Below, in pieces: positions 1 through 64,000 of a DNA stretch of 64,000 bases (within the stretch, counting starts at the first letter, position 1; each line of letters starts with the position of its first letter). The position numbers and the translations under genes were made by a program. The DNA is from Celeribacter litoreus. GTDB taxonomy: Bacteria > Pseudomonadota > Alphaproteobacteria > Rhodobacterales > Rhodobacteraceae. The notes beneath the pieces are model-generated. The model saw only the letters and a program-made list of their open reading frames with translations. It did no database searches and had not been told where the DNA came from. Where the stretch lies: the NCBI RefSeq assembly GCF_020165855.1, contig NZ_JAIUFY010000008.1, positions 1 to 64,000 on the forward strand, written 5' to 3'.

Positions 1-1478
1 TTATACTGCTGGAAATAGGTCTCCTGGAAGCGCTCGTGATCGCCCCAGACGGTGCGCATCTGGCCCGGCCAGCTGTCCTTGATGCAGAGCACGCCTTCGG
101 TCGCGGTCTCGGGCAGTTCTTCGCCGGAGGTGGCATCCAAAATGACCGGCTGCACGCCGAAGAACGGTTTGGTCGCGGAGCCCGGCTTGGTCGGGATCGC
201 GCCCGGCAGCGGGGTCAGCAGGTGACCGCCGGTTTCGGTCTGCCACCAGGTGTCGACGATGGGGCAGTTTCCTTTGCCGACCACGTCGTTGTACCAGTTC
301 CAGGCCTCCGGGTTGATCGGTTCGCCCACGGTGCCCAGCAGTTTGAGCGAAGACAGGTCGTATTTCTCGACCCATTCGTTGCCCTGCCCCATGAGCGAGC
401 GCAGCGCGGTCGGCGCGGTATAGAACTGGTTGACCTTGTGCTTTTCACAAACGGCCCAGAAGCGGCCTGCGTCGGGGTAGGTCGGCACGCCTTCGAACAT
501 CACGGTGGTCGCGCCGTTGGCGAGCGGACCGTAGACGATGTAGCTGTGACCGGTGACCCAGCCCACGTCGGCGGTGCACCAGAAGACGTCGCCGTCATGG
601 TAGTCGAACACATATTTGTGGGTCAGCGCGGCATAGGCGAGATAGCCGCCGGAGCTGTGCACAACGCCCTTCGGTTTGCCGGTGGACCCAGACGTGTAGA
701 GGATGAAGAGCGGATCTTCGGCGTTCATCGGACGCGGCGGGCAGTCCGGAGACGCGTGCTCCATCAGGTATTTGACGTCGACATCGCGGCCCTGCACCCA
801 GGAGATCTGGTCGCCCGTGTGCTTGACGACGAGGCAGCGGACCTTGTCGGAGCAGTGCAGCAGGGCGGCGTCGGTGTTGGCCTTGAGCGGCGTGCGACGG
901 CCCCCGCGCGGCGCGGTGTCAGAGGTGATGACGAGCTTCGCGCCACAGTCGTTGATGCGGTTGGCGAGCGCGTCCGGCGAGAAGCCGGCAAACACGATGG
1001 AGTGGATCGCACCGATGCGGGCACAGGCGAGCATCGCATAGGCGGCCTCGGGGATCATCGGCAGATAGATCACCACACGGTCGCCGCGCATCACGCCCTG
1101 CGAGAGCAGAACGTTGGCCATGCGGTTCACCTTGTCGGAAAGCTCCTTATAGGTGATGTGCTGCGCCGGTTCATTGGGATCATCGGGTTCGAAAATGATC
1201 GCGGTCTGAAGGCTGCGCTTGGCGAGATGGCGGTCAATACAGTTGGCAGAGACGTTCAGAACGCCGTCCTCATACCACTTGATGTCCACACGGCCGAAAT
1301 CAAAACAGGTCTTCTTCACCTGCGTATACGGCTCCATCCAGTCCAGAACCTTCCCCTGCTCCGCCCAGAAACTCACCGGATCCTCAACAGAACGACGGTA
1401 CATCTCGTCGTAGGTCGCGGCGTCGATATGCGCTTGTGACGCGAAGGATTCCGAGGGTGGGTAAGATTGGTCGCTCAT
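1..1478 (-). CDS. acs: Acetyl-coenzyme A synthetase, 3' end cut by window edge
   Basis: Forms acetyl-CoA from acetate, ATP and CoA in the cytoplasm through an acetyl-adenylate. About 492 N-terminal residues are in the window, beginning [13 protein letters not shown] at an ATG (1476-1478) with a GGAG-type ribosome site. The AMP-binding P-loop-like motif reads [11 protein letters not shown], and WWQTETGG and [11 protein letters not shown] match Acs closely. Roughly 160 residues, including the C-terminal lid with the acetylation-site lysine, lie beyond the left edge. The next gene upstream, livF, is on the same strand but separated by a terminator, so acs has its own promoter in 1479-1660. A ScfR-like regulator and a symporter histidine kinase lie within 12 kb, suggesting acetate control. 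Confidence 0.96.
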
Positions 1479-1660
1479 AAAGTGCTCCTCCCAAAGCCTG
1501 TGCAGCCGCGTTTTGTGGTCTGCAGTGTCAACCGGCTGTCCCGTCCGGTTCGCCCGGGGACCTGCTCCGCCGGGTGGGAGGATATTCGGTCCTCATTGTC
1601 CGGACCTCAAGTGCTTCTTTTGGAGAAGAGCGTCTAAGACGTCAGTTTCTGAAAAAACAC

Positions 1661-1697
1661 AAAAAACGGGAGGGCCACGGAGGTGAACACCTCCCGT
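1661..1697 (-). terminator. Rho-independent terminator of the liv operon
   Basis: Read on the minus strand, a CGGGAGG / CCTCCCG-type stem is followed by six T residues just downstream of the livF stop codon. It separates the liv operon from acs. Confidence 0.75.
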
Positions 1698-1718
1698 CAG
1701 GATGCCAACTACTGGGGG

Positions 1719-2468
1719 TCAGATGGCGAGGTATTCGGCGCGCAGGGCCTCGTTTTCGAGGACTTCTTTGGCGCTGCCGTCATAGACAACACTTCCGGTG
1801 TCGAGGATCACGGCGCGGTCTGCGAGGTTGAGGGCGCGGACGGCGTTTTGTTCCACGAGAACGGTTGTGATGCCCTGATCCTTGATGATCCGGAGCGTTT
1901 TCTCGATCTCATCCACGATCACCGGCGCGAGGCCTTCGTAGGGTTCGTCGAGCAGGAGCACTTTGATGTCGCGGGCGAGTGCCCGAGCGATGGCGAGCAT
2001 CTGTTGTTCGCCGCCGGAGAGCGTCACGCCCTCCTGTTTGCGGCGTTCGCGCAGGCGCGGGAACAGATCGTAGAGCCGGTCGAGGGACCATCCGACGGGC
2101 TCCACGATCTGTGCAAGTTGCAGGTTCTCTTCGACGGTGAGGCCGGGGATGATCCTGCGATCTTCGGGAACGAGCGCGATGCCTTTCACAGCGGCCTCAT
2201 AGGAGGTCATCGTGTGCAGGTGCTCGTGATCGAGCCAGATTTCACCGTGGGTGACGGCTGGCTCGTCGAGACGGGCGAGAGCGCGCAGTGTCGAGGTTTT
2301 GCCAGCCCCGTTGCGCCCGAGGAGGGCGAGGATTTCGCCCTCATGGATGTTGAAGGTGACGCCCTGCACGATGTAGCTCTCGCCGTAGTAGGCGTGAATG
2401 TCCCATGCCGAAAAGAACGCGGGTGCGGTCGTGGCGTGGTTGGCGTTCGGGTTGAATGCTTGTGTCAT
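1719..2468 (-). CDS. livF: Branched-chain amino-acid-type ABC transporter ATPase LivF
   Basis: Second ATPase subunit of a Liv/Urt-type importer, acting at the inner face of the membrane. The 249 residues show Walker A GRNGAGKT (51-58), ABC signature LSGGEQQ (150-156) and Walker B VLLLDEP (170-176), with the short domain and no C-terminal extension typical of LivF. A GAGGACAG ribosome site precedes the ATG. It is the last gene of a five-gene cluster (binding protein, livH, livM, livG, livF). The substrate cannot be read from the ATPase. Liv-type systems also carry urea and short amides, and the acs/ScfR neighbourhood leaves a short-chain acid or amide open. Confidence 0.93.
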   Translation of the reverse strand: MTQAFNPNANHATTAPAFFSAWDIHAYYGESYIVQGVTFNIHEGEILALLGRNGAGKTSTLRALARLDEPAVTHGEIWLDHEHLHTMTSYEAAVKGIALVPEDRRIIPGLTVEENLQLAQIVEPVGWSLDRLYDLFPRLRERRKQEGVTLSGGEQQMLAIARALARDIKVLLLDEPYEGLAPVIVDEIEKTLRIIKDQGITTVLVEQNAVRALNLADRAVILDTGSVVYDGSAKEVLENEALRAEYLAI

Positions 2469-2477
2469 ATTCTGTCC

Positions 2478-3239
2478 TCACACCTGCTGAGTTTCGCCCA
2501 AGTAGGCTTCTTTGACTTTGGGGTTGCCTTTGATGTTGTCCGGCGTGTCCTCGACGAGCGGCGTGCCCTGTGCGAGCACGGTGATCCGGTCGGCGAGAGA
2601 GAACACCACGTGCATGTCGTGTTCGATGATGGCGATGGTGATGTCGCGCTTTTCCTTGATCTCCTTCAGAAGGGCGATCGTGTTGTTGGTATCAGCGCGG
2701 GCCATGCCCGCCGTTGGTTCGTCGAGGAGCAGGAGTTTCGGCTCCTGCACCAGACACATCGCGATTTCGAGACGCCGTTTGTCGCCGCGGGACATGGAGG
2801 AGGCGATCATGTCGCGTTTCTCCAGCATGCCCACGTCATCGAGCATGGCTTCTGCCTTGGCGATCAGGTCGCGCTCGTTCTCCATCTTTTCGACAGCATG
2901 GAGGCGGAAGGATCCGTCGCGTTTGGCAAAGCAGGGGATCATCATGTTTTCCATCACCGTGAGATCACCAAAGATCTCGGGGGTCTGGAACACGCGGGAA
3001 ATGCCCATCTGGTTGATCTCGTGCGGTTTGCGGCCCAAGACACTGTTTCCGTTGAACATAACGGATCCGGTGTCGGGGATGAGCTTGCCGACGAGACAGT
3101 TCAGGAGCGTCGATTTGCCGGCGCCGTTCGGGCCGATGATGGCGTGAACCGTGTTTTCCTGAACGGAGAGGTTCACGTCACCGAGGGCTTGCAATCCGCC
3201 GAACCGTTTGCCCACGCCTTTGACTTCTAGAATACCCAT
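2478..3239 (-). CDS. livG: Branched-chain amino-acid-type ABC transporter ATPase LivG
   Basis: First ATPase of the Liv-type importer (253 residues). Walker A GPNGAGKS is at 36-43 and Walker B LLLLDEPTAGM near 169-179. The signature region is the non-canonical MSRGDKRRLEIA (149-160), a LivG-like variant of LSGGQ. The C-terminal stretch ending KVKEAYLGE is the usual LivG tail that contacts the permease. A GGAG site lies 8 bases before the ATG. Nine bases separate it from livF and eleven from livM, so the genes are co-transcribed. Confidence 0.93.
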   Translation of the reverse strand: MGILEVKGVGKRFGGLQALGDVNLSVQENTVHAIIGPNGAGKSTLLNCLVGKLIPDTGSVMFNGNSVLGRKPHEINQMGISRVFQTPEIFGDLTVMENMMIPCFAKRDGSFRLHAVEKMENERDLIAKAEAMLDDVGMLEKRDMIASSMSRGDKRRLEIAMCLVQEPKLLLLDEPTAGMARADTNNTIALLKEIKEKRDITIAIIEHDMHVVFSLADRITVLAQGTPLVEDTPDNIKGNPKVKEAYLGETQQV

Positions 3240-3250
3240 TCGAATTCTCC

Positions 3251-4474
3251 TTACGCGACGTGTTTGCTGGCTTCGGGGCGGTGTTCCGGATCGGGATCGT
3301 CATACTTGTCGCGTTTCTGCGAGCCGTGTTTGATCCGTGTGGAAATCCGCTTGAGCCCTTCGACAAGACCACCAGGCAGGAAGGTCACGACGAGCATGAA
3401 GGTCACACCGAGGGTGAGGTGCCAGCCTTCACCGGTGAAGCGGGCGAAGACCCAGATCACGACGTCTTCGATGCCATCGGGCAGCCAGTGGAACCAGCCG
3501 TGCAGCACGGTTTCGTTGATCTTTGAGAAGATGTTCTCAAGGTATTTGATCACACCCGCGCCCAGAACCGGCCCCATCAGTGTGCCTGCGCCGCCGAGGA
3601 TGGTCATGATCACGACCTCACCGGATGCAGTCCAGAGCATGCGGTCGGCCCCTGCGAGCGGGTCCATGGCAGCCAGAAGCCCACCGGCGAGACCTGCATA
3701 CATGCCGGAGATGACGAAAGCGGCAAGGGTGTAGGGTTTCGGATCGAGACCGGTGTAGGTCATGCGCTGCTGGTTCGATTTCACGGCGCGGAGCATCATC
3801 CCGAAGGGCGAGCGGAACAGGCGGATTGCGACATAGAAGGCGATGATCGCAATGAGGGCGCAGAAGTAGAAGCCGACGTTGAAGGTGAACACGCGACCGA
3901 GGGCTTCGAGCTTGTAGGAGCTGTTCATCGCGATGCCGAAGATGTTGGTCACCGGCAGGGATGTTCCCTCCATGGCGCCATCGAGGATGCGCGGATCGTC
4001 GAGGCTCAGCTGCAGACCGGTTTCACCGTTCGTCAGCGGAGTGAGCACGGAGTAGGCCATTTTGTAGGACATCTGCGCAAAGGCAAGCGTGAGGATCGAG
4101 AAGTAGATCCCGGAGCGCCGGAGCGAGACATAGCCGATGGCGGCAGCAAAGAGGCCGGAGACGATCATTGCGAGCAAGATGGCCGGAATGACGTTCATCG
4201 TCAGGAGCTTCATCATCCAGACGGCCGCATAAGAGCCGATGCCGAGGAAGGCTGCGTGGCCAAAGGACAGGTAGCCCGTCAGACCGAAGAGGATGTTAAA
4301 GCCTACGGCGAAGATGCCGAAGATCGCGATTTTCTGCATCAGGTCCGGATAGCCGCCGTTGAATTGGGCGAGCTCGGAGCCTTCGGCAAAGGGTTGCAGG
4401 ATGATCGGTGTCGCGATGGTGAGGGCGATCACGATCAAGAGGAAGGTGGTGTCTTTCTTGTTCAATCCAAGCAT
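3251..4474 (-). CDS. livM: Liv-type ABC transporter permease LivM
   Basis: Membrane permease subunit of 407 residues with about ten hydrophobic segments. It contains the family stretch [21 protein letters not shown] near residues 65-85 and the coupling-helix region [18 protein letters not shown]. The C-terminal tail ([20 protein letters not shown]) is charged and longer than in most LivM proteins; its role is unknown. The start is supported by GGAG six bases upstream, within the end of livH. With LivH it should form the heterodimeric channel energised by LivG and LivF. Confidence 0.92.
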
Positions 4475-4477
4475 GTC

Positions 4478-5509
4478 TTACTCCTCCATCACGCCTTTTT
4501 TGCCCATGAGACCGCGCGGACGGGTCAGCAGGATCACAATGGCGACGAGGTAAATGATGATCTGGTCGATGCCGGGCAGGATGGACTTGATCGCGTTCAT
4601 CGAAGCGAAGCTCTCAAGAATGCCCAACAGGAAGCCTGCGGCGACAGCGCCCGGTAGGGAGCCCATGCCACCCACAACCACGACGACGAAGCACAACACG
4701 AGGAAGTCCATGCCCATGTGGTAGTTTGGCGACAGGATCGGCGCATACATCACGCCCGCGAGACCTGCGACAGCGGCGGCGAGGCCGAACATAAAGGTGA
4801 AGCGGCGGTCGATGTTGATGCCCAGAAGGCCCACGGTTTCGCGGTCCGCCATGCCGGCGCGGACGACCATGCCGAAAGTGGTGAATTGCAGGAAGCTGAA
4901 CACAGCGCCGATGACGACAGCAGCAAAGCCGAAATAGATCAGGCGCCAGTAGGGGTAGATGATCATGTTCGGATCGAACCCGAGCATTGCGCCAAAATCG
5001 AACGAGCCTTTGAACGCGTCAGGGGCAGGGGTCGAGATCGGGTTTGCGCCGTAGAAGTACTTGATGACTTCTTGCAGAACGATCGCGAGACCGAAGGTCA
5101 CGAGGATCTGGTCGGCGTGCGGACGCTTGTAGAAGTGTTTGATCAGGCCGCGTTCCATTGCAAAGCCCACGGCGATCATGATCGGGATCGAGAACAGGAT
5201 CGCGAGTGGCACCGCCCAGTCGATCAAAGCGCCGCCGAACTCGGGACCGAACCAGGCCTCGACATAGGGGGTTTTGATCTTGGCAGGGTTGCCGAGGAAG
5301 TCGAGTTTTTCCGGGTCGATGGTCTCGAAAGACCAATTGAGGATGCGCGATAGGGTCACTGCGCAGAAGGCACCGATCATGAAAATCGCGCCATGGGCAA
5401 AGTTCACCACGCCGAGGGTGCCGAAGATGAGCGTCAGGCCGAGCGCGATGAGCGCATAGGCCGAGCCCTTGTCCAGCCCGTTGAGCAATTGAAGAAGGAT
5501 GGTTTCCAT
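4478..5509 (-). CDS. livH: Liv-type ABC transporter permease LivH
   Basis: Second permease subunit (343 residues). The N-terminus METILLQLLNGLDKGSAYAL followed by GTLGVVNFAHGAIFMIGAF is diagnostic for LivH. The coupling region GMVVRAGMADRETVGLLGIN precedes the final transmembrane block. The protein carries an insertion of about 40 residues after the second membrane segment (around 60-95), so it is longer than the usual ~300 residues; urea/amide-type permeases are also longer. It ends three bases before livM starts. Confidence 0.92.
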   Translation of the reverse strand: METILLQLLNGLDKGSAYALIALGLTLIFGTLGVVNFAHGAIFMIGAFCAVTLSRILNWSFETIDPEKLDFLGNPAKIKTPYVEAWFGPEFGGALIDWAVPLAILFSIPIMIAVGFAMERGLIKHFYKRPHADQILVTFGLAIVLQEVIKYFYGANPISTPAPDAFKGSFDFGAMLGFDPNMIIYPYWRLIYFGFAAVVIGAVFSFLQFTTFGMVVRAGMADRETVGLLGINIDRRFTFMFGLAAAVAGLAGVMYAPILSPNYHMGMDFLVLCFVVVVVGGMGSLPGAVAAGFLLGILESFASMNAIKSILPGIDQIIIYLVAIVILLTRPRGLMGKKGVMEE

Positions 5510-5591
5510 GGTCCCACCTGTTGGATGTTCCGAAGGGTTTCGGCCACGCCTTCCCAGCGCCCGCGACCTCGGGAGGTGCGGGGGAGGGAAG

Positions 5592-5666
5592 GGCCGGACA
5601 CCTCGCGCGTCCGGCCGTCAATGTGTTGGGATGGGGTGTCCGCCGCTTTTGCGGTTCGAACACCCC
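5592..5666 (-). promoter_or_regulatory. Two strong hairpins between the binding-protein gene and livH
   Basis: Hairpin 1 pairs GGCCGGAC (5592-5599) with GTCCGGCC (5609-5616). Hairpin 2 pairs GGGGTGT (5633-5639) with ACACCCC (5660-5666) and encloses CCGC-TTTT-GCGG. Neither has a T-tract, so they look like RNA-stabilising or processing structures. Such structures commonly let the binding protein be made in excess over its permease (inference). Confidence 0.55.
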
Positions 5667-5732
5667 GAGTTGCCTCTCGGAAGTCACGCGGCGCGGTCGA
5701 TGCGCGACGTTTCTTCCGTGCGTGGGGTCGGC

Positions 5733-7073
5733 TTAGCCTGCGTTACAGGCGCCCAGTGCACCACCTGCGAACATCGGGTGATCCGGTGCGTAGGTGACTT
5801 GGGATGCCGGAGTGACTTCGACCACTTCGAGAAGGTCGAACTCGGACGTCGGGTTCTCTTTCCCGCGCACCACGAGCACGTCTTTGAAGCACTGGTGGTC
5901 ATCGGCGCGGTAGAGGGTCTTGCCGTTGCCCAGACCGTCGAACTCATAGCCTTCGAGGGCTTCTGCGACGGCACAGGGGTTGAAGGATCCGGCACGGGCC
6001 ACAGCGTCTGCATAGAGCAGGGTCTGCACGTAGCAGGTGTGTGCGGCCTGAGACGGCGGGAAGCCGTATTTGGTGCCGAAGGACTTCACGAAGGCTTTGG
6101 AGCCCTCATCTTGCAGCGACCAGTGCCAGTTGGTGGAGCCAAGAATGCCCTGGATGTTTTCACCTGCACCGCGGGCCATCAGACGGGAGAAGAGCGGGAC
6201 AACAATTTCGAAGTTCTTGTTGTTGACCATCTTGTCGCGCAGACCGAACTGAACAGCGTTGGTGAGCGAGTTCACCATGTCGCCGCCGTAGTGGTTCAGG
6301 ATCAGAACGTCTGCGTCTGTCTGCAGCACCGGCGTGATGTAGGAGCTGAAGTCCCCCGCGCCGAGCGGAGTGCGGACCTTGTTAACCGTGTTCCAGCCGA
6401 GCGCCTCGGTGGCGGCTGCGATGGATTCTTCCTGAGTCCAGCCCCAAGTGTAGTCTGCGGTGAGGTGATAGGCATTCCGGTCGGTGCCATAGCGTGCTGC
6501 AAGCACAGGCGCGAGCGCCGCGCCGGACATGTAGGCGTTAAAGAAGTGACGGAAGCCGTTGGCTTTCTTGTCTTTGCCGGTGGTGTCGTTGGAGTGGGTC
6601 AAACCGGCCATGAAGATCACGCCAGCTTCCTGACAGAGCCCCTGAACCGCGACAGCCACGCCGGAGGACGAGCCGCCGGAGATCATGATCGCACCATCTT
6701 TTTCGATCATGGATTTTGCAGAGGCGCGGGCCGCGTCGGATTTGGTTTGGGTGTCGCCGGTGACGAACTCGACTTTCTTGCCGAGGATGCCGTTTCCTTC
6801 GAGCGCCTTGGAGCTGAAGGTGTTCAGCATACCGCCATCGCCCATGCCGTTGAGGTGCTCGACTGCGAGCTGGAATGCGCGGAGTTCGTCTGCGCCCTCG
6901 TCTGCATACGGGCCGGATTGCGGCACGTTGAAGCCCAAAGTGACGGAGCCGCCCATCGGTTCGTTGGTGAATGCGTGTGCACCCGAGGTGAAAATGGTCG
7001 GCAGAGCAAGACCTGCGCCTGCGACAGCCCCGGTTTTGAGGACGCGACGGCGCGTCAAGTCGATGTTGGACAT
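5733..7073 (-). CDS. Tat-exported substrate-binding protein of the Liv-type importer
   Basis: Periplasmic type I binding protein (446 residues) for the adjacent ABC system. The chosen ATG (7071-7073) has a GGGAGGAA ribosome site; an upstream in-frame start would add 47 residues of unlikely sequence. The N-terminus MSNIDLTRRRVLKTGAVAGA is a twin-arginine signal, cleaved near SGAHA, so the protein is exported folded. The core has the Peripla_BP_6 pattern (GYAD-like GPYADEG, VEFVTGDTQTKSDAARASAKSMIEKDGA, ISGGSSSG). The ligand cannot be deduced. Two hairpins separate it from livH, consistent with higher expression of this subunit. Confidence 0.9.
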   Translation of the reverse strand: MSNIDLTRRRVLKTGAVAGAGLALPTIFTSGAHAFTNEPMGGSVTLGFNVPQSGPYADEGADELRAFQLAVEHLNGMGDGGMLNTFSSKALEGNGILGKKVEFVTGDTQTKSDAARASAKSMIEKDGAIMISGGSSSGVAVAVQGLCQEAGVIFMAGLTHSNDTTGKDKKANGFRHFFNAYMSGAALAPVLAARYGTDRNAYHLTADYTWGWTQEESIAAATEALGWNTVNKVRTPLGAGDFSSYITPVLQTDADVLILNHYGGDMVNSLTNAVQFGLRDKMVNNKNFEIVVPLFSRLMARGAGENIQGILGSTNWHWSLQDEGSKAFVKSFGTKYGFPPSQAAHTCYVQTLLYADAVARAGSFNPCAVAEALEGYEFDGLGNGKTLYRADDHQCFKDVLVVRGKENPTSEFDLLEVVEVTPASQVTYAPDHPMFAGGALGACNAG

Positions 7074-7381
7074 GAAAATTCCTCCCTGATGATTTATACG
7101 GAACGCCGCCCGAACGTCCTCCCCGATGTCCGCACGGCGCTCGTACCCTGTCACAAATGACTCTGTTAACAAGATATCCGTATTATTGGGGGGCTTAGGA
7201 AAATCCTTCAACAAGTGCTTTTAATTTAACAATTTTTCTGTTAAAAAATTCACGATACAATGGTATACATTGTAAACCGATTTTCCCGCAGGCGCAGAAA
7301 TCCTATTTTGCGGTCGCGGAAAGGTCCTGAAATTACACCGGATTTCTTTTCGCATGTGAAGCATGAAATTGGGAGGCGAGC
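7074..7381. promoter_or_regulatory. Divergent promoter region with two palindromes
   Basis: This AT-rich 308-base region lies between the binding-protein gene (minus) and the ScfR-like gene (plus). It holds the perfect inverted repeats TTTAACA-N7-TGTTAAA (7225-7245) and TACAATG-GTATA-CATTGTA (7256-7274). Both are operator-like. They are candidates for binding by the adjacent regulator, which would couple transporter and regulator expression (inference). Confidence 0.5.
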
Positions 7382-8722
7382 ATGTCACGGTCTGCACTCA
7401 CGGGCACCCGCATTCGCGAGCGGCGCACTTTGGAGGGGATCAAGCAGGCGGATTTGGCCCGCACGGTCGAAATCTCGCCCGCCTATCTCAATCTCATCGA
7501 ACACAATCGCCGCAGAATCGGGGGCAAACTCCTGATCGACATTGCGCGGGCTCTGAACATAGAACCCTCCGCCCTGACAGAAGGCGCAGAGGCGCCTTTG
7601 ATGGAGGGGTTGCAGGACGCGGCGAGCAAAATGCCGCAGCAGAAAGACGCAGGTGGCAAGGTGGCCCCAGCACCGGAGACCGCGCGGAGTGAGGAATTCG
7701 CGGGCCGCTTTCCGGGGTGGGCGGCGCTCGTGGTGGAGCAGCGGGACAGGATCACGGCCTTGGAGCGCCGCGTCGAGGCTCTCAATGACCGTTTGGCCCA
7801 CGACCCGTTCCTCTCCGATAGTTTGCACGAAGTCCTCTCCACCGTGACGGCAATCCGGTCTACGGCGGGCATTCTGAATAACGCAGGCGAGATCGACCGC
7901 GACTGGCAGGCGCGCTTTCACAGGAACCTCTATGAAGACAGCCAACGTCTCGCGCAGGGGTCTCAGGCTCTTGTGAGTTATCTGGATAGTGTTGGGAAAT
8001 CCGAAGACACGCTGTCCTCACCGCTGGAAGAGGTCGAAGCATGGCTCGCCGATCGAGACTTTTTCCTGCATGAGTTGGAGCAGGGGCAGATGCCGGATAT
8101 TATGGACGCGCCTGCACTGCGCTCCGCATCGGCAAAACAGCTTGCGCGGCGCTGGGTTCTTCGCGCACGGGCCGAGGCGGAAAAGATGCCGCTCTCTATG
8201 GTTGAGGCGGTGGTCACGGAGCAGGGGCCTGATCCTGCAGCACTAGCACAAACTGCAGGTGTCGATTTGCCCGCGGCCATGCGCCGGTTGGCGTCTATGC
8301 CCGCCGGTGGCAGTTTTCCCCCGATTGGACTGGCTATGTGTGACGGTTCGGGTGCGCTCATCTATCGCAAGCCTCTGGACGGGTTTGCCCCGCCGAGGTT
8401 CGGGGCGGCGTGCCCCCTTTGGCCGCTCTATCAGGCGCTCTTGCGCCCGATGGTGCCGATCCGGCGCGTCCTCGAGCAGCACGGCCAGCCCCCGCGCAGG
8501 TTCTTGGCCTACGCCATCGCTCAGCCGCTCAAGCCTACGAGCTTTGAAGGGCCGGAGATTGTCGAAGCGACGATGCTCTTTATTCCGCTGGACCGCATCG
8601 ACCTGACCCCGCGCGAAAACGAGGTGCTCGGCGTAGGCACGTCCTGTCGGGTCTGCGCGCGCACAAACTGTCTCGCGCGGCGGGAGCCCTCTCTGGTCCT
8701 CGAAGAACCCGAGGAGGGCTGA
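7382..8722 (+). CDS. XRE-family short-chain fatty acyl transcriptional regulator (ScfR/RamB-like)
   Basis: Predicted cytoplasmic repressor/activator of 446 residues. An XRE helix-turn-helix occupies about residues 8-65 (GTRIRERRTLEGIKQADLA...SPAYLNLIEHNRR). The long C-terminal region ends in GTSCRVCARTNCLARREPS, the cysteine-containing tail of the DUF2083 short-chain fatty acyl regulator family. RamB of Corynebacterium, in the same family, controls acetate genes. A GGGAGG ribosome site precedes the ATG. It is transcribed divergently from the Liv importer, with acs just beyond, so control of acetate or short-acyl metabolism is the best hypothesis. The N-terminal half between 90 and 190 is poorly conserved in appearance. 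Confidence 0.8.
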   Translation: MSRSALTGTRIRERRTLEGIKQADLARTVEISPAYLNLIEHNRRRIGGKLLIDIARALNIEPSALTEGAEAPLMEGLQDAASKMPQQKDAGGKVAPAPETARSEEFAGRFPGWAALVVEQRDRITALERRVEALNDRLAHDPFLSDSLHEVLSTVTAIRSTAGILNNAGEIDRDWQARFHRNLYEDSQRLAQGSQALVSYLDSVGKSEDTLSSPLEEVEAWLADRDFFLHELEQGQMPDIMDAPALRSASAKQLARRWVLRARAEAEKMPLSMVEAVVTEQGPDPAALAQTAGVDLPAAMRRLASMPAGGSFPPIGLAMCDGSGALIYRKPLDGFAPPRFGAACPLWPLYQALLRPMVPIRRVLEQHGQPPRRFLAYAIAQPLKPTSFEGPEIVEATMLFIPLDRIDLTPRENEVLGVGTSCRVCARTNCLARREPSLVLEEPEEG

Positions 8723-8734
8723 GCCTCGTGCCGG

Positions 8735-9145
8735 TTACTTCTGGATGCTCTCGAGATACATCGCGAGCGATAGAATGCGACCTCGTGTCTCGATAACGGC
8801 GCCGACTTCCTCCAGATCACCGGTGGTTTCGGTCATGAAGACTTCGCCATAGGTTGGCATGGTGCCACCGTGGGCCCGCACACCGGTGCGACCGTCGATC
8901 ACATGGATGACGCGGAGCAATGGAAATTCACCTGGTGCGGCGACGTTATCCGCGGAAAGCTGCGTAAGATCGGCCGGCGTCATCGTGAGCAGTTCTGCAA
9001 GCGGGCCTTCACCCGTGCCATCCACACCGTGGCACGTCGCGCAGTACTGCGTGTAGAGCTTTTCCCCGATTTCCGGATTTTGCGCTGTGGCGGCCAAAGG
9101 CAGGCAAAGCGCGGCGATGTAAGTGAAAATGTTCAATGCTTTCAT
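8735..9145 (-). CDS. Small periplasmic c-type cytochrome
   Basis: Monohaem class I cytochrome c of 136 residues. A signal peptide ends near ATAQ (19-22), the haem-binding motif is CATCHG (C35, C38, H39), and the probable axial methionine is M96 in GGTMPTYGE. A GGGGAGGATAAGG ribosome site precedes the start. It stands alone, convergent to the ScfR-like gene and divergent from the symporter-kinase operon. Cytochromes of this size carry electrons between periplasmic dehydrogenases and oxidases; the partner cannot be named. Confidence 0.88.
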   Translation of the reverse strand: MKALNIFTYIAALCLPLAATAQNPEIGEKLYTQYCATCHGVDGTGEGPLAELLTMTPADLTQLSADNVAAPGEFPLLRVIHVIDGRTGVRAHGGTMPTYGEVFMTETTGDLEEVGAVIETRGRILSLAMYLESIQK

Positions 9146-9404
9146 TTCCTTATCCTCCCCAGTAATTATATTATCAAAATAAGATCATTTTTAGAACGTG
9201 TATCCGTGAAACATGTTTCTTTGCGCAACATTGGAGTTGGGAGCCGGACTGAGGTCGATGGCCCGCCCGTCAGGACCATTGCGAGAATTGTTGTGGCGCT
9301 AGAGACGGTTCGGGCGGTTTTGACGCGGCGACACGCTCACAATTTTTTGACAGCGACGCGCCAAAGCGCCATAAGGTTCTGCACGTAAGGGGAGAGAGGT
9401 TATT
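9146..9404. promoter_or_regulatory. Divergent promoter region between cytochrome and receiver genes
   Basis: The 259-base spacer includes the perfect palindrome GAAACATGTTTC (9208-9219). No standard promoter can be chosen confidently by eye. The palindrome sits centrally and could serve either direction. Confidence 0.35.
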
Positions 9405-9794
9405 ATGGGGAAGCGCGTGCTCTTGATCGAGGACGAGCCGAACATCATCGAGGCGATTAGGTTCATCCTGTCGCGCGATGGATGGACGGTGGAGGTTCAT
9501 TCCGATGGTGCCTCGGCGGTCGATGCAGTCGATCGCAAGCAGCCAGACATTGTCATTCTCGATGTGATGCTCCCGAACAAATCCGGTTTTGACATTCTGC
9601 GTGACCTGCGCGCGGCCCCTGAACACGCCGCACGTCCCGTGCTCATGCTCACGGCCCGCGGTCAGAAAAAGGACCGCGATATGGCCGAGGCTGCCGGTGT
9701 GTCGCACTTCATGACGAAACCGTTCTCGAATTCGGAGATGCTCGACGTCGTGCGTGGGTTGGCGCAGCAGCCAACGGATGGTGGCGATGCCTGA
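9405..9794 (+). CDS. Stand-alone CheY-like response regulator
   Basis: A single receiver domain of 129 residues without an output domain. Phosphoacceptor D53 (VILDVMLPNKSG), acidic pair D10/E11, switch T83 (MLTARG) and K105 (MTKPF) are all present, so it should be phosphorylatable. The stop codon overlaps the start of the next gene in ATGCCTGA, and that gene overlaps the symporter histidine kinase; the kinase is therefore its likely partner. CrbR, the partner of CrbS symporter kinases in other proteobacteria, has a DNA-binding domain. This one does not, so output must pass through another protein. Confidence 0.88.
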   Translation: MGKRVLLIEDEPNIIEAIRFILSRDGWTVEVHSDGASAVDAVDRKQPDIVILDVMLPNKSGFDILRDLRAAPEHAARPVLMLTARGQKKDRDMAEAAGVSHFMTKPFSNSEMLDVVRGLAQQPTDGGDA

Positions 9795-10095
9795 GAGGCG
9801 CATGCCCCTCTATCTCGCGCGCGCCTCTTACCGGCGGCGGCGTCTGATTGACGCGCTGCGACTTCTGCCCTTTTTGCTGTTCGGACTTTGGCTCCTTCCG
9901 CTTTTGTGGGGCGGCGCAGGGACCGATACGCCCGTCGGTGCAGGCGGACGGTCGTTCGTACATGTCTTTGTGGTCTGGGCACTTGGAATTGCGGTGGCTG
10001 CGTGGCTCGCGCGTCGTTTGCGCCGTGCGGAAGGACCCATTGAACCACTGAGCGCCAAGGATATTGCAGAGGCGCAAGAAGAGGGGCGCCGCTGA
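9787..10095 (+). CDS. Small membrane protein in the symporter-kinase operon
   Basis: 102 residues, starting MPERRMPLYLARASYRRRR. The start overlaps the receiver gene by eight bases and the stop overlaps the kinase ATG (TGATG). Two transmembrane segments are evident (about 21-41 and 57-77), with an Arg-rich N-terminus and a charged tail (EGPIEPLSAKDIAEAQEEGRR). I recognise no named family. The tight overlap suggests it works with, or is needed for assembly of, the symporter kinase, much as small DUF485-type proteins accompany acetate permeases; resemblance to those is only in size and context. Confidence 0.75.
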   Translation: MPERRMPLYLARASYRRRRLIDALRLLPFLLFGLWLLPLLWGGAGTDTPVGAGGRSFVHVFVVWALGIAVAAWLARRLRRAEGPIEPLSAKDIAEAQEEGRR

Positions 10096-12791
10096 TGCTC
10101 CGGTTCAACATTCTCGTCTTTGCCTGCCTGACCTACGCGACCCTGTTGTTCGTCGTGGCCTTCTGGGCGGAAAAGCGGGCTGAGGCGGGGCGTCTCGGCT
10201 GGTTGCGCTCTCCCATCGTCTACACGCTGTCGCTCTCGGTCTACTGCACGGCTTGGACCTTTTACGGGGCGGTTGGCTATGCGGTCAGATCGGGCCTCGA
10301 ATTCGTATCGATCTATCTCGGTCCGTCACTGATGATGATCGGCTGGTGGTGGATCTTGCGCAAACTCGTCCGGATCGGACGCACACACAGGATCACCTCG
10401 GTCGCGGATCTGATTTCGTCACGCTACGGCAAATCTACGACGCTCGGGGTGCTGGTCACCTTGCTCGCGGTAATCGGAACAACGCCCTATATTGCGCTGC
10501 AACTTCAATCTGTTGCGACCTCTTTTGCGGTTTTCGGTGTCAATGATCCGACTGGCGCGGTGCAGACAGACCTCGACAAAACCGCGCTCTGGGTGGCGGC
10601 GGGGCTTGCGCTTTTCACCATTCTGTTCGGCACGCGAAACCTCGACGCCAACGAACGCCACCACGGGGTTGTGACGGCCATTGCATTGGAGGCCGTCGTC
10701 AAGTTCTTCGCGCTCGTCTGTGTCGGGCTTTTCGTCGTATGGGGCCTCACGGACGGATGGGGCGATCTGATCGACCGGATCGATGCGTCGCCTGTGTCGA
10801 GCCATCCGATCTCCGGCACGCGGTGGATCACGATTACGATGTTGTCCGCGGCGGCACTTATCACCCTGCCGCGCATGTTTCAGGTGCTTGTGGTTGAGAA
10901 TTCCGACGAAAACCACCTGTTTACAGCGGGTTGGTTCTTTCCCCTCTACCTTTTCGGGATGTCGCTCTTCGTTATTCCGATTGCGGTCGTGGGACTTCAG
11001 GTTCTACCGGACGGGTCCAACCCTGACATGTTCGTGCTCACGCTGCCGCTTCATTATGATCAGCGTTTCCTGGCGACGTTTTCTTTCCTCGGCGGGTTTT
11101 CATCGGCGACGTCGATGGTCATCGTGGCCGCGATTGCGCTCTCTACAATGGTATCGAACCACATCGTGATGCCGATCTGGCTCAAGGCCCGCAAGGGCGG
11201 GGCGACGGTGTCGGGAGATGTGCGGTCTGTCGTGCTCTACGCGCGGCGGTTGTCGATTTTTGGCGTGCTGGCCCTTGGCTATCTCTATTTCCATTTCTCG
11301 GGCGGGTCCGAAGCGCTCGCCTCCATCGGGATGATTTCTTTCACAGGCGTGGCGCAGGTGTTGCCGGCGATGCTTGGGGGCATCTTCTGGCGCGGGGCGA
11401 CGCGGGTGGGCGCGATCCTCGGAGTGGTGATCGGATTTGTGATCTGGGCCTATACGATGTTCTTGCCTTCCTTCGGCGAGGCGGCGGGGTTCACTGCTGA
11501 ACTGATGGCCGAGGGGCCGCTCGGGATCGGGCTGTTGCGCCCGCAGGCTCTCTTTGGTGTGACGGGCGTCGATCCGGTTGTGCACGCAGTCGCGTGGTCA
11601 CTGGCGATCAATACGCTCGTGTTCCTGCTCGGCTCGCTCTTTTCTTTCCCGCGTCCGGTGGAGCGACTGCAGGGGGCGCAATTCGTCAATGTGTTTGAGC
11701 ATTCCGGCACCGCGCGCGGTTGGTCTCACGGGTTCGCGGAGACTGAGGACCTCTTGGTCATGGCGCAGCGTATTCTCGGTGCGAGCGAGGCGCAGGCGCT
11801 CTTTCATGCGGCGGCTGCTGAGCAGGGGAAAGAAGGCTACCTGCCCGACGCAACGCCGGAGTTCATAGAGCGTTTGGAACGCAAGCTCGCCGGGTCCGTG
11901 GGGGCTGCGACGGCGCATGCGATGCTCGCGCAGATCGCGGGCGGTGTTCTCGTGTCTGTCGAGGACCTTATGGCCGTGGCAGACGAGACCGCGCAGATGA
12001 TGGAATATTCCAACCAACTGGAAATGAAGTCCGAGGAACTGTCCCGCACGGCCCGCAAACTCCGCGAGGCCAACGAAAAGCTCACGCAGCTGTCGATCCA
12101 GAAAGACGCCTTCCTAAGCCAAATCAGCCATGAGTTGCGAACGCCGATGACATCGATCAGCGCCTTCTCCGAAATCCTGCGATCTGCTGGGCAGGAGGGG
12201 GATCTCGACGCGGAGAGCCTCGAGCGGTTCTCGTCGATCATCCATGACGAGGCGCTGCGTTTGACGCGATTGCTCGACGACCTGCTCGATTTGTCCGTGC
12301 TGGAGAGCGGCTCTGTGAGCCTGAATTGGACCCGCACCAACCTGCACGATGTGATTGACCGCGCAATGGGAGCGGTGATGCAAGGACGCGATGGGGTCGG
12401 CATCCGGATCGAGCGAAACGAGTTTTCCGAACATATCGCGATGGAGACCGATGCGGACCGGCTCTCGCAGGTGTTCATCAACCTGATCACCAACGCCCGC
12501 AAATATTGCGATGCGGAGCAGCCGACGCTCAAAATTCAGGTGCGCAGGATCGGTCAGGATGACGTGCAGATTGACTTCATCGACAACGGCACCGGCATCC
12601 CGGCCGACAAACAGACCGTGATTTTTGAGAAGTTTTCGCGGATCACCGATCACGCAAAGGCAGGGAGTGCGGGTCTCGGCCTTGCGATTTGTCGTGAGAT
12701 CATGGCCAATCTGGGCGGTACGATTGCCTATCTGCCGGGGCAGGGCGGAGCAGCCTTCCGGCTTGACCTCCCGCGCGTGCGGACGCGCTAA
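10095..12791 (+). CDS. Sodium:solute symporter / sensor histidine kinase fusion (CbrA/CrbS-like)
   Basis: 898-residue inner-membrane protein. Residues 1 to about 520 form a multi-pass SSS (PutP-like) module with TAWTFYGAVGYAVRSG and GVAQVLPAMLGGIFWRGAT. A linker follows, then a HisKA domain with the phosphoacceptor histidine in FLSQISHELRTPMTSISAFSE near 679, and a HATPase with N box (FINLITNARKY), G1 (DNGTGIP) and G2 (GSAGLGLAI). CbrA and CrbS proteins have this layout; CrbS systems turn on acs in response to acetate. Here acs, a receiver and a ScfR-like regulator lie nearby. Whether the symporter part transports or only senses is unknown. The gene overlaps the preceding small membrane-protein gene by one base. 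Confidence 0.92.
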   Translation: MLRFNILVFACLTYATLLFVVAFWAEKRAEAGRLGWLRSPIVYTLSLSVYCTAWTFYGAVGYAVRSGLEFVSIYLGPSLMMIGWWWILRKLVRIGRTHRITSVADLISSRYGKSTTLGVLVTLLAVIGTTPYIALQLQSVATSFAVFGVNDPTGAVQTDLDKTALWVAAGLALFTILFGTRNLDANERHHGVVTAIALEAVVKFFALVCVGLFVVWGLTDGWGDLIDRIDASPVSSHPISGTRWITITMLSAAALITLPRMFQVLVVENSDENHLFTAGWFFPLYLFGMSLFVIPIAVVGLQVLPDGSNPDMFVLTLPLHYDQRFLATFSFLGGFSSATSMVIVAAIALSTMVSNHIVMPIWLKARKGGATVSGDVRSVVLYARRLSIFGVLALGYLYFHFSGGSEALASIGMISFTGVAQVLPAMLGGIFWRGATRVGAILGVVIGFVIWAYTMFLPSFGEAAGFTAELMAEGPLGIGLLRPQALFGVTGVDPVVHAVAWSLAINTLVFLLGSLFSFPRPVERLQGAQFVNVFEHSGTARGWSHGFAETEDLLVMAQRILGASEAQALFHAAAAEQGKEGYLPDATPEFIERLERKLAGSVGAATAHAMLAQIAGGVLVSVEDLMAVADETAQMMEYSNQLEMKSEELSRTARKLREANEKLTQLSIQKDAFLSQISHELRTPMTSISAFSEILRSAGQEGDLDAESLERFSSIIHDEALRLTRLLDDLLDLSVLESGSVSLNWTRTNLHDVIDRAMGAVMQGRDGVGIRIERNEFSEHIAMETDADRLSQVFINLITNARKYCDAEQPTLKIQVRRIGQDDVQIDFIDNGTGIPADKQTVIFEKFSRITDHAKAGSAGLGLAICREIMANLGGTIAYLPGQGGAAFRLDLPRVRTR

Positions 12792-12875
12792 CTCTTTCCC
12801 TTTCAACGATTTGTTTACCTTCTTCATGGAAAAAGAGGGACACGCCCGTATTCCTGAGGATGATGGTTTACCGCC

Positions 12876-13874
12876 ATGCCTACCATCAGTTCCGACGCAG
12901 ATGTCATCTCCGCGATGCGCCGCAAGGCGGGCAGCGGACGCCCCCCGCCCGAAGTGCAGCCGCTGTCACCGGAGAAGGCCTTGCGCCTCTCTATCGCAAA
13001 GGCAGCGGAGGCGGTCCTCGGGCTCGCTGTGCACGTCTGTGCGGTTGAGGAGCGCCGCGTGGTTCTGGCCGATTTGCAGGGTCTAATCCCTGCCTATGCG
13101 CTTATGGGACTGCTTGAAGGGCCGGAGCCGAGTTTCGGCCTTGCGGTTTTTGACCGGCCCACGGTGGCGGCGGTTGTAGAGCAGCAAACAGCGGGAAAGG
13201 TTCTGTCCCTGCCGCCGGAAGAGCGCGCGCCGACCGCGACCGACGCCGCGCTCTCTGCAGAGCTTTGCGACCATATCCTAACACTGTTCGAACAGGGCGT
13301 CGCGGACCTCACCGAACCGCCGCCCGTCTCTGGATTTCGCTATGGCGCGCAGTTGCAGGAGACGCGGTCCATTGCGATTGCCTTTGAAGATGTGTTCTAC
13401 CGCGTGTTCCGCGTCGATCTTTCCCTCGGTTCCGTTGCCCGCGCGGGACAGATGCTCTTTGTGTTTCCGTGGGAGAAACCGCGCCCGCCAGTGACCGTTC
13501 CGGATGAAGAGACATTTTCGACGGCGTTGCAGTCCGTAGTGATGGAGAGCGAGGCGGTTTTGGACACCGTGCTCCACCGGATCGGACTCTCGGTCGGGGA
13601 GGTCATGACGCTTGAGGTCGGAGCGCAAATCCCGATCCCGCGCGAGGCGATCTCACAGGTCGAACTCCGCGCAGACGATAGGCTCGTGGCCCACGCGCGC
13701 CTTGGCCAAGTGAACGGAAAACGCGCCCTGCGGATTACAGTCACTGGCGATCTCGTGGATCAGGATCCGACCTCGATGGCGTCGGACATGGACTACGGGA
13801 TCGAGACGCTGGTATCCGGGCCCGAGCCACTTGCGCCGTTGGATGTAGGGGGTCTCGGGCTTCCCTCAATTTGA
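12876..13874 (+). CDS. Orphan FliM/FliN-like protein with C-terminal SpoA domain
   Basis: 332 residues. The C-terminal part (about 215-290) reads like a SpoA/FliN surface-presentation domain: GLSVGEVMTLEVGAQIPIPREA followed by VELRADDRLVAHARLGQVNGKRALRIT. The N-terminal two thirds resemble the FliM middle region (LSLGSVARAGQMLFVFPWEKP). No flagellar or type III secretion gene is in the window. It follows the symporter kinase by 84 bases and may be co-transcribed with it. A FliM-like fold could bind the upstream CheY-like receiver, as FliM binds CheY-P (inference). Such solitary copies occur in several Rhodobacteraceae. Confidence 0.7.
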   Translation: MPTISSDADVISAMRRKAGSGRPPPEVQPLSPEKALRLSIAKAAEAVLGLAVHVCAVEERRVVLADLQGLIPAYALMGLLEGPEPSFGLAVFDRPTVAAVVEQQTAGKVLSLPPEERAPTATDAALSAELCDHILTLFEQGVADLTEPPPVSGFRYGAQLQETRSIAIAFEDVFYRVFRVDLSLGSVARAGQMLFVFPWEKPRPPVTVPDEETFSTALQSVVMESEAVLDTVLHRIGLSVGEVMTLEVGAQIPIPREAISQVELRADDRLVAHARLGQVNGKRALRITVTGDLVDQDPTSMASDMDYGIETLVSGPEPLAPLDVGGLGLPSI

Positions 13875-13903
13875 GACCCTTTGCCGCGCATCACTGTGCT
13901 CTG

Positions 13904-13917
13904 TTGATGTGAATCAA
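13904..13917 (+). promoter_or_regulatory. Perfect FnrL box upstream of the DksA-like operon
   Basis: TTGATGTGAATCAA matches the FNR/FnrL consensus TTGAT-N4-ATCAA completely. A class II promoter centred at -41.5 would start near 13952, with GATCAT at the -10 position, 27 bases before the DksA-like start codon. Confidence 0.8.
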
Positions 13918-13978
13918 GGCTCAATCCGCGTTTTCGGAGGATCATTTCTCTCTAGGAAGGTACTTCAGGAGGCGCGAC

Positions 13979-14314
13979 ATGATTGATCTAGACAGCAGAA
14001 GAGGCCAGCTTCTCGCGCGTAAAGAGGAACTCACAGTTCGTCTCCGGGAGATCGATGCAGAGCTTGATGCGCATCAGTCGAAAGACTGGGAAGAATTGGC
14101 AACCGAACGCGAAGGCGATGAGGTGCTTGAGGGGATGGGAGCCTCCGGCAAAGCCGAGATTGCGATGATTAATGCTGCATTAGAGCGCATTTCCGAGGGT
14201 GAATACGGTTTTTGTGCCGTTTGCGGCGAAGAAATCAGTGAAAAGCGCTTGGATGTGCTACCCTACACCCCTGTGTGCAAAGATTGCGCCGCGCGCAACG
14301 CCGCACGCAGTTAG
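13979..14314 (+). CDS. DksA/TraR-family C4 zinc-finger protein
   Basis: 111 residues: an N-terminal coiled coil (LLARKEELTVRLREIDAELD, 11-30) and a C-terminal four-cysteine zinc finger (C79, C82, C100, C103). DksA-type proteins bind the RNA polymerase secondary channel and adjust promoters with ppGpp. This one is shorter than E. coli DksA (151) and lacks the acidic DxxDxA tip, so it belongs to the TraR/YbiI-like or alphaproteobacterial short group. An AGGAGGCG ribosome site precedes the ATG. The perfect FnrL box upstream predicts induction at low oxygen. Confidence 0.85.
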   Translation: MIDLDSRRGQLLARKEELTVRLREIDAELDAHQSKDWEELATEREGDEVLEGMGASGKAEIAMINAALERISEGEYGFCAVCGEEISEKRLDVLPYTPVCKDCAARNAARS

Positions 14315-14340
14315 AAAGGTCTTGCAAATGGGAGGTGCAA

Positions 14341-14529
14341 ATGACCCGAGACAAACGTGTCGATCAGGAGATCGATCGCATTGTGGATGAAATCGTAGAG
14401 GACGAGAAAACTGCGGATGCGCTGAAGGACAAGCTGCATCACAGTTTCGATGCGTCTGACACCACATACGGACGTCCGGAGGCGAACACTACCGATGACG
14501 GTGATATGTGGGACAACATGCCGGTTTGA
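14341..14529 (+). CDS. Small acidic protein of unknown function
   Basis: 62 residues, starting MTRDKRVDQEIDRIVDEIVE behind a GGGAGG ribosome site, 26 bases after the DksA-like gene. It is highly charged, mostly helical to residue 40, and ends in an acidic disordered tail (TTDDGDMWDNMPV). No signal peptide or membrane segment. I recognise no family. Position in the FnrL-box operon suggests a role in low-oxygen physiology. Confidence 0.7.
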   Translation: MTRDKRVDQEIDRIVDEIVEDEKTADALKDKLHHSFDASDTTYGRPEANTTDDGDMWDNMPV

Positions 14530-14580
14530 GCCTGTGTAAGTGTCCCATACAGTTGCGGGTGAAGGCCCGAAGGAGGAGCA

Positions 14581-14790
14581 ATGGCTTTTGAAGCGTTGAA
14601 GGCGCAAGTCTATATGATCCTTGATGAAATCGCGGCGCGTCCGAAAGATCGTCACATCCTGCAGGAAAATCTGAGAGAGAAGCTCGCTGAACTATCTGCC
14701 CTCGGGCTGCCATTGCCGGAGGATCTTGTCCGGCTTGAAGCAGAGCTGGAACGGCAGGATGCAGACGAGGTCTATCCTGTGCGGTCTTGA
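14581..14790 (+). CDS. Small helical protein of unknown function
   Basis: 69 residues, starting MAFEALKAQVYMILDEIAAR, preceded by GGAGGAGC. It is predicted all-helical and amphipathic, with no cysteines and no export signal. It is the third member of the group behind the FnrL box at 13904. A hairpin at 14844-14870 follows. Function unknown. Confidence 0.7.
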   Translation: MAFEALKAQVYMILDEIAARPKDRHILQENLREKLAELSALGLPLPEDLVRLEAELERQDADEVYPVRS

Positions 14791-14843
14791 GGATCGCATC
14801 TCTGTCTGAGGCTGATTTCAATTCTAAAAAACTGGAAAAAGAG

Positions 14844-14870
14844 GAGCTGTCTTGCCAAGCAAGGCAGCTC
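14844..14870 (+). terminator. Hairpin after the DksA-like operon
   Basis: GAGCTGTCTTGC (14844-14855) pairs with GCAAGGCAGCTC (14859-14870), a 12-bp stem with one G-U pair and a CAA loop. Only TTCGCATAAT follows, so if it terminates it does so weakly; it may instead protect the 3' end. Confidence 0.5.
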
Positions 14871-14991
14871 TTCGCATAATGTGCAAAAGGGTGTGGATAA
14901 CCTGTGCAAAGTTTGCCCGATCCGGACGTGACTCTGTTGGGTCAAAGACGGAACTGAGGCCAATAAAACCACGCCCGAACTGGGGGCGAAA

Positions 14992-17070
14992 ATGAGCAGC
15001 GCGGACCGAAGCAGATCGGACTGGAAATTGACGGCGGGTCAGCTCGTGCAATTCCTGAGAGAAGACCGCGTCGGTATCATCCGCCTGAATAATCTTCCGT
15101 CGAATATTCTGACGCAACCGCTGCGACAGGCCCTCTCGGACGCGCTGAAAAAAGCCATCAAAGATGACGGTGTCGAAGCGATCATCCTTACGGGGAGCGG
15201 AGCTTCGTTTTGTTCGGGCTTTGATCAGGAGGACCTGCTGGCTCGTGATCCGGAGCCGAGCCTGACCAGCCTCTGCGAACAGATTGAAATGTCGCCAAAG
15301 CCGGTGATTGCCTCTCTCCACGGCACAGTCGTCGAAGCAGGTCTCGCACTGGCGCTCTCGGCGCACTACCGGATCGCAGGGCGTGCAGTGCGTCTCGGGA
15401 CGCCGGAGGTGACGCTCGGGCTCGTGCCGTCCGGCGGGCTAACGCAGCGATTGCCGCGCCTCGTCGGGGCGAAGGCCGCGCTCGATATGCTCCTTTCGGG
15501 CAAGACGATCACGGGCATGTATGCGCATGAAATCGGTCTCGTGGACGAGATCGCGACCCATCGGGGGCAAGAAGAGATCGTGTTTGCGCGAAATCTGCTC
15601 GCGGAAAATCGTGGGCCGCGACGGACGCGGGACAGTCAGGTGGGGACGGCGGACGGTGTGGCCTTCGCGCGCACCATTGCGACGCGGCGCGCCGAAGTGC
15701 GCAATGGCCGCATCGAAGCGCCGGAACAGATTGTAGCCTGCGTCGAGGCCGCGCTGCTCATGCCGTTCGACGTCGGTGTCGCACGTGAGGCCGTGGCCCG
15801 CGACGATTGCTTTGCCACGCCAGAGTCCCGTGCTCTCCGTCATGCGGCGTTGTCGGAACGGCGTGCGGCGGAATTGCCGGAGGTCGGTCATGTCTCGCGT
15901 CTGTCCGTACGGACGCTCGGGATTATCGGAACAAATGCTGCAGCGCTTGGCGTCGCCATGGCCGCGCTCGATAGCGAATTGAGGGTGCTTTTGATCGGGA
16001 CGTCAGCGGCGACGCTGGAGCAAGCAGAGAACCTGTTGCGCGGCATTTACGCGCGAGCTTTGAAAGAAGGCCGCTTGCCAGAGCGTATCGTCGAAGCGCG
16101 GCTTGCATCACTCGAATGCAGTCTGAAAATCGCGAGTTTGTCCGAGGCTCAGCTCGTCTACGATCTGACCGGCATCGCCGTGGATCAGCGCGCGCGCTTG
16201 TTGGCCCGTGTAGAAGCAATACTTCCCGAAGAAATCGTTCTCGCGACGGGGGCAGACCGCGGTTTCGCGCGCCTTCGCAAGGATCTTGTGTATCCGGAGA
16301 GGTTCATAGGGATTCACACGTTCGCCCCTGCGCAAACAACGCGCGTGGCGGAGCTCGTCCGTCTCGAGGGCGTCTCGGACCGGACGCTTGTGACCGCGCA
16401 CGGGTTTGTGCAGCGGATCGGGAAAATTCCTGTGACAGTCGGTGCACAAGACGGGTTGATCGCCAACACCCTGCAGGACGCTGGCCGCGCTGCGGTCGAT
16501 GTGCTCATGTTGATGGGCGTGCGTCCGGCGCGGATTGATCAGGTGATGCGCGACTACGGATTTCCGATGGGACCGTGTGAGGTCATGGACACTGTTGGCC
16601 TCGTACGGATGCGTGGCGCGGTGCCGCAATATCTCTCCTCGCTTGGCCACGGAGGTCGTGCTGCGGGGCAGGGGTTCTACACTTACTCAGAGGACGGTCG
16701 CGGGTCTGATGATGTCGCAGAGACGGCGCTCGCGAAGTTACGGGAGCAGGCAGGCTTGCGTCCTGTCGCCCTGTCGCATCAGGAGATCGTGGAGCGGATT
16801 ATACTTGCCGAAGCGAATGCCGGGGCCGGTCTATTGGAAGCTGGCGCCGTGTCTCGGCCCGAGGACATCGATGTGGTGATGATGCTCGCGAAGGGCTACC
16901 CACGCTATCGCGGCGGGCCGATGAAAGCGGCCGATATCATCGGGATTCTCGGGGCCGAAAAACGCCTCAAGGGATTCGAATCTGCGGCCCCTGATATCTG
17001 GGCGCCTGCGACACTCTGGCACACACTCTCGAAGAATGGCGCCAATTTCGAAAAAATGAACCAAATCTGA
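14992..17070 (+). CDS. Divergent FadJ-like enoyl-CoA hydratase / 3-hydroxyacyl-CoA dehydrogenase fusion
   Basis: 692 residues with the domain order of a beta-oxidation multifunctional enzyme: crotonase fold (about 20-200), 3-hydroxyacyl-CoA dehydrogenase Rossmann domain (about 305-445) and C-terminal helical domains ending at PRYRGGPMKAAD. Key positions differ from working enzymes. The first hydratase glutamate is replaced by alanine (A119, in EAGLALALSAHYRI), while E139 in TPEVTLGLVP remains. The NAD loop GxGxxG reads GIIGTNAAALG (310-320). The dehydrogenase histidine H442 is kept. It may be an isomerase-type or non-catalytic paralogue. The GGGGGCGAAA ribosome site supports the start. It sits between two FnrL boxes. 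Confidence 0.82.
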   Translation: MSSADRSRSDWKLTAGQLVQFLREDRVGIIRLNNLPSNILTQPLRQALSDALKKAIKDDGVEAIILTGSGASFCSGFDQEDLLARDPEPSLTSLCEQIEMSPKPVIASLHGTVVEAGLALALSAHYRIAGRAVRLGTPEVTLGLVPSGGLTQRLPRLVGAKAALDMLLSGKTITGMYAHEIGLVDEIATHRGQEEIVFARNLLAENRGPRRTRDSQVGTADGVAFARTIATRRAEVRNGRIEAPEQIVACVEAALLMPFDVGVAREAVARDDCFATPESRALRHAALSERRAAELPEVGHVSRLSVRTLGIIGTNAAALGVAMAALDSELRVLLIGTSAATLEQAENLLRGIYARALKEGRLPERIVEARLASLECSLKIASLSEAQLVYDLTGIAVDQRARLLARVEAILPEEIVLATGADRGFARLRKDLVYPERFIGIHTFAPAQTTRVAELVRLEGVSDRTLVTAHGFVQRIGKIPVTVGAQDGLIANTLQDAGRAAVDVLMLMGVRPARIDQVMRDYGFPMGPCEVMDTVGLVRMRGAVPQYLSSLGHGGRAAGQGFYTYSEDGRGSDDVAETALAKLREQAGLRPVALSHQEIVERIILAEANAGAGLLEAGAVSRPEDIDVVMMLAKGYPRYRGGPMKAADIIGILGAEKRLKGFESAAPDIWAPATLWHTLSKNGANFEKMNQI

Positions 17071-17096
17071 CCTTTAAATAGGCATTTTGGGGGTGA

Positions 17097-17121
17097 AAAC
17101 GGCCGGTTTCCGGCCCTTTTT
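17097..17121 (+). terminator. Rho-independent terminator of the FadJ-like gene
   Basis: GGCCGG-TTT-CCGGCC (17101-17115) followed by CTTTTT, 27 bases after the stop codon. Confidence 0.85.
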
Positions 17122-17162
17122 GCGCGTCGGGCGCCTCGTCAATAACATGCTCTGACACCCCC

Positions 17163-17176
17163 TTGATCGAGATCAA
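17163..17176 (+). promoter_or_regulatory. Perfect FnrL box with no protein gene directly downstream
   Basis: TTGATCGAGATCAA matches TTGAT-N4-ATCAA completely. A class II promoter would initiate near 17211, with TATTCA (17199-17204) exactly at -12 to -7. The next protein gene starts 363 bases downstream, beyond a strong terminator. Confidence 0.78.
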
Positions 17177-17210
17177 AGTTTTCGCCGACTCGCTGTCCTA
17201 TTCATTCTCT

Positions 17211-17373
17211 CGAGCGCAGTGATCCACACGTCAGCAGTCAGACGCGGACCACTGCATTCCTCCCGCGGGCACTCCTTCCGATCGCCCGCGCCGTATCCTG
17301 CCTTTTGTGCGTGGGCAGAATACCATACTGGCGTCGTAGGGTATGCGTTTCTCCTACGACGCCTCTTTTTTTT
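17211..17373 (+). ncRNA. Candidate FnrL-controlled small RNA (about 163 nt)
   Basis: Predicted from the FnrL box / -10 arrangement at 17163-17204 and the terminator ending at 17373. No reading frame with a ribosome site fits between them. The body contains CATTCCTCCCG (about 17253-17263) and ACTCCTTCC, pyrimidine-rich stretches able to pair with Shine-Dalgarno sequences. Start, length and existence of the transcript are inference; the box and the terminator are seen directly. Confidence 0.5.
17330..17373 (+). terminator. Perfect 11-bp hairpin with eight T residues
   Basis: GGCGTCGTAGG (17330-17340) pairs perfectly with CCTACGACGCC (17353-17363) and is followed by TC and eight T (17366-17373). 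It is an unusually strong intrinsic terminator lying 200 bases after the end of the nearest upstream gene, which already has its own terminator. Confidence 0.9.
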
Positions 17374-17538
17374 GCCCGATTGAAAAATCCGCGATGATGC
17401 CCGTTTGAGCATTCGTCCCTCGCTTTCCACATTCCCGTTATGCAGGTGCAGAAAACTGATCGGGGTCACAGAATCTTATGACATTCTGTCAGAGGGTTGC
17501 ACCACACGGTTTTCCACCTCCTCCCATAAGGAAACGTC

Positions 17539-19215
17539 ATGTCCCTCCCGCTCTCTGACGTCGCGCTTACCACACTTGCTTTGTCCATTGCCGGATCGCT
17601 CGGCCTGCTCTTCGGGCGGCTGCAAATCCGAAAGGTCGGTCTCGGGATCGGCGGCGTTTTGTTCTCCGGTATCCTGATCGGTCATTTCGCCTCACTTTGG
17701 GGCGTCGAGTTCAACGCCGAAGTGATGCATTTCGTCCGTGAGCTTGGCCTCATCCTCTTCGTCTACACAATCGGGATTCAGGTCGGTCCGAGCTTCTTTG
17801 CGTCTTTCGCGAAGAGTGGTTTGGCTTTTAACCTCGCGGCGGTCGGCATCGTCCTGACAGGTGTCCTGATGACGCTTCTGATCTTTGCTGTGACAGATGT
17901 GCCGCTACCAGTGTTGGTCGGTGTGATGTCGGGCGCCGTGACAAACACGCCGGGCCTTGGAGCCGCGCAGCAGGTGCTCGGCGATGTGGGCTTCGGAGCG
18001 TCTGATGTCGCGCTCTCGGGCATGGGCTACGCGATGGCCTATCCGTTCGGCATTCTCGGCATCCTGACATCTATGTTCGTGCTCAAGGCGCTGTTCAAGG
18101 TCGTGCTGGAACGAGAGGAAGCCGCCTATGAGGCGGAGACGAAGACAGGCGCGCAGTCGTTGCCCGCGATGGATATTGAAGTCACGAACGTGAATTTTGA
18201 CGGTCGTGCGCTCTCAGAGGTGCCGAACCTGTTCGGGGAGGGGATTGTGCCCTCGCGTATGAAGACGGGCGGGGACCTCGTCGTGCCGACGCCGGACACG
18301 GTGCTCCATGTCGGGGACTGTCTCCATCTCGTTGGTCCGGCCGACCAGCTCGAAAGCATGCGTCTCGTTCTCGGGCGGGAGATTGATGTGCCGCTGACGA
18401 CGAAGGGGACGAAACTGACATGGAAGCGCCTCGTCGTGACGAAGGAGAAGGTGCTCGGGCAGAGCCTGCGTCAGCTCGCCTTTCTCGAAGCTCATGGCGT
18501 CACAATCTCGCGCATCAACCGTGCCGGTGTCGAACTGCCTGCGGGGGCGTCTTCGAGCCTCGCGTTCGGGGATATCGTGACGGTCGTCGGTGCGCCGGAT
18601 GATATCGAAACCGTCGCGCGGCAGTTGGGCAATGAACATGCGCGTCTGCAGGAGGTGCAATTCCCTGCGCTCTTTTTCGGAATCGCACTGGGTGTGATTC
18701 TGGGATCTATCCCGCTTGCGATCCCCGGTTTGCCTGCGCCGCTGAAACTTGGGTTGGCAGGTGGGCCGCTCATGGCCGCGATCCTGTTGGGGCGTCTGGG
18801 GCATTGGGGACCATTTACGTGGTATATGCCGCCGACGGCGAACCATGCGCTGCGAGAGTTCGGGATCGTGCTGTTTCTGGCCGTGGTGGGCATCGTTGCG
18901 GGAGACCGCTTTGTCGAGACCCTGATCCACGGCGACGGGCTCATCTGGATGGTCTACGGCATTCTGATCACGCTGACGCCATTGGTGATCGTCGGCGCGA
19001 TTGCGCGGATTGTTGGCAAGATTAACTACCTGAGCCTCTGCGGTATCCTCGCTGGTGCGATGACCGATCCGCCTGCGCTCGCCTTCGCCGTGTCGATGAG
19101 CAAGACAGGCGCGGCCTCTATGGCCTATGTCGCGGTCTACCCGATTGTGATGTTCCTGCGTATCCTCGCACCACAGGTCATCGTCCTCATGCTGGCGAGC
19201 GGGATTGGCGGATAA
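17539..19215 (+). CDS. YidE/YbjL-type putative transporter (AspT antiporter family) with TrkA-C domains
   Basis: 558-residue inner-membrane protein. Two blocks of five to six membrane segments (about 8-185 and 375-558) flank a cytoplasmic region with two RCK_C/TrkA-C-like domains (about 200-280 and 285-370, each ending in a GD-I/L-V pattern). This layout is that of the aspartate:alanine exchanger superfamily, whose E. coli members YidE and YbjL lack firm substrates. The conserved segment MSGAVTNTPGLGAAQQVL is present. An AAGGAAAC site precedes the ATG. The inverted repeat ACAGAAT-N8-ATTCTGT (17468-17489) in its leader could be an operator. Confidence 0.85.
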   Translation: MSLPLSDVALTTLALSIAGSLGLLFGRLQIRKVGLGIGGVLFSGILIGHFASLWGVEFNAEVMHFVRELGLILFVYTIGIQVGPSFFASFAKSGLAFNLAAVGIVLTGVLMTLLIFAVTDVPLPVLVGVMSGAVTNTPGLGAAQQVLGDVGFGASDVALSGMGYAMAYPFGILGILTSMFVLKALFKVVLEREEAAYEAETKTGAQSLPAMDIEVTNVNFDGRALSEVPNLFGEGIVPSRMKTGGDLVVPTPDTVLHVGDCLHLVGPADQLESMRLVLGREIDVPLTTKGTKLTWKRLVVTKEKVLGQSLRQLAFLEAHGVTISRINRAGVELPAGASSSLAFGDIVTVVGAPDDIETVARQLGNEHARLQEVQFPALFFGIALGVILGSIPLAIPGLPAPLKLGLAGGPLMAAILLGRLGHWGPFTWYMPPTANHALREFGIVLFLAVVGIVAGDRFVETLIHGDGLIWMVYGILITLTPLVIVGAIARIVGKINYLSLCGILAGAMTDPPALAFAVSMSKTGAASMAYVAVYPIVMFLRILAPQVIVLMLASGIGG

Positions 19216-19216
19216 A

Positions 19217-19245
19217 GAAAACCCCCGACTTTGGAAGGTCGGGGG
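19217..19245 (-). terminator. Terminator between the transporter and infC
   Basis: CCCCCGAC (19222-19229) pairs with GTCGGGGG (19238-19245). On the minus strand it is followed by TTTTCTTT, so it mainly ends infC; it may also slow plus-strand transcription. Confidence 0.75.
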
Positions 19246-19272
19246 CAATTATCTCTAAATAAGGCGAATTTC

Positions 19273-19824
19273 TTAGCCTTTGGCTGGAAGCGGCCCGATC
19301 ATCATGACCATCTGGCGGCCTTCCATCTTCGGCATGTTCTCGACCTTGCCGATTTCCTTGATGTCTTCAGCCACACGTTGCAGCAGGTCACGACCGAGAT
19401 CCTGGTGTGCCATCTCACGGCCACGGAAGCGCAGGGTGACTTTCACCTTGTCGCCCTTTTCAAGGAACTTGAAGACGTTGCGCATCTTGACTTCGTAGTC
19501 GTGCGTATCGGTGCCAGGACGGAATTTGACTTCCTTGATCTCGATGATCTTCTGCTTCTTACGCGCCTCAGACTCCCGCTTTTGCTGTTCATATTTGAAC
19601 TTGCCGTAGTCCATGATTTTGCAAACGGGCGGCGTCGCGTTCGGAGAAATCTCGACGAGATCGAGGCCGGCCTCTGCTGCCATGTCCATGGCTTTTGCGG
19701 GGTGAACCACCCCTACGTTTTCACCCTCTGCGCCGATCAGGCGGATTTCCGGTGCGCGGATGCGTTCGTTGATACGCGGTCCGGTGTCACGGGTCGGCGG
19801 GGCATTATGCGGTCTGCGGGCTAT
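19273..19824 (-). CDS. infC: Translation initiation factor IF-3
   Basis: Binds the 30S subunit, prevents subunit joining and proofreads the initiator codon. The first ATG-like codon would give a truncated 145-residue protein. The conserved N-terminal domain ([20 protein letters not shown]) continues upstream to an ATA codon at 19822-19824, preceded by AGGAG at suitable distance, giving 183 residues beginning [13 protein letters not shown], the normal size. Rare starts (ATT, ATA) are typical of infC and underlie autoregulation, because IF-3 discriminates against its own start codon. The usual neighbours rpmI and rplT are absent here. Confidence 0.93.
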
Positions 19825-20019
19825 GGGAAGCTCCTGTCTGTGGTTATAAATTAGGTTGCGGAAAAATAGTGCTTAATGCGCTGTCTTTCAAGACGCTTTC
19901 GGCGACTTCTTGCGCGGGGGGAAATACCTCTGTGGCATCCCCTTTAAACGGCAATCGGGCTGCTCCATATGACGCTGTGTTCTGGGCGATTGCCCAGTTT
20001 CAATAGGAAGGACCAACCA

Positions 20020-20769
20020 ATGACCACCCGACTTTTGACCGGCGCACTTTTGACCGGGCTCGCGTTCACGCTTGCAGCCTGTAAGGAAGAGGAGAAAACC
20101 GCCGAGGAGACTTCGGCGCCATCCGTTATCGAGCAAGCCTCCGAGGCAACGACCGACGCTGCGGCAGCGGTTTCTGATGCTGTGAGCGACGCGGCCGAGG
20201 CCGTTTCTGAGACCGCGACCGACGCAGCAGAGGCCGCTGAACAGGCTGCGGCGGACGCTGCAGAGGCTGCGTCCGAGGCGATTGAAGACGCAACTGATGC
20301 CGCTATGGCGGCTGGTGAAGGCGCCGCAGAGGCTGCGTCTGAGGCGGCAGATGCGGCTGTGGACGCTGCGGTAGAGGCCGTGGAAGCCGCCGGCGAGGCG
20401 GCTGAAGACGTCGTGGATGCAGCAGGCGATACCGCGACGGCTGCCGAGGAAGAAGCTGTGCAAACCGCAGAAGATGCGGCAGAGATGGCAACTGAAGCTG
20501 CCGCAGATGCCGTCGACGCTGCAGCGGATGCCGCAAGCACTGTGGAAGAGACCATGACCGAAGAGACCGCGCCGCTTGATCGCGCCGCGATCGCCGAGGC
20601 GTTGACGGTCGAAAACTTCGATTTTGATCAGGCTGTGGAGGCGATCAATGCGTCCAATTTGTCTGAGGACGTGAAGGAAACGCTGATCAGCGGGCTGGAC
20701 AAGGCGAAAGACACGCCGCAGCTGCTCGAAGCAATTCTGGAGCGCGCACGCGACCGTATGGGGCTCTGA
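20020..20769 (+). CDS. Ala-rich repetitive lipoprotein
   Basis: 249 residues. Signal peptide MTTRLLTGALLTGLAFTLAAC with lipobox LAAC gives lipidation at C21. Residues 45-180 are a low-complexity array of 11-residue-like units such as EAASEAIEDATDAAMAAGE and DAAEAVSETATDAAEAAEQ, rich in Ala, Glu, Asp and lacking Arg/Lys, expected to form a long acidic helix or coiled coil. The last 60 residues (PLDRAAIAEALTVENFDFDQ onward) form a separate, ordinary-looking domain. An AGGAAGGACC site precedes the ATG. A surface or periplasm-spanning spacer role is plausible; no named family is recognised. Confidence 0.8.
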   Translation: MTTRLLTGALLTGLAFTLAACKEEEKTAEETSAPSVIEQASEATTDAAAAVSDAVSDAAEAVSETATDAAEAAEQAAADAAEAASEAIEDATDAAMAAGEGAAEAASEAADAAVDAAVEAVEAAGEAAEDVVDAAGDTATAAEEEAVQTAEDAAEMATEAAADAVDAAADAASTVEETMTEETAPLDRAAIAEALTVENFDFDQAVEAINASNLSEDVKETLISGLDKAKDTPQLLEAILERARDRMGL

Positions 20770-20800
20770 GGTCCTGATCGCCTCACGCGAACAAAAGAAA

Positions 20801-20829
20801 ACCCCGCCGAAAATTCGGCGGGGTTTTTT
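20801..20829 (+). terminator. Rho-independent terminator of the lipoprotein gene
   Basis: CCCCGCCGAA-AA-TTCGGCGGGG followed by six T residues, 30 bases after the stop codon. The complementary A-rich flank may allow it to end the convergent fpr transcript too. Confidence 0.9.
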
Positions 20830-20851
20830 GTAATCCGGGGGGGATGACCGA

Positions 20852-21718
20852 TCAGTCTACGAAGGCTTTCTCGACCACGTATTCCTTCGGCTCGGAGTTC
20901 GCGCCTTCGCGCAGGCCGAAACCGTCGAGGATTTTCATGATGTCCTTGTTGAACGCGAGGTTGCCGCAAACCATGCCACGGTCAGTTTCAGGGTTCATCG
21001 GGGCGATGCAGAGGTCCTCGAACACCTTGCCGGAGCTCAGGTTGTCGGTGACGCGGCCCATGTGGTGGAATTCCTCACGGGTCGTGGTCGGGTAGTAGCG
21101 CAGCTTGCCCTGCTCGATCTCGGAGAGGATTTCATCGGACTTGATGTGCTCCACCAGCTGGCGACCATACTCAAGCTCGGACACTTCGCGGCAGGTGTGC
21201 ATCAGGATGACTTCGTCGAATTTCTCGAAGACTTCCGGTTCGCGCATCAGGGACGCAAACGGTGCGATGCCGGTGCCGGTGGCGAAGAACCACAGACGCT
21301 TGCCCGGAAGCAGCGCGTCAACGACGAGCGTACCGACCGGTTTGGGACGCAGGATGATCTCGTCACCCGGCTGGATGTGCTGAAGACGCGAGGTCAGTGG
21401 GCCGTCCTGCACTTTGATCGAGTAGAACTCGAGGTGCTCTTCCCACGACGGCGACGCAATGGAGTATGCGCGCAAAAGCGGTTTTTGCTTGCCCGTCTTC
21501 GGGTTCACATCACCCATGAGGCCGATCATGACGAATTCGCCGGAGCGGAAACGCAAGGATTGCGGGCGCTCTACCTTGAAGGAGAACAGGCGGTCATTCC
21601 AGTGTTTCACCTCGAGCACCTTGGCGGCGTCGGGCAGGGTGGGGACGGTTTTTGGTTTTGCTTCGGTCACGTGCATCACTTGGGGGCTCTGATCGGTCAT
21701 CTCGGTGTCTCGCGCCAT
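20852..21718 (-). CDS. fpr: Ferredoxin--NADP+ reductase
   Basis: FAD enzyme of 288 residues that moves electrons between NADPH and ferredoxin/flavodoxin; ferredoxin in turn feeds the sulfite reductase encoded upstream. The FAD motif RAYSIASP (about 83-90) and NADP-binding GTGIAPFASLMREPE are clear, as is the C-terminal EYVVEKAFVD typical of bacterial Fpr. The first 17 residues may not be translated: the ATG at 21718 lacks a ribosome site, and a second in-frame ATG lies at 21700. A near-perfect FnrL box sits 26 bases upstream. Confidence 0.93.
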   Translation of the reverse strand: MARDTEMTDQSPQVMHVTEAKPKTVPTLPDAAKVLEVKHWNDRLFSFKVERPQSLRFRSGEFVMIGLMGDVNPKTGKQKPLLRAYSIASPSWEEHLEFYSIKVQDGPLTSRLQHIQPGDEIILRPKPVGTLVVDALLPGKRLWFFATGTGIAPFASLMREPEVFEKFDEVILMHTCREVSELEYGRQLVEHIKSDEILSEIEQGKLRYYPTTTREEFHHMGRVTDNLSSGKVFEDLCIAPMNPETDRGMVCGNLAFNKDIMKILDGFGLREGANSEPKEYVVEKAFVD

Positions 21719-21743
21719 TTAAAAGAGTATTTCGCATGTGCCT

Positions 21744-21757
21744 TTGATCTAAATCAG
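21744..21757. promoter_or_regulatory. Near-perfect FnrL box upstream of fpr
   Basis: TTGATCTAAATCAG differs from TTGAT-N4-ATCAA at the last base only. It lies 26 bases from the annotated fpr start, close enough to block or replace the promoter, so repression as well as activation is possible. Confidence 0.55.
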
Positions 21758-21853
21758 AGGCTATTCAAGATACAGGCGCGGAGTTCGCGCCCTTTGTGGC
21801 CTTCTGACACCTGTTTCGCAAGCGCCATCTCTGCAAACGGGGGCAGACGCCTT

Positions 21854-22228
21854 TTAGCGGGCCTGCCGCAGTCGGGTCTGGTAGTCGTGCGCACGCCAGT
21901 CCGCACGGGCGAGCCATTGGGCCTCCGGCTGACGTTCTGCGAGGTCTTTGGAGACCTCAACCTCGTCAAAACCGGACCGGCGGGCCATCGCGTATTGATC
22001 GGCGATCACATGGCCGGTCGCACGCAGGCGGCCCTGAAAGCCGTTGGTGCGGAGCAGACGGCCGAGGGTGAACCCGCGCCCATCTGCGAAGGACGGAAAT
22101 TCCACACGGATCGCAGGGGCATTCACGAACTCGGACAGGGTTGCCGGATCGGTGTCAGAGGCCAGAGTGACCCACTCAGCGTGATAATCCTCGGAGACAA
22201 AGCCCTCATCGCGGATAATTACGGTCAT
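21854..22228 (-). CDS. DUF934 protein of the sulfur-assimilation cluster
   Basis: 124 residues, starting MTVIIRDEGFVSEDYHAEWV. The start overlaps the cysH stop codon by four bases (ATGA), so the two are translationally coupled. DUF934 proteins regularly accompany assimilatory sulfite reductase and APS reductase in alpha- and betaproteobacteria, but their function is unsettled. Motifs VEFPSFADGRGFTLGRLLR and GHVIADQYAMARRSGFDEVEV are the family core. No export signal. Confidence 0.88.
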   Translation of the reverse strand: MTVIIRDEGFVSEDYHAEWVTLASDTDPATLSEFVNAPAIRVEFPSFADGRGFTLGRLLRTNGFQGRLRATGHVIADQYAMARRSGFDEVEVSKDLAERQPEAQWLARADWRAHDYQTRLRQAR

Positions 22229-22989
22229 TTTGCTTCTCCTGTGATCGGTCCACGAACGAACTTGCCGTTCACAAAGTGGATGCCGCATTCTGTTTTTTCT
22301 TCACCGCGCCAGCGGCCCGCACGCGGGTCTTCCCCGTCTTTCACTTTCGACGTGCAGGGTGCACAGCCGATAGACGGATAGCCCTGTGCCACGAGCGGGT
22401 GGCGGGGCAGGCGGTTGTTCAGCATGTAGTCCTGAAGGTCGCTGGGTGCCCAATGCGCCAGAGGATTGATCTTGATCCGGCTGTCATCTTCGTTCTCGAA
22501 GAAATCGAGGGTGGCCCGCGTCGCGCCCTGAAAGCGTTTGCGACCCGTGATCCACGCATCAAAGTTTCCGAGCGCTTGTTGCAGCGGCACGGTTTTGCGC
22601 AGCTCGCAGCAGGCATCCTTGTCGCTCTGATGGAGCAACCCGTCAGGATCATGCGCCGCGAGTGTCGCCGGACGCGGGCGGATCCGGCGCACATCGCGCA
22701 GGTCCAAACGATCGATCAGCGTGAGCTGATAGTCGATCGTTTCCTGAAAGAGCATCTCCGTGTCGATGAAGATCACCGGCGTGTCCGGCTTCATCACCGA
22801 AATCATGTGGAGCAGGACGACAGATTCTGCGCCAAAGGACGACACGAGCGCAATCCGCCCCAACTCACGCTCACGGAGCGCGAGTTCGAGGACAGATGTC
22901 GCTGAGTGATGCTTGTAGCGCGCGTTGAGCCTTGCGACCCTGTCCGACACGGTGCCGAACTCGTCGCTGAGCGCGAGACTATGCTGCAT
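22225..22989 (-). CDS. cysH: Assimilatory adenylylsulfate (APS) reductase
   Basis: Reduces activated sulfate to sulfite in cysteine synthesis. From the chosen ATG (MQHSLALSDEF) it has 254 residues; earlier in-frame starts would add only arginine-rich sequence. The nucleotide loop is SSFGAES (50-56). Cysteines C127, C128, C209 and C212 (DACCELRK and GCAPCT) form the CC...CxxC signature of the 4Fe-4S APS-using enzyme, not the cluster-free PAPS reductase. The catalytic cysteine is C235 in KTECGIH. It overlaps the sulfite reductase gene by eleven bases and DUF934 by four. Confidence 0.94.
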   Translation of the reverse strand: MQHSLALSDEFGTVSDRVARLNARYKHHSATSVLELALRERELGRIALVSSFGAESVVLLHMISVMKPDTPVIFIDTEMLFQETIDYQLTLIDRLDLRDVRRIRPRPATLAAHDPDGLLHQSDKDACCELRKTVPLQQALGNFDAWITGRKRFQGATRATLDFFENEDDSRIKINPLAHWAPSDLQDYMLNNRLPRHPLVAQGYPSIGCAPCTSKVKDGEDPRAGRWRGEEKTECGIHFVNGKFVRGPITGEAK

Positions 22990-24664
22990 TCGCTTTTTCC
23001 TTCGGGGCCGTCTCTTCTTTGGCCGGATAGAGCGCAGCCTTGAACGGAGCCATGCCAAGGCGGCGGTAGGCTTCGAGGAAGGTTTCGTCCTCATTCAGGC
23101 GCAGGGCCAGATAGGTCTCTACGATGCGCTCGATGGCCGGCACGATTTCGTCGTAGGCAAAGCCCGGTCCGGTGCGGTCGCCGATCACCATGGTCTCGGT
23201 GGCGTCGCCGCCGAGGGTGATCTGGTAGTTTTCGACGCCTGCACGGTCAAGACCGAGAATGCCGATGTGGCCGACGTGGTGGTGACCACAGGCGTTGATG
23301 CAGCCGGAGATCTTTATCTTGAGCTCACCAATGTCGTGCTCGATGCCAAGCTCTTCAACGCGGGTCGCGATGCCTTGAGCAACCGGAATGGAGCGGGCCG
23401 TCGCCAGCGCGCAATAGTCCATGCCGGGGCAGGCGATGATGTCCGAGGCGAGGCCGACGTTCGCGGTCGCGAGGCCCGTTGCCTTGAGGATCGCGTGAAT
23501 GCGCGGCAGGTCAGATTTGTGGACATGCGGCAGGATCACGTTCTGCTCGTGGCTGATGCGCAGCTCGTCATGACCGAAGTCGCGGGCCAGACCGGCCAGC
23601 GTGCGCATCTGATCGGCAGACGCATCGCCCGGCGTGTCGCCCGGCTTCTTGATGGAGATCGTCGCGATGGCATAGCCGGTCGCCTTGTGCGCGGACAGGT
23701 TGGTGTCTGCCCAGGAACGGAATACCGGATCTGTCTCATAGGCTCGGTCGAATTCATCGGTCGGCGCATTGCGGAATGCCGGCGGCGCGAAATGCGTTTC
23801 GATTTCGGAGAGCATCTCACGGTCGATGCCGCCAAAAGCCGGTTTGATCTGGGCAAAGCGCTCTTCGACGCGGGCGCGAATGTCGTCGATGCCATGCTCG
23901 TGCACGGTGATCTTGATGCGGGCCTTGTATTTGTTATCGCGACGGCCGAGCAGGTTCCACACAGACACCGTGGCTTCGAGGTAAGGCAGAAGGTCCTCGA
24001 ACGCGACCCACTCTTTGAGCACCTTGCCAACCATCGGCGTGCGGCCAAGTCCGCCACCGACGATGATCTGTGCGCCAAGCTCGCCGTCCTGCTCACGCAG
24101 GTAGATGCCAACGTCGTGGGCTTTGATCACAGCGCGGTCAGCGGTTGCGCCGGACACAGCGACTTTGAACTTACGCGGCAGGAACTGGAATTCCGGGTGA
24201 TCGGTGGACCACTGGCGGATCAGCTCGGCCACCGGACGCGGGTCGGCAACTTCATCGGCAGCAGCACCGGCGAAATGGTCCGCGGTCACGTTACGGATCG
24301 TGTTGCCGGAGGTCTGGATCGCGTGCATTTCCACATCGGCCAGCTTTTCGAGAATAGCAGGCACATCCGGCAGCTTCGGCCAGTTGTACTGAATGTTCTG
24401 ACGTGTCGTGAAGTGGCCGTAGCCACGGTCATAGGTCTCGGCGATGTAGGCGAGTTGATCCATCTGACGCGAATTGAGCGTCCCGTACGGGATCGCGACG
24501 CGGAGCATGTAGGCGTGCAGCTGCAGGTACAGACCATTCATCAGACGCAGCGGACGGAATTCATCCTCGGTGAGGCTACCGTCGATGCGGCGGGCGACCT
24601 GACCGGAGAATTGCGCAACGCGCTCGCGGACGAAAGCTTCGTCGAAGTCGTTATACTTATACAT
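22979..24664 (-). CDS. Ferredoxin-dependent sulfite (nitrite/sulfite) reductase haemoprotein
   Basis: Siroheme/4Fe-4S enzyme of 561 residues that makes the six-electron reduction of sulfite to sulfide. The cluster/siroheme ligands appear as ACPGMDYCALA and SGCINACGHHH. Two ferredoxin-like half domains precede each siroheme domain. The start (MYKYNDFDEAF) lies inside the end of the DUF2849 gene. Its place next to cysH, and the fpr gene behind it, argue for sulfite rather than nitrite as substrate and ferredoxin as donor; cysI or nirA-like names are both used for this type. Confidence 0.9.
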   Translation of the reverse strand: MYKYNDFDEAFVRERVAQFSGQVARRIDGSLTEDEFRPLRLMNGLYLQLHAYMLRVAIPYGTLNSRQMDQLAYIAETYDRGYGHFTTRQNIQYNWPKLPDVPAILEKLADVEMHAIQTSGNTIRNVTADHFAGAAADEVADPRPVAELIRQWSTDHPEFQFLPRKFKVAVSGATADRAVIKAHDVGIYLREQDGELGAQIIVGGGLGRTPMVGKVLKEWVAFEDLLPYLEATVSVWNLLGRRDNKYKARIKITVHEHGIDDIRARVEERFAQIKPAFGGIDREMLSEIETHFAPPAFRNAPTDEFDRAYETDPVFRSWADTNLSAHKATGYAIATISIKKPGDTPGDASADQMRTLAGLARDFGHDELRISHEQNVILPHVHKSDLPRIHAILKATGLATANVGLASDIIACPGMDYCALATARSIPVAQGIATRVEELGIEHDIGELKIKISGCINACGHHHVGHIGILGLDRAGVENYQITLGGDATETMVIGDRTGPGFAYDEIVPAIERIVETYLALRLNEDETFLEAYRRLGMAPFKAALYPAKEETAPKEKANAA

Positions 24665-24974
24665 TGGCGGCGACTCCGTTGGTGGTTTCCTGTTTGCCGT
24701 GGAAATAGTTGGACGGGCCCGTGCGACGGAACTCTTCGCGGAAGTGCGTCGGTTCCGGACCATGCTCGCCGAGTTTCACGTCGGTGAGGTATGCGCCCAC
24801 TACCATGCCGTCTTTGGACGCGGTCGCGAGAGCGGCCTCGGCGGCGTCCTGTTCCGTGAACGCGCGGGCTGCGCGCAGGTCGCGCACCCACTGTCCATCA
24901 TGGGACAAATAGATGACATCGCCTTCGAGCAGGGCGTTTGCAGTGATGGCTTTGGGCGTGAATGGGCGCGGCAT
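24657..24974 (-). CDS. DUF2849 protein preceding sulfite reductase
   Basis: 105 residues from ATG 24972-24974 (MPRPFTPKAITANALLEGDV), with GGAAAAAG upstream. Its 3' end overlaps the reductase gene by eight bases. DUF2849 proteins are almost always found in this position in Rhodobacteraceae and relatives; the function is unknown. The siroheme-synthase gene cysG, which often heads this operon, is not here. Confidence 0.85.
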   Translation of the reverse strand: MPRPFTPKAITANALLEGDVIYLSHDGQWVRDLRAARAFTEQDAAEAALATASKDGMVVGAYLTDVKLGEHGPEPTHFREEFRRTGPSNYFHGKQETTNGVAANV

Positions 24975-25116
24975 AGCTTTTTCCAACTTGCGATTTCTTG
25001 CGCTTAATTTAGAACATTATCCCAAGTTCGGGCTATGGGGTCGGACAAATAAGGATGATTGTTCCTCTCTGATGAGGGCGTCAGACCGGAATTCTGCAAA
25101 TGCGAGGAAAAGCGAA
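24975..25116. promoter_or_regulatory. Divergent promoter region of the sulfur cluster and AsnC-type regulator
   Basis: 142 bases between two divergent starts, relatively AT-rich near 25005-25020 (TTAATTTAGAACATTATCCC). No assured operator is visible; divergent placement suggests that the Lrp/AsnC protein acts here. Confidence 0.4.
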
Positions 25117-25578
25117 ATGGCATACCAGATCGACGCAATGGATCGGAAAATCCTGAGCGAGCTTCAGGCCGATGCGAGCCAGTCTCTGGACGAAATCGCC
25201 CGTAAAGTCGGTTCTTCCAAGACGCCTGTCTGGAATCGCATTCGTAAAATGCGGGAGACCGGCGTGATCGGCCAGCAGACCGTGATCCTCGATCCGGAAA
25301 GCCTCGGGCTTGAGGCCTGTTTCTTTGTCCTCGTGCGGACGAATGCCCATGAGGCAGGGTGGCAGGAGAAGTTCCTCCAAGTGCTACAACGACGCCCCGA
25401 AGTCTTGGAGGCACACCGCCTCGCGGGGGAGATCGATTACATCCTCAAAGTGCGCGTGAAGAACGCGAAGGCCTACGACGAGTTCTATCAGGCGCTCATC
25501 GGGGAAGTGTCGATCTACAACGTCACCGCGCTGCTTTCGATGGAAGAGATCAAGTCGACAACGGAATTGCCGCTCTGA
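25117..25578 (+). CDS. Lrp/AsnC-family transcriptional regulator
   Basis: 153 residues. An N-terminal helix-turn-helix (DRKILSELQADASQSLDEIARKVG, KTPVWNRIRKMRETGVI) is followed by the RAM ligand-binding fold (FVLVRTNAHE, VLEAHRLAGEIDYILKVRV). GAGGAAAAGCG precedes the ATG. Such proteins form octamers that respond to amino acids. Divergent orientation to the sulfur cluster suggests control of cysteine synthesis, as for the CysB-independent regulators of many alphaproteobacteria (inference). Confidence 0.88.
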   Translation: MAYQIDAMDRKILSELQADASQSLDEIARKVGSSKTPVWNRIRKMRETGVIGQQTVILDPESLGLEACFFVLVRTNAHEAGWQEKFLQVLQRRPEVLEAHRLAGEIDYILKVRVKNAKAYDEFYQALIGEVSIYNVTALLSMEEIKSTTELPL

Positions 25579-25590
25579 AGGCAAACGTCG

Positions 25591-25668
25591 TCTTTTTCGT
25601 GATTTAAATACTCAAACGGTGCGCGGTTTGAAACCTGCGCACCGAGTGTATTTGTATATGAGTATTTG
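25591..25668. repeat. Hairpin-rich dispersed element between convergent genes
   Basis: AAATACTC (25606-25613) and GAGTATTT (25660-25667) form an outer inverted repeat enclosing an inner hairpin, CGGTGCGC...GCGCACCG (25617-25644, one bulge). The left flank TCTTTTTCGTGATTTAAATACTC recurs with two changes at 53781-53803. It probably serves as a shared terminator for the AsnC-type gene and trpE. Confidence 0.5.
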
Positions 25669-25690
25669 GGCCAAGAAGAAGACGGGGCCC

Positions 25691-27205
25691 TTACCGATTC
25701 CCCGACCGCGTGAACAGCCCCGCATCTTCCGCAGCTTTGCGAAGCGCGTTGGATTTGTTGACGGTCTCCTGGTATTCACCCTCGGGCGAGCTGTCGTAAA
25801 CGACGCCGCCGCCTGCTTGAATGTAAAGCTTTTCGTCCTTGAGGACGGCGGTGCGCAGTGCGATGCACATGTCCATGTCGCCGCCTGCAGAGAAGTAGCC
25901 CACACCGCCACCATAGACGCCGCGTTTTTCCGGCTCCAGCTCGTCGATGATCTCCATCGCACGGACTTTCGGCGCGCCGGAGACTGTGCCTGCCGGCAGG
26001 CCCGCGAGCAGGGCGGAAAGAGCGTCTTCGTCGTCGCGCAGCTCGCCCACCACGTTGGAAACGATATGCATGACGTGGGAGTAGCGCTCGATGATGAACT
26101 CTTCGGTCGGGTGCACGGTGCCGATTTTGGACACTTTGCCCGTATCGTTGCGCCCCAGATCGAGAAGCATCAGGTGTTCGGCGAGTTCCTTTTCATCGGA
26201 CAGCAGATCCTCTTCGAGGGCTTTGTCCTCCGCAGGTGTCGCGCCGCGTTTGCGGGTGCCTGCGATGGGGCGGATTGTGACTTCGCCATCGAAGACGCGC
26301 ACGAGGATTTCTGGTGAGGCGCCGATGATCTGGAAGCCGCCGAAGTTGAAGAAGAACATGAACGGCGACGGGTTCGTGCGGCGCAGAGAGCGGTAAAGCG
26401 AGAAGGGCGGGAGCGGGAAGTCCTGTGTCCAGCGTTGCGCAGGCACGACCTGAAAGATGTCGCCGGCCTTGATGTATTCTTTCGCCTTCTCGACAGCAGC
26501 TTTGTAGCCTTCGTGCGTGAAGTTCGAGGTCGCCGGGGGGGCGACGTAGCTCTCACCGAGATCGTGGGAGGCCTCGGCAGGTGCGCGTTCCAGATCGCGC
26601 AGGGCATCCATGACGCGTTCTGCGGCTTGGGAGTAGGCAGCCTTAGCAGACAGACCGGTGTTGGCCCACGCGGGCGACACGAGGATCACGTCACCTTTGA
26701 CGCCGTCGAGGATTGCAATCACGGACGGGCGCACGAGCACCGCATCCGGCAGGCCGATCGGATCGGGGTTCACATTCGGCAGGTGCTCGACCAGACGGAT
26801 CATGTCGTAGCCGAGATAGCCGAAGAGGCCAGCCGCCGCGCCCGGAAGTTCGTCGGGAATGTCGATGCGGCTCTCGTCGATCAGGGCGCGGATGGAGGCG
26901 AGCGGGTCTTTGTCGTCTTTCACGAAGGCCTCGGCATCAAAGCGCGCGGAGCGGTTGATAGAGGCCTCGGTGCCATCGCATTTCCAGATCAGGTCCGGCT
27001 TCATGCCGATGATGGAATAGCGACCGCGCACTTCGCCGCCGGTGACAGACTCGAGCATGAAGGTGTCCGTGCGGGCGCCGCCGAGCTTGAGCATGATCGA
27101 CACGGGGGTGTCGAGGTCAGCTGCAACTTTCGCGTACACCAGTTGGTTTTCGCCAGCCGAGTATCCTTTTTCAAAGTCTTCAAAAGAAGGAATGAGCGTC
27201 GCCAT
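25691..27205 (-). CDS. trpE: Anthranilate synthase component I
   Basis: Makes anthranilate from chorismate with glutamine-derived ammonia supplied by TrpG. The 504 residues have the N-terminal feedback domain (PVSIMLKLGGARTDTFMLES, the LLES-type tryptophan site) and the chorismate-binding core (GASPEILVRV, RPIAGTRKRG, DLGRNDTGKVSKIG, GTVSGAPKVRAMEIIDELE). trpG and trpD are not in the window. It lies 14 bases after the PpiD-like gene on the same strand, so transcription probably comes from there; no trp leader peptide is visible. Confidence 0.95.
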   Translation of the reverse strand: MATLIPSFEDFEKGYSAGENQLVYAKVAADLDTPVSIMLKLGGARTDTFMLESVTGGEVRGRYSIIGMKPDLIWKCDGTEASINRSARFDAEAFVKDDKDPLASIRALIDESRIDIPDELPGAAAGLFGYLGYDMIRLVEHLPNVNPDPIGLPDAVLVRPSVIAILDGVKGDVILVSPAWANTGLSAKAAYSQAAERVMDALRDLERAPAEASHDLGESYVAPPATSNFTHEGYKAAVEKAKEYIKAGDIFQVVPAQRWTQDFPLPPFSLYRSLRRTNPSPFMFFFNFGGFQIIGASPEILVRVFDGEVTIRPIAGTRKRGATPAEDKALEEDLLSDEKELAEHLMLLDLGRNDTGKVSKIGTVHPTEEFIIERYSHVMHIVSNVVGELRDDEDALSALLAGLPAGTVSGAPKVRAMEIIDELEPEKRGVYGGGVGYFSAGGDMDMCIALRTAVLKDEKLYIQAGGGVVYDSSPEGEYQETVNKSNALRKAAEDAGLFTRSGNR

Positions 27206-27219
27206 GTCGTCTGTCTTTC

Positions 27220-29058
27220 TTACTGCATCTGGCTGTGAACGGCGTTGAGCGTCACCTGATTGACTGTGACGCCATCACGCGCACGGAGCGCGTCTCCGAA
27301 AGCGGCTATCACGTCTGTCGCGGCACCTTGAGCGGCGGACGCGATGTAGCTCTCTGCGATGGCTGCGTTGTCTTCGGTCTCTTCCGGTGCCTCGATGGCT
27401 TCAAGGCGGGCAATCACGACGCGACCGTCGCCGGCGATGAGAGTGGTGCCGCCGGCCTGAAGGCCGGGCGCGAAAACGGCGTCCATAAAGCCGTCCGGCA
27501 TCGTGGAGATAAAGTCCTGACGCGTGATCGCATCAAAGGTTTCGACCGGCAGGCCGAGCTCTGCAATCGGCTGACCTGCGGCGACGTCGGTCTCAAACGC
27601 TTCGGCACGGGCCATGAGCGCCTGTGTCAGGGCGTCTGCTTCAAAATCGGCTGCGACCTGATCGCGCACCTCATCCAGCGGCTTGACGGCGCTATCGACG
27701 ATTTCATCGAGGCGGAGCGCGAAGACGCCGCCGTCGGAAAGCTCGATGATCTCCGGATAGTCATCACGCGTTACGGTGGCTGCGGCCTGTTGGAAAGCGG
27801 TGTAGGCGGCGATGCCCGCCTCGCTCTCGGTCGTCCAATCGACGGTCCCGAGTTCCAAATCCGTTTCTGCAGCGAGTTCTTCGAGCGTGTAGCCCTCTGC
27901 GAGGTCATTGTCGAAGAGTTCGATTTGATCCGCAATGAGGCGCGTTGCGGCATCCACGGACATCTGGCGCGCGATTTCTTCACGGGCTTCTTCGAATGGA
28001 ACTTCGGTGCCTTCAAAGGTGCCGTTTACGCGGAACAGGGCGGGGCCGAGATCAGTTTCGACGGGACCGACCACACCAGTGCCCTCGAGTGCAAAGACAT
28101 CATCCGCAGCAGAGCCAAGTTCGGTTTTAGACACATCGCCCATGTCGACGTCGAGCAGGTCCAGACCTCGCGCACTGACCTCATCCTCGAACGAGGTCTC
28201 TCCGGTTTCGATCCGCGCGGCGGCGGCGGCAGCCTCATCGCTCGAGCTGAACACAAGGCGTTCCACCAGACGGCGTTCCGGTTGGACGAAACTGTCGATA
28301 TTCGCATTGTAAATTTCGAGCAGAGCGTTTTCGTCGAGGTCAACTTTGTCGCTCAACATCGCGGGTGTCAGCCATGCGTAGGTAATCCGGCGCGCTTCCG
28401 GTGCCGTGTAAGCCTCCGGATGCGTGTCATACCAGGACAGGATGTCGCTTTCCGAGGCGATCGGCGTGCCTGTCTCGAGGTTCTCCGCAGAGAGAATAGC
28501 CACGGACACTGTGCGGCGCTCGCCGAGCCAGTCGACGACAACCTGACCATAGGCCGGAGGCATCGTTACGCCGGTTGCCAAAGCCGCTGTCAGAATGTCA
28601 CGCGCAGCGCTCTGACGAAGGTCTGCTTCGAAGTCCTGTTCCTTGAGGTTGTTACGGCGCAGGAGGTCTTTGTAGGTCGCTGTGTCGAACGATCCGTCAA
28701 TGCCCTTGAACGCATCCATCGCGAGCAGTTCGCGGCGGACAGCCTCATCTCCGACTGACAGCCCGATCCGCGTCGTCTCTCCGTTGAGGGCAGCTTCTGA
28801 CAGAAGCTGTTCAAGCACCTGCTGGCCAAGCCCGAATTCGACCGCTTGTAGCGCTGTGAGGGGCTGGCCTGTCTGGCTCTCGATGACATTGATCTGGTTC
28901 GAGAGGGCCGTCGCATAGGTGTTTGCGGAGATTTCTTCATCTCCGACGCTTGCGACGTTGGTCATGCCTCCGCTGAAGCCCACCGTGCCGAAGCCGAAGA
29001 GACTGACGGTCATCACGCCCAGAAGCCCGAATGCCACAATCTGTTTGCCGCTCGCCAT
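27220..29058 (-). CDS. PpiD-like periplasmic folding factor (SurA N-terminal / rotamase type)
   Basis: 612 residues with one N-terminal membrane anchor (about 7-29, IVAFGLLGVMTVSLFGFGTVG) and a large periplasmic part. Residues 35-180 match the SurA_N_3 chaperone region (TYATALSNQINVIESQTGQPL, VRRELLAMDAFKGIDGSFD). A parvulin-type domain follows near 230-360, but the consensus active-site residues are hard to see, so isomerase activity is doubtful. PpiD works at the Sec translocon exit. A GGGAG site precedes the ATG. In many Rhodobacterales this gene directly precedes trpE. Confidence 0.88.
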   Translation of the reverse strand: MASGKQIVAFGLLGVMTVSLFGFGTVGFSGGMTNVASVGDEEISANTYATALSNQINVIESQTGQPLTALQAVEFGLGQQVLEQLLSEAALNGETTRIGLSVGDEAVRRELLAMDAFKGIDGSFDTATYKDLLRRNNLKEQDFEADLRQSAARDILTAALATGVTMPPAYGQVVVDWLGERRTVSVAILSAENLETGTPIASESDILSWYDTHPEAYTAPEARRITYAWLTPAMLSDKVDLDENALLEIYNANIDSFVQPERRLVERLVFSSSDEAAAAAARIETGETSFEDEVSARGLDLLDVDMGDVSKTELGSAADDVFALEGTGVVGPVETDLGPALFRVNGTFEGTEVPFEEAREEIARQMSVDAATRLIADQIELFDNDLAEGYTLEELAAETDLELGTVDWTTESEAGIAAYTAFQQAAATVTRDDYPEIIELSDGGVFALRLDEIVDSAVKPLDEVRDQVAADFEADALTQALMARAEAFETDVAAGQPIAELGLPVETFDAITRQDFISTMPDGFMDAVFAPGLQAGGTTLIAGDGRVVIARLEAIEAPEETEDNAAIAESYIASAAQGAATDVIAAFGDALRARDGVTVNQVTLNAVHSQMQ

Positions 29059-29121
29059 ATGCTTTTCTCCCGTTCAATTGGGCAACTGTGTAGGGGGTGA
29101 GACAGGGGAGGGCAAGGCGGA

Positions 29122-30306
29122 TCAGAGCGCCAGAGCGGCCAATCTTTCGAAAAGCTGTGTGATCCCGGAGGTGTCGATATTCGCGAAGGCAATCCGGAGC
29201 TGTTTCTCCGCACGCGGGTCGCTCTTTGGCATAAAGCTCGTGCCAGGGAGAAGAAGGATGCCAGCTTCCTTTACGAGACGTGGTGCGAGTTCGGAGGAGG
29301 GGATATCGAACGGGTGCTCCACATAAGCAAAGAATGCGCCGCAGCCGAGGAGTTTCCAGCCCTTTTCTTCTAGCTGGGAAAAGCCCGACATGATGGCATC
29401 GCGACGCGACAGAATTTCCGCCCGTTCACCAGCAACCCATTCGTCGAGGTTGCGCAGCCCCCAGAGCGCCGCCCGCTGCGCGATCTGGTTGGGGCAAATG
29501 GTAACGGTGTCGAGGTATTTTTCGGTCTGATAGAGACGCTCTTCGGAGGCGATCACCGCACCGATACGATGCCCGGTCAGGCGGAAGGACTTCGAGAAGG
29601 AATAGAGATGGATGAGCGTGTCCTGCCAATCCGGTTGGCGGAAGAGGATGTGAGGCACGCCCTCACGGCTGTCGAAATCGCGATAGGTTTCATCCAGCAC
29701 GAGCGCAATTTTATGCTCGCGGGCCAGTGCGTAGAATTTCGTCAGGAGTTCCGAAGGATATTCCACGCCACCCGGATTGTTTGGTGTAATCAGCACAATC
29801 ACCCGCGTGCGCGGGGTGATCAGACGCGCGGCGGTTTCCAGATTGGGCAGGAGGTTGTCGCCCGTCGGCAGCGGCACAGCCGTGACGCCCGACATGTCGC
29901 ACCACATTTTGTGATTAAAATACCAGGGGGTTGCGAGAATGATCTCATCCCCCGATTGCGCAAGCGTCGACATCACAGAGGTAAAGGCCTGATTGCAGCC
30001 GGAGGTCACGGCGACCTCACTGGGCTTGATCTCCGCATGATAGCGGTCGGTCCATCGGGTCGCGATTTCAGCGCGGAGTTCGGGTAGGCCGAGCACCGGC
30101 CCGTAGAGATGTGCTGACACGTCTTCGAGCGCGACACGCGCGATTTCTTGGCGCAGAGGTTCCGGCGGGGCCTCCATCGGGGCGGCTTGGGAGACGTTGA
30201 TCAGTGGGCGTTCGGGCGGGAACTCCACCCCTTCGATCCAGCGTTTCGCGTCGACGATGGGGGACGCAAATGTGTGCTTCATATGAGTTGCGAGCGGTTC
30301 GACCAC
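29122..30306 (-). CDS. PLP-dependent aminotransferase, class I/II
   Basis: 394 residues of fold-type I aminotransferase. The PLP lysine lies in HLYSFSKSFRLTGHRIG (about 240); NPGG in ITPNNPGGVEYP and DETYRDF are the cofactor-binding motifs, and R in LRIAFANID contacts the substrate carboxylate. The start is taken as GTG at 30306, which has GGAGG five bases upstream; an ATG eight codons later (MKHTF) lacks one. The amino acid used is unknown. It is 63 bases upstream of the PpiD-like gene. Confidence 0.88.
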   Translation of the reverse strand: MVEPLATHMKHTFASPIVDAKRWIEGVEFPPERPLINVSQAAPMEAPPEPLRQEIARVALEDVSAHLYGPVLGLPELRAEIATRWTDRYHAEIKPSEVAVTSGCNQAFTSVMSTLAQSGDEIILATPWYFNHKMWCDMSGVTAVPLPTGDNLLPNLETAARLITPRTRVIVLITPNNPGGVEYPSELLTKFYALAREHKIALVLDETYRDFDSREGVPHILFRQPDWQDTLIHLYSFSKSFRLTGHRIGAVIASEERLYQTEKYLDTVTICPNQIAQRAALWGLRNLDEWVAGERAEILSRRDAIMSGFSQLEEKGWKLLGCGAFFAYVEHPFDIPSSELAPRLVKEAGILLLPGTSFMPKSDPRAEKQLRIAFANIDTSGITQLFERLAALAL

Positions 30307-30621
30307 GGGTGCCTCCTGAATACGTTCTAGATCGAACTTAGGAACTGTCGGAGCCGATTCATAGATGCGATCACGCGATCACCCTGTGGTTGAGGTGGGG
30401 GGAAGATTTTCACTTGGTTAAATGCTAAGCAAACTGATCAAACTCTTTGCATACACGCACTGGTGAGCGGAAAGTGAGGTGGGTTTCGGAAGTTATTAAC
30501 TATTTCTGCACGGCGGCGGCGTGTAATCGAACCTCATCGTCCCAGATTAAAAAAGAGCGGACGAGTCGAAGGCAGAAGACAGGCATCGTTTGTATTATCT
30601 GTTGTGATCTAAGAGGTTGAA
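30307..30621. other. Intergenic region upstream of the aminotransferase and a small gene
   Basis: This 315-base divergent spacer is more AT-rich than its surroundings from 30410 to 30510 (GGTTAAATGCTAAGC, AGTTATTAACTATTTC). The direct palindromic run GCGATCACGCGATC occurs near 30368. I see no gene or convincing operator; it should hold the promoters for both flanking genes. Confidence 0.4.
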
Positions 30622-30927
30622 ATGGCAATTGAAACACCAACGGCGTCGCAGCGTGCGCACCTCCTGATGAAGGACCTGAACTCGGCAATTTCGGCCGCAC
30701 GTGCAGGGGATTGGGTGCGCGAAGAGGCGATGACTGATCATATCCGAGATATTTCCTACTCGGTCACTCCACGTTACGCAGGGTATCAGCTCCGCTCGGC
30801 CTGTGGCGCAATTGATGCGGCACAGCGGTCTCAGGATCTTGAGGGCAGTCTTGCCTTTGCCGAACATGAAGTCGAGAAACTGCGCGATATCTTCTTGCGC
30901 TCCGGTTGCGCCTCCGACGCGGCATAA
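30622..30927 (+). CDS. Conserved-looking small protein of unknown function
   Basis: 101 residues, starting MAIETPTASQRAHLLMKDLN after AAGAGGTTG. Predicted mainly helical and soluble, with two cysteines (near 60 and 96) and a helical-bundle look (AISAARAGDWVREEAMTDHIRD, EGSLAFAEHEVEKLRDIF). It stands alone, followed by a bidirectional terminator. I recognise no family. Confidence 0.7.
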   Translation: MAIETPTASQRAHLLMKDLNSAISAARAGDWVREEAMTDHIRDISYSVTPRYAGYQLRSACGAIDAAQRSQDLEGSLAFAEHEVEKLRDIFLRSGCASDAA

Positions 30928-30970
30928 GTCATCGATTGCGTCCTCCGCGCAGGCTATCTGACATAAAAAT

Positions 30971-30996
30971 AGGGGCCCGAAAGCCCCGTATTTTTT
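30971..30996. terminator. Bidirectional terminator between the small gene and gpt
   Basis: GGGGC-CCGAAA-GCCCC with GTATTTTTT on the plus strand and TATTTTTATG on the minus strand. It serves two convergent genes. Confidence 0.85.
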
Positions 30997-31020
30997 CGCG
31001 TCTTCGTGCGAGCGACCGGA

Positions 31021-31524
31021 TCAATCCTGACCGCGATACGGTTTGACGTATTGCATCGCCATATCCCACGGGAAGAAGATCCATGTGTCCTGCGACACTT
31101 CGGTGATGTAGCTGTCCACCTGCGGGCGGCCTTTCGGCTTTGCGTAGACGGTTGCGAAATGCGCTTTGGGATACATGGAACGCACGAGTTCGAGCGTCTT
31201 ACCGCTATCAACCAGATCGTCGATCACGAGAATGCCGGTTCCATCGCCCATCATGTCCTCGTCCGGAGAGTTGAGCACGACCGCGTCAGACTGGCTCTGG
31301 TGGTCGTAAGACTTCACGGAGATCGTGTCTACGGTGCGAATGTCCAGCTCTCGCGCGATGATCATCGCCGGAGCCATGCCGCCACGGGTGATGGCGACAA
31401 TCGCACGCCACGCGCCGTCGTCGGGGCCTTTGCCGTCAAGGCGCCAAGCAAGCGCGCGGCTGTCGCGGTGAATTTGGTCCCAGCTGATGTGAAACCCTTT
31501 CTCGTGCGGAAGGCGGTCGGACAT
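31021..31524 (-). CDS. gpt: Xanthine-guanine phosphoribosyltransferase
   Basis: Salvages guanine and xanthine with PRPP to GMP and XMP. 167 residues, the usual length being near 155-165. The PRPP-binding loop [18 protein letters not shown] is clear, as is the aromatic base-binding end [35 protein letters not shown] lies before the ATG. It is a single gene between a terminator and a LysE-type exporter gene. Confidence 0.94.
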
Positions 31525-31559
31525 CTATGTAACTCCTCTAAACTGGCGATGCGGGCGAA

Positions 31560-32177
31560 TTAGCCGAGCGCGATACGGGTGCCGAATAATGCAATGGCAC
31601 CACCGAGCACGCGATCGGTCCAAAGCTTGGCTCGCCCATATGCTTGACGAGCTTTTTGCCGCGAAAAAAGCCGCGCGACAATCACATACCACAGGGTTTC
31701 GTCCAAAAAGACAAAAAAGACGAGCAGCGCTTTGACAATCGGCGCGGTCTCTGGCGGCACGAGACCTGCGAACACTGCGCTGAAGAACACTGCGGGCTTC
31801 GGGTTCGACATCTGCGTCAGGAGCCCGAGACGAAGCGCGTTCGCCAGCGATCTCGGCTGCGTGCCCGACGTATCAGGGTTCGGAAGTGGCGCGCATGCGT
31901 ACCGGATCGTTTTCACACCGATCCAGATCAGAAATAGCCCGCCGATGATCTTGAGGGCGAGATAGGCGGAGGGGAACAGTTCGAACAGGAGCGAGAGGCC
32001 GGAGATCGCCGCCATTGCCCAGAGCGCCGCCCCGAGACCGAACCCCATCGCGAGACCAAAGGCAGGGCGGAACCCCTCCGCCGCCGAGAGCCGCACCGAG
32101 ACGACGAAGGAGGGGCCGGGGCTCATGGCGGCCAACAGATGAATTCCGAGGATGGAGAGGAAAATGGTGAGGGTCAT
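31560..32177 (-). CDS. LysE/RhtB-family amino-acid exporter
   Basis: 205-residue inner-membrane protein with about six hydrophobic segments. The N-terminal motif HLLAAMSPGPSFVVSVRLSAAEG is the family signature (A-P-GP-F pattern), followed by GLGAALWAMAAISGLSLLF and NPKPAVFFSAVFAGLVP. These exporters remove amino acids such as lysine, homoserine or threonine; the substrate is not deducible. AGGTGCG precedes the ATG. Confidence 0.9.
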   Translation of the reverse strand: MTLTIFLSILGIHLLAAMSPGPSFVVSVRLSAAEGFRPAFGLAMGFGLGAALWAMAAISGLSLLFELFPSAYLALKIIGGLFLIWIGVKTIRYACAPLPNPDTSGTQPRSLANALRLGLLTQMSNPKPAVFFSAVFAGLVPPETAPIVKALLVFFVFLDETLWYVIVARLFSRQKARQAYGRAKLWTDRVLGGAIALFGTRIALG

Positions 32178-32195
32178 CGCACCTGTCCTAAATGC

Positions 32196-32221
32196 AAAAC
32201 GGGAGCCCGAAGGCCCCCGTT
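32196..32221 (-). terminator. Terminator of fabI
   Basis: On the minus strand CGGGGGCC-TTCG-GGCTCCCG, one mismatch, followed by TTTTGCATTT, starting 28 bases after the fabI stop codon. Confidence 0.75.
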
Positions 32222-32248
32222 GAAATAACTTTGTCCGAAGGCGCTGAC

Positions 32249-33052
32249 TTAACCCTTCGTGATGTCCGGCGCGTCTACGGCTTTCATGCCCACGACGTGG
32301 TAGCCTGCGTCGACGTGGTGGGTTTCACCGGAGACACCTGCGCCCAGATCGGACAGGAGATAGAGCGCGGAGCCGCCCACATCGTCGATGGTCACGTTGC
32401 GGCGGAGCGGCGAGTTGTATTCGTTCCACTTCATAATGTAGCGGAAATCACCAATGCCGGAGGCGGCGAGAGTCTTGATCGGGCCTGCGGAAATGGAGTT
32501 CACGCGGATGCCGTCTTTGCCGAGGTCTTCGGCGAGGTAACGCACGGAAGCTTCGAGAGCGGCCTTGGCAACACCCATCACGTTGTAGTGCGGCATGACG
32601 CGCTCTGCGCCGTAGTAGGTCATGGTGAGCATGGAGCCGCCGTCGGTCATCAACTTCGCCGCGCGCTGTGCAACGGCGGTAAAGGAGAAGACAGAGATGT
32701 CCATCGTCAGGTTGAAGTTGGAGCGTGAGGTGTCAACGTAACGGCCGCGCAGCTCGCCTTTGTCGGAGAAGCCGATGGCGTGCACGATGAAGTCGATCTT
32801 GCCCCATTTCTCTTTAATGGCTGCAAACAGCGCGTCGATGGAGGCCTCATCAGAGACGTCACATTCCATCACGAAATCAGAGCCGAGGCGTTCTGCAAGC
32901 GGATCGACCCGCTTTTTGAGTGCGTCGCCTTGGTAGGAGAAACAGAGTTCCGCACCGTGTTCTGCAAGTGCTTTTGCGATGCCCCAGGCAATAGACTTGT
33001 CATTTGCAAGTCCCATGATCAGCCCGCGTTTGCCGTCCATCAATTTGGTCAT
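32249..33052 (-). CDS. fabI: Enoyl-[acyl-carrier-protein] reductase (NADH), FabI
   Basis: Last reductive step of fatty-acid elongation. 267 residues of SDR fold. The cofactor loop GLANDKSIAWGIAKALAEHG (14-33) is the FabI version with wide glycine spacing, and the catalytic Tyr-X6-Lys is in ERVMPHYNVMGVAKAALEAS. GPIKTLAASGI is the substrate-binding loop that triclosan contacts. GAGGAAC precedes the ATG. It is the classical FabI rather than FabV or FabK. Confidence 0.96.
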   Translation of the reverse strand: MTKLMDGKRGLIMGLANDKSIAWGIAKALAEHGAELCFSYQGDALKKRVDPLAERLGSDFVMECDVSDEASIDALFAAIKEKWGKIDFIVHAIGFSDKGELRGRYVDTSRSNFNLTMDISVFSFTAVAQRAAKLMTDGGSMLTMTYYGAERVMPHYNVMGVAKAALEASVRYLAEDLGKDGIRVNSISAGPIKTLAASGIGDFRYIMKWNEYNSPLRRNVTIDDVGGSALYLLSDLGAGVSGETHHVDAGYHVVGMKAVDAPDITKG

Positions 33053-33248
33053 GGTTGTTCCTCAACCCGCTTTGTCTGTAATTGAGGAAGGCTTTAGGGG
33101 TTTTCCATGGTCCGATCAAGTCTACGGAATTTCTTTCGTGACGTGACGTCATTGCGGAAACGCACACCCCATTCGCAGTAGGTTGGCGCCTCTTGTCGAC
33201 TTTTCGCCCTAGGGGTAACCATTAAACAGACTGTGAAGGAGAGAGCAG

Positions 33249-33854
33249 ATGGTGCCACGCAAAGGGATATTTGCCGGCGATAATCCGTTCGAGATTGCCC
33301 GTAGCTGGCTCGCGGAAGCCGAGGCCAAAGAGATCAACGACCCGAACGCGATGGCGATCGCGACGGTCGATCCGGATGGTTTGCCGAATGTCCGGATGGT
33401 CCTACTTAAAGAGATAGCGGATGATGCGTTCATCTTCTTCACGAACTACGAAAGTGCCAAAGGCACCGAACTCGACGCGTCAGGCAAAGCGGCTTTCGTG
33501 ATGCATTGGAAGTCATTGCGGCGTCAGGTGAGAGTTCGGGGGCTGGTCACGCGCGAAAGTGATGAGGCGTCGGACGCCTATTATCAGTCCCGCGCTCTCG
33601 GGTCGCGCATTGGCGCATGGGCCAGCAAGCAATCGCGCCCTCTGAAATCGAAGGCGAGTTTGATGGAGGCGGTGACACGGGAAGGGCTCAAACACGGGCC
33701 AAACCCGAAACGGCCGCCGTTCTGGGGTGGGTATCGCATCGCGCCGGTTGAGATCGAGTTCTGGGCGGATGGAGAATTTAGGTTGCACGACAGGTTCCGT
33801 TGGCGTCGCGCAACTGTGAAGGATGACTGGGAAATTGTGCGGCTGAATCCGTGA
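33249..33854 (+). CDS. pdxH: Pyridoxamine 5'-phosphate oxidase
   Basis: FMN enzyme that oxidises PNP and PMP to pyridoxal phosphate. 201 residues, the normal 200-220. The FMN-binding [23 protein letters not shown] and [30 protein letters not shown] are typical, as is the C-terminal [31 protein letters not shown] precedes the ATG. It diverges from fabI across 196 bases. Confidence 0.95.
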
Positions 33855-33957
33855 ACAAGTGTTTCGAAAGTAAGGGGAATTTTTCTATTATTTCGAAATT
33901 GTCTACAGTAGGGACTTGAACCTCCCCGCTGATTGTCACAGGGTCGCACTGGGATGA

Positions 33958-33998
33958 GGGGTGTACGCCCCAAGGAATTGGCTTCAGCCGGAGGGCTG
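33958..33998 (+). promoter_or_regulatory. Two hairpins in the leader of the cold-shock gene
   Basis: GGGGTG-TA-CGCCCC (33958-33971) and CAGCC-GGAG-GGCTG (33985-33998). The second puts a Shine-Dalgarno-like GGAG in its loop 22 bases before the start codon. Structured leaders of this kind control cold-shock mRNA translation and stability. Confidence 0.5.
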
Positions 33999-34019
33999 GG
34001 GCCGTATGAGAATGAGAGA

Positions 34020-34571
34020 ATGAATGTGACTGACTTGGGTGACGTGGTCTCGGGTTATGTGAAATGGTTTGACCCGACACGAGGCTTCGGCTTCGTGGTT
34101 TCGCATGACGGCGGCCCGGATATCCTCTTGCATGCCAATGTGTTGCGGAACTTCGGGCAAAGCTCGGTTGCGGATGCAGCCGAGATTCGCCTCATCGTTC
34201 AACGCACCGATCGTGGCGTTCAGGCCGTCGAGGTTTTGGAGATCGCACCGCCGTCGCAAGGGGCGGGGCATGTGCTTGAGGACCTTGAAGAGATTGACGA
34301 GGACAGCCTCAAGCTTCCGCTCGAACCTGCGCGTGTGAAGTGGTTCGACAAAGGCAAAGGATTCGGATTCGCGAATGTCTTCGGTCGTCCCGAAGATGTC
34401 TTCGTGCATATCGAGGTTCTGCGCCGCTCCGGTCTGGCTGACCTGATGCCGGGCGAGGCCGTAGGTCTTCGCGTGATTGATGGCCGTCGTGGCCGGATGG
34501 CTGCGCATGTGACCGCATGGGACGCAGCACTGCGTGAAGCTACGCAAGTTGCTCAGGATGAGGATGCCTGA
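34020..34571 (+). CDS. Double cold-shock-domain protein
   Basis: 183 residues containing two cold-shock (S1-like) domains at about 10-75 and 100-165. Each has the RNA-binding motif: [15 protein letters not shown] and [29 protein letters not shown] block ends the second. Two-domain versions are usual in alphaproteobacteria and act as RNA/ssDNA chaperones in stationary phase or cold. The start used is ATG 34020 (MNVTDLGD). An earlier ATG at 33954 is open but would run through the leader hairpins. Confidence 0.9.
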
Positions 34572-35049
34572 CATCACTCGGCCCTTTCTATGGGCTTTGG
34601 GCCTGTCGCTCCTAACGGGGGCGGCAGTCGCCGAGACAGCATGTCGCGCAGATGAAGTCATCATTACGGGTGACGGGCAGGAAACACGTTTCTCGGTGGA
34701 GATCGCCGATGACGCTGGAGAACGCTCTCTGGGTCTGATGCACCGTGAGGAGATGGCTCGCGGGCACGGCATGCTCTTTCTCTATGAAGAACCACAGCCG
34801 GTTGCGTTCTGGATGGCAAACACGCTTATCCCGCTCGATATGATCTTTGTCGATCATCGTGGTGTCGTCGTGAAAGTTCATGAAAATGCGGTGCCGCTGG
34901 ACCGGACTCCAATTCCGGGGGGCGACTCGATTTTTGCTGTTCTGGAGATCAACGGCGGCTTGGCAAAGCCGCTCGGGATCGGTCCTGGCGATGTTCTGCG
35001 ACACCCCGGCTTTGGCTCTGATGCCGCTGATCCATGTTCTGTCGAATAG
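34564..35049 (+). CDS. Exported DUF192 protein
   Basis: 161 residues from ATG 34564, overlapping the cold-shock gene by eight bases with AGGATGAGG upstream. A signal peptide ([20 protein letters not shown], cleavage near AVAETA) exports it. The DUF192 core is clear: [42 protein letters not shown] and [17 protein letters not shown]. Function is unknown in this family. It is often found beside the cold-shock gene in related genomes. Confidence 0.88.
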
Positions 35050-35092
35050 GGCTTTTCATCCGCGTTCTTACAGGTTAGGAACGCCGCACGGT

Positions 35093-35169
35093 CGGGGCGT
35101 GGCGCAGTCTGGTAGCGCACCTGTTTTGGGTACAGGGGGTCGTGAGTTCGAATCTCGCCGCCCCGACCA
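35093..35169 (+). tRNA. tRNA-Pro (anticodon TGG)
   Basis: A complete 77-base cloverleaf. Acceptor CGGGGCG (35093-35099) pairs with CGCCCCG (35159-35165). The anticodon loop TTTGGGT is closed by CCTGT/ACAGG. The T arm is GTGAG-TTCGAAT-CTCGC. Discriminator A and encoded CCA (35167-35169) complete it. TGG reads CCA and probably other proline codons. Confidence 0.96.
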
Positions 35170-35194
35170 CTTTCCAAACATATGATAGTGAATG

Positions 35195-35215
35195 GCGCCG
35201 CTTGCGGCGTTTTTG
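35195..35215 (+). terminator. Terminator of the tRNA-Pro gene
   Basis: CGCCGC-TT-GCGGCG (35196-35209) followed by five T residues, 26 bases after the tRNA. Confidence 0.8.
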
Positions 35216-35436
35216 TGTTTTCTCGCCACTTGTGAGCGTCGCGCGCCGCCTGTGCGTGTGCCTGACAAAGTGCCTGCGATCACCGTTTTGCGCGGACTGT
35301 GATTCTTTTTTCCGGGTCGAGCGGGGTTTCGAGGGATTCGGAGAGTTAGTGGCGCGGAAATCATCTCTAGGTTGTGTTTTGTCCCAATATACTTGGGACT
35401 TGCCCCCAATTTTCGCAGCAATTGCCTAGCTTTGAG

Positions 35437-35452
35437 CCACAACATCTAGTGT
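35437..35452 (+). promoter_or_regulatory. NrdR-box-like site upstream of nrdJ
   Basis: CCACAACATCTAGTGT matches the NrdR consensus acaCwAtATaTwGtgt at 13 of 16 positions. NrdR normally uses a pair about 31 bases apart; no good second copy is present at that spacing. It lies 690 bases before the nrdJ start. Confidence 0.45.
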
Positions 35453-35648
35453 GCTGACAGATTGTGCAAGTGGGTCACAGATGCAGGTGCAGCGACGTTT
35501 TTTTGGGTTGTCCACATATCCACAGAAGCTCGTGTATAGAGTGAGATGGCTGCCTGAAAGGCATGGAAAACAAAGGAAAAATCCGACCTCGTGAAGTGGA
35601 CGAATCGGAGGGGCTTGTGGGCAAATTCCGTCAATTGGTTTTTGGTAT

Positions 35649-35885
35649 CTAAAAGGTAAAAAATGCCGTTGACCAAACGGGGGAGAACGCTGCACATTGT
35701 GGGAACCGGATGGGCGGCACACTACATTTAGTGGCTCTCACACGGTGAGGGGCAAGGGTCCCGTGGGAGATATCGAAACAGAGAGCCAGCGGGATCAACG
35801 CAGAATATGCGTAAATCCCGTTAAATTCGGCCAAGAGATACAGAGATATCCCGGCGGAGATCAGACCGTTCAGGACGTAAAACAT
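35649..35885 (-). CDS. Possible small membrane protein
   Basis: A 78-residue frame starting MFYVLNGLISAGISLYLLAE, with one or two hydrophobic segments (2-20, 24-40). The hydrophobic run continues convincingly from the upstream in-frame residues HKRRIGWL, but no start codon lies further up. The second half (after SHGTLAP) looks random. No ribosome site is evident. It may be a real small gene, a remnant, or chance. Confidence 0.28.
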   Translation of the reverse strand: MFYVLNGLISAGISLYLLAEFNGIYAYSALIPLALCFDISHGTLAPHRVRATKCSVPPIRFPQCAAFSPVWSTAFFTF

Positions 35886-36126
35886 GAGCCAACCGATTCT
35901 GCGTTTGTGCGGGGTCGGGCCAGTGGTTTTGTGCGTTTGAACAGAGGTCCTTCATCGACACGAGGCCACAACATGTAGCCACCTCTGGTAGTCGCAGGTG
36001 CCTGTGTCGGGGGCGTTGCGATCGGGTCGAGACAAATCGCGGGGCAGGTCAGGCATCGCGGTTTTACGGAGGTCAGGGGCCGAGGTTGAAAACCGGGTCC
36101 GTTTTAAAAAGGTTGGTCGGGGCACA

Positions 36127-39100
36127 ATGAAGATCGAACGCAAATTTACGAAAGCTGATCAGGACGCATACGCGGCGCTGGAATTTTCCATCACATCTTC
36201 GGAAATTCGAAACCCTGACGGGACAGTCGTGTTCAAACTCGACGAATGCGAAGTGCCGTCGAAATGGTCGCAAGTCGCGTCTGACGTCATCGCCCAGAAA
36301 TACTTCCGTAAAGCCGGCGTTCCCGCCGCTCTGAAAAAAGTGCGTGAGAAGGGCGTTCCGTCCTTCCTGTGGCGCTCTGTGCCCGACGAAGCCGCACTCG
36401 CCAAACTGCCGGAAGAAGAGCGTTTCACTGGTGAATCCTCTGCCAAGCAGGTCTTCGACCGTCTTGCAGGCGCTTGGGCGTACTGGGGCTGGAAAGGTGG
36501 CTACTTCACCTCCGAGGACGACGCACGCGCCTACTATGACGAAATGCGCTTCACTCTCGCGTCCCAGATGGGCGCACCGAACTCTCCGCAGTGGTTCAAC
36601 ACCGGTCTGCATTGGGCCTACGGCATCGACGGGCCGGGGCAGGGGCACTACTACGTGGATTACAAATCCGGTGAGCTGACCCGCTCCACCTCTGCTTACG
36701 AGCACCCGCAGCCGCACGCCTGCTTCATTCAATCCGTCGCCGACGACCTCGTGTCTGACGGTGGCATCATGGACCTCTGGGTGCGTGAAGCCCGTCTGTT
36801 CAAATACGGTTCCGGCACTGGCACGAACTTCTCGTCCCTCCGCGCGGCAAACGAAGCGCTGTCCGGCGGTGGTAAATCCTCCGGTCTCATGGGCTTCCTG
36901 AAAATCGGTGACCGCGCGGCTGGCGCCATCAAATCCGGCGGCACCACTCGCCGCGCCGCGAAGATGGTGATCTGCGATATGGATCACCCGGACATCGAAG
37001 AATTCATCAACTGGAAAGTCATCGAAGAGCAGAAAGTGGCGTCTATCGTCGCTGGCTCCAAAATGCACGAGCGCCAGCTCAACCAGATCTTTGATGCCAT
37101 CGGTACTTGGGACGGCGCAGAGGCAGATGCCTTTGACCCCAAAAAGAACCCGTCCCTGAAAGACGCGATCAAGTCCGCGAAACAGGTCGCAATCCCAGAG
37201 ACCTACGTCAAGCGCGTGCTCGATTACGCAAAGCAGGGCTACTCTTCCATCGAGTTCCCGACCTATGACACCGACTGGGATTCAGAAGCCTACGCTTCTG
37301 TTTCCGGCCAGAACTCCAACAACTCCGTCCGCGTAACTGACGCCTTCCTGAAGGCCGTCAAAGACGACGCCGATTGGGAACTCCTGCGCCGCACCGACGG
37401 CAAAGTCGCCAAGACCGTGCGCGCCCGCGATCTCTGGGACGACGTTGGCCACGCCGCATGGGCCTGTGCCGATCCGGGCATCCAGTTCCACGACACCATC
37501 AACGCGTGGCACACCTGCCCGGAAGATGGCGAAATCCGCGGCTCCAACCCGTGCTCCGAGTACATGTTCCTCGACGACACGGCCTGTAACCTCGCGTCCA
37601 TGAACCTGCTGACCTTCCTCAAGGACGGCAAATTCGACGCTGAAAGCTACATGCATGCGACCCGCATCTGGACCCTGACGCTCGAAATCTCCGTGATGAT
37701 GGCGCAGTTCCCGTCGCAAGAGATTGCGCAGCGGTCCTACGACTTCCGCACGCTGGGGCTCGGCTACGCCAACATTGGCGGTCTGCTGATGAACATGGGC
37801 TTCGGCTACGATTCTGATGAGGGCCGCGCCCTTGCGGGTGCTCTGACCGCGATCATGACCGGTGTCTCCTATGCGACGTCTGCCGAGATCGCAGGTGAGC
37901 TTGGCGCGTTCGACAAGTTCGAGAAAAACCGCGACCACATGCTCCGCGTCATCCGCAACCACCGCACCGCAGCTTACGGAAAAACCACGGGTTATGAAGG
38001 GCTTGAGGTCAAGCCGGTTCCGCTCGATCACGCCAACTGCCCGGATGCGCATCTCGTTGAGCTTGCGAAATCCTCATGGGATGAGGCTCTGAGCCTCGGT
38101 GAGAAAAACGGCTATCGCAACGCGCAGGTCTCCGTGATCGCGCCGACGGGCACCATTGGTCTCGTGATGGATTGCGATACGACGGGCATCGAGCCGGACT
38201 TCGCCCTCGTGAAGTTTAAAAAGCTCGCTGGCGGCGGCTACTTCAAAATCATCAACCGCTCCGTTCCGGCTGCGCTTGAGAAACTCGGCTATTCGTCTTC
38301 GCAGATCGAAGAGATCGTGTCCTACGCCGTGGGCCACGGCACCATCGGCAACGCGCCGGGCATCAACCACACCGCCCTGATCGGTCATGGTTTTGGTCAA
38401 GCACAGATCGACAAGATCGAAGCTGCGCTTCCGTCCGCCTTTGACATCCGTTTTGTCTTCAACCAGTGGACCCTCGGCGAAGAATTCTGCACCGGCACGC
38501 TCGGTATTCCGGCGTCCAAGCTGAACGATCCGTCCTTCGATCTCCTGCGCTCGCTCGGCTTCTCCAAAGCCGACATCGATGCAGCCAATGATCACGTTTG
38601 CGGCACAATGACGCTCGAAGGGGCGCCATTCCTCAAAGAAGAACACTATAACGTCTTCGACTGTGCAAACGCCTGCGGCAAAAAAGGCAAGCGTTACCTC
38701 TCCGTCGAGAGCCACATCACCATGATGGCTGCGGCGCAATCCTTCATCTCCGGCGCGATCTCCAAAACGATCAACATGCCGAACGACGCAACCATCGAAG
38801 ACTGTCAGAAAGCTTACGAGCTGTCCTGGTCCTTGGGCACCAAAGCCAACGCGCTCTACCGCGACGGCTCCAAACTGTCCCAGCCGCTCGCAACCGCGCT
38901 GATCGAGGACGATGAAGAGGCCGAGGAAATCCTCGCCACCGGCACCGCTCAGGAAAAAGCGGCTGTTCTGGCCGAGAAAATCGTCGAGAAGGTCATCATC
39001 AAAGAGGTCGCACGCGGCCGCGAGAAGATGCCTGACCGCCGTAAAGGCTACACACAAAAAGCCAACGTAGGTGGCCATAAAGTCTATCTGCGCACAGGTG

Positions 39101-39813
39101 AGTATGAAGACGGCTCCCTCGGTGAGATCTTCATCGACATGCACAAAGAGGGCGCAGGCTTCCGCGCGATGATGAACAACTTCGCCATCGCTGTGTCCGT
39201 GGGTCTCCAATACGGTGTGCCGCTCGAAGAGTTCGTGGATGCCTTCACCTTCACCAAGTTCGAGCCCGCCGGCATGGTTCAGGGCAACGACTCGATCAAG
39301 AACGCGACGTCGATCCTCGACTACATCTTCCGCGAACTCGCTGTTTCCTATCTGGACCGCACCGACCTCGCGCATGTGAAGCCGCAGGGCGCAGCATTCG
39401 ATGATCTCGACAAGGATGCGGCAGAAGGTGTGTCGAATGTGAAAGCCCCGTCTGAGGCGGCGTCTGCAAAGTCCATCGAAGTTCTGAAACAGATTTCTTC
39501 GACCGGCTACCTTCGCAAGCGTCTCCCGCAGGAACTCGTTGTTTTGCAAGGCGGAATGCACACGGGTGCGGTTGCGCTCGACGGCTCCATCGATGCGGAA
39601 ACGGCGCTTCAGACCCTCGTGCCGGAAACCAAATCGGCGCCAGTCGCCGAGACGGCTCTGTCCACGGGTACAGTCTCTATGTCGGCCCGCGACAAGGCGA
39701 AAATGCAAGGCTATGAGGGTGATCCCTGTGGCGAGTGCGGCAACTACACGCTGGTGCGCAACGGCACCTGCATGAAGTGCAACACCTGCGGCGGCACCTC
39801 GGGCTGCAGCTGA
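36127..39813 (+). CDS. nrdJ: Class II (cobalamin-dependent) ribonucleotide reductase
   Basis: Reduces ribonucleotides to deoxyribonucleotides using adenosylcobalamin, independent of oxygen. 1228 residues, the normal size for this long form. Active-site elements are present: [14 protein letters not shown] (thiol pair cysteine), [12 protein letters not shown], and [20 protein letters not shown] with the N-C-E triad. The C-terminus [23 protein letters not shown] carries the cysteine-rich zinc-binding/redox tail. The start is the ATG in GCACAATGAAGATCG; a longer frame from 35998 is open but not conserved in character. An 83-residue gene follows by 24 bases. Confidence 0.96.
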
Positions 39814-39837
39814 TCAAAATAGGATAGAAAAACCGCA

Positions 39838-40089
39838 ATGGAACTCGCATTTCATATCAAAGGCCACACATGTGTCGCAGAACGTGTCGCAATGCGCGGC
39901 AACACGATCGAGGCCGATTTCGGGGCTGACATGGCAGGCGTTCTCAAAGACGCTTTCTATGGCGCCGATGTGGTCGCGGTTCCGGGGCTTTCGGTGACCT
40001 ATTCTGTCCAACACCTGCGCACCGGACTGGCGCGCGGCTGCACGGCGACTTTTTCGGTGAACTCAAGCACGGGTCGCGTGTTGCACTAA
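39838..40089 (+). CDS. Small protein downstream of nrdJ
   Basis: 83 residues, starting MELAFHIKGHTCVAERVAMRG, 24 bases after nrdJ with AGGATAGAAA upstream. It is predicted mixed alpha/beta, with cysteines near positions 12 and 68 and no signal peptide. I recognise no family. The tight spacing implies co-transcription with nrdJ and possibly a role in reductase function or cobalamin handling (inference). Confidence 0.7.
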   Translation: MELAFHIKGHTCVAERVAMRGNTIEADFGADMAGVLKDAFYGADVVAVPGLSVTYSVQHLRTGLARGCTATFSVNSSTGRVLH

Positions 40090-40100
40090 CAAGAATTTGT

Positions 40101-40310
40101 CCCGCCGCCCTCTACTCGGCGGGGCAGGGAACGCTCTTTCCGCCCCCCGGATGGAGCGTTCATGGGAGGGTTCGAAAGAATACCTTTTCCGGAGCGGATG
40201 CGTTCGCTCCAGACGCGGATCGGGCCGCAGGCATAAAATCTACCGGGCGGTATCAAATATGAGCCTGATTTCGCGAGACTGGAGGTCCCTAGGGGCCTCC
40301 TTTTTCTTTT
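40101..40310 (+). ncRNA. Hairpin-rich segment ending in a terminator; structured RNA candidate
   Basis: Five ordered hairpins are seen. They are CCCGCCG/CGGCGGG (40101-40123), GAACGCTC/GAGCGTTC (40129-40161), GGAGCG/CGCTCC (40191-40210), CAGGC/GCCTG (40228-40267) enclosing TACCG-GG-CGGTA (40241-40252), and the terminator. No plausible reading frame explains it. It could be a 3' untranslated region of nrdJ, a processed small RNA or an independent transcript. It does not match the signature motifs I know for tmRNA, SRP RNA or RNase P RNA. Confidence 0.45.
40281..40310 (+). terminator. Terminator of the nrdJ region
   Basis: GGAGGTCC-CTAG-GGGCCTCC followed by TTTTTCTTTT. Confidence 0.88.
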
Positions 40311-40341
40311 GAAAAAATATCTGTAACGTATTGATACGCAT

Positions 40342-40367
40342 AAAAAAGGCCCCGCTCGGGGGCCTTT
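40342..40367 (-). terminator. Terminator of the ilvBH operon
   Basis: On the minus strand AAAAGGCCCCC-GAGC-GGGGCC followed by six T residues, 24 bases after the ilvH stop codon. It also has a short T run on the plus strand. Confidence 0.85.
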
Positions 40368-40389
40368 TGGACTGTGATGTTGATTTGGC

Positions 40390-40956
40390 TTATTCGGCCT
40401 GACCGCGGGCCAGTGCCGCAACACCCGTCCGTGCGGTCTCAACGAGACCGAGAGGACGCATCAGATCGGCGAAAGCGTCGATTTTTTCGGATGTGCCAGT
40501 CATCTCGAACACAAAGCTGCCGAGCGTCGAGTCGACCACGTTGGCACGGAAAATCTCTGCGAGGCGCAGAGCTTCGATCCGCTTGTCGCCGGTGCCTTCG
40601 ACCTTGAAGAGCGCCAATTCCCGTTCGATCGACGGGCCTTCGACGGTCAGGTCGTGAACTTCGTGCACGGGCACGATGCGGCCAACCTGTGCCTTGATCT
40701 GTTCGATCACGTCACGGGTGCCTGTGGTCACGACGGTGATGCGCGACAGATGGGTGTCGTGGTTCACTTCGGCGACGGTGAGGCTTTCGATGTTGTAGCC
40801 ACGGCCGGAGAACAGGCCGATGACGCGGGCGAGAACGCCCGCTTCGTTGTCTACCAGAACAGCCAGCGTGTGCTTTTCGACCACATCGGCATGATAGTCG
40901 CGGAGGTCATAGGCGGAGTGGCTCGTGGAGCCCTGTTGGATGCGAAGAGCAGACAT
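40390..40956 (-). CDS. ilvH: Acetolactate synthase small (regulatory) subunit
   Basis: 188 residues. The N-terminal ACT domain (HTLAVLVDNEAGVLARVIGLFSGRGYNIESLTV) binds valine for feedback control and activates the large subunit; the C-terminal ALS_ss_C domain follows (IFRANVVDSTLGSFVFEMTGTSEKIDAF). The start ATG (MSALRIQQG) has GAGAGGG seven bases upstream and comes two bases after the stop of a tiny upstream frame. The TTG two codons earlier is less likely. Confidence 0.95.
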   Translation of the reverse strand: MSALRIQQGSTSHSAYDLRDYHADVVEKHTLAVLVDNEAGVLARVIGLFSGRGYNIESLTVAEVNHDTHLSRITVVTTGTRDVIEQIKAQVGRIVPVHEVHDLTVEGPSIERELALFKVEGTGDKRIEALRLAEIFRANVVDSTLGSFVFEMTGTSEKIDAFADLMRPLGLVETARTGVAALARGQAE

Positions 40957-40958
40957 GT

Positions 40959-41015
40959 TCAACCCTCTCGGTTGGCCGCCATCATGGCGAGATCAGTGTT
41001 AAGATGCGCGATCAT
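40959..41015 (-). CDS. Tiny frame 2 between ilvB and ilvH (18 codons)
   Basis: Encodes MIAHLNTDLAMMAANREG. Its ATG overlaps the stop of the preceding tiny frame (ATGA), and its stop lies two bases before the ilvH ATG while containing the ilvH Shine-Dalgarno in its last codons. The arrangement suggests translational coupling from ilvB through to ilvH. Expression is unproven. Confidence 0.3.
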   Translation of the reverse strand: MIAHLNTDLAMMAANREG

Positions 41016-41083
41016 CCGGCGAGCCCCCATGTGGCGACCAGAGCGGCGACGATCGCGCGCAGTTTGTCGGCGAGGTGTTTCAT
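41012..41083 (-). CDS. Tiny frame 1 between ilvB and ilvH (23 codons)
   Basis: Encodes a 23-residue peptide, starting MKHLADKLRAIVAALVATWG, with an amphipathic-hydrophobic middle. Its ATG overlaps the ilvB stop (TAATG) and its stop overlaps the next tiny frame. It may be a short membrane-active peptide or just a device for ribosome re-initiation. Confidence 0.35.
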   Translation of the reverse strand: MKHLADKLRAIVAALVATWGLAG

Positions 41084-42831
41084 TAAACCAGAACCGCCCC
41101 GTCAGATTTGATTGCGCCCTCCGTAGAGGCGTCGCCCAACAGCATTTCGTTGTGCGGTTTGCCCGACGGGATCATCGGGAAGCAGTTCTCGTGCTTCTCG
41201 ACGAGGCAGTCGAAGATCACAGGACCGTCGTGCTTGATCATCTCCATGAGCGCGTCATCGAGATCTTTCGGATCGGAACAGATAATCCCTTTCGCGCCAA
41301 AGGCTTCGGCGAGTTTCACGAAGTCGGGCAGGGCCTCGGACCAGGACGAGGAATAGCGCTCGCCGTGCAGCAGTTGCTGCCACTGACGGACCATGCCGAG
41401 GCGTTCGTTGTTCAGGATCAGCTGTTTCACCGGCAGGCGGTATTGGATCGCGGTGCCCATTTCCTGCATGTTCATCAGCCACGATGCTTCACCCGCGACG
41501 TTGATCACGAGGCTCTCGGGATGTGCCAGTTGAACGCCGATGGAAGCCGGGAAACCGTAGCCCATCGTGCCCAGACCACCGGAGGTCATCCAACGGTTCG
41601 GGTCCTCAAAGCCGAGGAACTGTGCGGCCCACATCTGGTGCTGGCCGACCTCGGTCGTGACGTAGCGGTCCATGCCCTTTGTGAGGGCTTCGAGACGCTC
41701 CAGCGCATACTGCGGTTTGATCACGGTTTCGGAGTTCGTGTAGGACAGGCAACGCACTTCGCGCCATGCCTTGATCTGCTCCCACCATGCGGCGTGATCG
41801 GCGGTCTTGCGCCCGCGCGATTTCCACACCTTCAGCACGTCTTCGAGCACATGCCCAACGTCGCCCAGAACCGGTAGGTCCACGCGGATGATCTTGTTGA
41901 TCGAGGATGGGTCGATGTCGACGTGCACCTTTTTGGAGTGCGGCGAGAAATCCTGAATGCGGCCGGTGATGCGGTCGTCGAAACGGGCGCCGATGTTGAT
42001 CATCAGGTCACAGCCGTGCATCGCGAGGTTGGCTTCATAGGTGCCGTGCATGCCTAGCATCCCGAGCCAGTTCTCACCGGACGCCGGATAGGCGCCGAGG
42101 CCCATCAGCGTCGAGGTGATCGGAATACCCGTCGAGTCCACCAGTTCACGCAGCAGTTGGGACGCAGCCGGACCGGAGTTGATCACGCCGCCACCCGTGT
42201 AGAACACCGGACGCTCTGCCTTTTCCATCAGTTTCACCAGATCGGTGATTTCCTCGATGGAGGCTTTCATCTTCGGCTGGTAGTGGCTGACCTTCGCCTT
42301 CGCCGGCGGGGTGTATTCGCCGTCAGCAAACTGTACGTCTTTCGGCAGGTCGATGAGGACGGGACCCGGACGGCCGGAGCGCGCAACGTGGAATGCCTGA
42401 TGGATGACGCCGGACAGCTCGTCCGTGTCCTTCACAAGCCAGTTGTGCTTGGTACAGGGGCGGGTGATGCCGATTGTGTCCGCTTCCTGAAAGCCGTCCG
42501 TGCCGATCATAAAGGTCGGAACCTGACCGGAGAAAACCACCAGCGGAATGGAATCGAGCAGCGCATCGGTCAATCCGGTCACGGCATTGGTCGCACCCGG
42601 TCCCGACGTCACCAGCGCAACGCCAACCTTGCCCGTGGAGCGCGCATAGCCCTCGGCAGCGTGAATCGCGGCCTGCTCGTGGCGCACCAGAATGTGCTGG
42701 ATGTCGTTCTGCTGGAAAATTTCGTCGTAGATCGGAAGGACGGCGCCCCCCGGATATCCGAATACCGTGTCCACACCCTGATCCTTCAGGGCTTGAACAA
42801 CCATTTTCGCTCCGGTCATCTGACGTGTCAT
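41083..42831 (-). CDS. ilvB: Acetolactate synthase large (catalytic) subunit
   Basis: Thiamine-diphosphate/FAD enzyme making acetolactate and acetohydroxybutyrate for Val, Leu and Ile synthesis. 582 residues from the ATG preceded by GGAGAGTAAG (MTRQMTGAKMVVQALK); an earlier ATG at 42855 lacks a ribosome site. The catalytic glutamate is in ILVRHEQAAIHAAEGYARST. The thiamine-binding segment has the NVAGEASWLMNMQEM form usual in alphaproteobacteria, and the FAD region GMLGMHGTYEANLAMH is present. It is preceded by an attenuator with a branched-chain leader peptide (42924-43028). Confidence 0.96.
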   Translation of the reverse strand: MTRQMTGAKMVVQALKDQGVDTVFGYPGGAVLPIYDEIFQQNDIQHILVRHEQAAIHAAEGYARSTGKVGVALVTSGPGATNAVTGLTDALLDSIPLVVFSGQVPTFMIGTDGFQEADTIGITRPCTKHNWLVKDTDELSGVIHQAFHVARSGRPGPVLIDLPKDVQFADGEYTPPAKAKVSHYQPKMKASIEEITDLVKLMEKAERPVFYTGGGVINSGPAASQLLRELVDSTGIPITSTLMGLGAYPASGENWLGMLGMHGTYEANLAMHGCDLMINIGARFDDRITGRIQDFSPHSKKVHVDIDPSSINKIIRVDLPVLGDVGHVLEDVLKVWKSRGRKTADHAAWWEQIKAWREVRCLSYTNSETVIKPQYALERLEALTKGMDRYVTTEVGQHQMWAAQFLGFEDPNRWMTSGGLGTMGYGFPASIGVQLAHPESLVINVAGEASWLMNMQEMGTAIQYRLPVKQLILNNERLGMVRQWQQLLHGERYSSSWSEALPDFVKLAEAFGAKGIICSDPKDLDDALMEMIKHDGPVIFDCLVEKHENCFPMIPSGKPHNEMLLGDASTEGAIKSDGAVLV

Positions 42832-42923
42832 CTTACTCTCCGTCTCACGCGTCATATCTGTGTGCCCGTTTTGGGCGGCTCGCAATGGACCGTTTGGTCA
42901 GTGCTCATAGAGGTTTCGGCTAC

Positions 42924-42951
42924 AAAAAAGCCCCCGGAGTGAACTCGGGGG
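42924..42951 (-). terminator. Attenuator terminator of ilvBH
   Basis: On the minus strand CCCCCGAG-TTCA-CTC(C)GGGGG, one bulged C, followed by six T. It lies 93 bases before the ilvB start and 27 bases after the leader peptide stop. The leader segment GCGCATGGG (42985-42993) is exactly complementary to CCCATGCGC (42951-42959), which abuts the terminator, giving an alternative pairing. Confidence 0.85.
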
Positions 42952-42977
42952 CGCATGGGATCCAATATGGTTTACCG

Positions 42978-43028
42978 TCACCGGCCCATGCGCGTCTTTC
43001 CTACTACAAGTACAATAGTGCCAATCAT
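42978..43028 (-). CDS. ilv leader peptide (attenuation control)
   Basis: 16-codon frame encoding MIGTIVLVVGKTRMGR. Seven of the first nine residues after Met-Ile-Gly are Thr, Ile, Val or Leu, with IVLVV in a row, the amino acids whose supply the operon controls. Ribosome stalling here when charged Ile/Val/Leu tRNA is short should stop the downstream terminator from forming. The frame ends 27 bases before the terminator stem. The peptide itself needs no function. Confidence 0.8.
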   Translation of the reverse strand: MIGTIVLVVGKTRMGR

Positions 43029-43354
43029 GGCAAACGATCCTTCGCTGTGTGTGCGGGGACATTATGTGCACCCGCAGAAGGCGTCAACCGCAAAAGGATG
43101 CCTCCCGTGAATAAAATGTCGCAATCAGGGGGTGTGCGCGAAATAATGTTAAAATGACTGACCTATTTGGGGGTGAGTTCCGGACACTTTTCTAAAGGTC
43201 TTGCTCTTTTAAACAGCCTCCTGGTTCCTTTCATCAATCCTTTACGCACCCGTCACATCTCTGTCGCGCGTCTTTGGCAACTATTCCGCCGACGGGACGC
43301 GCCGAAAATGAGCGCGCTCGCACGCACAAAATTTCCGAGCCAATGGAGCCAAAG
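43029..43354. promoter_or_regulatory. Divergent regulatory region of ilvBH and phoX
   Basis: The 326 bases hold the ilv leader promoter (not located with certainty) and the phoX control region with a Pho-box-like repeat at 43250-43267. It is moderately AT-rich around 43130-43215. No other gene is seen. Confidence 0.5.
43250..43267 (+). promoter_or_regulatory. Pho-box-like direct repeat upstream of phoX
   Basis: CCGTCAC-ATCT-CTGTCGC resembles the PhoB site (CTGTCAT-N4-CTGTCAT) with five of seven matches in each half and the right four-base gap. It lies 88 bases before the phoX start. Confidence 0.45.
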
Positions 43355-45238
43355 ATGAAAGATCAGGATATCGTAGACCTGTCTTGGGACGAATTTGACG
43401 AACTGCGCGACCCGCGCGCGTCGACCAATGATTTCGACGCTGTCGTAGAGCGCGCAATCTCGCGCCGCGGCTTCCTTGGCGGGGCGCTCGCATTCGGCTC
43501 CGGCGCGCTCGCGATGGGTGCTGGCCTCATGTCCTCCACGACCGCCGCCCGCGCGGACGGTCACATGGGTTTTGCGTTCAAGCCGATCGACATCGCCACC
43601 GACCACGACATCCACGTGCCGGACGGCTACAAGTGGAAAGTCCTCGTGCGCTGGGGCGACGCGCTCTTCTCCGACGCCGCGAATGCCTACTCGCCGGAAA
43701 CCGGCGTGGACGTCTCCATGTCCGACCGCGTGTTCGGTGAAAACACCGACGGCATGGAAACCTTCGTCGATGGCGATAAGACCGTCCTCGCGATCAACTC
43801 CGAATACGTGAATCCGAAAATCAACCTGCCGGCCGCCTCCGAGGGCAAGCCGCAGTCCGCTGACGAAGTCATGATGCTCAAGAACATGCAGGGCGTGACC
43901 GTCATGGAAGTGGCTGACACCGGCAACGGTTTCGAGGTCGTCGTCGACAGCCCCTACAACCGCCGCATCACCCATGAGACCGTGATGACCATGGACGGTC
44001 CGGCGGCTGGGTCCGATCTCGTCAAAACCAACGCCGATCCGGAAGGCATGTCGCCCAAAGGCACCATGAACAACTGTGGGTCCGGTAAGACGCTCTGGGG
44101 CACCTACCTGACCTGTGAAGAGAACTTCAACGGCTACTTCGGTGCGACCGGTGCGTACGAAGAACGCGCTGACTTCAAACGCTACGGCATTGGTGGCGAA
44201 GGCCGCTATGCCTACGAGAAGTTCGACACCCGCTACGACCTCTCCAAAGAGCCGAACGAACCCTACCGCCACGGTTGGGTCACCGAGATCAACCCGCTCG
44301 ACCCGTCCTCCACGCCGATCAAACACACCGCTCTCGGCCGTTTCAAGCACGAGAACGCCGAGATGGTGCAGGCCAACGACGGTCGTGTGGTGGTCTACAT
44401 GGGCGACGACGAGCGCGGCGAGTTCATGTACAAATTCGTCTCCAACGGCACCTGGACCGAGGGCGGCTCCACCGAGGGTCTTCTGTCTGACGGCACGCTC
44501 TATGTCGCCAAGTTCAACGACGACATGACCGGCGCATGGCTCCCGCTCACACCGGAAACCACGGGCATGTCCATCGAGGAAATCCTCGTCTTCTCCCGTA
44601 TCGCAGGCTCCAAAGTCGGCGCGACCACCATGGACCGTCCGGAATGGATCGCAGCCAACCCGCTCAAGTGCGAGGCCTACTGCGCCCTGACCAACAACAA
44701 GAACCGCGGCATCAAAACCAACGCTGGTGGCGATGAAACCCCGGTTGGCGGCCCGAACCCGCGCGAGGCCAACAAATACGGCCAGATCGTGCGCTGGACC
44801 CCGACCGGCGAAGACCACGGCTCCGAGACCTTCGCATGGGATCTCTACGTTATGGCCGGCAACCCGAACGTCCACGACAACGCCTATGGCGGCTCTGACA
44901 ACGTCACCGCCGGCAACATGTTCAACTCGCCGGACGGCATGGCCTTCTCCTCCGACGGCTACCTCTGGATCCAGACCGACGGCGACGACAGCAACGAAGG
45001 CGACTTCGCAGGCCAAGGCAACAACCAGATGCTCGTGGGCAACACGGAAACCGGCGAAATCGCCCGCTTCCTCACCGCCCCGAACGGCGCAGAAGTCACG
45101 GGCCTGTGCTGGTCCGCGGACAAGAAAGTGGCTTTTGTGGGCATCCAACACCCGGGCGGCGCTTGGCCCGACGGCGCCGGCAAACCGCGCTCTGCCGTCA
45201 TCTCCGTGTGGCGCGAAGACGGCGCCACCATCGGCTAA
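43355..45238 (+). CDS. phoX: PhoX-family alkaline phosphatase (DUF839), Tat-exported
   Basis: Periplasmic Ca2+/Fe3+ phosphatase releasing phosphate from organic esters, common in marine bacteria. 627 residues from the ATG with GGAG seven bases upstream. The twin-arginine motif SRRGFLGGAL lies at about 36-45, later than usual because of an acidic N-terminal extension (DLSWDEFDELRDPR), which PhoX proteins share. Metal/cofactor segments include NNCGSGKTLWGTYLTCEENFNGYFG, ERPEW-like TMDRPEWIA and NMFNSPDGMAFSSDGYLWIQTDGD. The Pho-box-like repeat upstream fits phosphate control. Confidence 0.9.
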   Translation: MKDQDIVDLSWDEFDELRDPRASTNDFDAVVERAISRRGFLGGALAFGSGALAMGAGLMSSTTAARADGHMGFAFKPIDIATDHDIHVPDGYKWKVLVRWGDALFSDAANAYSPETGVDVSMSDRVFGENTDGMETFVDGDKTVLAINSEYVNPKINLPAASEGKPQSADEVMMLKNMQGVTVMEVADTGNGFEVVVDSPYNRRITHETVMTMDGPAAGSDLVKTNADPEGMSPKGTMNNCGSGKTLWGTYLTCEENFNGYFGATGAYEERADFKRYGIGGEGRYAYEKFDTRYDLSKEPNEPYRHGWVTEINPLDPSSTPIKHTALGRFKHENAEMVQANDGRVVVYMGDDERGEFMYKFVSNGTWTEGGSTEGLLSDGTLYVAKFNDDMTGAWLPLTPETTGMSIEEILVFSRIAGSKVGATTMDRPEWIAANPLKCEAYCALTNNKNRGIKTNAGGDETPVGGPNPREANKYGQIVRWTPTGEDHGSETFAWDLYVMAGNPNVHDNAYGGSDNVTAGNMFNSPDGMAFSSDGYLWIQTDGDDSNEGDFAGQGNNQMLVGNTETGEIARFLTAPNGAEVTGLCWSADKKVAFVGIQHPGGAWPDGAGKPRSAVISVWREDGATIG

Positions 45239-45274
45239 GCCGACACGGGATTTAACCCCCAAGAATTTTATCAG

Positions 45275-45310
45275 GCGAGGGGCGCGGCGAAAGCTGCGCC
45301 TCTTATTTTG
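45275..45310 (+). terminator. Probable terminator of phoX
   Basis: GAGG-GGCGCGGC-GAAA-GCTGCGCCTC, an imperfect stem with a GAAA loop, followed by TTATTTTG. Confidence 0.55.
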
Positions 45311-45460
45311 TTAGGGAGAGCATTACGTTGATGGTTTCCTGAGCAGAACTTCTCGATGTTTCTTTCCATTTGCAAAGATTGGCCTTTGGGCTTGACTCAA
45401 ATCTTAGCGGTTCCCATTCGTAGATCGTGTCGAGTTATTTCCCTTGTGAGAGGTTTTAAA

Positions 45461-46162
45461 ATGGAACGTATTATAATTGTTCTGGTTTGCTTGTTCGCAG
45501 GCGCTGCCGGAAGTTATTTTTACTTTGATAATTCTACGACAACTGATGCGGAAGTTATAATTGGCGCCCCAAGTTACCAAAAATTTCTTAGAACAGCGAC
45601 TGTTCCCACCTCTCTCACGATTATCGCAGTACACGAACGCGATAATGGAAATAATGCCGTCGCAATGGTCAAAGCCGAGGCCAAAACGCTGATCGGTGTA
45701 GATTTCAGTAATTTTGATTGGACCAGATTGTCAGGGGTCGGAACGTCTATAAATTCTAGCCATCTGGAAGGTGATGCAAAAATTCAGATTAAGGGCATTT
45801 TGCCGGACTTAAAGGTGGATTTGCATCTTGAAGACCCACATACGAGTGAAGTCAAAATCCTAAGCTATACGAGACATATTAAGGAGGAAAAACTTCGTGA
45901 GTTCGCAGAAGAGAAGAAAAGAGCACTGACGGACTGCATCCAAGATAGAGCTCTTTACCAAAAAGATATTCTAGAAGATGCAAAAAACACCGTGATTGCA
46001 ATGCTTTCTGCGGTCATTCCCTCAAAGCCGAATGGCGAAAGCCTAGTTGAGTTCGATCTTTCATTCGGAAACGAGACCGAGTTTTTGGAGCGGGCACGAC
46101 AGTTCGCTGATGGCGAGGTCGCAGAGTGTTCAGCAGGCATCTTCAAATACGATGAGTCTTAA
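45461..46162 (+). CDS. AT-rich gene for a single-pass membrane or exported protein of unknown function
   Basis: 233 residues from the ATG after GAGAGGTTTTAAA. A hydrophobic N-terminus (MERIIIVLVCLFAGAAGSYF) anchors or exports the rest. The body has the look of a DUF4230-type domain (FLRTATVPTSLTIIAVHERDNGNN, VKAEAKTLIGVDFSNFDWTRL), but the match is not firm. Codon use is A/T-rich (AAA, ATT, GAA, TTT), unlike every neighbour, pointing to recent acquisition. It stands alone between phoX and an MFS transporter, next to a gene remnant. Upstream 45311-45460 holds only its presumed promoter. Confidence 0.72.
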   Translation: MERIIIVLVCLFAGAAGSYFYFDNSTTTDAEVIIGAPSYQKFLRTATVPTSLTIIAVHERDNGNNAVAMVKAEAKTLIGVDFSNFDWTRLSGVGTSINSSHLEGDAKIQIKGILPDLKVDLHLEDPHTSEVKILSYTRHIKEEKLREFAEEKKRALTDCIQDRALYQKDILEDAKNTVIAMLSAVIPSKPNGESLVEFDLSFGNETEFLERARQFADGEVAECSAGIFKYDES

Positions 46163-46207
46163 AGCGCAATCACTGCACGCCGCCTCCATGTCCACGATCA
46201 GGGTCTC

Positions 46208-46318
46208 TCACAAATACCAAGCCACCACATAGGCCAGCTCTGCGCCCCGATAGATCGGCAGGGCGATCATGGACGTGTACCCTTTCGGCAGGCCCGTCCT
46301 AATTAGACCGAGCCTCAT
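46208..46318 (-). pseudogene. C-terminal remnant of a GAF-domain gene
   Basis: The minus-strand frame ends in GLPKGYTSMIALPIYRGAEL then AYVVAWYL and a stop, a sequence typical of the end of GAF-type sensory domains. Only 36 codons remain in frame and they begin inside the end of the MFS gene, so the 5' part has been lost. It abuts the AT-rich gene, marking a probable insertion/deletion junction. Confidence 0.5.
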
Positions 46319-47564
46319 CCTCCTCCGTCCCCCCATGTTCCGCAGACCACACGCCAGCGGCTTCGACGGCCACCGCGGAGCTCGAGGGCAGGACGTTCAG
46401 GTAGCTCTCGGTGTCCTCGACCGGCACGGCTGCGCGTTTGACGATCCGGTAGGCGGCGTAGAGCGCGATTGCGACAAAGGTGACGCCGGTTACGAGCCAG
46501 AAACCGTTGGGACCGAGCGCCTCCATCACCGCGCCGGTCAGCAACGGACCCGCAATCGCGCCGACCCCGAAGGTGAACACCAGCCCTCCGGACGCAGCGG
46601 GCATTTCGTCCGGCGACAGCGTGTCATTCGCGTATGCGAGGAAGAGGGCGTAGAGCGGTGTCGTGACCCCGCCCGCGACAAAGGCCGTCGCCATCAAGAG
46701 CCAGATGTTGTCTGCCATGATCCAGCCAAAGCCGCTTGCCGCAGTGCCGATGGCGGCTGCGCCGAAAATGACCTTGCGCCGGTCGATTTTGTCGGAGAGC
46801 CAGCCAATCGGGTATTGGAACGCCAACACGCCCGCGAACAGCATGGCCACAAACAGCGCAATTTCGGATGCGCTCAGCCCGATCTGCGTGCCGAAGACCG
46901 CCCCCATGCCGGACTGTGTCGCGTAGATACACCCGAGCAGGAAAATCCCGACCGTGCCCAAGGGAGAGCTTCGGAAGAGTTTGCGCAGCGGCATCGGCTG
47001 TGCCACCTCGACCGCTGGCACTGGCGTGACCGACAGGAGAATGGGCGCGAACGAGATCGAGACGAGGATCGACGCCCCGATAAACAGAACCGATGTGGCA
47101 GCGTCGCCGAGGGTCAGAAGGCCCTGCGCGCCGATGATGCCGAAGGTCTGCGCCAGCATATAGGCCGACAATACCTTGCCTCGGGTGTCATTCGTCGCGG
47201 AGTGGTTGAGCCAGCTTTCCGCAGTCACATAAATCCCCGACATGCAGAACCCGATCAGGATGCGCAGCAGCGTCCACGCCCATGGCTCCGTCAAAAGGGG
47301 CAGGGCGATCAAGGCCGCTGACATGAAGCTCCCCAGCGCCGCAAACACGCGCACATGCCCCACACGGCGGATCATCTTCGGCGTGATCTGCGCGCCGGAC
47401 AGGAACCCGATGAAATAGCCGGAGGTGACGACTGCCAGCTCGGTCGCCGAAAACCCTTCGATCGCGCCGCGCAGGCCGATGAGGGTGAACTGCATCCCGT
47501 TGCCGAGCATCACCAGAAGAATGCCGAGAAGGAGAGCCCAAATGCTCGTCAAGACAGATATCAT
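46299..47564 (-). CDS. Major facilitator superfamily transporter
   Basis: 421 residues from ATG 47564 (MISVLTSIWALLLGILLVML) with about twelve membrane segments. The loop 2-3 motif appears as GAQITPKMIRRVGHVRVFAALG, and GWLSDKIDRRKVIFGAAAIG is its repeat in the second half, a pattern of the YcaD/UMF2-type subfamily. The acidic C-terminal tail (EHGGTEEDEARSN) is cytoplasmic. The substrate is unknown. An in-frame TTG ten codons upstream is an alternative start. The last 20 bases overlap the GAF remnant. Confidence 0.88.
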   Translation of the reverse strand: MISVLTSIWALLLGILLVMLGNGMQFTLIGLRGAIEGFSATELAVVTSGYFIGFLSGAQITPKMIRRVGHVRVFAALGSFMSAALIALPLLTEPWAWTLLRILIGFCMSGIYVTAESWLNHSATNDTRGKVLSAYMLAQTFGIIGAQGLLTLGDAATSVLFIGASILVSISFAPILLSVTPVPAVEVAQPMPLRKLFRSSPLGTVGIFLLGCIYATQSGMGAVFGTQIGLSASEIALFVAMLFAGVLAFQYPIGWLSDKIDRRKVIFGAAAIGTAASGFGWIMADNIWLLMATAFVAGGVTTPLYALFLAYANDTLSPDEMPAASGGLVFTFGVGAIAGPLLTGAVMEALGPNGFWLVTGVTFVAIALYAAYRIVKRAAVPVEDTESYLNVLPSSSAVAVEAAGVWSAEHGGTEEDEARSN

Positions 47565-47741
47565 GCGTGGTGCTTTCTGTTCGAGGCGCGTCAAAGCGAT
47601 CTGCGCCTGTCTCTCGTCGTAAACGCAGGTTCAGCGCGTCGCTAGGATGAGAGCGACGTTAGCGCAGGACATTCTTTACGCTACGCGAGGGACGCCCAAG
47701 CACGCAAGACTTTGAGCTACCACAGACTGCTTCTGTGGTGT

Positions 47742-48707
47742 TCACCCCATCACCGGCGTTTCCAGCGCCTCCACCGTCTCGAAAATCTTCGCCCTGAGCC
47801 AGCGGTGGGACGGAGAACGGTCGTGTCGGCGGTGCCAGTAGAGACGGAGTTTCTGATTGGGGACTTCGACGGGCGGACGATAGATCGAGAGGCCCAGTTT
47901 TCCCGCCACGGCCTGTGCGGTCTGTCCCGGAATGGTGGCAATCAGGTCGCTTTGGGCGGTCGCGACGGCGACGGCGTGGAAATGGGGAAGGGCGAGGGTC
48001 ACCCGACGCTCCCGACCCGCACGCGCGAGGCAAGTGTCCACGATCCCACTCAGACTCCCGTCGATGGACCGCAGGGCATGTTGCAACTCGCAAAACAGAT
48101 CAATCGGCATCATATCCCCCGGCCGCACGCCAGCATCTACAATTTCCGGATGATCCCTGCGCGCCACCACGAGGAACTGTGACTCCATGAGCGCCGCGCT
48201 CGACACCCAGTCTGCCTGCATCTCCATATCCCGCTCGAGCGCCATGTCGATCATGCTGTCCCGCAAGAGCGTCGCCACATCCCCCGTCGCCCCCTCAATC
48301 ATTCGAAGCGTGACCGCTGGCGCGATGTGGGACACGCGGGCAAAGAGGCGGGGCATCACCAGAGTCGCGAAGAAGTCTGCACCACAGAGCGTAAAGGCAC
48401 GGTCCAACTCCGCAGGGTCAAAGGTCTCTTCGTCGTTGATCGCGCCTTCGAGATCACTCAGCGCCCGCTGGATCGTCTCCGCGACAATCTCTGCGCGCGG
48501 CGTCGGGATCATCTCGTTTCCGCGACGCACAAAGAGCTCGTCCGAGAGGTGATGCCGCAGACGCGAGAGCGCGTTGCTCACCGCAGGCTGGCTCAACCCG
48601 ATGAGGTCGCCCGCCCGCGTCACGCTCCGTTCGCGCATCAAGGCGTCGAACACGCGGAGCAGGTTGAGATCGAATGACGCAAAATTCACGAGAGTGATGG
48701 ACCCCAT
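47742..48707 (-). CDS. LysR-family transcriptional regulator
   Basis: 321 residues. The N-terminal helix-turn-helix (NLLRVFDALMRERSVTRAGDLIGLSQPAVSNALSRLR) is followed by a periplasmic-binding-like sensor domain (TLCGADFFATLVMPRLFARV and so on). It resembles the NodD/PcpR-type group. The start at 48707 has a weak ribosome site; a GTG seven codons downstream is possible. It is divergent from the cupin gene, 145 bases away, which is the likely target. Confidence 0.88.
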   Translation of the reverse strand: MGSITLVNFASFDLNLLRVFDALMRERSVTRAGDLIGLSQPAVSNALSRLRHHLSDELFVRRGNEMIPTPRAEIVAETIQRALSDLEGAINDEETFDPAELDRAFTLCGADFFATLVMPRLFARVSHIAPAVTLRMIEGATGDVATLLRDSMIDMALERDMEMQADWVSSAALMESQFLVVARRDHPEIVDAGVRPGDMMPIDLFCELQHALRSIDGSLSGIVDTCLARAGRERRVTLALPHFHAVAVATAQSDLIATIPGQTAQAVAGKLGLSIYRPPVEVPNQKLRLYWHRRHDRSPSHRWLRAKIFETVEALETPVMG

Positions 48708-48852
48708 ATCGTTTCAAAATTCGGTTCTGAGCGGCCCCTGAAGTATGAAGAGGATGGGGGGAATAAAACAAGCCCCACCCCATGAAACCACGGATCAATA
48801 CCCCCGACAGGGCGCTAAAGAGGCGTCTGTCGGCACGGGAGAGGAGTGCGTT

Positions 48853-49332
48853 ATGCCGAAACTTTGTGATGTAGAAGCCATCTGGATGCTGGGCGGAGTG
48901 TTCCGCAGCTTTCGTCAGGACGGAGCGCCCCCCGGCGGCACATACCTATTGGAGCAGGTTTTGCCGCACGGCTTCTCCCCTCCGCGCCATATCCACCATA
49001 ACGAAGACGAGACTTTCTACATGTTGGCAGGTGAAATCAGTTTTCTCGTTGGTGACGAAATCGTCAAAATCCGCGCAGGTGATGTTTTATGCGCCCCGAA
49101 GGGCGTTCCGCACACTTTTGTCGTGACGAGTGAGGAAGGCGCCCGCATGCTCACGATTACGGATAAGGGGGAGTTCGAAGCGATGGTCCGCACGGCGGGA
49201 CACGTCGCGGACTATGATGGATTGCCCCCGAATACGGGGGAACCAACCTCCGAAGACATTTTACGGCTCGAAGCGGCTTGCCGCGCGAATGGAATTGAAG
49301 TCGTCGGCCCCCCTTTGGCCGCCGCTGCATAA
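48853..49332 (+). CDS. Cupin-domain protein
   Basis: 159 residues from ATG 48853 with GAGAGGAG upstream. A single cupin fold: motif 1 SPPRHIHHNEDETFYMLAGE (His, His, Glu metal ligands) and motif 2 APKGVPHTFV. Proteins of this type resemble quercetin dioxygenase-like cupins, but activity cannot be inferred. It diverges from the LysR gene and is followed 15 bases later by a small membrane-protein gene. Confidence 0.88.
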   Translation: MPKLCDVEAIWMLGGVFRSFRQDGAPPGGTYLLEQVLPHGFSPPRHIHHNEDETFYMLAGEISFLVGDEIVKIRAGDVLCAPKGVPHTFVVTSEEGARMLTITDKGEFEAMVRTAGHVADYDGLPPNTGEPTSEDILRLEAACRANGIEVVGPPLAAAA

Positions 49333-49347
49333 CTGGAGACCTTTGGA

Positions 49348-49716
49348 ATGACTGCATCTAAAATATCTTTTGCCTGTGCCCCCGTAATTGCCCTCCTGGG
49401 CATGGCATGGGGGATCGCCATGGCGATCAGCACGGACCACTCAACCGCCCCCGTGCACGCGCACCTCAACCTCTTGGGCTGGGTGTCGCTCTTCCTGATG
49501 GGCATCTACTACAAACTGCACGAAGAGATCGACGGCCTCTTCCTCGCCCGCATTCAGGCGATCATCTGGGCGGCCGCCTCCCTCCTGATCGCCCTCGGCA
49601 TCGCGCTGATCCACATGAACAACCCCGTCGGCGACCCCATCGCCGCAGTGATGTCGATCGTGCTCTTCCTCGACATGATCCTCTTCGTCGTCCTCGTCGC
49701 AAAATCGCGGCAGTGA
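49348..49716 (+). CDS. Small membrane protein resembling a haem-copper oxidase subunit I fragment
   Basis: 122 residues with four hydrophobic segments. HAHLNLLGWVSLFLMGIYYK recalls the haem-ligand helix of NorB/cbb3 subunit I proteins, and this stand-alone four-helix form occurs widely in proteobacteria. It cannot house the binuclear centre alone. CTGGAGACC precedes the ATG. It follows the cupin gene by 15 bases and probably shares its LysR-controlled promoter. Confidence 0.78.
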   Translation: MTASKISFACAPVIALLGMAWGIAMAISTDHSTAPVHAHLNLLGWVSLFLMGIYYKLHEEIDGLFLARIQAIIWAAASLLIALGIALIHMNNPVGDPIAAVMSIVLFLDMILFVVLVAKSRQ

Positions 49717-49963
49717 GAGGGGGCCTTTGCAGAGCGAACGATTGAGGCTTCGCTCTGCACTCCCCACTACTGGGTATCAAGGCGCTGTTTTGTGTCCCGA
49801 AATCGCCCTCCTGCGCAAATATGCTGCGTGCCCTCTGCATCTCCGCGCAATTTTAGGCGGAATTGTCGCGGCCCGGCCCCTTCAATCTTTCGTGTCCCCT
49901 CTGTAGGTTGCGCGCGATTTGGCGCGAGCCTCCTCCCTCGCGCGCCATATGGAGAGTGAAATT
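49717..49963 (+). other. Intergenic region before the first DctP gene
   Basis: 247 bases, presumably the promoter of the orphan DctP gene. A repeat GCGCGATTTGGCGCG (about 49911-49925) is present. No small gene or strong operator recognised. Confidence 0.35.
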
Positions 49964-51052
49964 ATGGACCGTCGTTCTTTTCTGAAAACTTCCGCTTTGG
50001 GTGGCTCTGCCGCTGCCGCTTCGACCCTTGCCGCGCCGATGTATGCGCAGGGCCGTCGCACGCTGACCATGGTGTGTTCGTGGCCGCGTGGTCTTGCTGG
50101 TGTGTGGGATGCTGTCGAGCGTTTCGTTGATAGCGTGAACACCATGTCCGAAGGCCAGCTGACCATTGACGCGCGGGCCTCGGGCGAGCTTGTGGGTGGT
50201 CTCGAGGTGTTTGACGCCGTGACCTCCGGTCAGGCTGACATCTACCACTCCGCTGAATACTACTTCATGGGTCAGCACCCGGCGTTTGCCTATTTCACCA
50301 CCGCGCCGTTCGGCATGACCGCGCCGGAGATGGCTGTGTGGTACTACGGTATGGGCGGCATGGAGCTGCACCGCAAACTGGGTGAAATCTTCGGCATGCA
50401 CACCAACATCGGCGGCCAGACCGGCGCGCAGGGTGGCGGTTGGTATCGTCAGGAAATCACCTCTGTCGAAGACTTTAAAGGCCTCAAACTCCGCATGCCG
50501 GGTCTCGGTGGCGAAGTGGTCGGCAAGCTCGGCGCCTCCGTGCAGGTGATGCCGGCGGGCGACATCTATCAGGCCCTGTCCTCCGGCGCCCTCGACGGCA
50601 CCGAATGGGTCGGCCCGTGGTCCGATGAGCGTCTCGGTCTGCAAGAGGTCTGTGACTACTTCTATCCGGCTGGCTTCCACGAGCCGGGCTCCGCGCTCTC
50701 CGTGAACACCAACCTCGATGTGTTTGAATCCCTCACCCCGGGCCAGCAGCGCATCATCGACAACGCCGCGGCAGAAGCCAACCAGTTCGACTACGCACTG
50801 TTCCTCGCGAACAACGGCCCGGCGCTCCAGCGCCTGATCGCGGGTGGCACCCAGATCAAACAATTCCCGGCAGACGTATGGGATGCGTTCGGTGCAGCCT
50901 CCAAAGAAGTGCTCGACCAGTATATGGACGACGAAATCTTCGCAGAAGTCCGCGCCTCCGCAGAGGCCGCGATGGCCGCGACCTCCGGTTGGATGGGCCG
51001 CTCCGACAGCTTCTACACCCAACAGCGTAACCGCGTGCTCGGCCTCGACTGA
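49964..51052 (+). CDS. TRAP transporter substrate-binding protein DctP, orphan copy
   Basis: 362 residues. The Tat signal MDRRSFLKTSALGG is cleaved near MYAQ. The ATG has GGAGAGTG upstream. DctP hallmarks include GELVGGLEVFDAVTSGQADIY, GGWYRQEITSVEDFKGLKLRMPG and ALDGTEWVGPWSDERLG. It shares most residues with the second DctP gene at 56337, including near-identical signal peptide and C-terminus, so the two are recent paralogues. No dctQ or dctM follows here; a strong terminator does. It may feed the membrane subunits encoded at 57.6-60.9 kb with another ligand. Confidence 0.9.
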   Translation: MDRRSFLKTSALGGSAAAASTLAAPMYAQGRRTLTMVCSWPRGLAGVWDAVERFVDSVNTMSEGQLTIDARASGELVGGLEVFDAVTSGQADIYHSAEYYFMGQHPAFAYFTTAPFGMTAPEMAVWYYGMGGMELHRKLGEIFGMHTNIGGQTGAQGGGWYRQEITSVEDFKGLKLRMPGLGGEVVGKLGASVQVMPAGDIYQALSSGALDGTEWVGPWSDERLGLQEVCDYFYPAGFHEPGSALSVNTNLDVFESLTPGQQRIIDNAAAEANQFDYALFLANNGPALQRLIAGGTQIKQFPADVWDAFGAASKEVLDQYMDDEIFAEVRASAEAAMAATSGWMGRSDSFYTQQRNRVLGLD

Positions 51053-51075
51053 TCGGTCTGACAAGCAACAAAAAA

Positions 51076-51107
51076 GCCGCGCAGAGAGAACACTCTGCGC
51101 GGCTTTT
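51076..51107. terminator. Bidirectional terminator of the orphan dctP and the Hint-domain gene
   Basis: GCCGCGCAGAG-AGAACA-CTCTGCGCGGC, an 11-bp perfect stem, with TTTTC on the plus side and CTTTTTTGTTG on the minus side. Confidence 0.92.
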
Positions 51108-51129
51108 CTATTTCGAAATGCAGCCGTGA

Positions 51130-52188
51130 TCAGGCGGCGATATCTGCCTCGGAGACCATTGCACCCGTCAGGCCGGTCGCTTCGCGATACACTTGGGCTT
51201 CGTGCTTGGTCAGGGTCGGCAGGCCTGTTTTCTCATGGGCGATGTGCGCCTCCGTGAGATCGCCAAAACGCTCCTCAATCTCATTGCGGTCCCGCGCAGA
51301 CAGGTTCTCGGACGAAACTTCGCCGAGGAACAGGCTCTCCACAGGTTGCCCGTTTGCGATGATGATCTCGTGCTCGTCAAGCAGCAGGTTATACCAGTGA
51401 ATCCATTTGCCAGTTTCCTGCTCGGAAGCTTCGATCTCGGACAGGAACTTCGCGGGCGCAAAGGCCTGCTCTGTTCCAAAGAGCAACTCAACCTCTGCGC
51501 CGGAGAGTGCAACGCGGTGGTTGATCGACAGGTAGAGATCACGCGTCGGCTGGCCTTCGCCAAAGAAATCCGCCGGAATGCATCGCGGACGTGCGCCGAG
51601 TCGATCGGCAGATGCAGTCGTGCGGAACCGTTGATAGGTGACGTAGCGGATCGGCTTTTGCGCGCCTGAGGCCGTCAGGACGAGATCACCCTCTTTCAAG
51701 ACCTCGATAGGGCGGTCGCCAAAGGGTGTACGGATCAGGGTGCCTTTGAGAAGGCAAATCGCAGTCGGCGTCGGCGTCGTAGTCGCATTATCAATGGCGA
51801 CCGCGCCGTTCCCGAAGCTATTCATCTCGGCTTCGGTCGCATTGTCATTGGGTAGGAAGTACAGGCGCTGGTCTTTCCCTGGTCCATTGTAGTCGTAGAC
51901 CGTGATAATGTAGACTTCGTGGCCTTCGTACTGGTCCGGTACTTTGCCCTCGTTTAACGGCAAAGTGCCTGAGACCTCGAATTCGAAATTGTACAAAACC
52001 CCGTTGATCTCGACCAGCGTGTCAGGATCCCCTGTACCATTCCCGGAGCTTTCTAGAATGAGGTCACCGTCCGCGCCGTCCGCCACAAAATTCAATTCAA
52101 CGGCTGCATCGCTCTTGATGTTCAGAGCCGCGTTTTTTGCGTTAAGGCCGTCAGTTCTTGCCCAATACGTGGTGTCAAACGTTGCCAT
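51130..52188 (-). CDS. Hint (Hedgehog/intein) domain protein
   Basis: 352 residues, no classical signal peptide. Residues 1-140 form a Gly/Asn/Asp-rich beta region (DGADGDLILESSGNGTGDPD). A Hint domain runs from about 145 to 290. It begins with C145 in AICLLKGTLIRTPFGDRPIE, the self-splicing block A cysteine with GTLI, and has a block-B-like SINHRVALSG histidine. No C-terminal HN/C splice block is visible, so one-sided cleavage, as in Hedgehog autoprocessing, is more likely than splicing. Such proteins are numerous in roseobacters, often secreted by type I systems. GC-skewed neighbours suggest it is an accessory gene. Confidence 0.82.
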   Translation of the reverse strand: MATFDTTYWARTDGLNAKNAALNIKSDAAVELNFVADGADGDLILESSGNGTGDPDTLVEINGVLYNFEFEVSGTLPLNEGKVPDQYEGHEVYIITVYDYNGPGKDQRLYFLPNDNATEAEMNSFGNGAVAIDNATTTPTPTAICLLKGTLIRTPFGDRPIEVLKEGDLVLTASGAQKPIRYVTYQRFRTTASADRLGARPRCIPADFFGEGQPTRDLYLSINHRVALSGAEVELLFGTEQAFAPAKFLSEIEASEQETGKWIHWYNLLLDEHEIIIANGQPVESLFLGEVSSENLSARDRNEIEERFGDLTEAHIAHEKTGLPTLTKHEAQVYREATGLTGAMVSEADIAA

Positions 52189-52462
52189 TTTGCCAGCCTA
52201 CCAATTCGATTACGGATACTACGAGTTTCTCAGTGGAAATTGGCATTTTCAGGGCGTTTCTGTCCAGTCCTTCCTTAAATTTGGAGGGGATTTGTGTCTG
52301 TGAGCGCGGGACACCATGTCTCATGTCGCCGCTGCGCGGAGTGCGATATACTTTCTCGTGCGAATATGTAGATGACTTCGCGTTTTTGACCGATTTTTTT
52401 GCAAGGCCAGCGGCGACTTGCCGCCGCACTTCAAGAGAGGCGAAACAGAGGAGGGCCGCAGG
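52189..52462. promoter_or_regulatory. Divergent spacer between the Hint gene and the permease gene
   Basis: 274 bases, AT-rich near 52199-52300 and holding the promoters of both genes. CATTTTCAGGGCG and TTTAAATTTGG runs are visible. No clear ArsR- or MerR-type operator is recognised. Confidence 0.35.
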
Positions 52463-53524
52463 ATGTCGGACCATGTTTCCCGCCCGTTCCACAGTCTGCC
52501 TGACCCATGGCGATGGCACATCGGTGTCGCGCTCTTCGTCACGCTTTGGTGGATGCTCTATCGGCAACTTTCTCCGATTGCAGAATGGATCGTTGCCGCG
52601 ATCCCCGTGGACCGTCACAGCCATACCGGAGAGGCGCTCGCGTTCTTCTTCTATGACGTGCCAAAGGTGATGATGCTCCTGACGCTCATCGTCTTTGCAA
52701 TGGGGGTGGTGCGGAGCTATTTCTCCGCCGAGAAAACCCGCTCGCTTCTGTCCGGTCGGCGTGAAGGCATCGGCAATGTGTTTGCCGCAGGTCTTGGCGT
52801 GCTCACGCCCTTCTGTTCCTGCTCTGCCGTGCCGCTCTTCATCGGTTTCGTGTCAGCAGGCGTGCCCCTTGGCGTGACCTTCTCCTTTCTGATCGCAGCG
52901 CCGATGGTCAATGAGGTGGCGCTTGTTCTCTTGTTCGGATTGGTCGGCTGGCAGGTCGCGCTCACTTATCTCGCCTTCGGCCTCGGGATCGCGATTGCCG
53001 CGGGTTTTGTGATCGGTCAACTGCATCTCGAAGGCTGGCTCCAGGATTGGGTCCGCGACATTCATTCCGGCGCAAGCGCACCGGATATGCCGGAATGCGA
53101 GGGGCGCAGGATGGTGGATCGCTACCGCCTCGGGATTGAAGCGGTGCGGGAAATTTTCGGGAAGGTCTGGAAATGGATCTTGCTCGGGATTGCGATGGGG
53201 GCGTTGATCCACGGTTACGTTCCTGAAAACCTGATGGCCTCCATTATGGGCGCAGAGGCTTGGTGGTCCGTGCCCGCAGCCGTCGTTCTGGGCATCCCCA
53301 TGTACACGAATGCGGCCGGCGTGATCCCGATTGTCGAGGCGCTTTTGGGCAAGGGCGCGGCACTGGGCACCGTGCTTGCGTTCATGATGAGTGTGATCGC
53401 CCTGAGCCTGCCGGAAATGATTATTCTCAAACAGGTCCTGACCTATCGCCTTATCGCCGTCTTCATCTGCGTCGTGGGGAGCGGCATTCTCGCCGTTGGT
53501 TTCCTGTTCAACCTGATCTTTTGA
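52463..53524 (+). CDS. DUF318 permease (ArsP / SO_0444-type efflux family)
   Basis: 353 residues from the ATG with GGAGGGCC upstream; about eight to ten membrane segments. The defining motif TPFCSCSAVPLFIGFVSAGVPLG (thiols in a membrane helix) and its repeat-like partner YTNAAGVIPIVEALLGKGAALG occur, followed by SLPEMIILKQVL. The family includes organoarsenical exporters (ArsP) and Cu/Zn-linked permeases. The substrate is unknown. It is followed 12 bases later by a mini-thioredoxin gene, a common pairing. Confidence 0.86.
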   Translation: MSDHVSRPFHSLPDPWRWHIGVALFVTLWWMLYRQLSPIAEWIVAAIPVDRHSHTGEALAFFFYDVPKVMMLLTLIVFAMGVVRSYFSAEKTRSLLSGRREGIGNVFAAGLGVLTPFCSCSAVPLFIGFVSAGVPLGVTFSFLIAAPMVNEVALVLLFGLVGWQVALTYLAFGLGIAIAAGFVIGQLHLEGWLQDWVRDIHSGASAPDMPECEGRRMVDRYRLGIEAVREIFGKVWKWILLGIAMGALIHGYVPENLMASIMGAEAWWSVPAAVVLGIPMYTNAAGVIPIVEALLGKGAALGTVLAFMMSVIALSLPEMIILKQVLTYRLIAVFICVVGSGILAVGFLFNLIF

Positions 53525-53536
53525 AAGGAGAGAAGT

Positions 53537-53773
53537 ATGACCACCGTGAAAGTCTACGGGCCGGGGTGCAAGCGATGCGAAACCACCGCGCAGATGGTCC
53601 GCGATGCGGCGGCATCACTCGGGCTAGAGGTCGAGGTCGAAAAAGTCACCGACCCGAAATCCATCGCCATGGCAGGCGTCATGTCCACACCGGGCATTTC
53701 GATCGACGGCAAACTCGTCCACGCGGGCGGCCTGCCGGATAAAAACAAGCTCGAAGACTGGCTCTCTGCCTAA
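53537..53773 (+). CDS. Mini-thioredoxin (redox-active disulfide protein)
   Basis: 78 residues, thioredoxin-like fold reduced to its core. The redox pair is C11 and C14 in YGPGCKRCETTAQM, and the cis-proline follows in STPGISIDGKLV. AAAGGAGAGAAG precedes the ATG. These proteins accompany DUF318 permeases and may keep the CSCS thiols of the permease reduced or pass the ligand (inference). Confidence 0.88.
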   Translation: MTTVKVYGPGCKRCETTAQMVRDAAASLGLEVEVEKVTDPKSIAMAGVMSTPGISIDGKLVHAGGLPDKNKLEDWLSA

Positions 53774-53780
53774 CCCGCGG

Positions 53781-53803
53781 TCTTTTTCGTGATGCAAATA
53801 CTC
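53781..53803 (+). repeat. Short dispersed repeat, second copy
   Basis: TCTTTTTCGTGAT-GC-AAATACTC matches 25591-25613 at 21 of 23 positions. It follows the mini-thioredoxin stop codon by eight bases, just as the other copy follows the AsnC-type gene, and continues into the hairpin-like CCGCCGGAGGCG. Confidence 0.5.
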
Positions 53804-53910
53804 CCGCCGGAGGCGTTCCGCCATCAAACACGAGAGTAAAGGTTTCTACCGGCGTGCCGACAAAATTCCGACACATGTCCGACGTTCTGCTGACAGGCCG
53901 GAGGAGGGGG

Positions 53911-54555
53911 TTAAAACCGCCCCGTGCCCTGCAAAACGCCGTGCTCCATCGCATAGCGCGTGAGGCCTGCCGTGGAGGAAATTCCGAGCTTGCGTTTGAT
54001 ATTTTTCCTGTGAGTCTCGACAGTTCTGACAGAAATCTCAAGTGCCGCCGCCACCTCTTTGTTCGACTTGCCCTGAGCCAGTTCGAGAAGGATCGTCTGC
54101 TCCCGATCCGTGAGCGGCTCCCGCCCATCCCGGATCTTCGGCCCAATAGCCGCCTGAGCCCCGTCACACAAATACTGCTCCCCGCGCATGACAGCATCGA
54201 TGGCGTCTTTGACGTCCTCCGTCGGGTTGTCCTTGAGCACGTATCCCATTGCTCCATGCGATAGAGCGGCACCGATGTATTCGGGGCTGTCGTGCATGGA
54301 CAGGATCAGAATGCGCGTCCGCGGGCTGCGTTCGAGCAAAAGCTCGGTGGCTGTCAGTCCCCCCATCTGCGGCATATTCAGGTCCAGAAGCACCACGTCG
54401 GGCGCAAGATCAATGACCTGATCCACCGCCTCGCGACCATTGCTCAGGGTGCCGACAACTTCGATTTCGTCAAACGTTTCGAGGAGGGCGCGGATGCCCT
54501 CGGCGACCATCGGGTGATCGTCAACAATCAGAACTCGTGTCACATTTTCGGTCAT
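53911..54555 (-). CDS. NarL/FixJ-type response regulator
   Basis: 214 residues: receiver (1-120) with phosphoacceptor D58 in DVVLLDLNMPQMGG, acidic pair D12/D13 and K108 (YVLKDN), then a LuxR-type helix-turn-helix (LTDREQTILLELAQGKSNKEVA, VRTVETHRKNIKRKL). The start overlaps the histidine kinase stop by four bases (ATGA). With the kinase it probably controls the TRAP transporter operon, which is divergent. Confidence 0.92.
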   Translation of the reverse strand: MTENVTRVLIVDDHPMVAEGIRALLETFDEIEVVGTLSNGREAVDQVIDLAPDVVLLDLNMPQMGGLTATELLLERSPRTRILILSMHDSPEYIGAALSHGAMGYVLKDNPTEDVKDAIDAVMRGEQYLCDGAQAAIGPKIRDGREPLTDREQTILLELAQGKSNKEVAAALEISVRTVETHRKNIKRKLGISSTAGLTRYAMEHGVLQGTGRF

Positions 54556-55976
54556 CGGGCGTTTCCTATTTCGGATCTCGGGCGGTTTGACCCTGCGGGC
54601 GGGAGGATATGCTTGAGTGGGACGGTCGCGTCAATGGCGGTGCCGGGTGACAGGGCGGTAATGGTCAGTGTGCCGTCCAGTTGTTCCATACGCTCCGCCA
54701 TGTTGCGAAGGCCAATGCCTCGACTGCTCTTTGTTCCGGCGACGGGATCAAACCCGCGCCCGTTGTCTGAAATCAGCAGGGTAGCGCCCTTGCGGTGACC
54801 GGCCAGTTTGATCGAGACTTCTGTGGCTGCGGCGTGGCGTTCGATGTTTGTCAGCGCCTCCTGCGCGATGCGGAAGAGCGCGATCCGAGCTTCTTCGTCG
54901 AGGCGATTGCGGAAGACAACTGTTTCAAGTTCGGTCGCAATCCCCGTTCGTCTTTCGAACTCCTCCGCGAGGGCCTGAAGGGCAGGGCCGAGGCCGAGAT
55001 CGTCGAGCACGCCGGGCCGCAAATCCCGCGAAATACGGCGCACTTCGGAAATCGCGCCGCCGAGCATTTCGAAACTCCGATCGAGGCTCGCAGGGGCTTT
55101 GGGGTCTTCGTTTTTTAGCTGGCGCCGCGCGAGTTCGAGCGCATAGCGCACGCCCACGAGAATCTGGCTGATCCCGTCGTGCAACTCGCGGGCGACGCGG
55201 CCACGTTCTTCTTCCTGCGTGTCGAAAATCCGCTGCGTGAGCTCTTTCAGCTTCGCATCCGCGAGGCGACGTTCGTGGATCGTAATGCTCACGCCCGTCG
55301 CGAAAACCAGCAACACCGCCGCCATCGTAATGGCGCCGATATAGGCAAACGTGCGTCGAATACGCGTTTCCACCTCGGCGCGGGCGGCTGCAACCGAGGT
55401 CAGGACATCGTCAATAAATACACCGGTGCCAATCGCCCACTGCCAGTCCTGCAGGCCGATGACATAACTCATCATCTGGGCGTACTCGCCGGTGGAGGGT
55501 TTCGGCCAAAGATACGAGTGGTACCCGCCGCCGCGTTTCGCCAGTTCGATCAACTCGTCCACGATCGGGGTGCCTTCGGGGTCGGTGAGGCCGAGCCAGT
55601 TGCGGGTGATCAGGTCCGTCTGACGCGGGGCCACGAGGTTCGTGCCATCATAATCGTAGACGAAGAAATAGCCCTCTTTCCCGTAGGTCATCGCGGACAG
55701 TATCTGCGTGACCTTGGTTTTTGCCTCGGAATCGTCGGGCGGGGCAGGGTTGTATTCGGCAGTGATCGAGGCACGGGCGAGTTGGAGATAGTTCTGCAAT
55801 TCCTGCTTTTTGGCCGAGATCAGCTGGCTCTCAAGTTCCGCGATCTCCATCTGGGCCATTGTCCGCGATTGATGCGCCACAACGAGCGCAATCGCCGCCA
55901 CCGAGAGGATCAGCGGCACGGTGGCGAGCAAGAACAATTTGCGCGCATAGGTTAACTCCGGAAAGAGCCGGGTCAT
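54552..55976 (-). CDS. Cache-domain sensor histidine kinase (HisKA_3)
   Basis: 474 residues. Two membrane segments (about 14-34 and 205-225) enclose a periplasmic sCache/Cache_2 sensor (YGKEGYFFVYDYDGTNLVAP, WLGLTDPEGTPIVDELIELAKRGGGYHSY). Then come the HisKA_3 dimerisation helix with RVARELHDGISQILV (phosphohistidine) and a HATPase (NGRGF, SSRGIGLRNMAERM). Cache_2 sensors often bind carboxylates. It sits divergent to dctPQM, so the likely ligand is that transporter's substrate. Confidence 0.92.
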   Translation of the reverse strand: MTRLFPELTYARKLFLLATVPLILSVAAIALVVAHQSRTMAQMEIAELESQLISAKKQELQNYLQLARASITAEYNPAPPDDSEAKTKVTQILSAMTYGKEGYFFVYDYDGTNLVAPRQTDLITRNWLGLTDPEGTPIVDELIELAKRGGGYHSYLWPKPSTGEYAQMMSYVIGLQDWQWAIGTGVFIDDVLTSVAAARAEVETRIRRTFAYIGAITMAAVLLVFATGVSITIHERRLADAKLKELTQRIFDTQEEERGRVARELHDGISQILVGVRYALELARRQLKNEDPKAPASLDRSFEMLGGAISEVRRISRDLRPGVLDDLGLGPALQALAEEFERRTGIATELETVVFRNRLDEEARIALFRIAQEALTNIERHAAATEVSIKLAGHRKGATLLISDNGRGFDPVAGTKSSRGIGLRNMAERMEQLDGTLTITALSPGTAIDATVPLKHILPPAGSNRPRSEIGNAR

Positions 55977-56336
55977 CGGGTGCTGGGATCCTCTGGACGA
56001 TTTGTGCTCACAATAGCGGGCAGGGGAAGCGCGTCAATCATGCGGGAGCGGTTTGCGCGGTAGTAAAGTTACGTTTGGTCATGCAAAAAACTCACAAAAA
56101 ATCGCAAACTGCGTAGTGTTGGGTATTTCCTCAGCGGGAAGCCGCCGATAACGTTAACGGACGATTTGGCCCAGCGTTCGCTTGTCCACTGATCTGTCTC
56201 TGTTTACGCCCGTGTCCGGGGAGCGGCTATTTGCCGTCACATTCGGGAGGGAATGCGTGCGGGAGAGACGGCGGCAGGGTGATGCGGGTTCGAAGACTTT
56301 AAAATCGCCATAGACCATCTTGGGAGGAAATTATCT
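55977..56336. promoter_or_regulatory. Divergent promoter region of the two-component system and TRAP operon
   Basis: This 360-base spacer contains CGATAACGTTAACGG near 56148-56162, with AACGTT as its palindromic core, a possible NarL-type response regulator site. The last 60 bases are GC-rich and lead to a GGGAGGAAATTAT ribosome site. No gene is seen. Confidence 0.4.
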
Positions 56337-57431
56337 ATGGATCGTCGTTCTTTTTTGAAAACGTCCGCATTGGGCGGTGCTTCCGCTGCAGCAGCTTCCA
56401 CGCTCGCTGCACCTATGTATGCGCAGGGGAAGCGCACCTTGACCATGGTTACGACATGGCCGCGCGGACTTGCTGGTGTGTGGGACTCCGTTGAGCGGGT
56501 TGCATCCTCCATCAGCGAAATCTCTGATGGCACGCTCACCGTTGAGCCAAAAGCGGCTGGTGAACTCGTCGGTGGCCTCGAGGTGTTCGACGCTGTGACC
56601 GCAGGTCAGGCAGACATGTATCACGGCGCAGACTACTACTTCACCGGTCAGCATCCGGCATGGGCCTACTTCACCACCGTTCCGTTCGGCATGACCGCTC
56701 CGGAAATGATGGTGTGGTACTACGGCATGGGCGGTATGGAACTGCACCACAACCTCGGCGAAATCTTTGGTCTGAAACCGTTTATTGCCGGTCAGACGGG
56801 CGCTCAGGGTGGCGGCTGGTTCCGCAAGGAAATCAAATCCGCAGCCGACTTCCAGGGTCTCAAGTTCCGTATGCCGGGCCTCGGTGGTCAGGCACTTTCC
56901 AAACTCGGCGCGTCTGTTCAGGTGCTTCCGGGCGGCGAGATTTACCAAGCGCTTTCCTCCGGCGCGCTCGACGGCACCGAGTGGATCGGTCCGTGGTCCG
57001 ACGAAAAGCTCGGCCTGCAGGAAGTCTGTGACTACTACTACCCTGCCGGTTTCCACGAGCCAGGCGCAGCCCTTTCCACCGTCACCAACCTCGAAGTCTT
57101 CGAGAGCCTGACACCGGCACAGCAGAAAGCCATCGAAGTGGCTTCTGGTGATGCGCACCAGCACAACTACGCGCTCTTCATGGCGAACAACGGTCCGGCG
57201 CTCCAGCGTCTGCTTCAGGCCGGTGTTCAGGCCAAAGAATTCTCTGACGACGTCTGGGATGCTTATGGCGCGGCGTCCAAGGAAGTGCTCGACGGCTACA
57301 TGGATGACGAACTGTTCGCGGAAATCCGCACCTCCGCAGAGGCCGCCATGGCAGCGACCTCCGGTTGGTCCGGTCGTTCCGACAGCGTTTACACCGCACA
57401 GCGTGACCGCGTGCTTGCAAACCTGAAGTAA
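56337..57431 (+). CDS. dctP: TRAP transporter substrate-binding protein DctP
   Basis: 364-residue periplasmic protein with Tat signal MDRRSFLKTSALGG cleaved near MYAQ. GGAGGAAATTATCT precedes the ATG. It has all DctP motifs (GGLEVFDAVTAGQADMY, GGWFRKEIKSAADFQGLKFR, RMPGLGG, ALDGTEWIGPWSDEKLG). The conserved arginine in KFRMPG should clasp a carboxylate; closest in style to the 2-oxoacid/long-chain acid TRAP group. dctQ and dctM follow. It is a paralogue of the orphan DctP at 49964. Confidence 0.93.
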   Translation: MDRRSFLKTSALGGASAAAASTLAAPMYAQGKRTLTMVTTWPRGLAGVWDSVERVASSISEISDGTLTVEPKAAGELVGGLEVFDAVTAGQADMYHGADYYFTGQHPAWAYFTTVPFGMTAPEMMVWYYGMGGMELHHNLGEIFGLKPFIAGQTGAQGGGWFRKEIKSAADFQGLKFRMPGLGGQALSKLGASVQVLPGGEIYQALSSGALDGTEWIGPWSDEKLGLQEVCDYYYPAGFHEPGAALSTVTNLEVFESLTPAQQKAIEVASGDAHQHNYALFMANNGPALQRLLQAGVQAKEFSDDVWDAYGAASKEVLDGYMDDELFAEIRTSAEAAMAATSGWSGRSDSVYTAQRDRVLANLK

Positions 57432-57596
57432 GCCAATTCACTGAGAAAATGGAAAATGCGCGCGGGTTTCGCGCGCATTTTCGTCCTTTTCGCGTTGTCG
57501 TCCCTGCCGCAGAGGCGTAAAGCAGCGCGAATACTGAACAAACGATAAAACACTGGGAACGTGACGCGAAACGCGGATCGGGAAAGGGACAGACGA

Positions 57597-58526
57597 ATGG
57601 AAGAGCAAGCCGGCACGTCTTTCCTGGGGCTGGTGGTGGACGCGGTGATCAGCCTCGTCGTTAACCTCGGACTCGGGTTCTGGCACATCATTCAAGCGCT
57701 GACGCATCCGGGCCTCTGGCTCGATTGGTCCAACAAGGAAAGCTTGTTGCGCTTTGTCTATTACGGCGGCTCGAAAGAGTTGCTGTTTGTGTTTATCGAT
57801 CTGGTGATCATTATCTCCGTGATTGGGTTCCTGTATCGCCCCTTCCTCTGGGGGCTCGTGCGCGGGCTGGAGAAGATTTCCAACACGTCCGGTCGCATCG
57901 CAGCGTGGGCGGGCCTCGTTATGGTTCTGCAGCAGATCATGGTCGTGTTCCTCCAATCCATTTTCCGTCAGGGCGAAATCACGATTGCGCCCTTCGGCAC
58001 CGGTTTTACCCAATCGGTTGGTTGGTTCTCCGAGAGCCTCAAATTCGAGAACGCTCTGGTCGTCGCGCTCTGTGTCTCTTATGCCTTTGTGCAGGGCAGC
58101 CACGTGCGCGTTGACCTCGTTTACGCGGGAGTGAGCCACCGTGCGAAACGCGTGATCGATATGTGCGGGTCGCTTTTCTTTATGCTGCCGGTTGCCTTGC
58201 TCACATGGATGTACGCCTGGTTCTTCCTGTGGCGCCATCTGATCACGCCGAAGGTCTCTGCCTCTGACGTGCTCGACCGGATGCTGATGAAGGCGCGGAT
58301 CGTGAAATGGAACGTCGAAACCGTGTCCTTCTCGGCCAACGGCTTTAACGGCTATTTCCTGTTCAAAGTGCTGATGCTCTGCTTCCTCGTTCTGGTGATC
58401 CTGCAGGCGCTGGCCTTCTTCTACCGCTCCTACCTCGAATTCATTGAGGGCGAAGAGAGCGCAGGCAAATATCTCGACAAAGACACGCTCGGCGAAGGCG
58501 AAGAAGCCTTTGAAGGCACGCATTAA
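57597..58526 (+). CDS. dctQ: TRAP transporter small permease DctQ
   Basis: 309 residues, long for DctQ (usual 160-220). The four core helices lie between about 55 and 250 (ELLFVFIDLVIIISVIGFLY; SESLKFENALVVALCVSYAF; VRVDLVYAGVSHRAKRVIDM; FLFKVLMLCFLVLVILQAL), with an N-terminal extra hydrophobic helix and an acidic C-terminal tail (EGEESAGKYLDKDTLGEGEE). The start MEEQAGTSF has AAAGGGAC upstream. It binds DctM in the membrane. Twenty-one bases separate it from dctM. Confidence 0.9.
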   Translation: MEEQAGTSFLGLVVDAVISLVVNLGLGFWHIIQALTHPGLWLDWSNKESLLRFVYYGGSKELLFVFIDLVIIISVIGFLYRPFLWGLVRGLEKISNTSGRIAAWAGLVMVLQQIMVVFLQSIFRQGEITIAPFGTGFTQSVGWFSESLKFENALVVALCVSYAFVQGSHVRVDLVYAGVSHRAKRVIDMCGSLFFMLPVALLTWMYAWFFLWRHLITPKVSASDVLDRMLMKARIVKWNVETVSFSANGFNGYFLFKVLMLCFLVLVILQALAFFYRSYLEFIEGEESAGKYLDKDTLGEGEEAFEGTH

Positions 58527-58547
58527 TTCGGGCGAAGGAACAGACAC

Positions 58548-60902
<2,355 letters not shown>

Positions 60903-60921
60903 GGCAGACGCAGAAACAGTC

Positions 60922-60950
60922 AAAGCCCCGCCAATTTGGCGGGGCTTTTT
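60922..60950 (+). terminator. Terminator of the TRAP operon
   Basis: AAAGCCCCGCC-AATTT-GGCGGGGCTTT followed by more T, 20 bases after the dctM stop codon. Confidence 0.93.
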
Positions 60951-61034
60951 CGTTTGAGGGGGATTTCACTTGCTATTAGCAATATATCCGATAAAAAAAG
61001 TAAGATATTGCGAAATCTATCTGGAGACGCTCCA

Positions 61035-61481
61035 ATGTCCTTTGAAAATGCCCGCCCGATTGACCGTCTGAAGCCTGATGCAGTTCATGATGGGGCGCAG
61101 CCCGTTGGGAAGTTGTCTCAGCTAAGCGAGCAGGGGCGGGTGGTCGTTACGCTTTTCCGTGGCTCTGACGCGCTCCTTTGGGGGAGCGATATGGGAAAGA
61201 TTTTCGCCCAGATGATGATGGTCTTCGACCGCCATTCGCGACGCCCTCTCGTGCATCATGCAATGACGTGCGACTGTCTCGGGGCCGATGAAGCAGTGCT
61301 TGCCCAGTTCGTCCAGCACGCCGCCCGTGGCCAGCGCGAAGACGCCTGCCTCATGGCGATGCTTCTCGTCCGTGCCGACATCGCGCCTTTGGCCGTGTCG
61401 CTGGCAGAGCAATTGGGGCTCCTGATCGACACGACGCTCCGCACCGACCCACGTGCGATGATGGGCGCGGCGCTGCACTAA
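61035..61481 (+). CDS. Hypothetical protein
   Basis: 148 residues from the ATG after TCTGGAGACGC (MSFENARPIDRLKPDAVHDG). Mixed alpha/beta, no signal peptide or membrane segment. It has a Met-rich stretch (GKIFAQMMMVFDRHSRRP) and one Cys pair (CDC, about 78-80). No family recognised. The upstream AT-rich stretch 60970-61010 should hold its promoter. Confidence 0.7.
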   Translation: MSFENARPIDRLKPDAVHDGAQPVGKLSQLSEQGRVVVTLFRGSDALLWGSDMGKIFAQMMMVFDRHSRRPLVHHAMTCDCLGADEAVLAQFVQHAARGQREDACLMAMLLVRADIAPLAVSLAEQLGLLIDTTLRTDPRAMMGAALH

Positions 61482-61515
61482 CCCCAAAGGTAGAAGTCAC
61501 AGTCTGCCGAGTGCC

Positions 61516-62364
61516 TCAGAACTCCGAAGAACTCGGTTTTCGTCCCTGCGTGTCCGGCAGGTCAATGTTTGCGACCTGCTGCGCAATCGGCTCTGACTCG
61601 AGCGGGTGGTTGTCCGGCGAATAGGACCCCGGATCGTCGAGTTGTTTCCACTCTCCGCCCTCATAGATCTCAAGCGCAGAAAAGCGCGCCTTGTATCCCA
61701 TCTTCGGAGAGCCCGGCACCCAGTAGCCCAGATAGACATAGGGCAGGCCCGCTTCGCGCGCGATTTCGATGTGGTCGAGAATGACATAGGTCCCGAGCGA
61801 GTCCTTGGTCATCTCCGGTTTGTAAAAGCTGTAGACCATCGACAGCCCGTCATCGAGCAGGTCGGTGAGGCAGGTCGCCGCCAGTTCACGTTCATAGCCT
61901 TGAGCATCCGGAATATAGTATTCGATGACGCGCGTTTTGATCGGGGTTTCCTCAATCATCGCAGCGAATTCGAACACATCCATATCGGCCATGCCGCCAT
62001 CCGCGTGGCGCGACTCGAGATAGTTCCGGAAAAGCGCGTATTGCGCCTCAGTTGCCCATGGTGAGGTAGCTGCGCGTTTGAGGTAGTTGTTCTTCCTGAT
62101 CGCGCGACGCTGGGACTTTGACGGCTCGAAATCCGCCACACGGATACGTGCAGAAAGGCAGGCGTTACAATCGGAACACGTCGGCCGATACAGCACGTTT
62201 TGAGAGCGGCGGAACCCCTGTTTAGATAGGCTGTCATTGAGCTGATCTGCGTTCTCACCCTGCAGAGATGTGAACAGCTTACGCTCCATCCGCCCGTCGA
62301 GATACGGGCAGGGCTGGGGCGCTGTCACATAGAACTGCGGAGCGAGAGGAAGAGAGTGCCGCAT
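61516..62364 (-). CDS. bpt: Aspartate/glutamate leucyltransferase (arginyl-tRNA-protein transferase family)
   Basis: 282 residues. Adds Leu (or Arg) from tRNA to N-terminal Asp/Glu/Met, marking proteins for ClpAP degradation in the N-end rule. Family signatures are [52 protein letters not shown] (cysteine cluster) and [27 protein letters not shown]. The Bpt type (prokaryotic) rather than eukaryotic Ate1 is inferred from length. It is convergent with the hypothetical gene upstream, 34 bases apart. Confidence 0.92.
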
Positions 62365-62482
62365 AGCGTCAGTTGAACCGGAAAAGCCTTAAGGACGGGT
62401 AATGATTTAAGTTGAAGGTATCACAAGCCCCGAATTTTCCAAGTCTTTCGCATGTCAAAATCGTTCGGGCGTGCGAAAGGAG

Positions 62483-62514
62483 GGGGGAAAGGGGGGAACG
62501 TGCCCCCTCTTTCA
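62483..62514 (-). terminator. Possible terminator of the RDD gene
   Basis: GGGGGG...CCCCCTCTTTC forms a G/C stem immediately after the RDD stop codon on the minus strand, followed by CCTTTC. Weak T-tract. Confidence 0.35.
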
Positions 62515-62517
62515 GCA

Positions 62518-62988
62518 TCAAAAGCGCGATGGACGATTGATCGCTGCAGTTCCGAGGATCAGGTCTCCGAGTCCCTGAGCGCGCGCCGTTGTGAGCATCA
62601 GAACGACCGAGACGACCTGCGCAATGAAGACGCCAAAAGCAATCGTGAAGAGCGTCGTGTGCAAAAGCGCCATACCGAAATCAAATCGTTCGCCGCGCGA
62701 GTCCCGAAACTCGATCCCCATGAGCCGCATCCCAAGAGTCGCAGAGGCGTTGGAGATGGTCACGACCCGATAGGCAAAGCCGACAACCGCAAAAAGTAGC
62801 GGGAAAAAGAAGATCGCCGTGAATGCGGTAAAGGGCACGATCAGCGCGGCGATGATCGTCGTGATGATGAGGTCCACGACAAAGGCGAACAGCCGCTTCG
62901 TCGGAACGGAGTCGTAAAACGCGGATTGCGTGTCGGGGTCAGGAAGGCCCCAGGGATCGTCGTTGTGATAGCTCATGTGTGTCATCAT
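62518..62988 (-). CDS. RDD-family membrane protein
   Basis: 156 residues from ATG 62988 (MMTHMSYHN) with GAGG upstream; a later ATG at 62976 (MSYHNDDPWGLPD) is also possible. Three membrane segments, the first beginning with the RDD-like motif TKRLFAFVVDLIITTI (Arg, Asp), then FFPLLFAVVGFAYRVV and ATLGMRLMGIEFRDSRG, diagnostic of the family. The function is not defined; some members transport ions. It is 89 bases downstream of the DUF2852 gene and probably co-transcribed. Confidence 0.87.
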   Translation of the reverse strand: MMTHMSYHNDDPWGLPDPDTQSAFYDSVPTKRLFAFVVDLIITTIIAALIVPFTAFTAIFFFPLLFAVVGFAYRVVTISNASATLGMRLMGIEFRDSRGERFDFGMALLHTTLFTIAFGVFIAQVVSVVLMLTTARAQGLGDLILGTAAINRPSRF

Positions 62989-63077
62989 TGTGCCTCGTGT
63001 GAGTGCCCGCAAGCCTGCTTTGGACTTTTCCTCGCGGCTGCGGGCGAAAGGGGGGGATCATCCCGCCCGTGAGAGGA

Positions 63078-63551
63078 TCAGGCCTCTTCTTTCTTGTCTT
63101 CGTCGCTGTCAACATCGACCGCTGCAGCACGTTTGGCGCGATCTTCCATGAACTCATCGAATTCGGCCTTGTCCTTTGCGGCGCGCAGGCGTTCGAGGAA
63201 ACTTTCGAACTGCTGCTGTTCCTCTTCGAGACGTTTGAGCGTTTCTGCCTTGTAGGCATCAAACGCGCTGTTGCCGGACGGGCGTGTCGCGGTGCGCATG
63301 GCACGGTAGGTTTCAGAGCGGGAGGCGCAACGGTCGGCGCGGGAGGAAGAGCGGCTGCAAGAGAACATTTTTTTACCCCAGATCATGTAGGCGAGAAGAG
63401 CGAGGCCGAGCGGCCAGACGAAAATGAAAGCGAGAACCATGCTGGCGATCCAGGCACCTTTGCCTTTGTCGTCAAGCCAGCTCTCCGCACTGCGCAACCA
63501 ACCCCACGGTTGGCTTTCGCGCGTCATGTGGATTTCTGCGTTGTGGGACAT
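63078..63551 (-). CDS. DUF2852 membrane protein
   Basis: 157 residues from ATG 63551 (MSHNAEIHMTRESQPWGWLR). One or two adjacent membrane segments (about 34-58, GAWIASMVLAFIFVWPLGLALLAYMIW). A Ser/Arg-rich linker follows, then a coiled coil (YKAETLKRLEEEQQQFESFLERL) and an acidic/basic tail. DUF2852 is an alphaproteobacterial family of unknown function. AAGGTTCAAAG precedes the ATG. Confidence 0.86.
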   Translation of the reverse strand: MSHNAEIHMTRESQPWGWLRSAESWLDDKGKGAWIASMVLAFIFVWPLGLALLAYMIWGKKMFSCSRSSSRADRCASRSETYRAMRTATRPSGNSAFDAYKAETLKRLEEEQQQFESFLERLRAAKDKAEFDEFMEDRAKRAAAVDVDSDEDKKEEA

Positions 63552-63638
63552 CTTTGAACCTTTGTGTGAACTTGGTGAACAGTTGGACGTCTTGGGTCTT
63601 TTGGACTTGCGGTGGCTTGGGATGTAAATCCCTTTCAC

Positions 63639-63771
63639 ATTACAAAAATGGGAGGGAAGGGCGTTTTGCGCAAGAGGTTATGTGAATGTTTTTTACATTA
63701 ACTTTATTTAATAATAAATTTCAGTTATTTAGTCGATATAAAATTCTTGGATCAGGAGTGTTTCGGGGGCG
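63639..63771. promoter_or_regulatory. AT-rich spacer upstream of the DUF2852 gene
   Basis: One of the most AT-rich stretches of the window (TTTTTTACATTAACTTTATTTAATAATAAATTTCAG, split at 63690-63725). It lies between two minus-strand genes and should hold the promoter of the DUF2852 gene. Direct T-runs could also end the YbaK gene. Confidence 0.45.
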
Positions 63772-64000
63772 TCAGGCGGTGAAATCCGCCTCTGTCGCGC
63801 CGGAAATCCGGAGCAGGTCAGCGGGGTCAATCTCGAAAATATGGCGCGGCGTGCCAGCGGCGGCCCAGACTGTGTCAAAGGTGGCGAGTTTCGGATCAAA
63901 GTACGCGTGCGGCGGGGTGAGGTGGCCGACGGGGGATACGCCACCGATGGCGAAGCCTGTAACTTTGCGCACCTCTTTGCCGTCGGCGCGCTCAAGCGGT
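63772..64000 (-). CDS. YbaK/ProX-type aminoacyl-tRNA deacylase, N-terminus beyond window
   Basis: The last 76 residues of a YbaK-domain protein: ...EVRKVTGFAIGGVSPVGH then LTPPHAYFDPKLATFD and WAAAGTPRHIFEIDPADLL. GGVSPVGH is the hallmark loop lining the editing pocket that hydrolyses mischarged tRNA. The family is about 150-160 residues, so half is present. Specificity (Cys-tRNA-Pro or Ala-tRNA-Pro) cannot be told. Confidence 0.88.
   Translation of the reverse strand, partial: PLERADGKEVRKVTGFAIGGVSPVGHLTPPHAYFDPKLATFDTVWAAAGTPRHIFEIDPADLLRISGATEADFTA

Follow-up and report, generated by a model that had tools for sequence, protein, structure and literature searches.

A candidate FnrL-activated small RNA of Celeribacter with predicted pairing to the ribosome site of the aa3 oxidase gene ctaD

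In Escherichia coli, the small RNA FnrS is under FNR-type control, is induced at low oxygen, and represses functions that are dispensable without oxygen, according to the available text of PMC8139620. The candidate small RNA described here, located in a 64,000-nt stretch of Celeribacter litoreus DNA (the window, i.e. the whole stretch that was analysed), would share this outline, with induction expected at low oxygen; in contrast, it belongs to a different bacterial class and its predicted target is the aa3 oxidase. The Rfam models, which presumably include FnrS, gave no family for positions 17140-17400 at E values up to 1, and only tRNA for the whole window at the gathering threshold; therefore, there is no detectable kinship to FnrS. 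In Rhodobacter sphaeroides, a member of the same bacterial family as Celeribacter, PcrZ is a low-oxygen small RNA that depends on PrrA and FnrL (PMC8139620, available text); however, the effect of FnrL on PcrZ may be indirect, and its targets are photosynthesis mRNAs. The pattern made of the FnrL box and the loop of our candidate found no Rhodobacter record in a named collection of 84,980 species, and PcrZ was compared by description. FnrL ChIP-seq sites are reported in the putative promoter regions of two other R. sphaeroides small RNAs, Pos19 (RSs0019) and SorX (RSs2461) (PMC4263372); in contrast to our candidate, Pos19 is an RpoE-dependent small coding RNA (PMC5036791) and SorX is a 3'UTR product (PMC5502269), as far as the accessible portions of these sources go. 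Both were likewise compared by description. The CcsR or cuckoo small RNAs of the Rhodobacteraceae expose a C-rich anti-Shine-Dalgarno sequence with the family motif CCUCCUCCC. Our candidate also exposes such a C-rich sequence, but the nine-base CCUCCUCCC is absent and UUCCUCCC is found instead, no co-transcribed small gene was seen, and the FnrL-type promoter is its own.

The same sensor and the same enzyme are already connected in Dinoroseobacter shibae, where FnrL mediates the activation of cbb3 and the repression of aa3 (PMC5398030), and in R. sphaeroides, for which the CrpK table lists coxI with a minus sign and without the CrpK-only mark (PMC4263372); in the accessible parts of both sources this control takes place at the transcript or promoter level, whereas in Celeribacter an RNA is predicted to act on the mRNA. 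Given these effects of FnrL on aa3 and coxI, the output may predate the RNA route. The available texts in which no account of the RNA was found deal with FnrL and FNR small RNAs, with Celeribacter small RNAs, and with the regulation of oxidases and ctaD by small RNAs. A survey of Paracoccus small RNAs mentions, in its accessible part, Celeribacter homologues of some of its RNAs (PMC5107571), and an overlap with the RNA described here is possible.

A first-pass annotation of the window had proposed an oxygen-controlled small RNA from an FnrL box followed by a terminator, and the architecture of the locus (Table 1) supports that reading of the sequence. The proposed box, TTGATCGAGATCAA, is present as a perfect FnrL site with its centre at 17169.5, and the hexamer TATTCA occupies positions − 12 to − 7 relative to the predicted start at 17211, as had been claimed. 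A box centred at − 41.5 is in the classical position of a class II activator. All 19 loci of the genus that carry the RNA have the box, and the T and A of the − 10 element are nearly invariant at fixed spacing; in the loci of two further genera (L026 and L027) the box takes TTGACC forms. In the 3.66-Mb genome, TTGAYNNNNRTCAA is found at 23 places, versus 1 for the reversed control pattern. Upstream of the box, 15 of 15 main-clade loci carry the element [AG]TCAAT at − 25, and the other six homologues do not have it anywhere in the 40 nt upstream; the element could be a lone inverted half-site or an upstream element.

Table 1. Coordinates of the features of the small RNA locus in the window and of the FnrL boxes upstream of ctaD in relatives
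Feature	Position	Strand	Remarks
fadJ-like gene (enoyl-CoA hydratase / 3-hydroxyacyl-CoA dehydrogenase; Pfam ECH, 3HCDH)	14992..17070	+	upstream neighbour kept in the genus
Terminator-like hairpin	17101..17115	+	3' of the fadJ-like gene, with T-run to 17121
[AG]TCAAT element	17138..17143	+	begins exactly 25 nt 5' of the box
FnrL box TTGATCGAGATCAA	17163..17176	+	centre 41.5 nt 5' of the predicted start; TTGAYNNNNRTCAA form in all 19 genus loci
Predicted − 10 hexamer TATTCA	17199..17204	+	box positions 37-38 (T and A) nearly invariant among the 21 aligned homologues
Small RNA gene, ~163 nt	17211..17373	+	start predicted; end is the T-run of the terminator
Hairpin 1	17216..17255	+	3' of an invariant 5' GAG
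Linker UCCUCCCG, predicted pairing segment B	17258..17265	+	complementary to CGGGAGGA of the ctaD ribosome site
Hairpin 2	17264..17290	+	contains the second C-rich loop region, CACUCCUUCCGAUC
Hairpin 3	17293..17323	+	TTGTGCGTGG in 21/21 homologues
Hairpin 3 segment GUGCGUGG, predicted pairing segment A	17307..17314	+	complementary to CCACGCAC of the ctaD leader
Intrinsic terminator	17330..17373	+	11-bp stem (17330-17340 with 17353-17363) followed by TC and eight T
yidE-like transporter gene (Asp-Al_Ex, TrkA_C)	17539..19215	+	not a constant neighbour
infC (translation initiation factor IF-3)	19273..19710	-	
Perfect FnrL boxes upstream of ctaD	-99 to -121 from the ctaD start		L194, L195, L200, L201, L202, L204, L205, L207

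The 163-nt segment that begins at 17211 folds with − 68.8 kcal/mol (z − 5.43), a value equalled by none of 200 shuffled sequences. The consensus obtained from an alignment of 19 of these RNAs has four covarying hairpins, in which 97.5% of the cells are base-paired and 16 of 41 pairs are changed on both sides, each figure being reached in 0 of 500 shuffles; for further pair types the count stands out less (14 of 500 shuffles), and the pairing is destroyed when the partners are slid by 1 to 3 columns. The terminator stem and its eight T are as first described, with arms that are 100% complementary over 11 nt, and three of its pairs carry changes on both sides across the homologues. When the 21 homologues were compared by eye, none of the reading frames proved constant in position and length, in keeping with the original observation that none with a ribosome site lies between the box and the terminator; like an FNR-activated small RNA, the segment combines an intrinsic terminator of its own with the lack of a conserved reading frame. 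The C-rich words that had been noticed in the body of the RNA are also confirmed, CATTCCTCCCG at 17255-17265 and ACTCCTTCC at 17271-17279. In the predicted fold of the free RNA, segment A has its first six of eight bases open and its last two G in the stem, and segment B has the middle four of its eight bases open and both ends paired. The homologues were collected through DNA similarity or a covariance model, not through the word TTGTGCGTGG.

A DNA search of 101 related genomes matched 20 of them: 19 genomes of the 20-member genus group, plus one of another family with a single short match. L020-L023 are short DNA matches of the same search. The box and a fadJ-like gene upstream accompany the RNA in all 19 genus loci. 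The only genus member in which the DNA search detected no RNA is G006, whose genome is 85% complete and 2.0 Mb in size. Because the RNA, with the box and the fadJ-like gene upstream, is present in 19 of 20 genus genomes and its helices covary, the segment is a real RNA gene and more than a box and a terminator. We are highly confident that it is a genuine small RNA with an FnrL box, undescribed in the literature searched.

The neighbourhood bears on two other readings of the segment. Conservation of the segment between the fadJ-like and yidE-like genes had been proposed as a test, and it was observed that box, spacing, body and terminator are kept as a unit in 19 of 20 genus genomes and also in two other genera; in contrast, the placement holds only in part, since yidE begins within ~0.5 kb downstream of the RNA in 5 of 19 loci and at 1.2-1.4 kb in another 5, and in the remaining 9 a stretch of 1.5 kb showed no such gene. 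The short distance in the window, where the yidE-like gene starts 166 nt 3' of the last T of the terminator, and in the first five loci would suit a 5' leader or attenuator of this gene with the terminator as a switch, but the variable placement and the infC-like frame (read from its translation) that Aquimixticola has 3' of the RNA on the opposite strand make this extremely improbable. The fadJ-like gene is the constant neighbour, and the RNA could instead be a 3'UTR product of its mRNA, as SorX is of its own according to the accessible text of PMC5502269, the box being incidental. This is very improbable too: the fadJ-like gene of the window has a terminator-like hairpin of its own, as the first-pass annotation stated, the box and its spacing to the − 10 element are kept in the homologues, and no fadJ match was found in the 1.5 kb around the RNA of L027.

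Beyond the genus, the covariance model R1 was run on 394 genomes of the family (nearly one per genus) and matched 14 of them. Two belong to the same genus and two convincing matches (83.8 and 46.3 bits) are from other genera and have a perfect box ~50 nt before the match. The other 10 matches (~20-27 bits) were rejected, as they show no box with fewer than two mismatches in the 200 nt upstream and no GTGCGT in the match; where alignments were printed, their similarity is mainly in the terminator. With seven candidates scored in each genome, this search could miss divergent relatives. A pattern joining the box to TTGTGCGTGG selected from the family genomes exactly those same four, and its reversed control gave none in the table. 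A like pattern in the named collection of 84,980 species gave 24 stretches, among which some genus members of the DNA search do not appear; 15 of the stretches are the RNA, and its named carriers are Celeribacter, Pacificibacter, Aquimixticola soesokkakensis and Candidatus Halocynthiibacter alkanivorans. The remaining nine stretches (Roseibium, five Pelagibacteraceae, Nanopelagicales, Clostridia and Mycobacterium) were discarded, given that by eye they have no GC-rich stem and T-run after the loop. An element close to TTCCCTTCCTGTTGGCTACAGGA and followed by a terminator was also seen in several other genomes of the family (L031, L032, L033, L034, L231, L232), and would seem to be a separate conserved small RNA or 3' end.

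The genome encodes FnrL (NCBIfam NF045989, 457 bits for a cut-off of 300), and the best of its 14 matches to PF13545 is this protein, with the cysteine-rich start ECGSCPIRHRAVC. Further boxes are located between a hemN-like gene and fnrL, before ccoNO, before a gene that we take to be ccoG, and before cydAB; the hemN-like gene scored 284.8 bits, below the cut-off of 324.95, for the frame taken. The box of the window is thus part of a recognisable low-oxygen regulon. The genome also encodes a second Crp/Fnr protein, which does not have those cysteines and could use the box; for this reason FnrL is the likely, and only the likely, regulator acting there.

The idea that the C-rich words could pair with Shine-Dalgarno sequences gains a specific candidate target in ctaD, which encodes subunit I of the aa3 oxidase. 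In the ctaD leader, CCACGCAC and CGGGAGGA stand side by side over the ribosome site, CGGGAGGA being that site, and both are complementary, in antiparallel order, to the two partly open stretches of the RNA, i.e. the hairpin 3 segment and the C-rich linker; the leader of the same genome reads CCACGCACttattCGGGAGGAccgcATG. A gene-blind search, in which an ATG had to be preceded by the complement of the invariant loop, was run over the 20 genus genomes and found CCACGCACAA[AG]TCGGGAGGACCGCATG in five (G003, G007, G012, G013 and G018), and all five places are ctaD. The identity of the gene was established with NCBIfam TIGR02891, to which the Celeribacter litoreus copy scored 671.6 bits for a cut-off of 670.75. 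Other recurrent CCACGCACAA matches appeared in the same search, one group of which looks like coding sequence. A separate search with the loop of hairpin 2 (TCGGAAGGAGA before a start codon) gave one match in 13 genus genomes and three in seven genomes of the class, and was abandoned.

When the two segments of the RNA were scored against 801 gene starts of its own genome (859,306 bases, 23.5%), taken from the window and 40 chosen, non-random stretches, one of them taken to hold ctaD, this gene came first. None of 1000 shuffled segment pairs equalled the real match to ctaD, and across 30 complete scans with such pairs this gene never ranked better than 9th. In 13 of these 30 runs some gene among the 801 reached − 32.2 kcal/mol or lower, thus scoring as well as ctaD does with the real segments, and therefore the energy alone proves nothing; the unusual points are the identity of the gene, ctaD, and the conservation of the match. 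Full-length duplex energies were discarded because the program ignores internal structure.

Shine-Dalgarno complementarity is generic, and the equally good best matches of shuffled seeds would also fit an FnrL-activated small RNA whose main targets are other mRNAs (many Shine-Dalgarno sequences or a carbon-uptake network), the match to ctaD being due to clade ancestry or coincidence. In the same genome the TRAP gene dctQ, with AACGCACccaaacCGGGAGG, and rhaI, with CGGGAGGAA, also score well, and TTGTGCGTGG persists in genomes that have lost the site in ctaD; in contrast, the ctaD leader has both complements adjoining, in the right order and over the ribosome site, and this arrangement is lost in G006, the single genus member without detectable RNA. 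We regard main targets other than ctaD as rather unlikely. The dctQ gene (L263:17940-18434, minus strand) has AACGCACccaaacCGGGAGG at its start, follows a dctP gene that carries an FNR-type box, and is a possible second target. CGGGAGGAA forms the ribosome sites of rhaI-type genes (L293:7261-8532, minus strand; L133; L152) and of a nearby regulator gene in several genus members. Before an ATG, CGGGAGGAA occurs at 109 places in the 20 genomes, 17 of which are one repeated sequence, presumably 16S rRNA, and one is the RNA's own locus; a few gene starts recur.

The ctaD leaders were scored with the two segments of the Celeribacter litoreus RNA against 228 other gene starts. For 11 of the 20 genus genomes ctaD was not equalled by any background start, and for the other eight that bear the RNA it was equalled by 2 to 10; in G006, 167 of 228 were as good. 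Some leaders from genomes without the RNA also scored well, with 3 (G045), 9 (G029) and 10 (G031) of 228 starts as good or better, and the RNA-bearing genomes outside the genus, G101 and G148, gave 5 and 77. The motif ACGCAY, a word picked for the test after the leaders were seen, occurs in the 60 nt that precede ctaD in 21 of 21 genomes with the RNA (37 copies, often several per leader) versus 2 of 29 RNA-less ones; it adjoins the ribosome site in 16 of 21 versus 0 of 29, and GGGAGGA lies within the same 60 nt in 20 of 21 versus 0 of 29. The five RNA-bearing genomes without ACGCAY at the ribosome site (G002, G004, G010, G011 and G014) have an unchanged RNA loop, and G006 has neither GGGAGGA nor the adjoining site, with one ACGCAT kept further up. 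Within the clade, leader identity is 0.80 at site A, 0.96 at site B and 0.64 upstream. On the ctaD tree the RNA-bearing genomes fit one clade (94/85), within which G006 alone is without the RNA; the motif counts are consequently not independent events, and the Fisher values were set aside.

The abundance of ACGCAY, with several copies in many leaders, would be expected if these repeats were DNA sites of a clade-specific transcription factor unrelated to the RNA; however, most of the main clade has the copy at the ribosome site within the longer word CCACGCA[CT], and a position just before the start codon is an odd place for a promoter operator, and we consider such sites improbable. In the family at large, ACGCAC together with GGAGG before a ctaD-type start was found in 3 of 4 RNA-bearing genomes versus 4 of 390 others. 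Hidden homologues of the RNA were expected in these four RNA-less genomes; at the best match of the core model in each one no RNA was seen, the matches being weak, and no box with fewer than three mismatches was present in the 230 nt upstream, so this expectation was dropped. We consider it likely that ctaD is a direct target of the RNA, as predicted from base complementarity.

According to the model that we propose, FnrL would switch on the RNA when oxygen falls, by class II activation from the box at − 41.5. The product would be a free-standing, trans-acting RNA of ~163 nt with four hairpins and a C-rich linker, whose segments GUGCGUGG (hairpin 3) and UCCUCCCG (linker) would pair antiparallel to the ctaD mRNA, with CCACGCAC and CGGGAGGA at its ribosome site as partners; this pairing would keep the aa3-type oxidase from being translated at the same time as FnrL turns on the high-affinity cbb3 and bd oxidases. 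From an FnrL promoter and a match to the start signal of the ctaD mRNA it follows that the RNA probably helps to shut the aa3 oxidase off at low oxygen. We infer transcription, FnrL dependence, pairing in the cell and repression from sequence comparisons, and the whole explanation, an FnrL-activated trans-acting RNA that blocks ctaD translation at low oxygen, is in our judgement probable. If true, it would be an example from marine alphaproteobacteria of a small RNA that FnrL drives and whose target is concrete, and it would account for the exchange of low- for high-affinity oxidases in these bacteria at the mRNA level.

The leaders of RNA-less relatives suggest where such a route could have come from. 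A perfect FnrL box is located 99-121 nt before the ctaD start in 8 of 29 RNA-less genomes (seven of them at 114-121) versus 0 of 21 RNA-bearing ones. Six of these eight genomes fall in one 11-row clade of the ctaD tree; the distribution of the box thus does not represent many independent events and is suggestive only. We tentatively propose, as a possibility that falls short of an even chance, that in the Celeribacter / Aquimixticola / Halocynthiibacter clade a new FnrL-activated RNA took over the shut-off of aa3 from a direct FnrL repressor site. If this were the case, the relatives with an FnrL box at ctaD would offer a testable case of a sensor that moved from a protein-DNA to an RNA-mRNA route with the same output.

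Elsewhere in the window, a second perfect FNR-type box, TTGATGTGAATCAA, was observed at 13904-13917, 61 nt 5' of a DksA-like zinc-finger gene (13979-14314; Pfam PF21173, PF01258).
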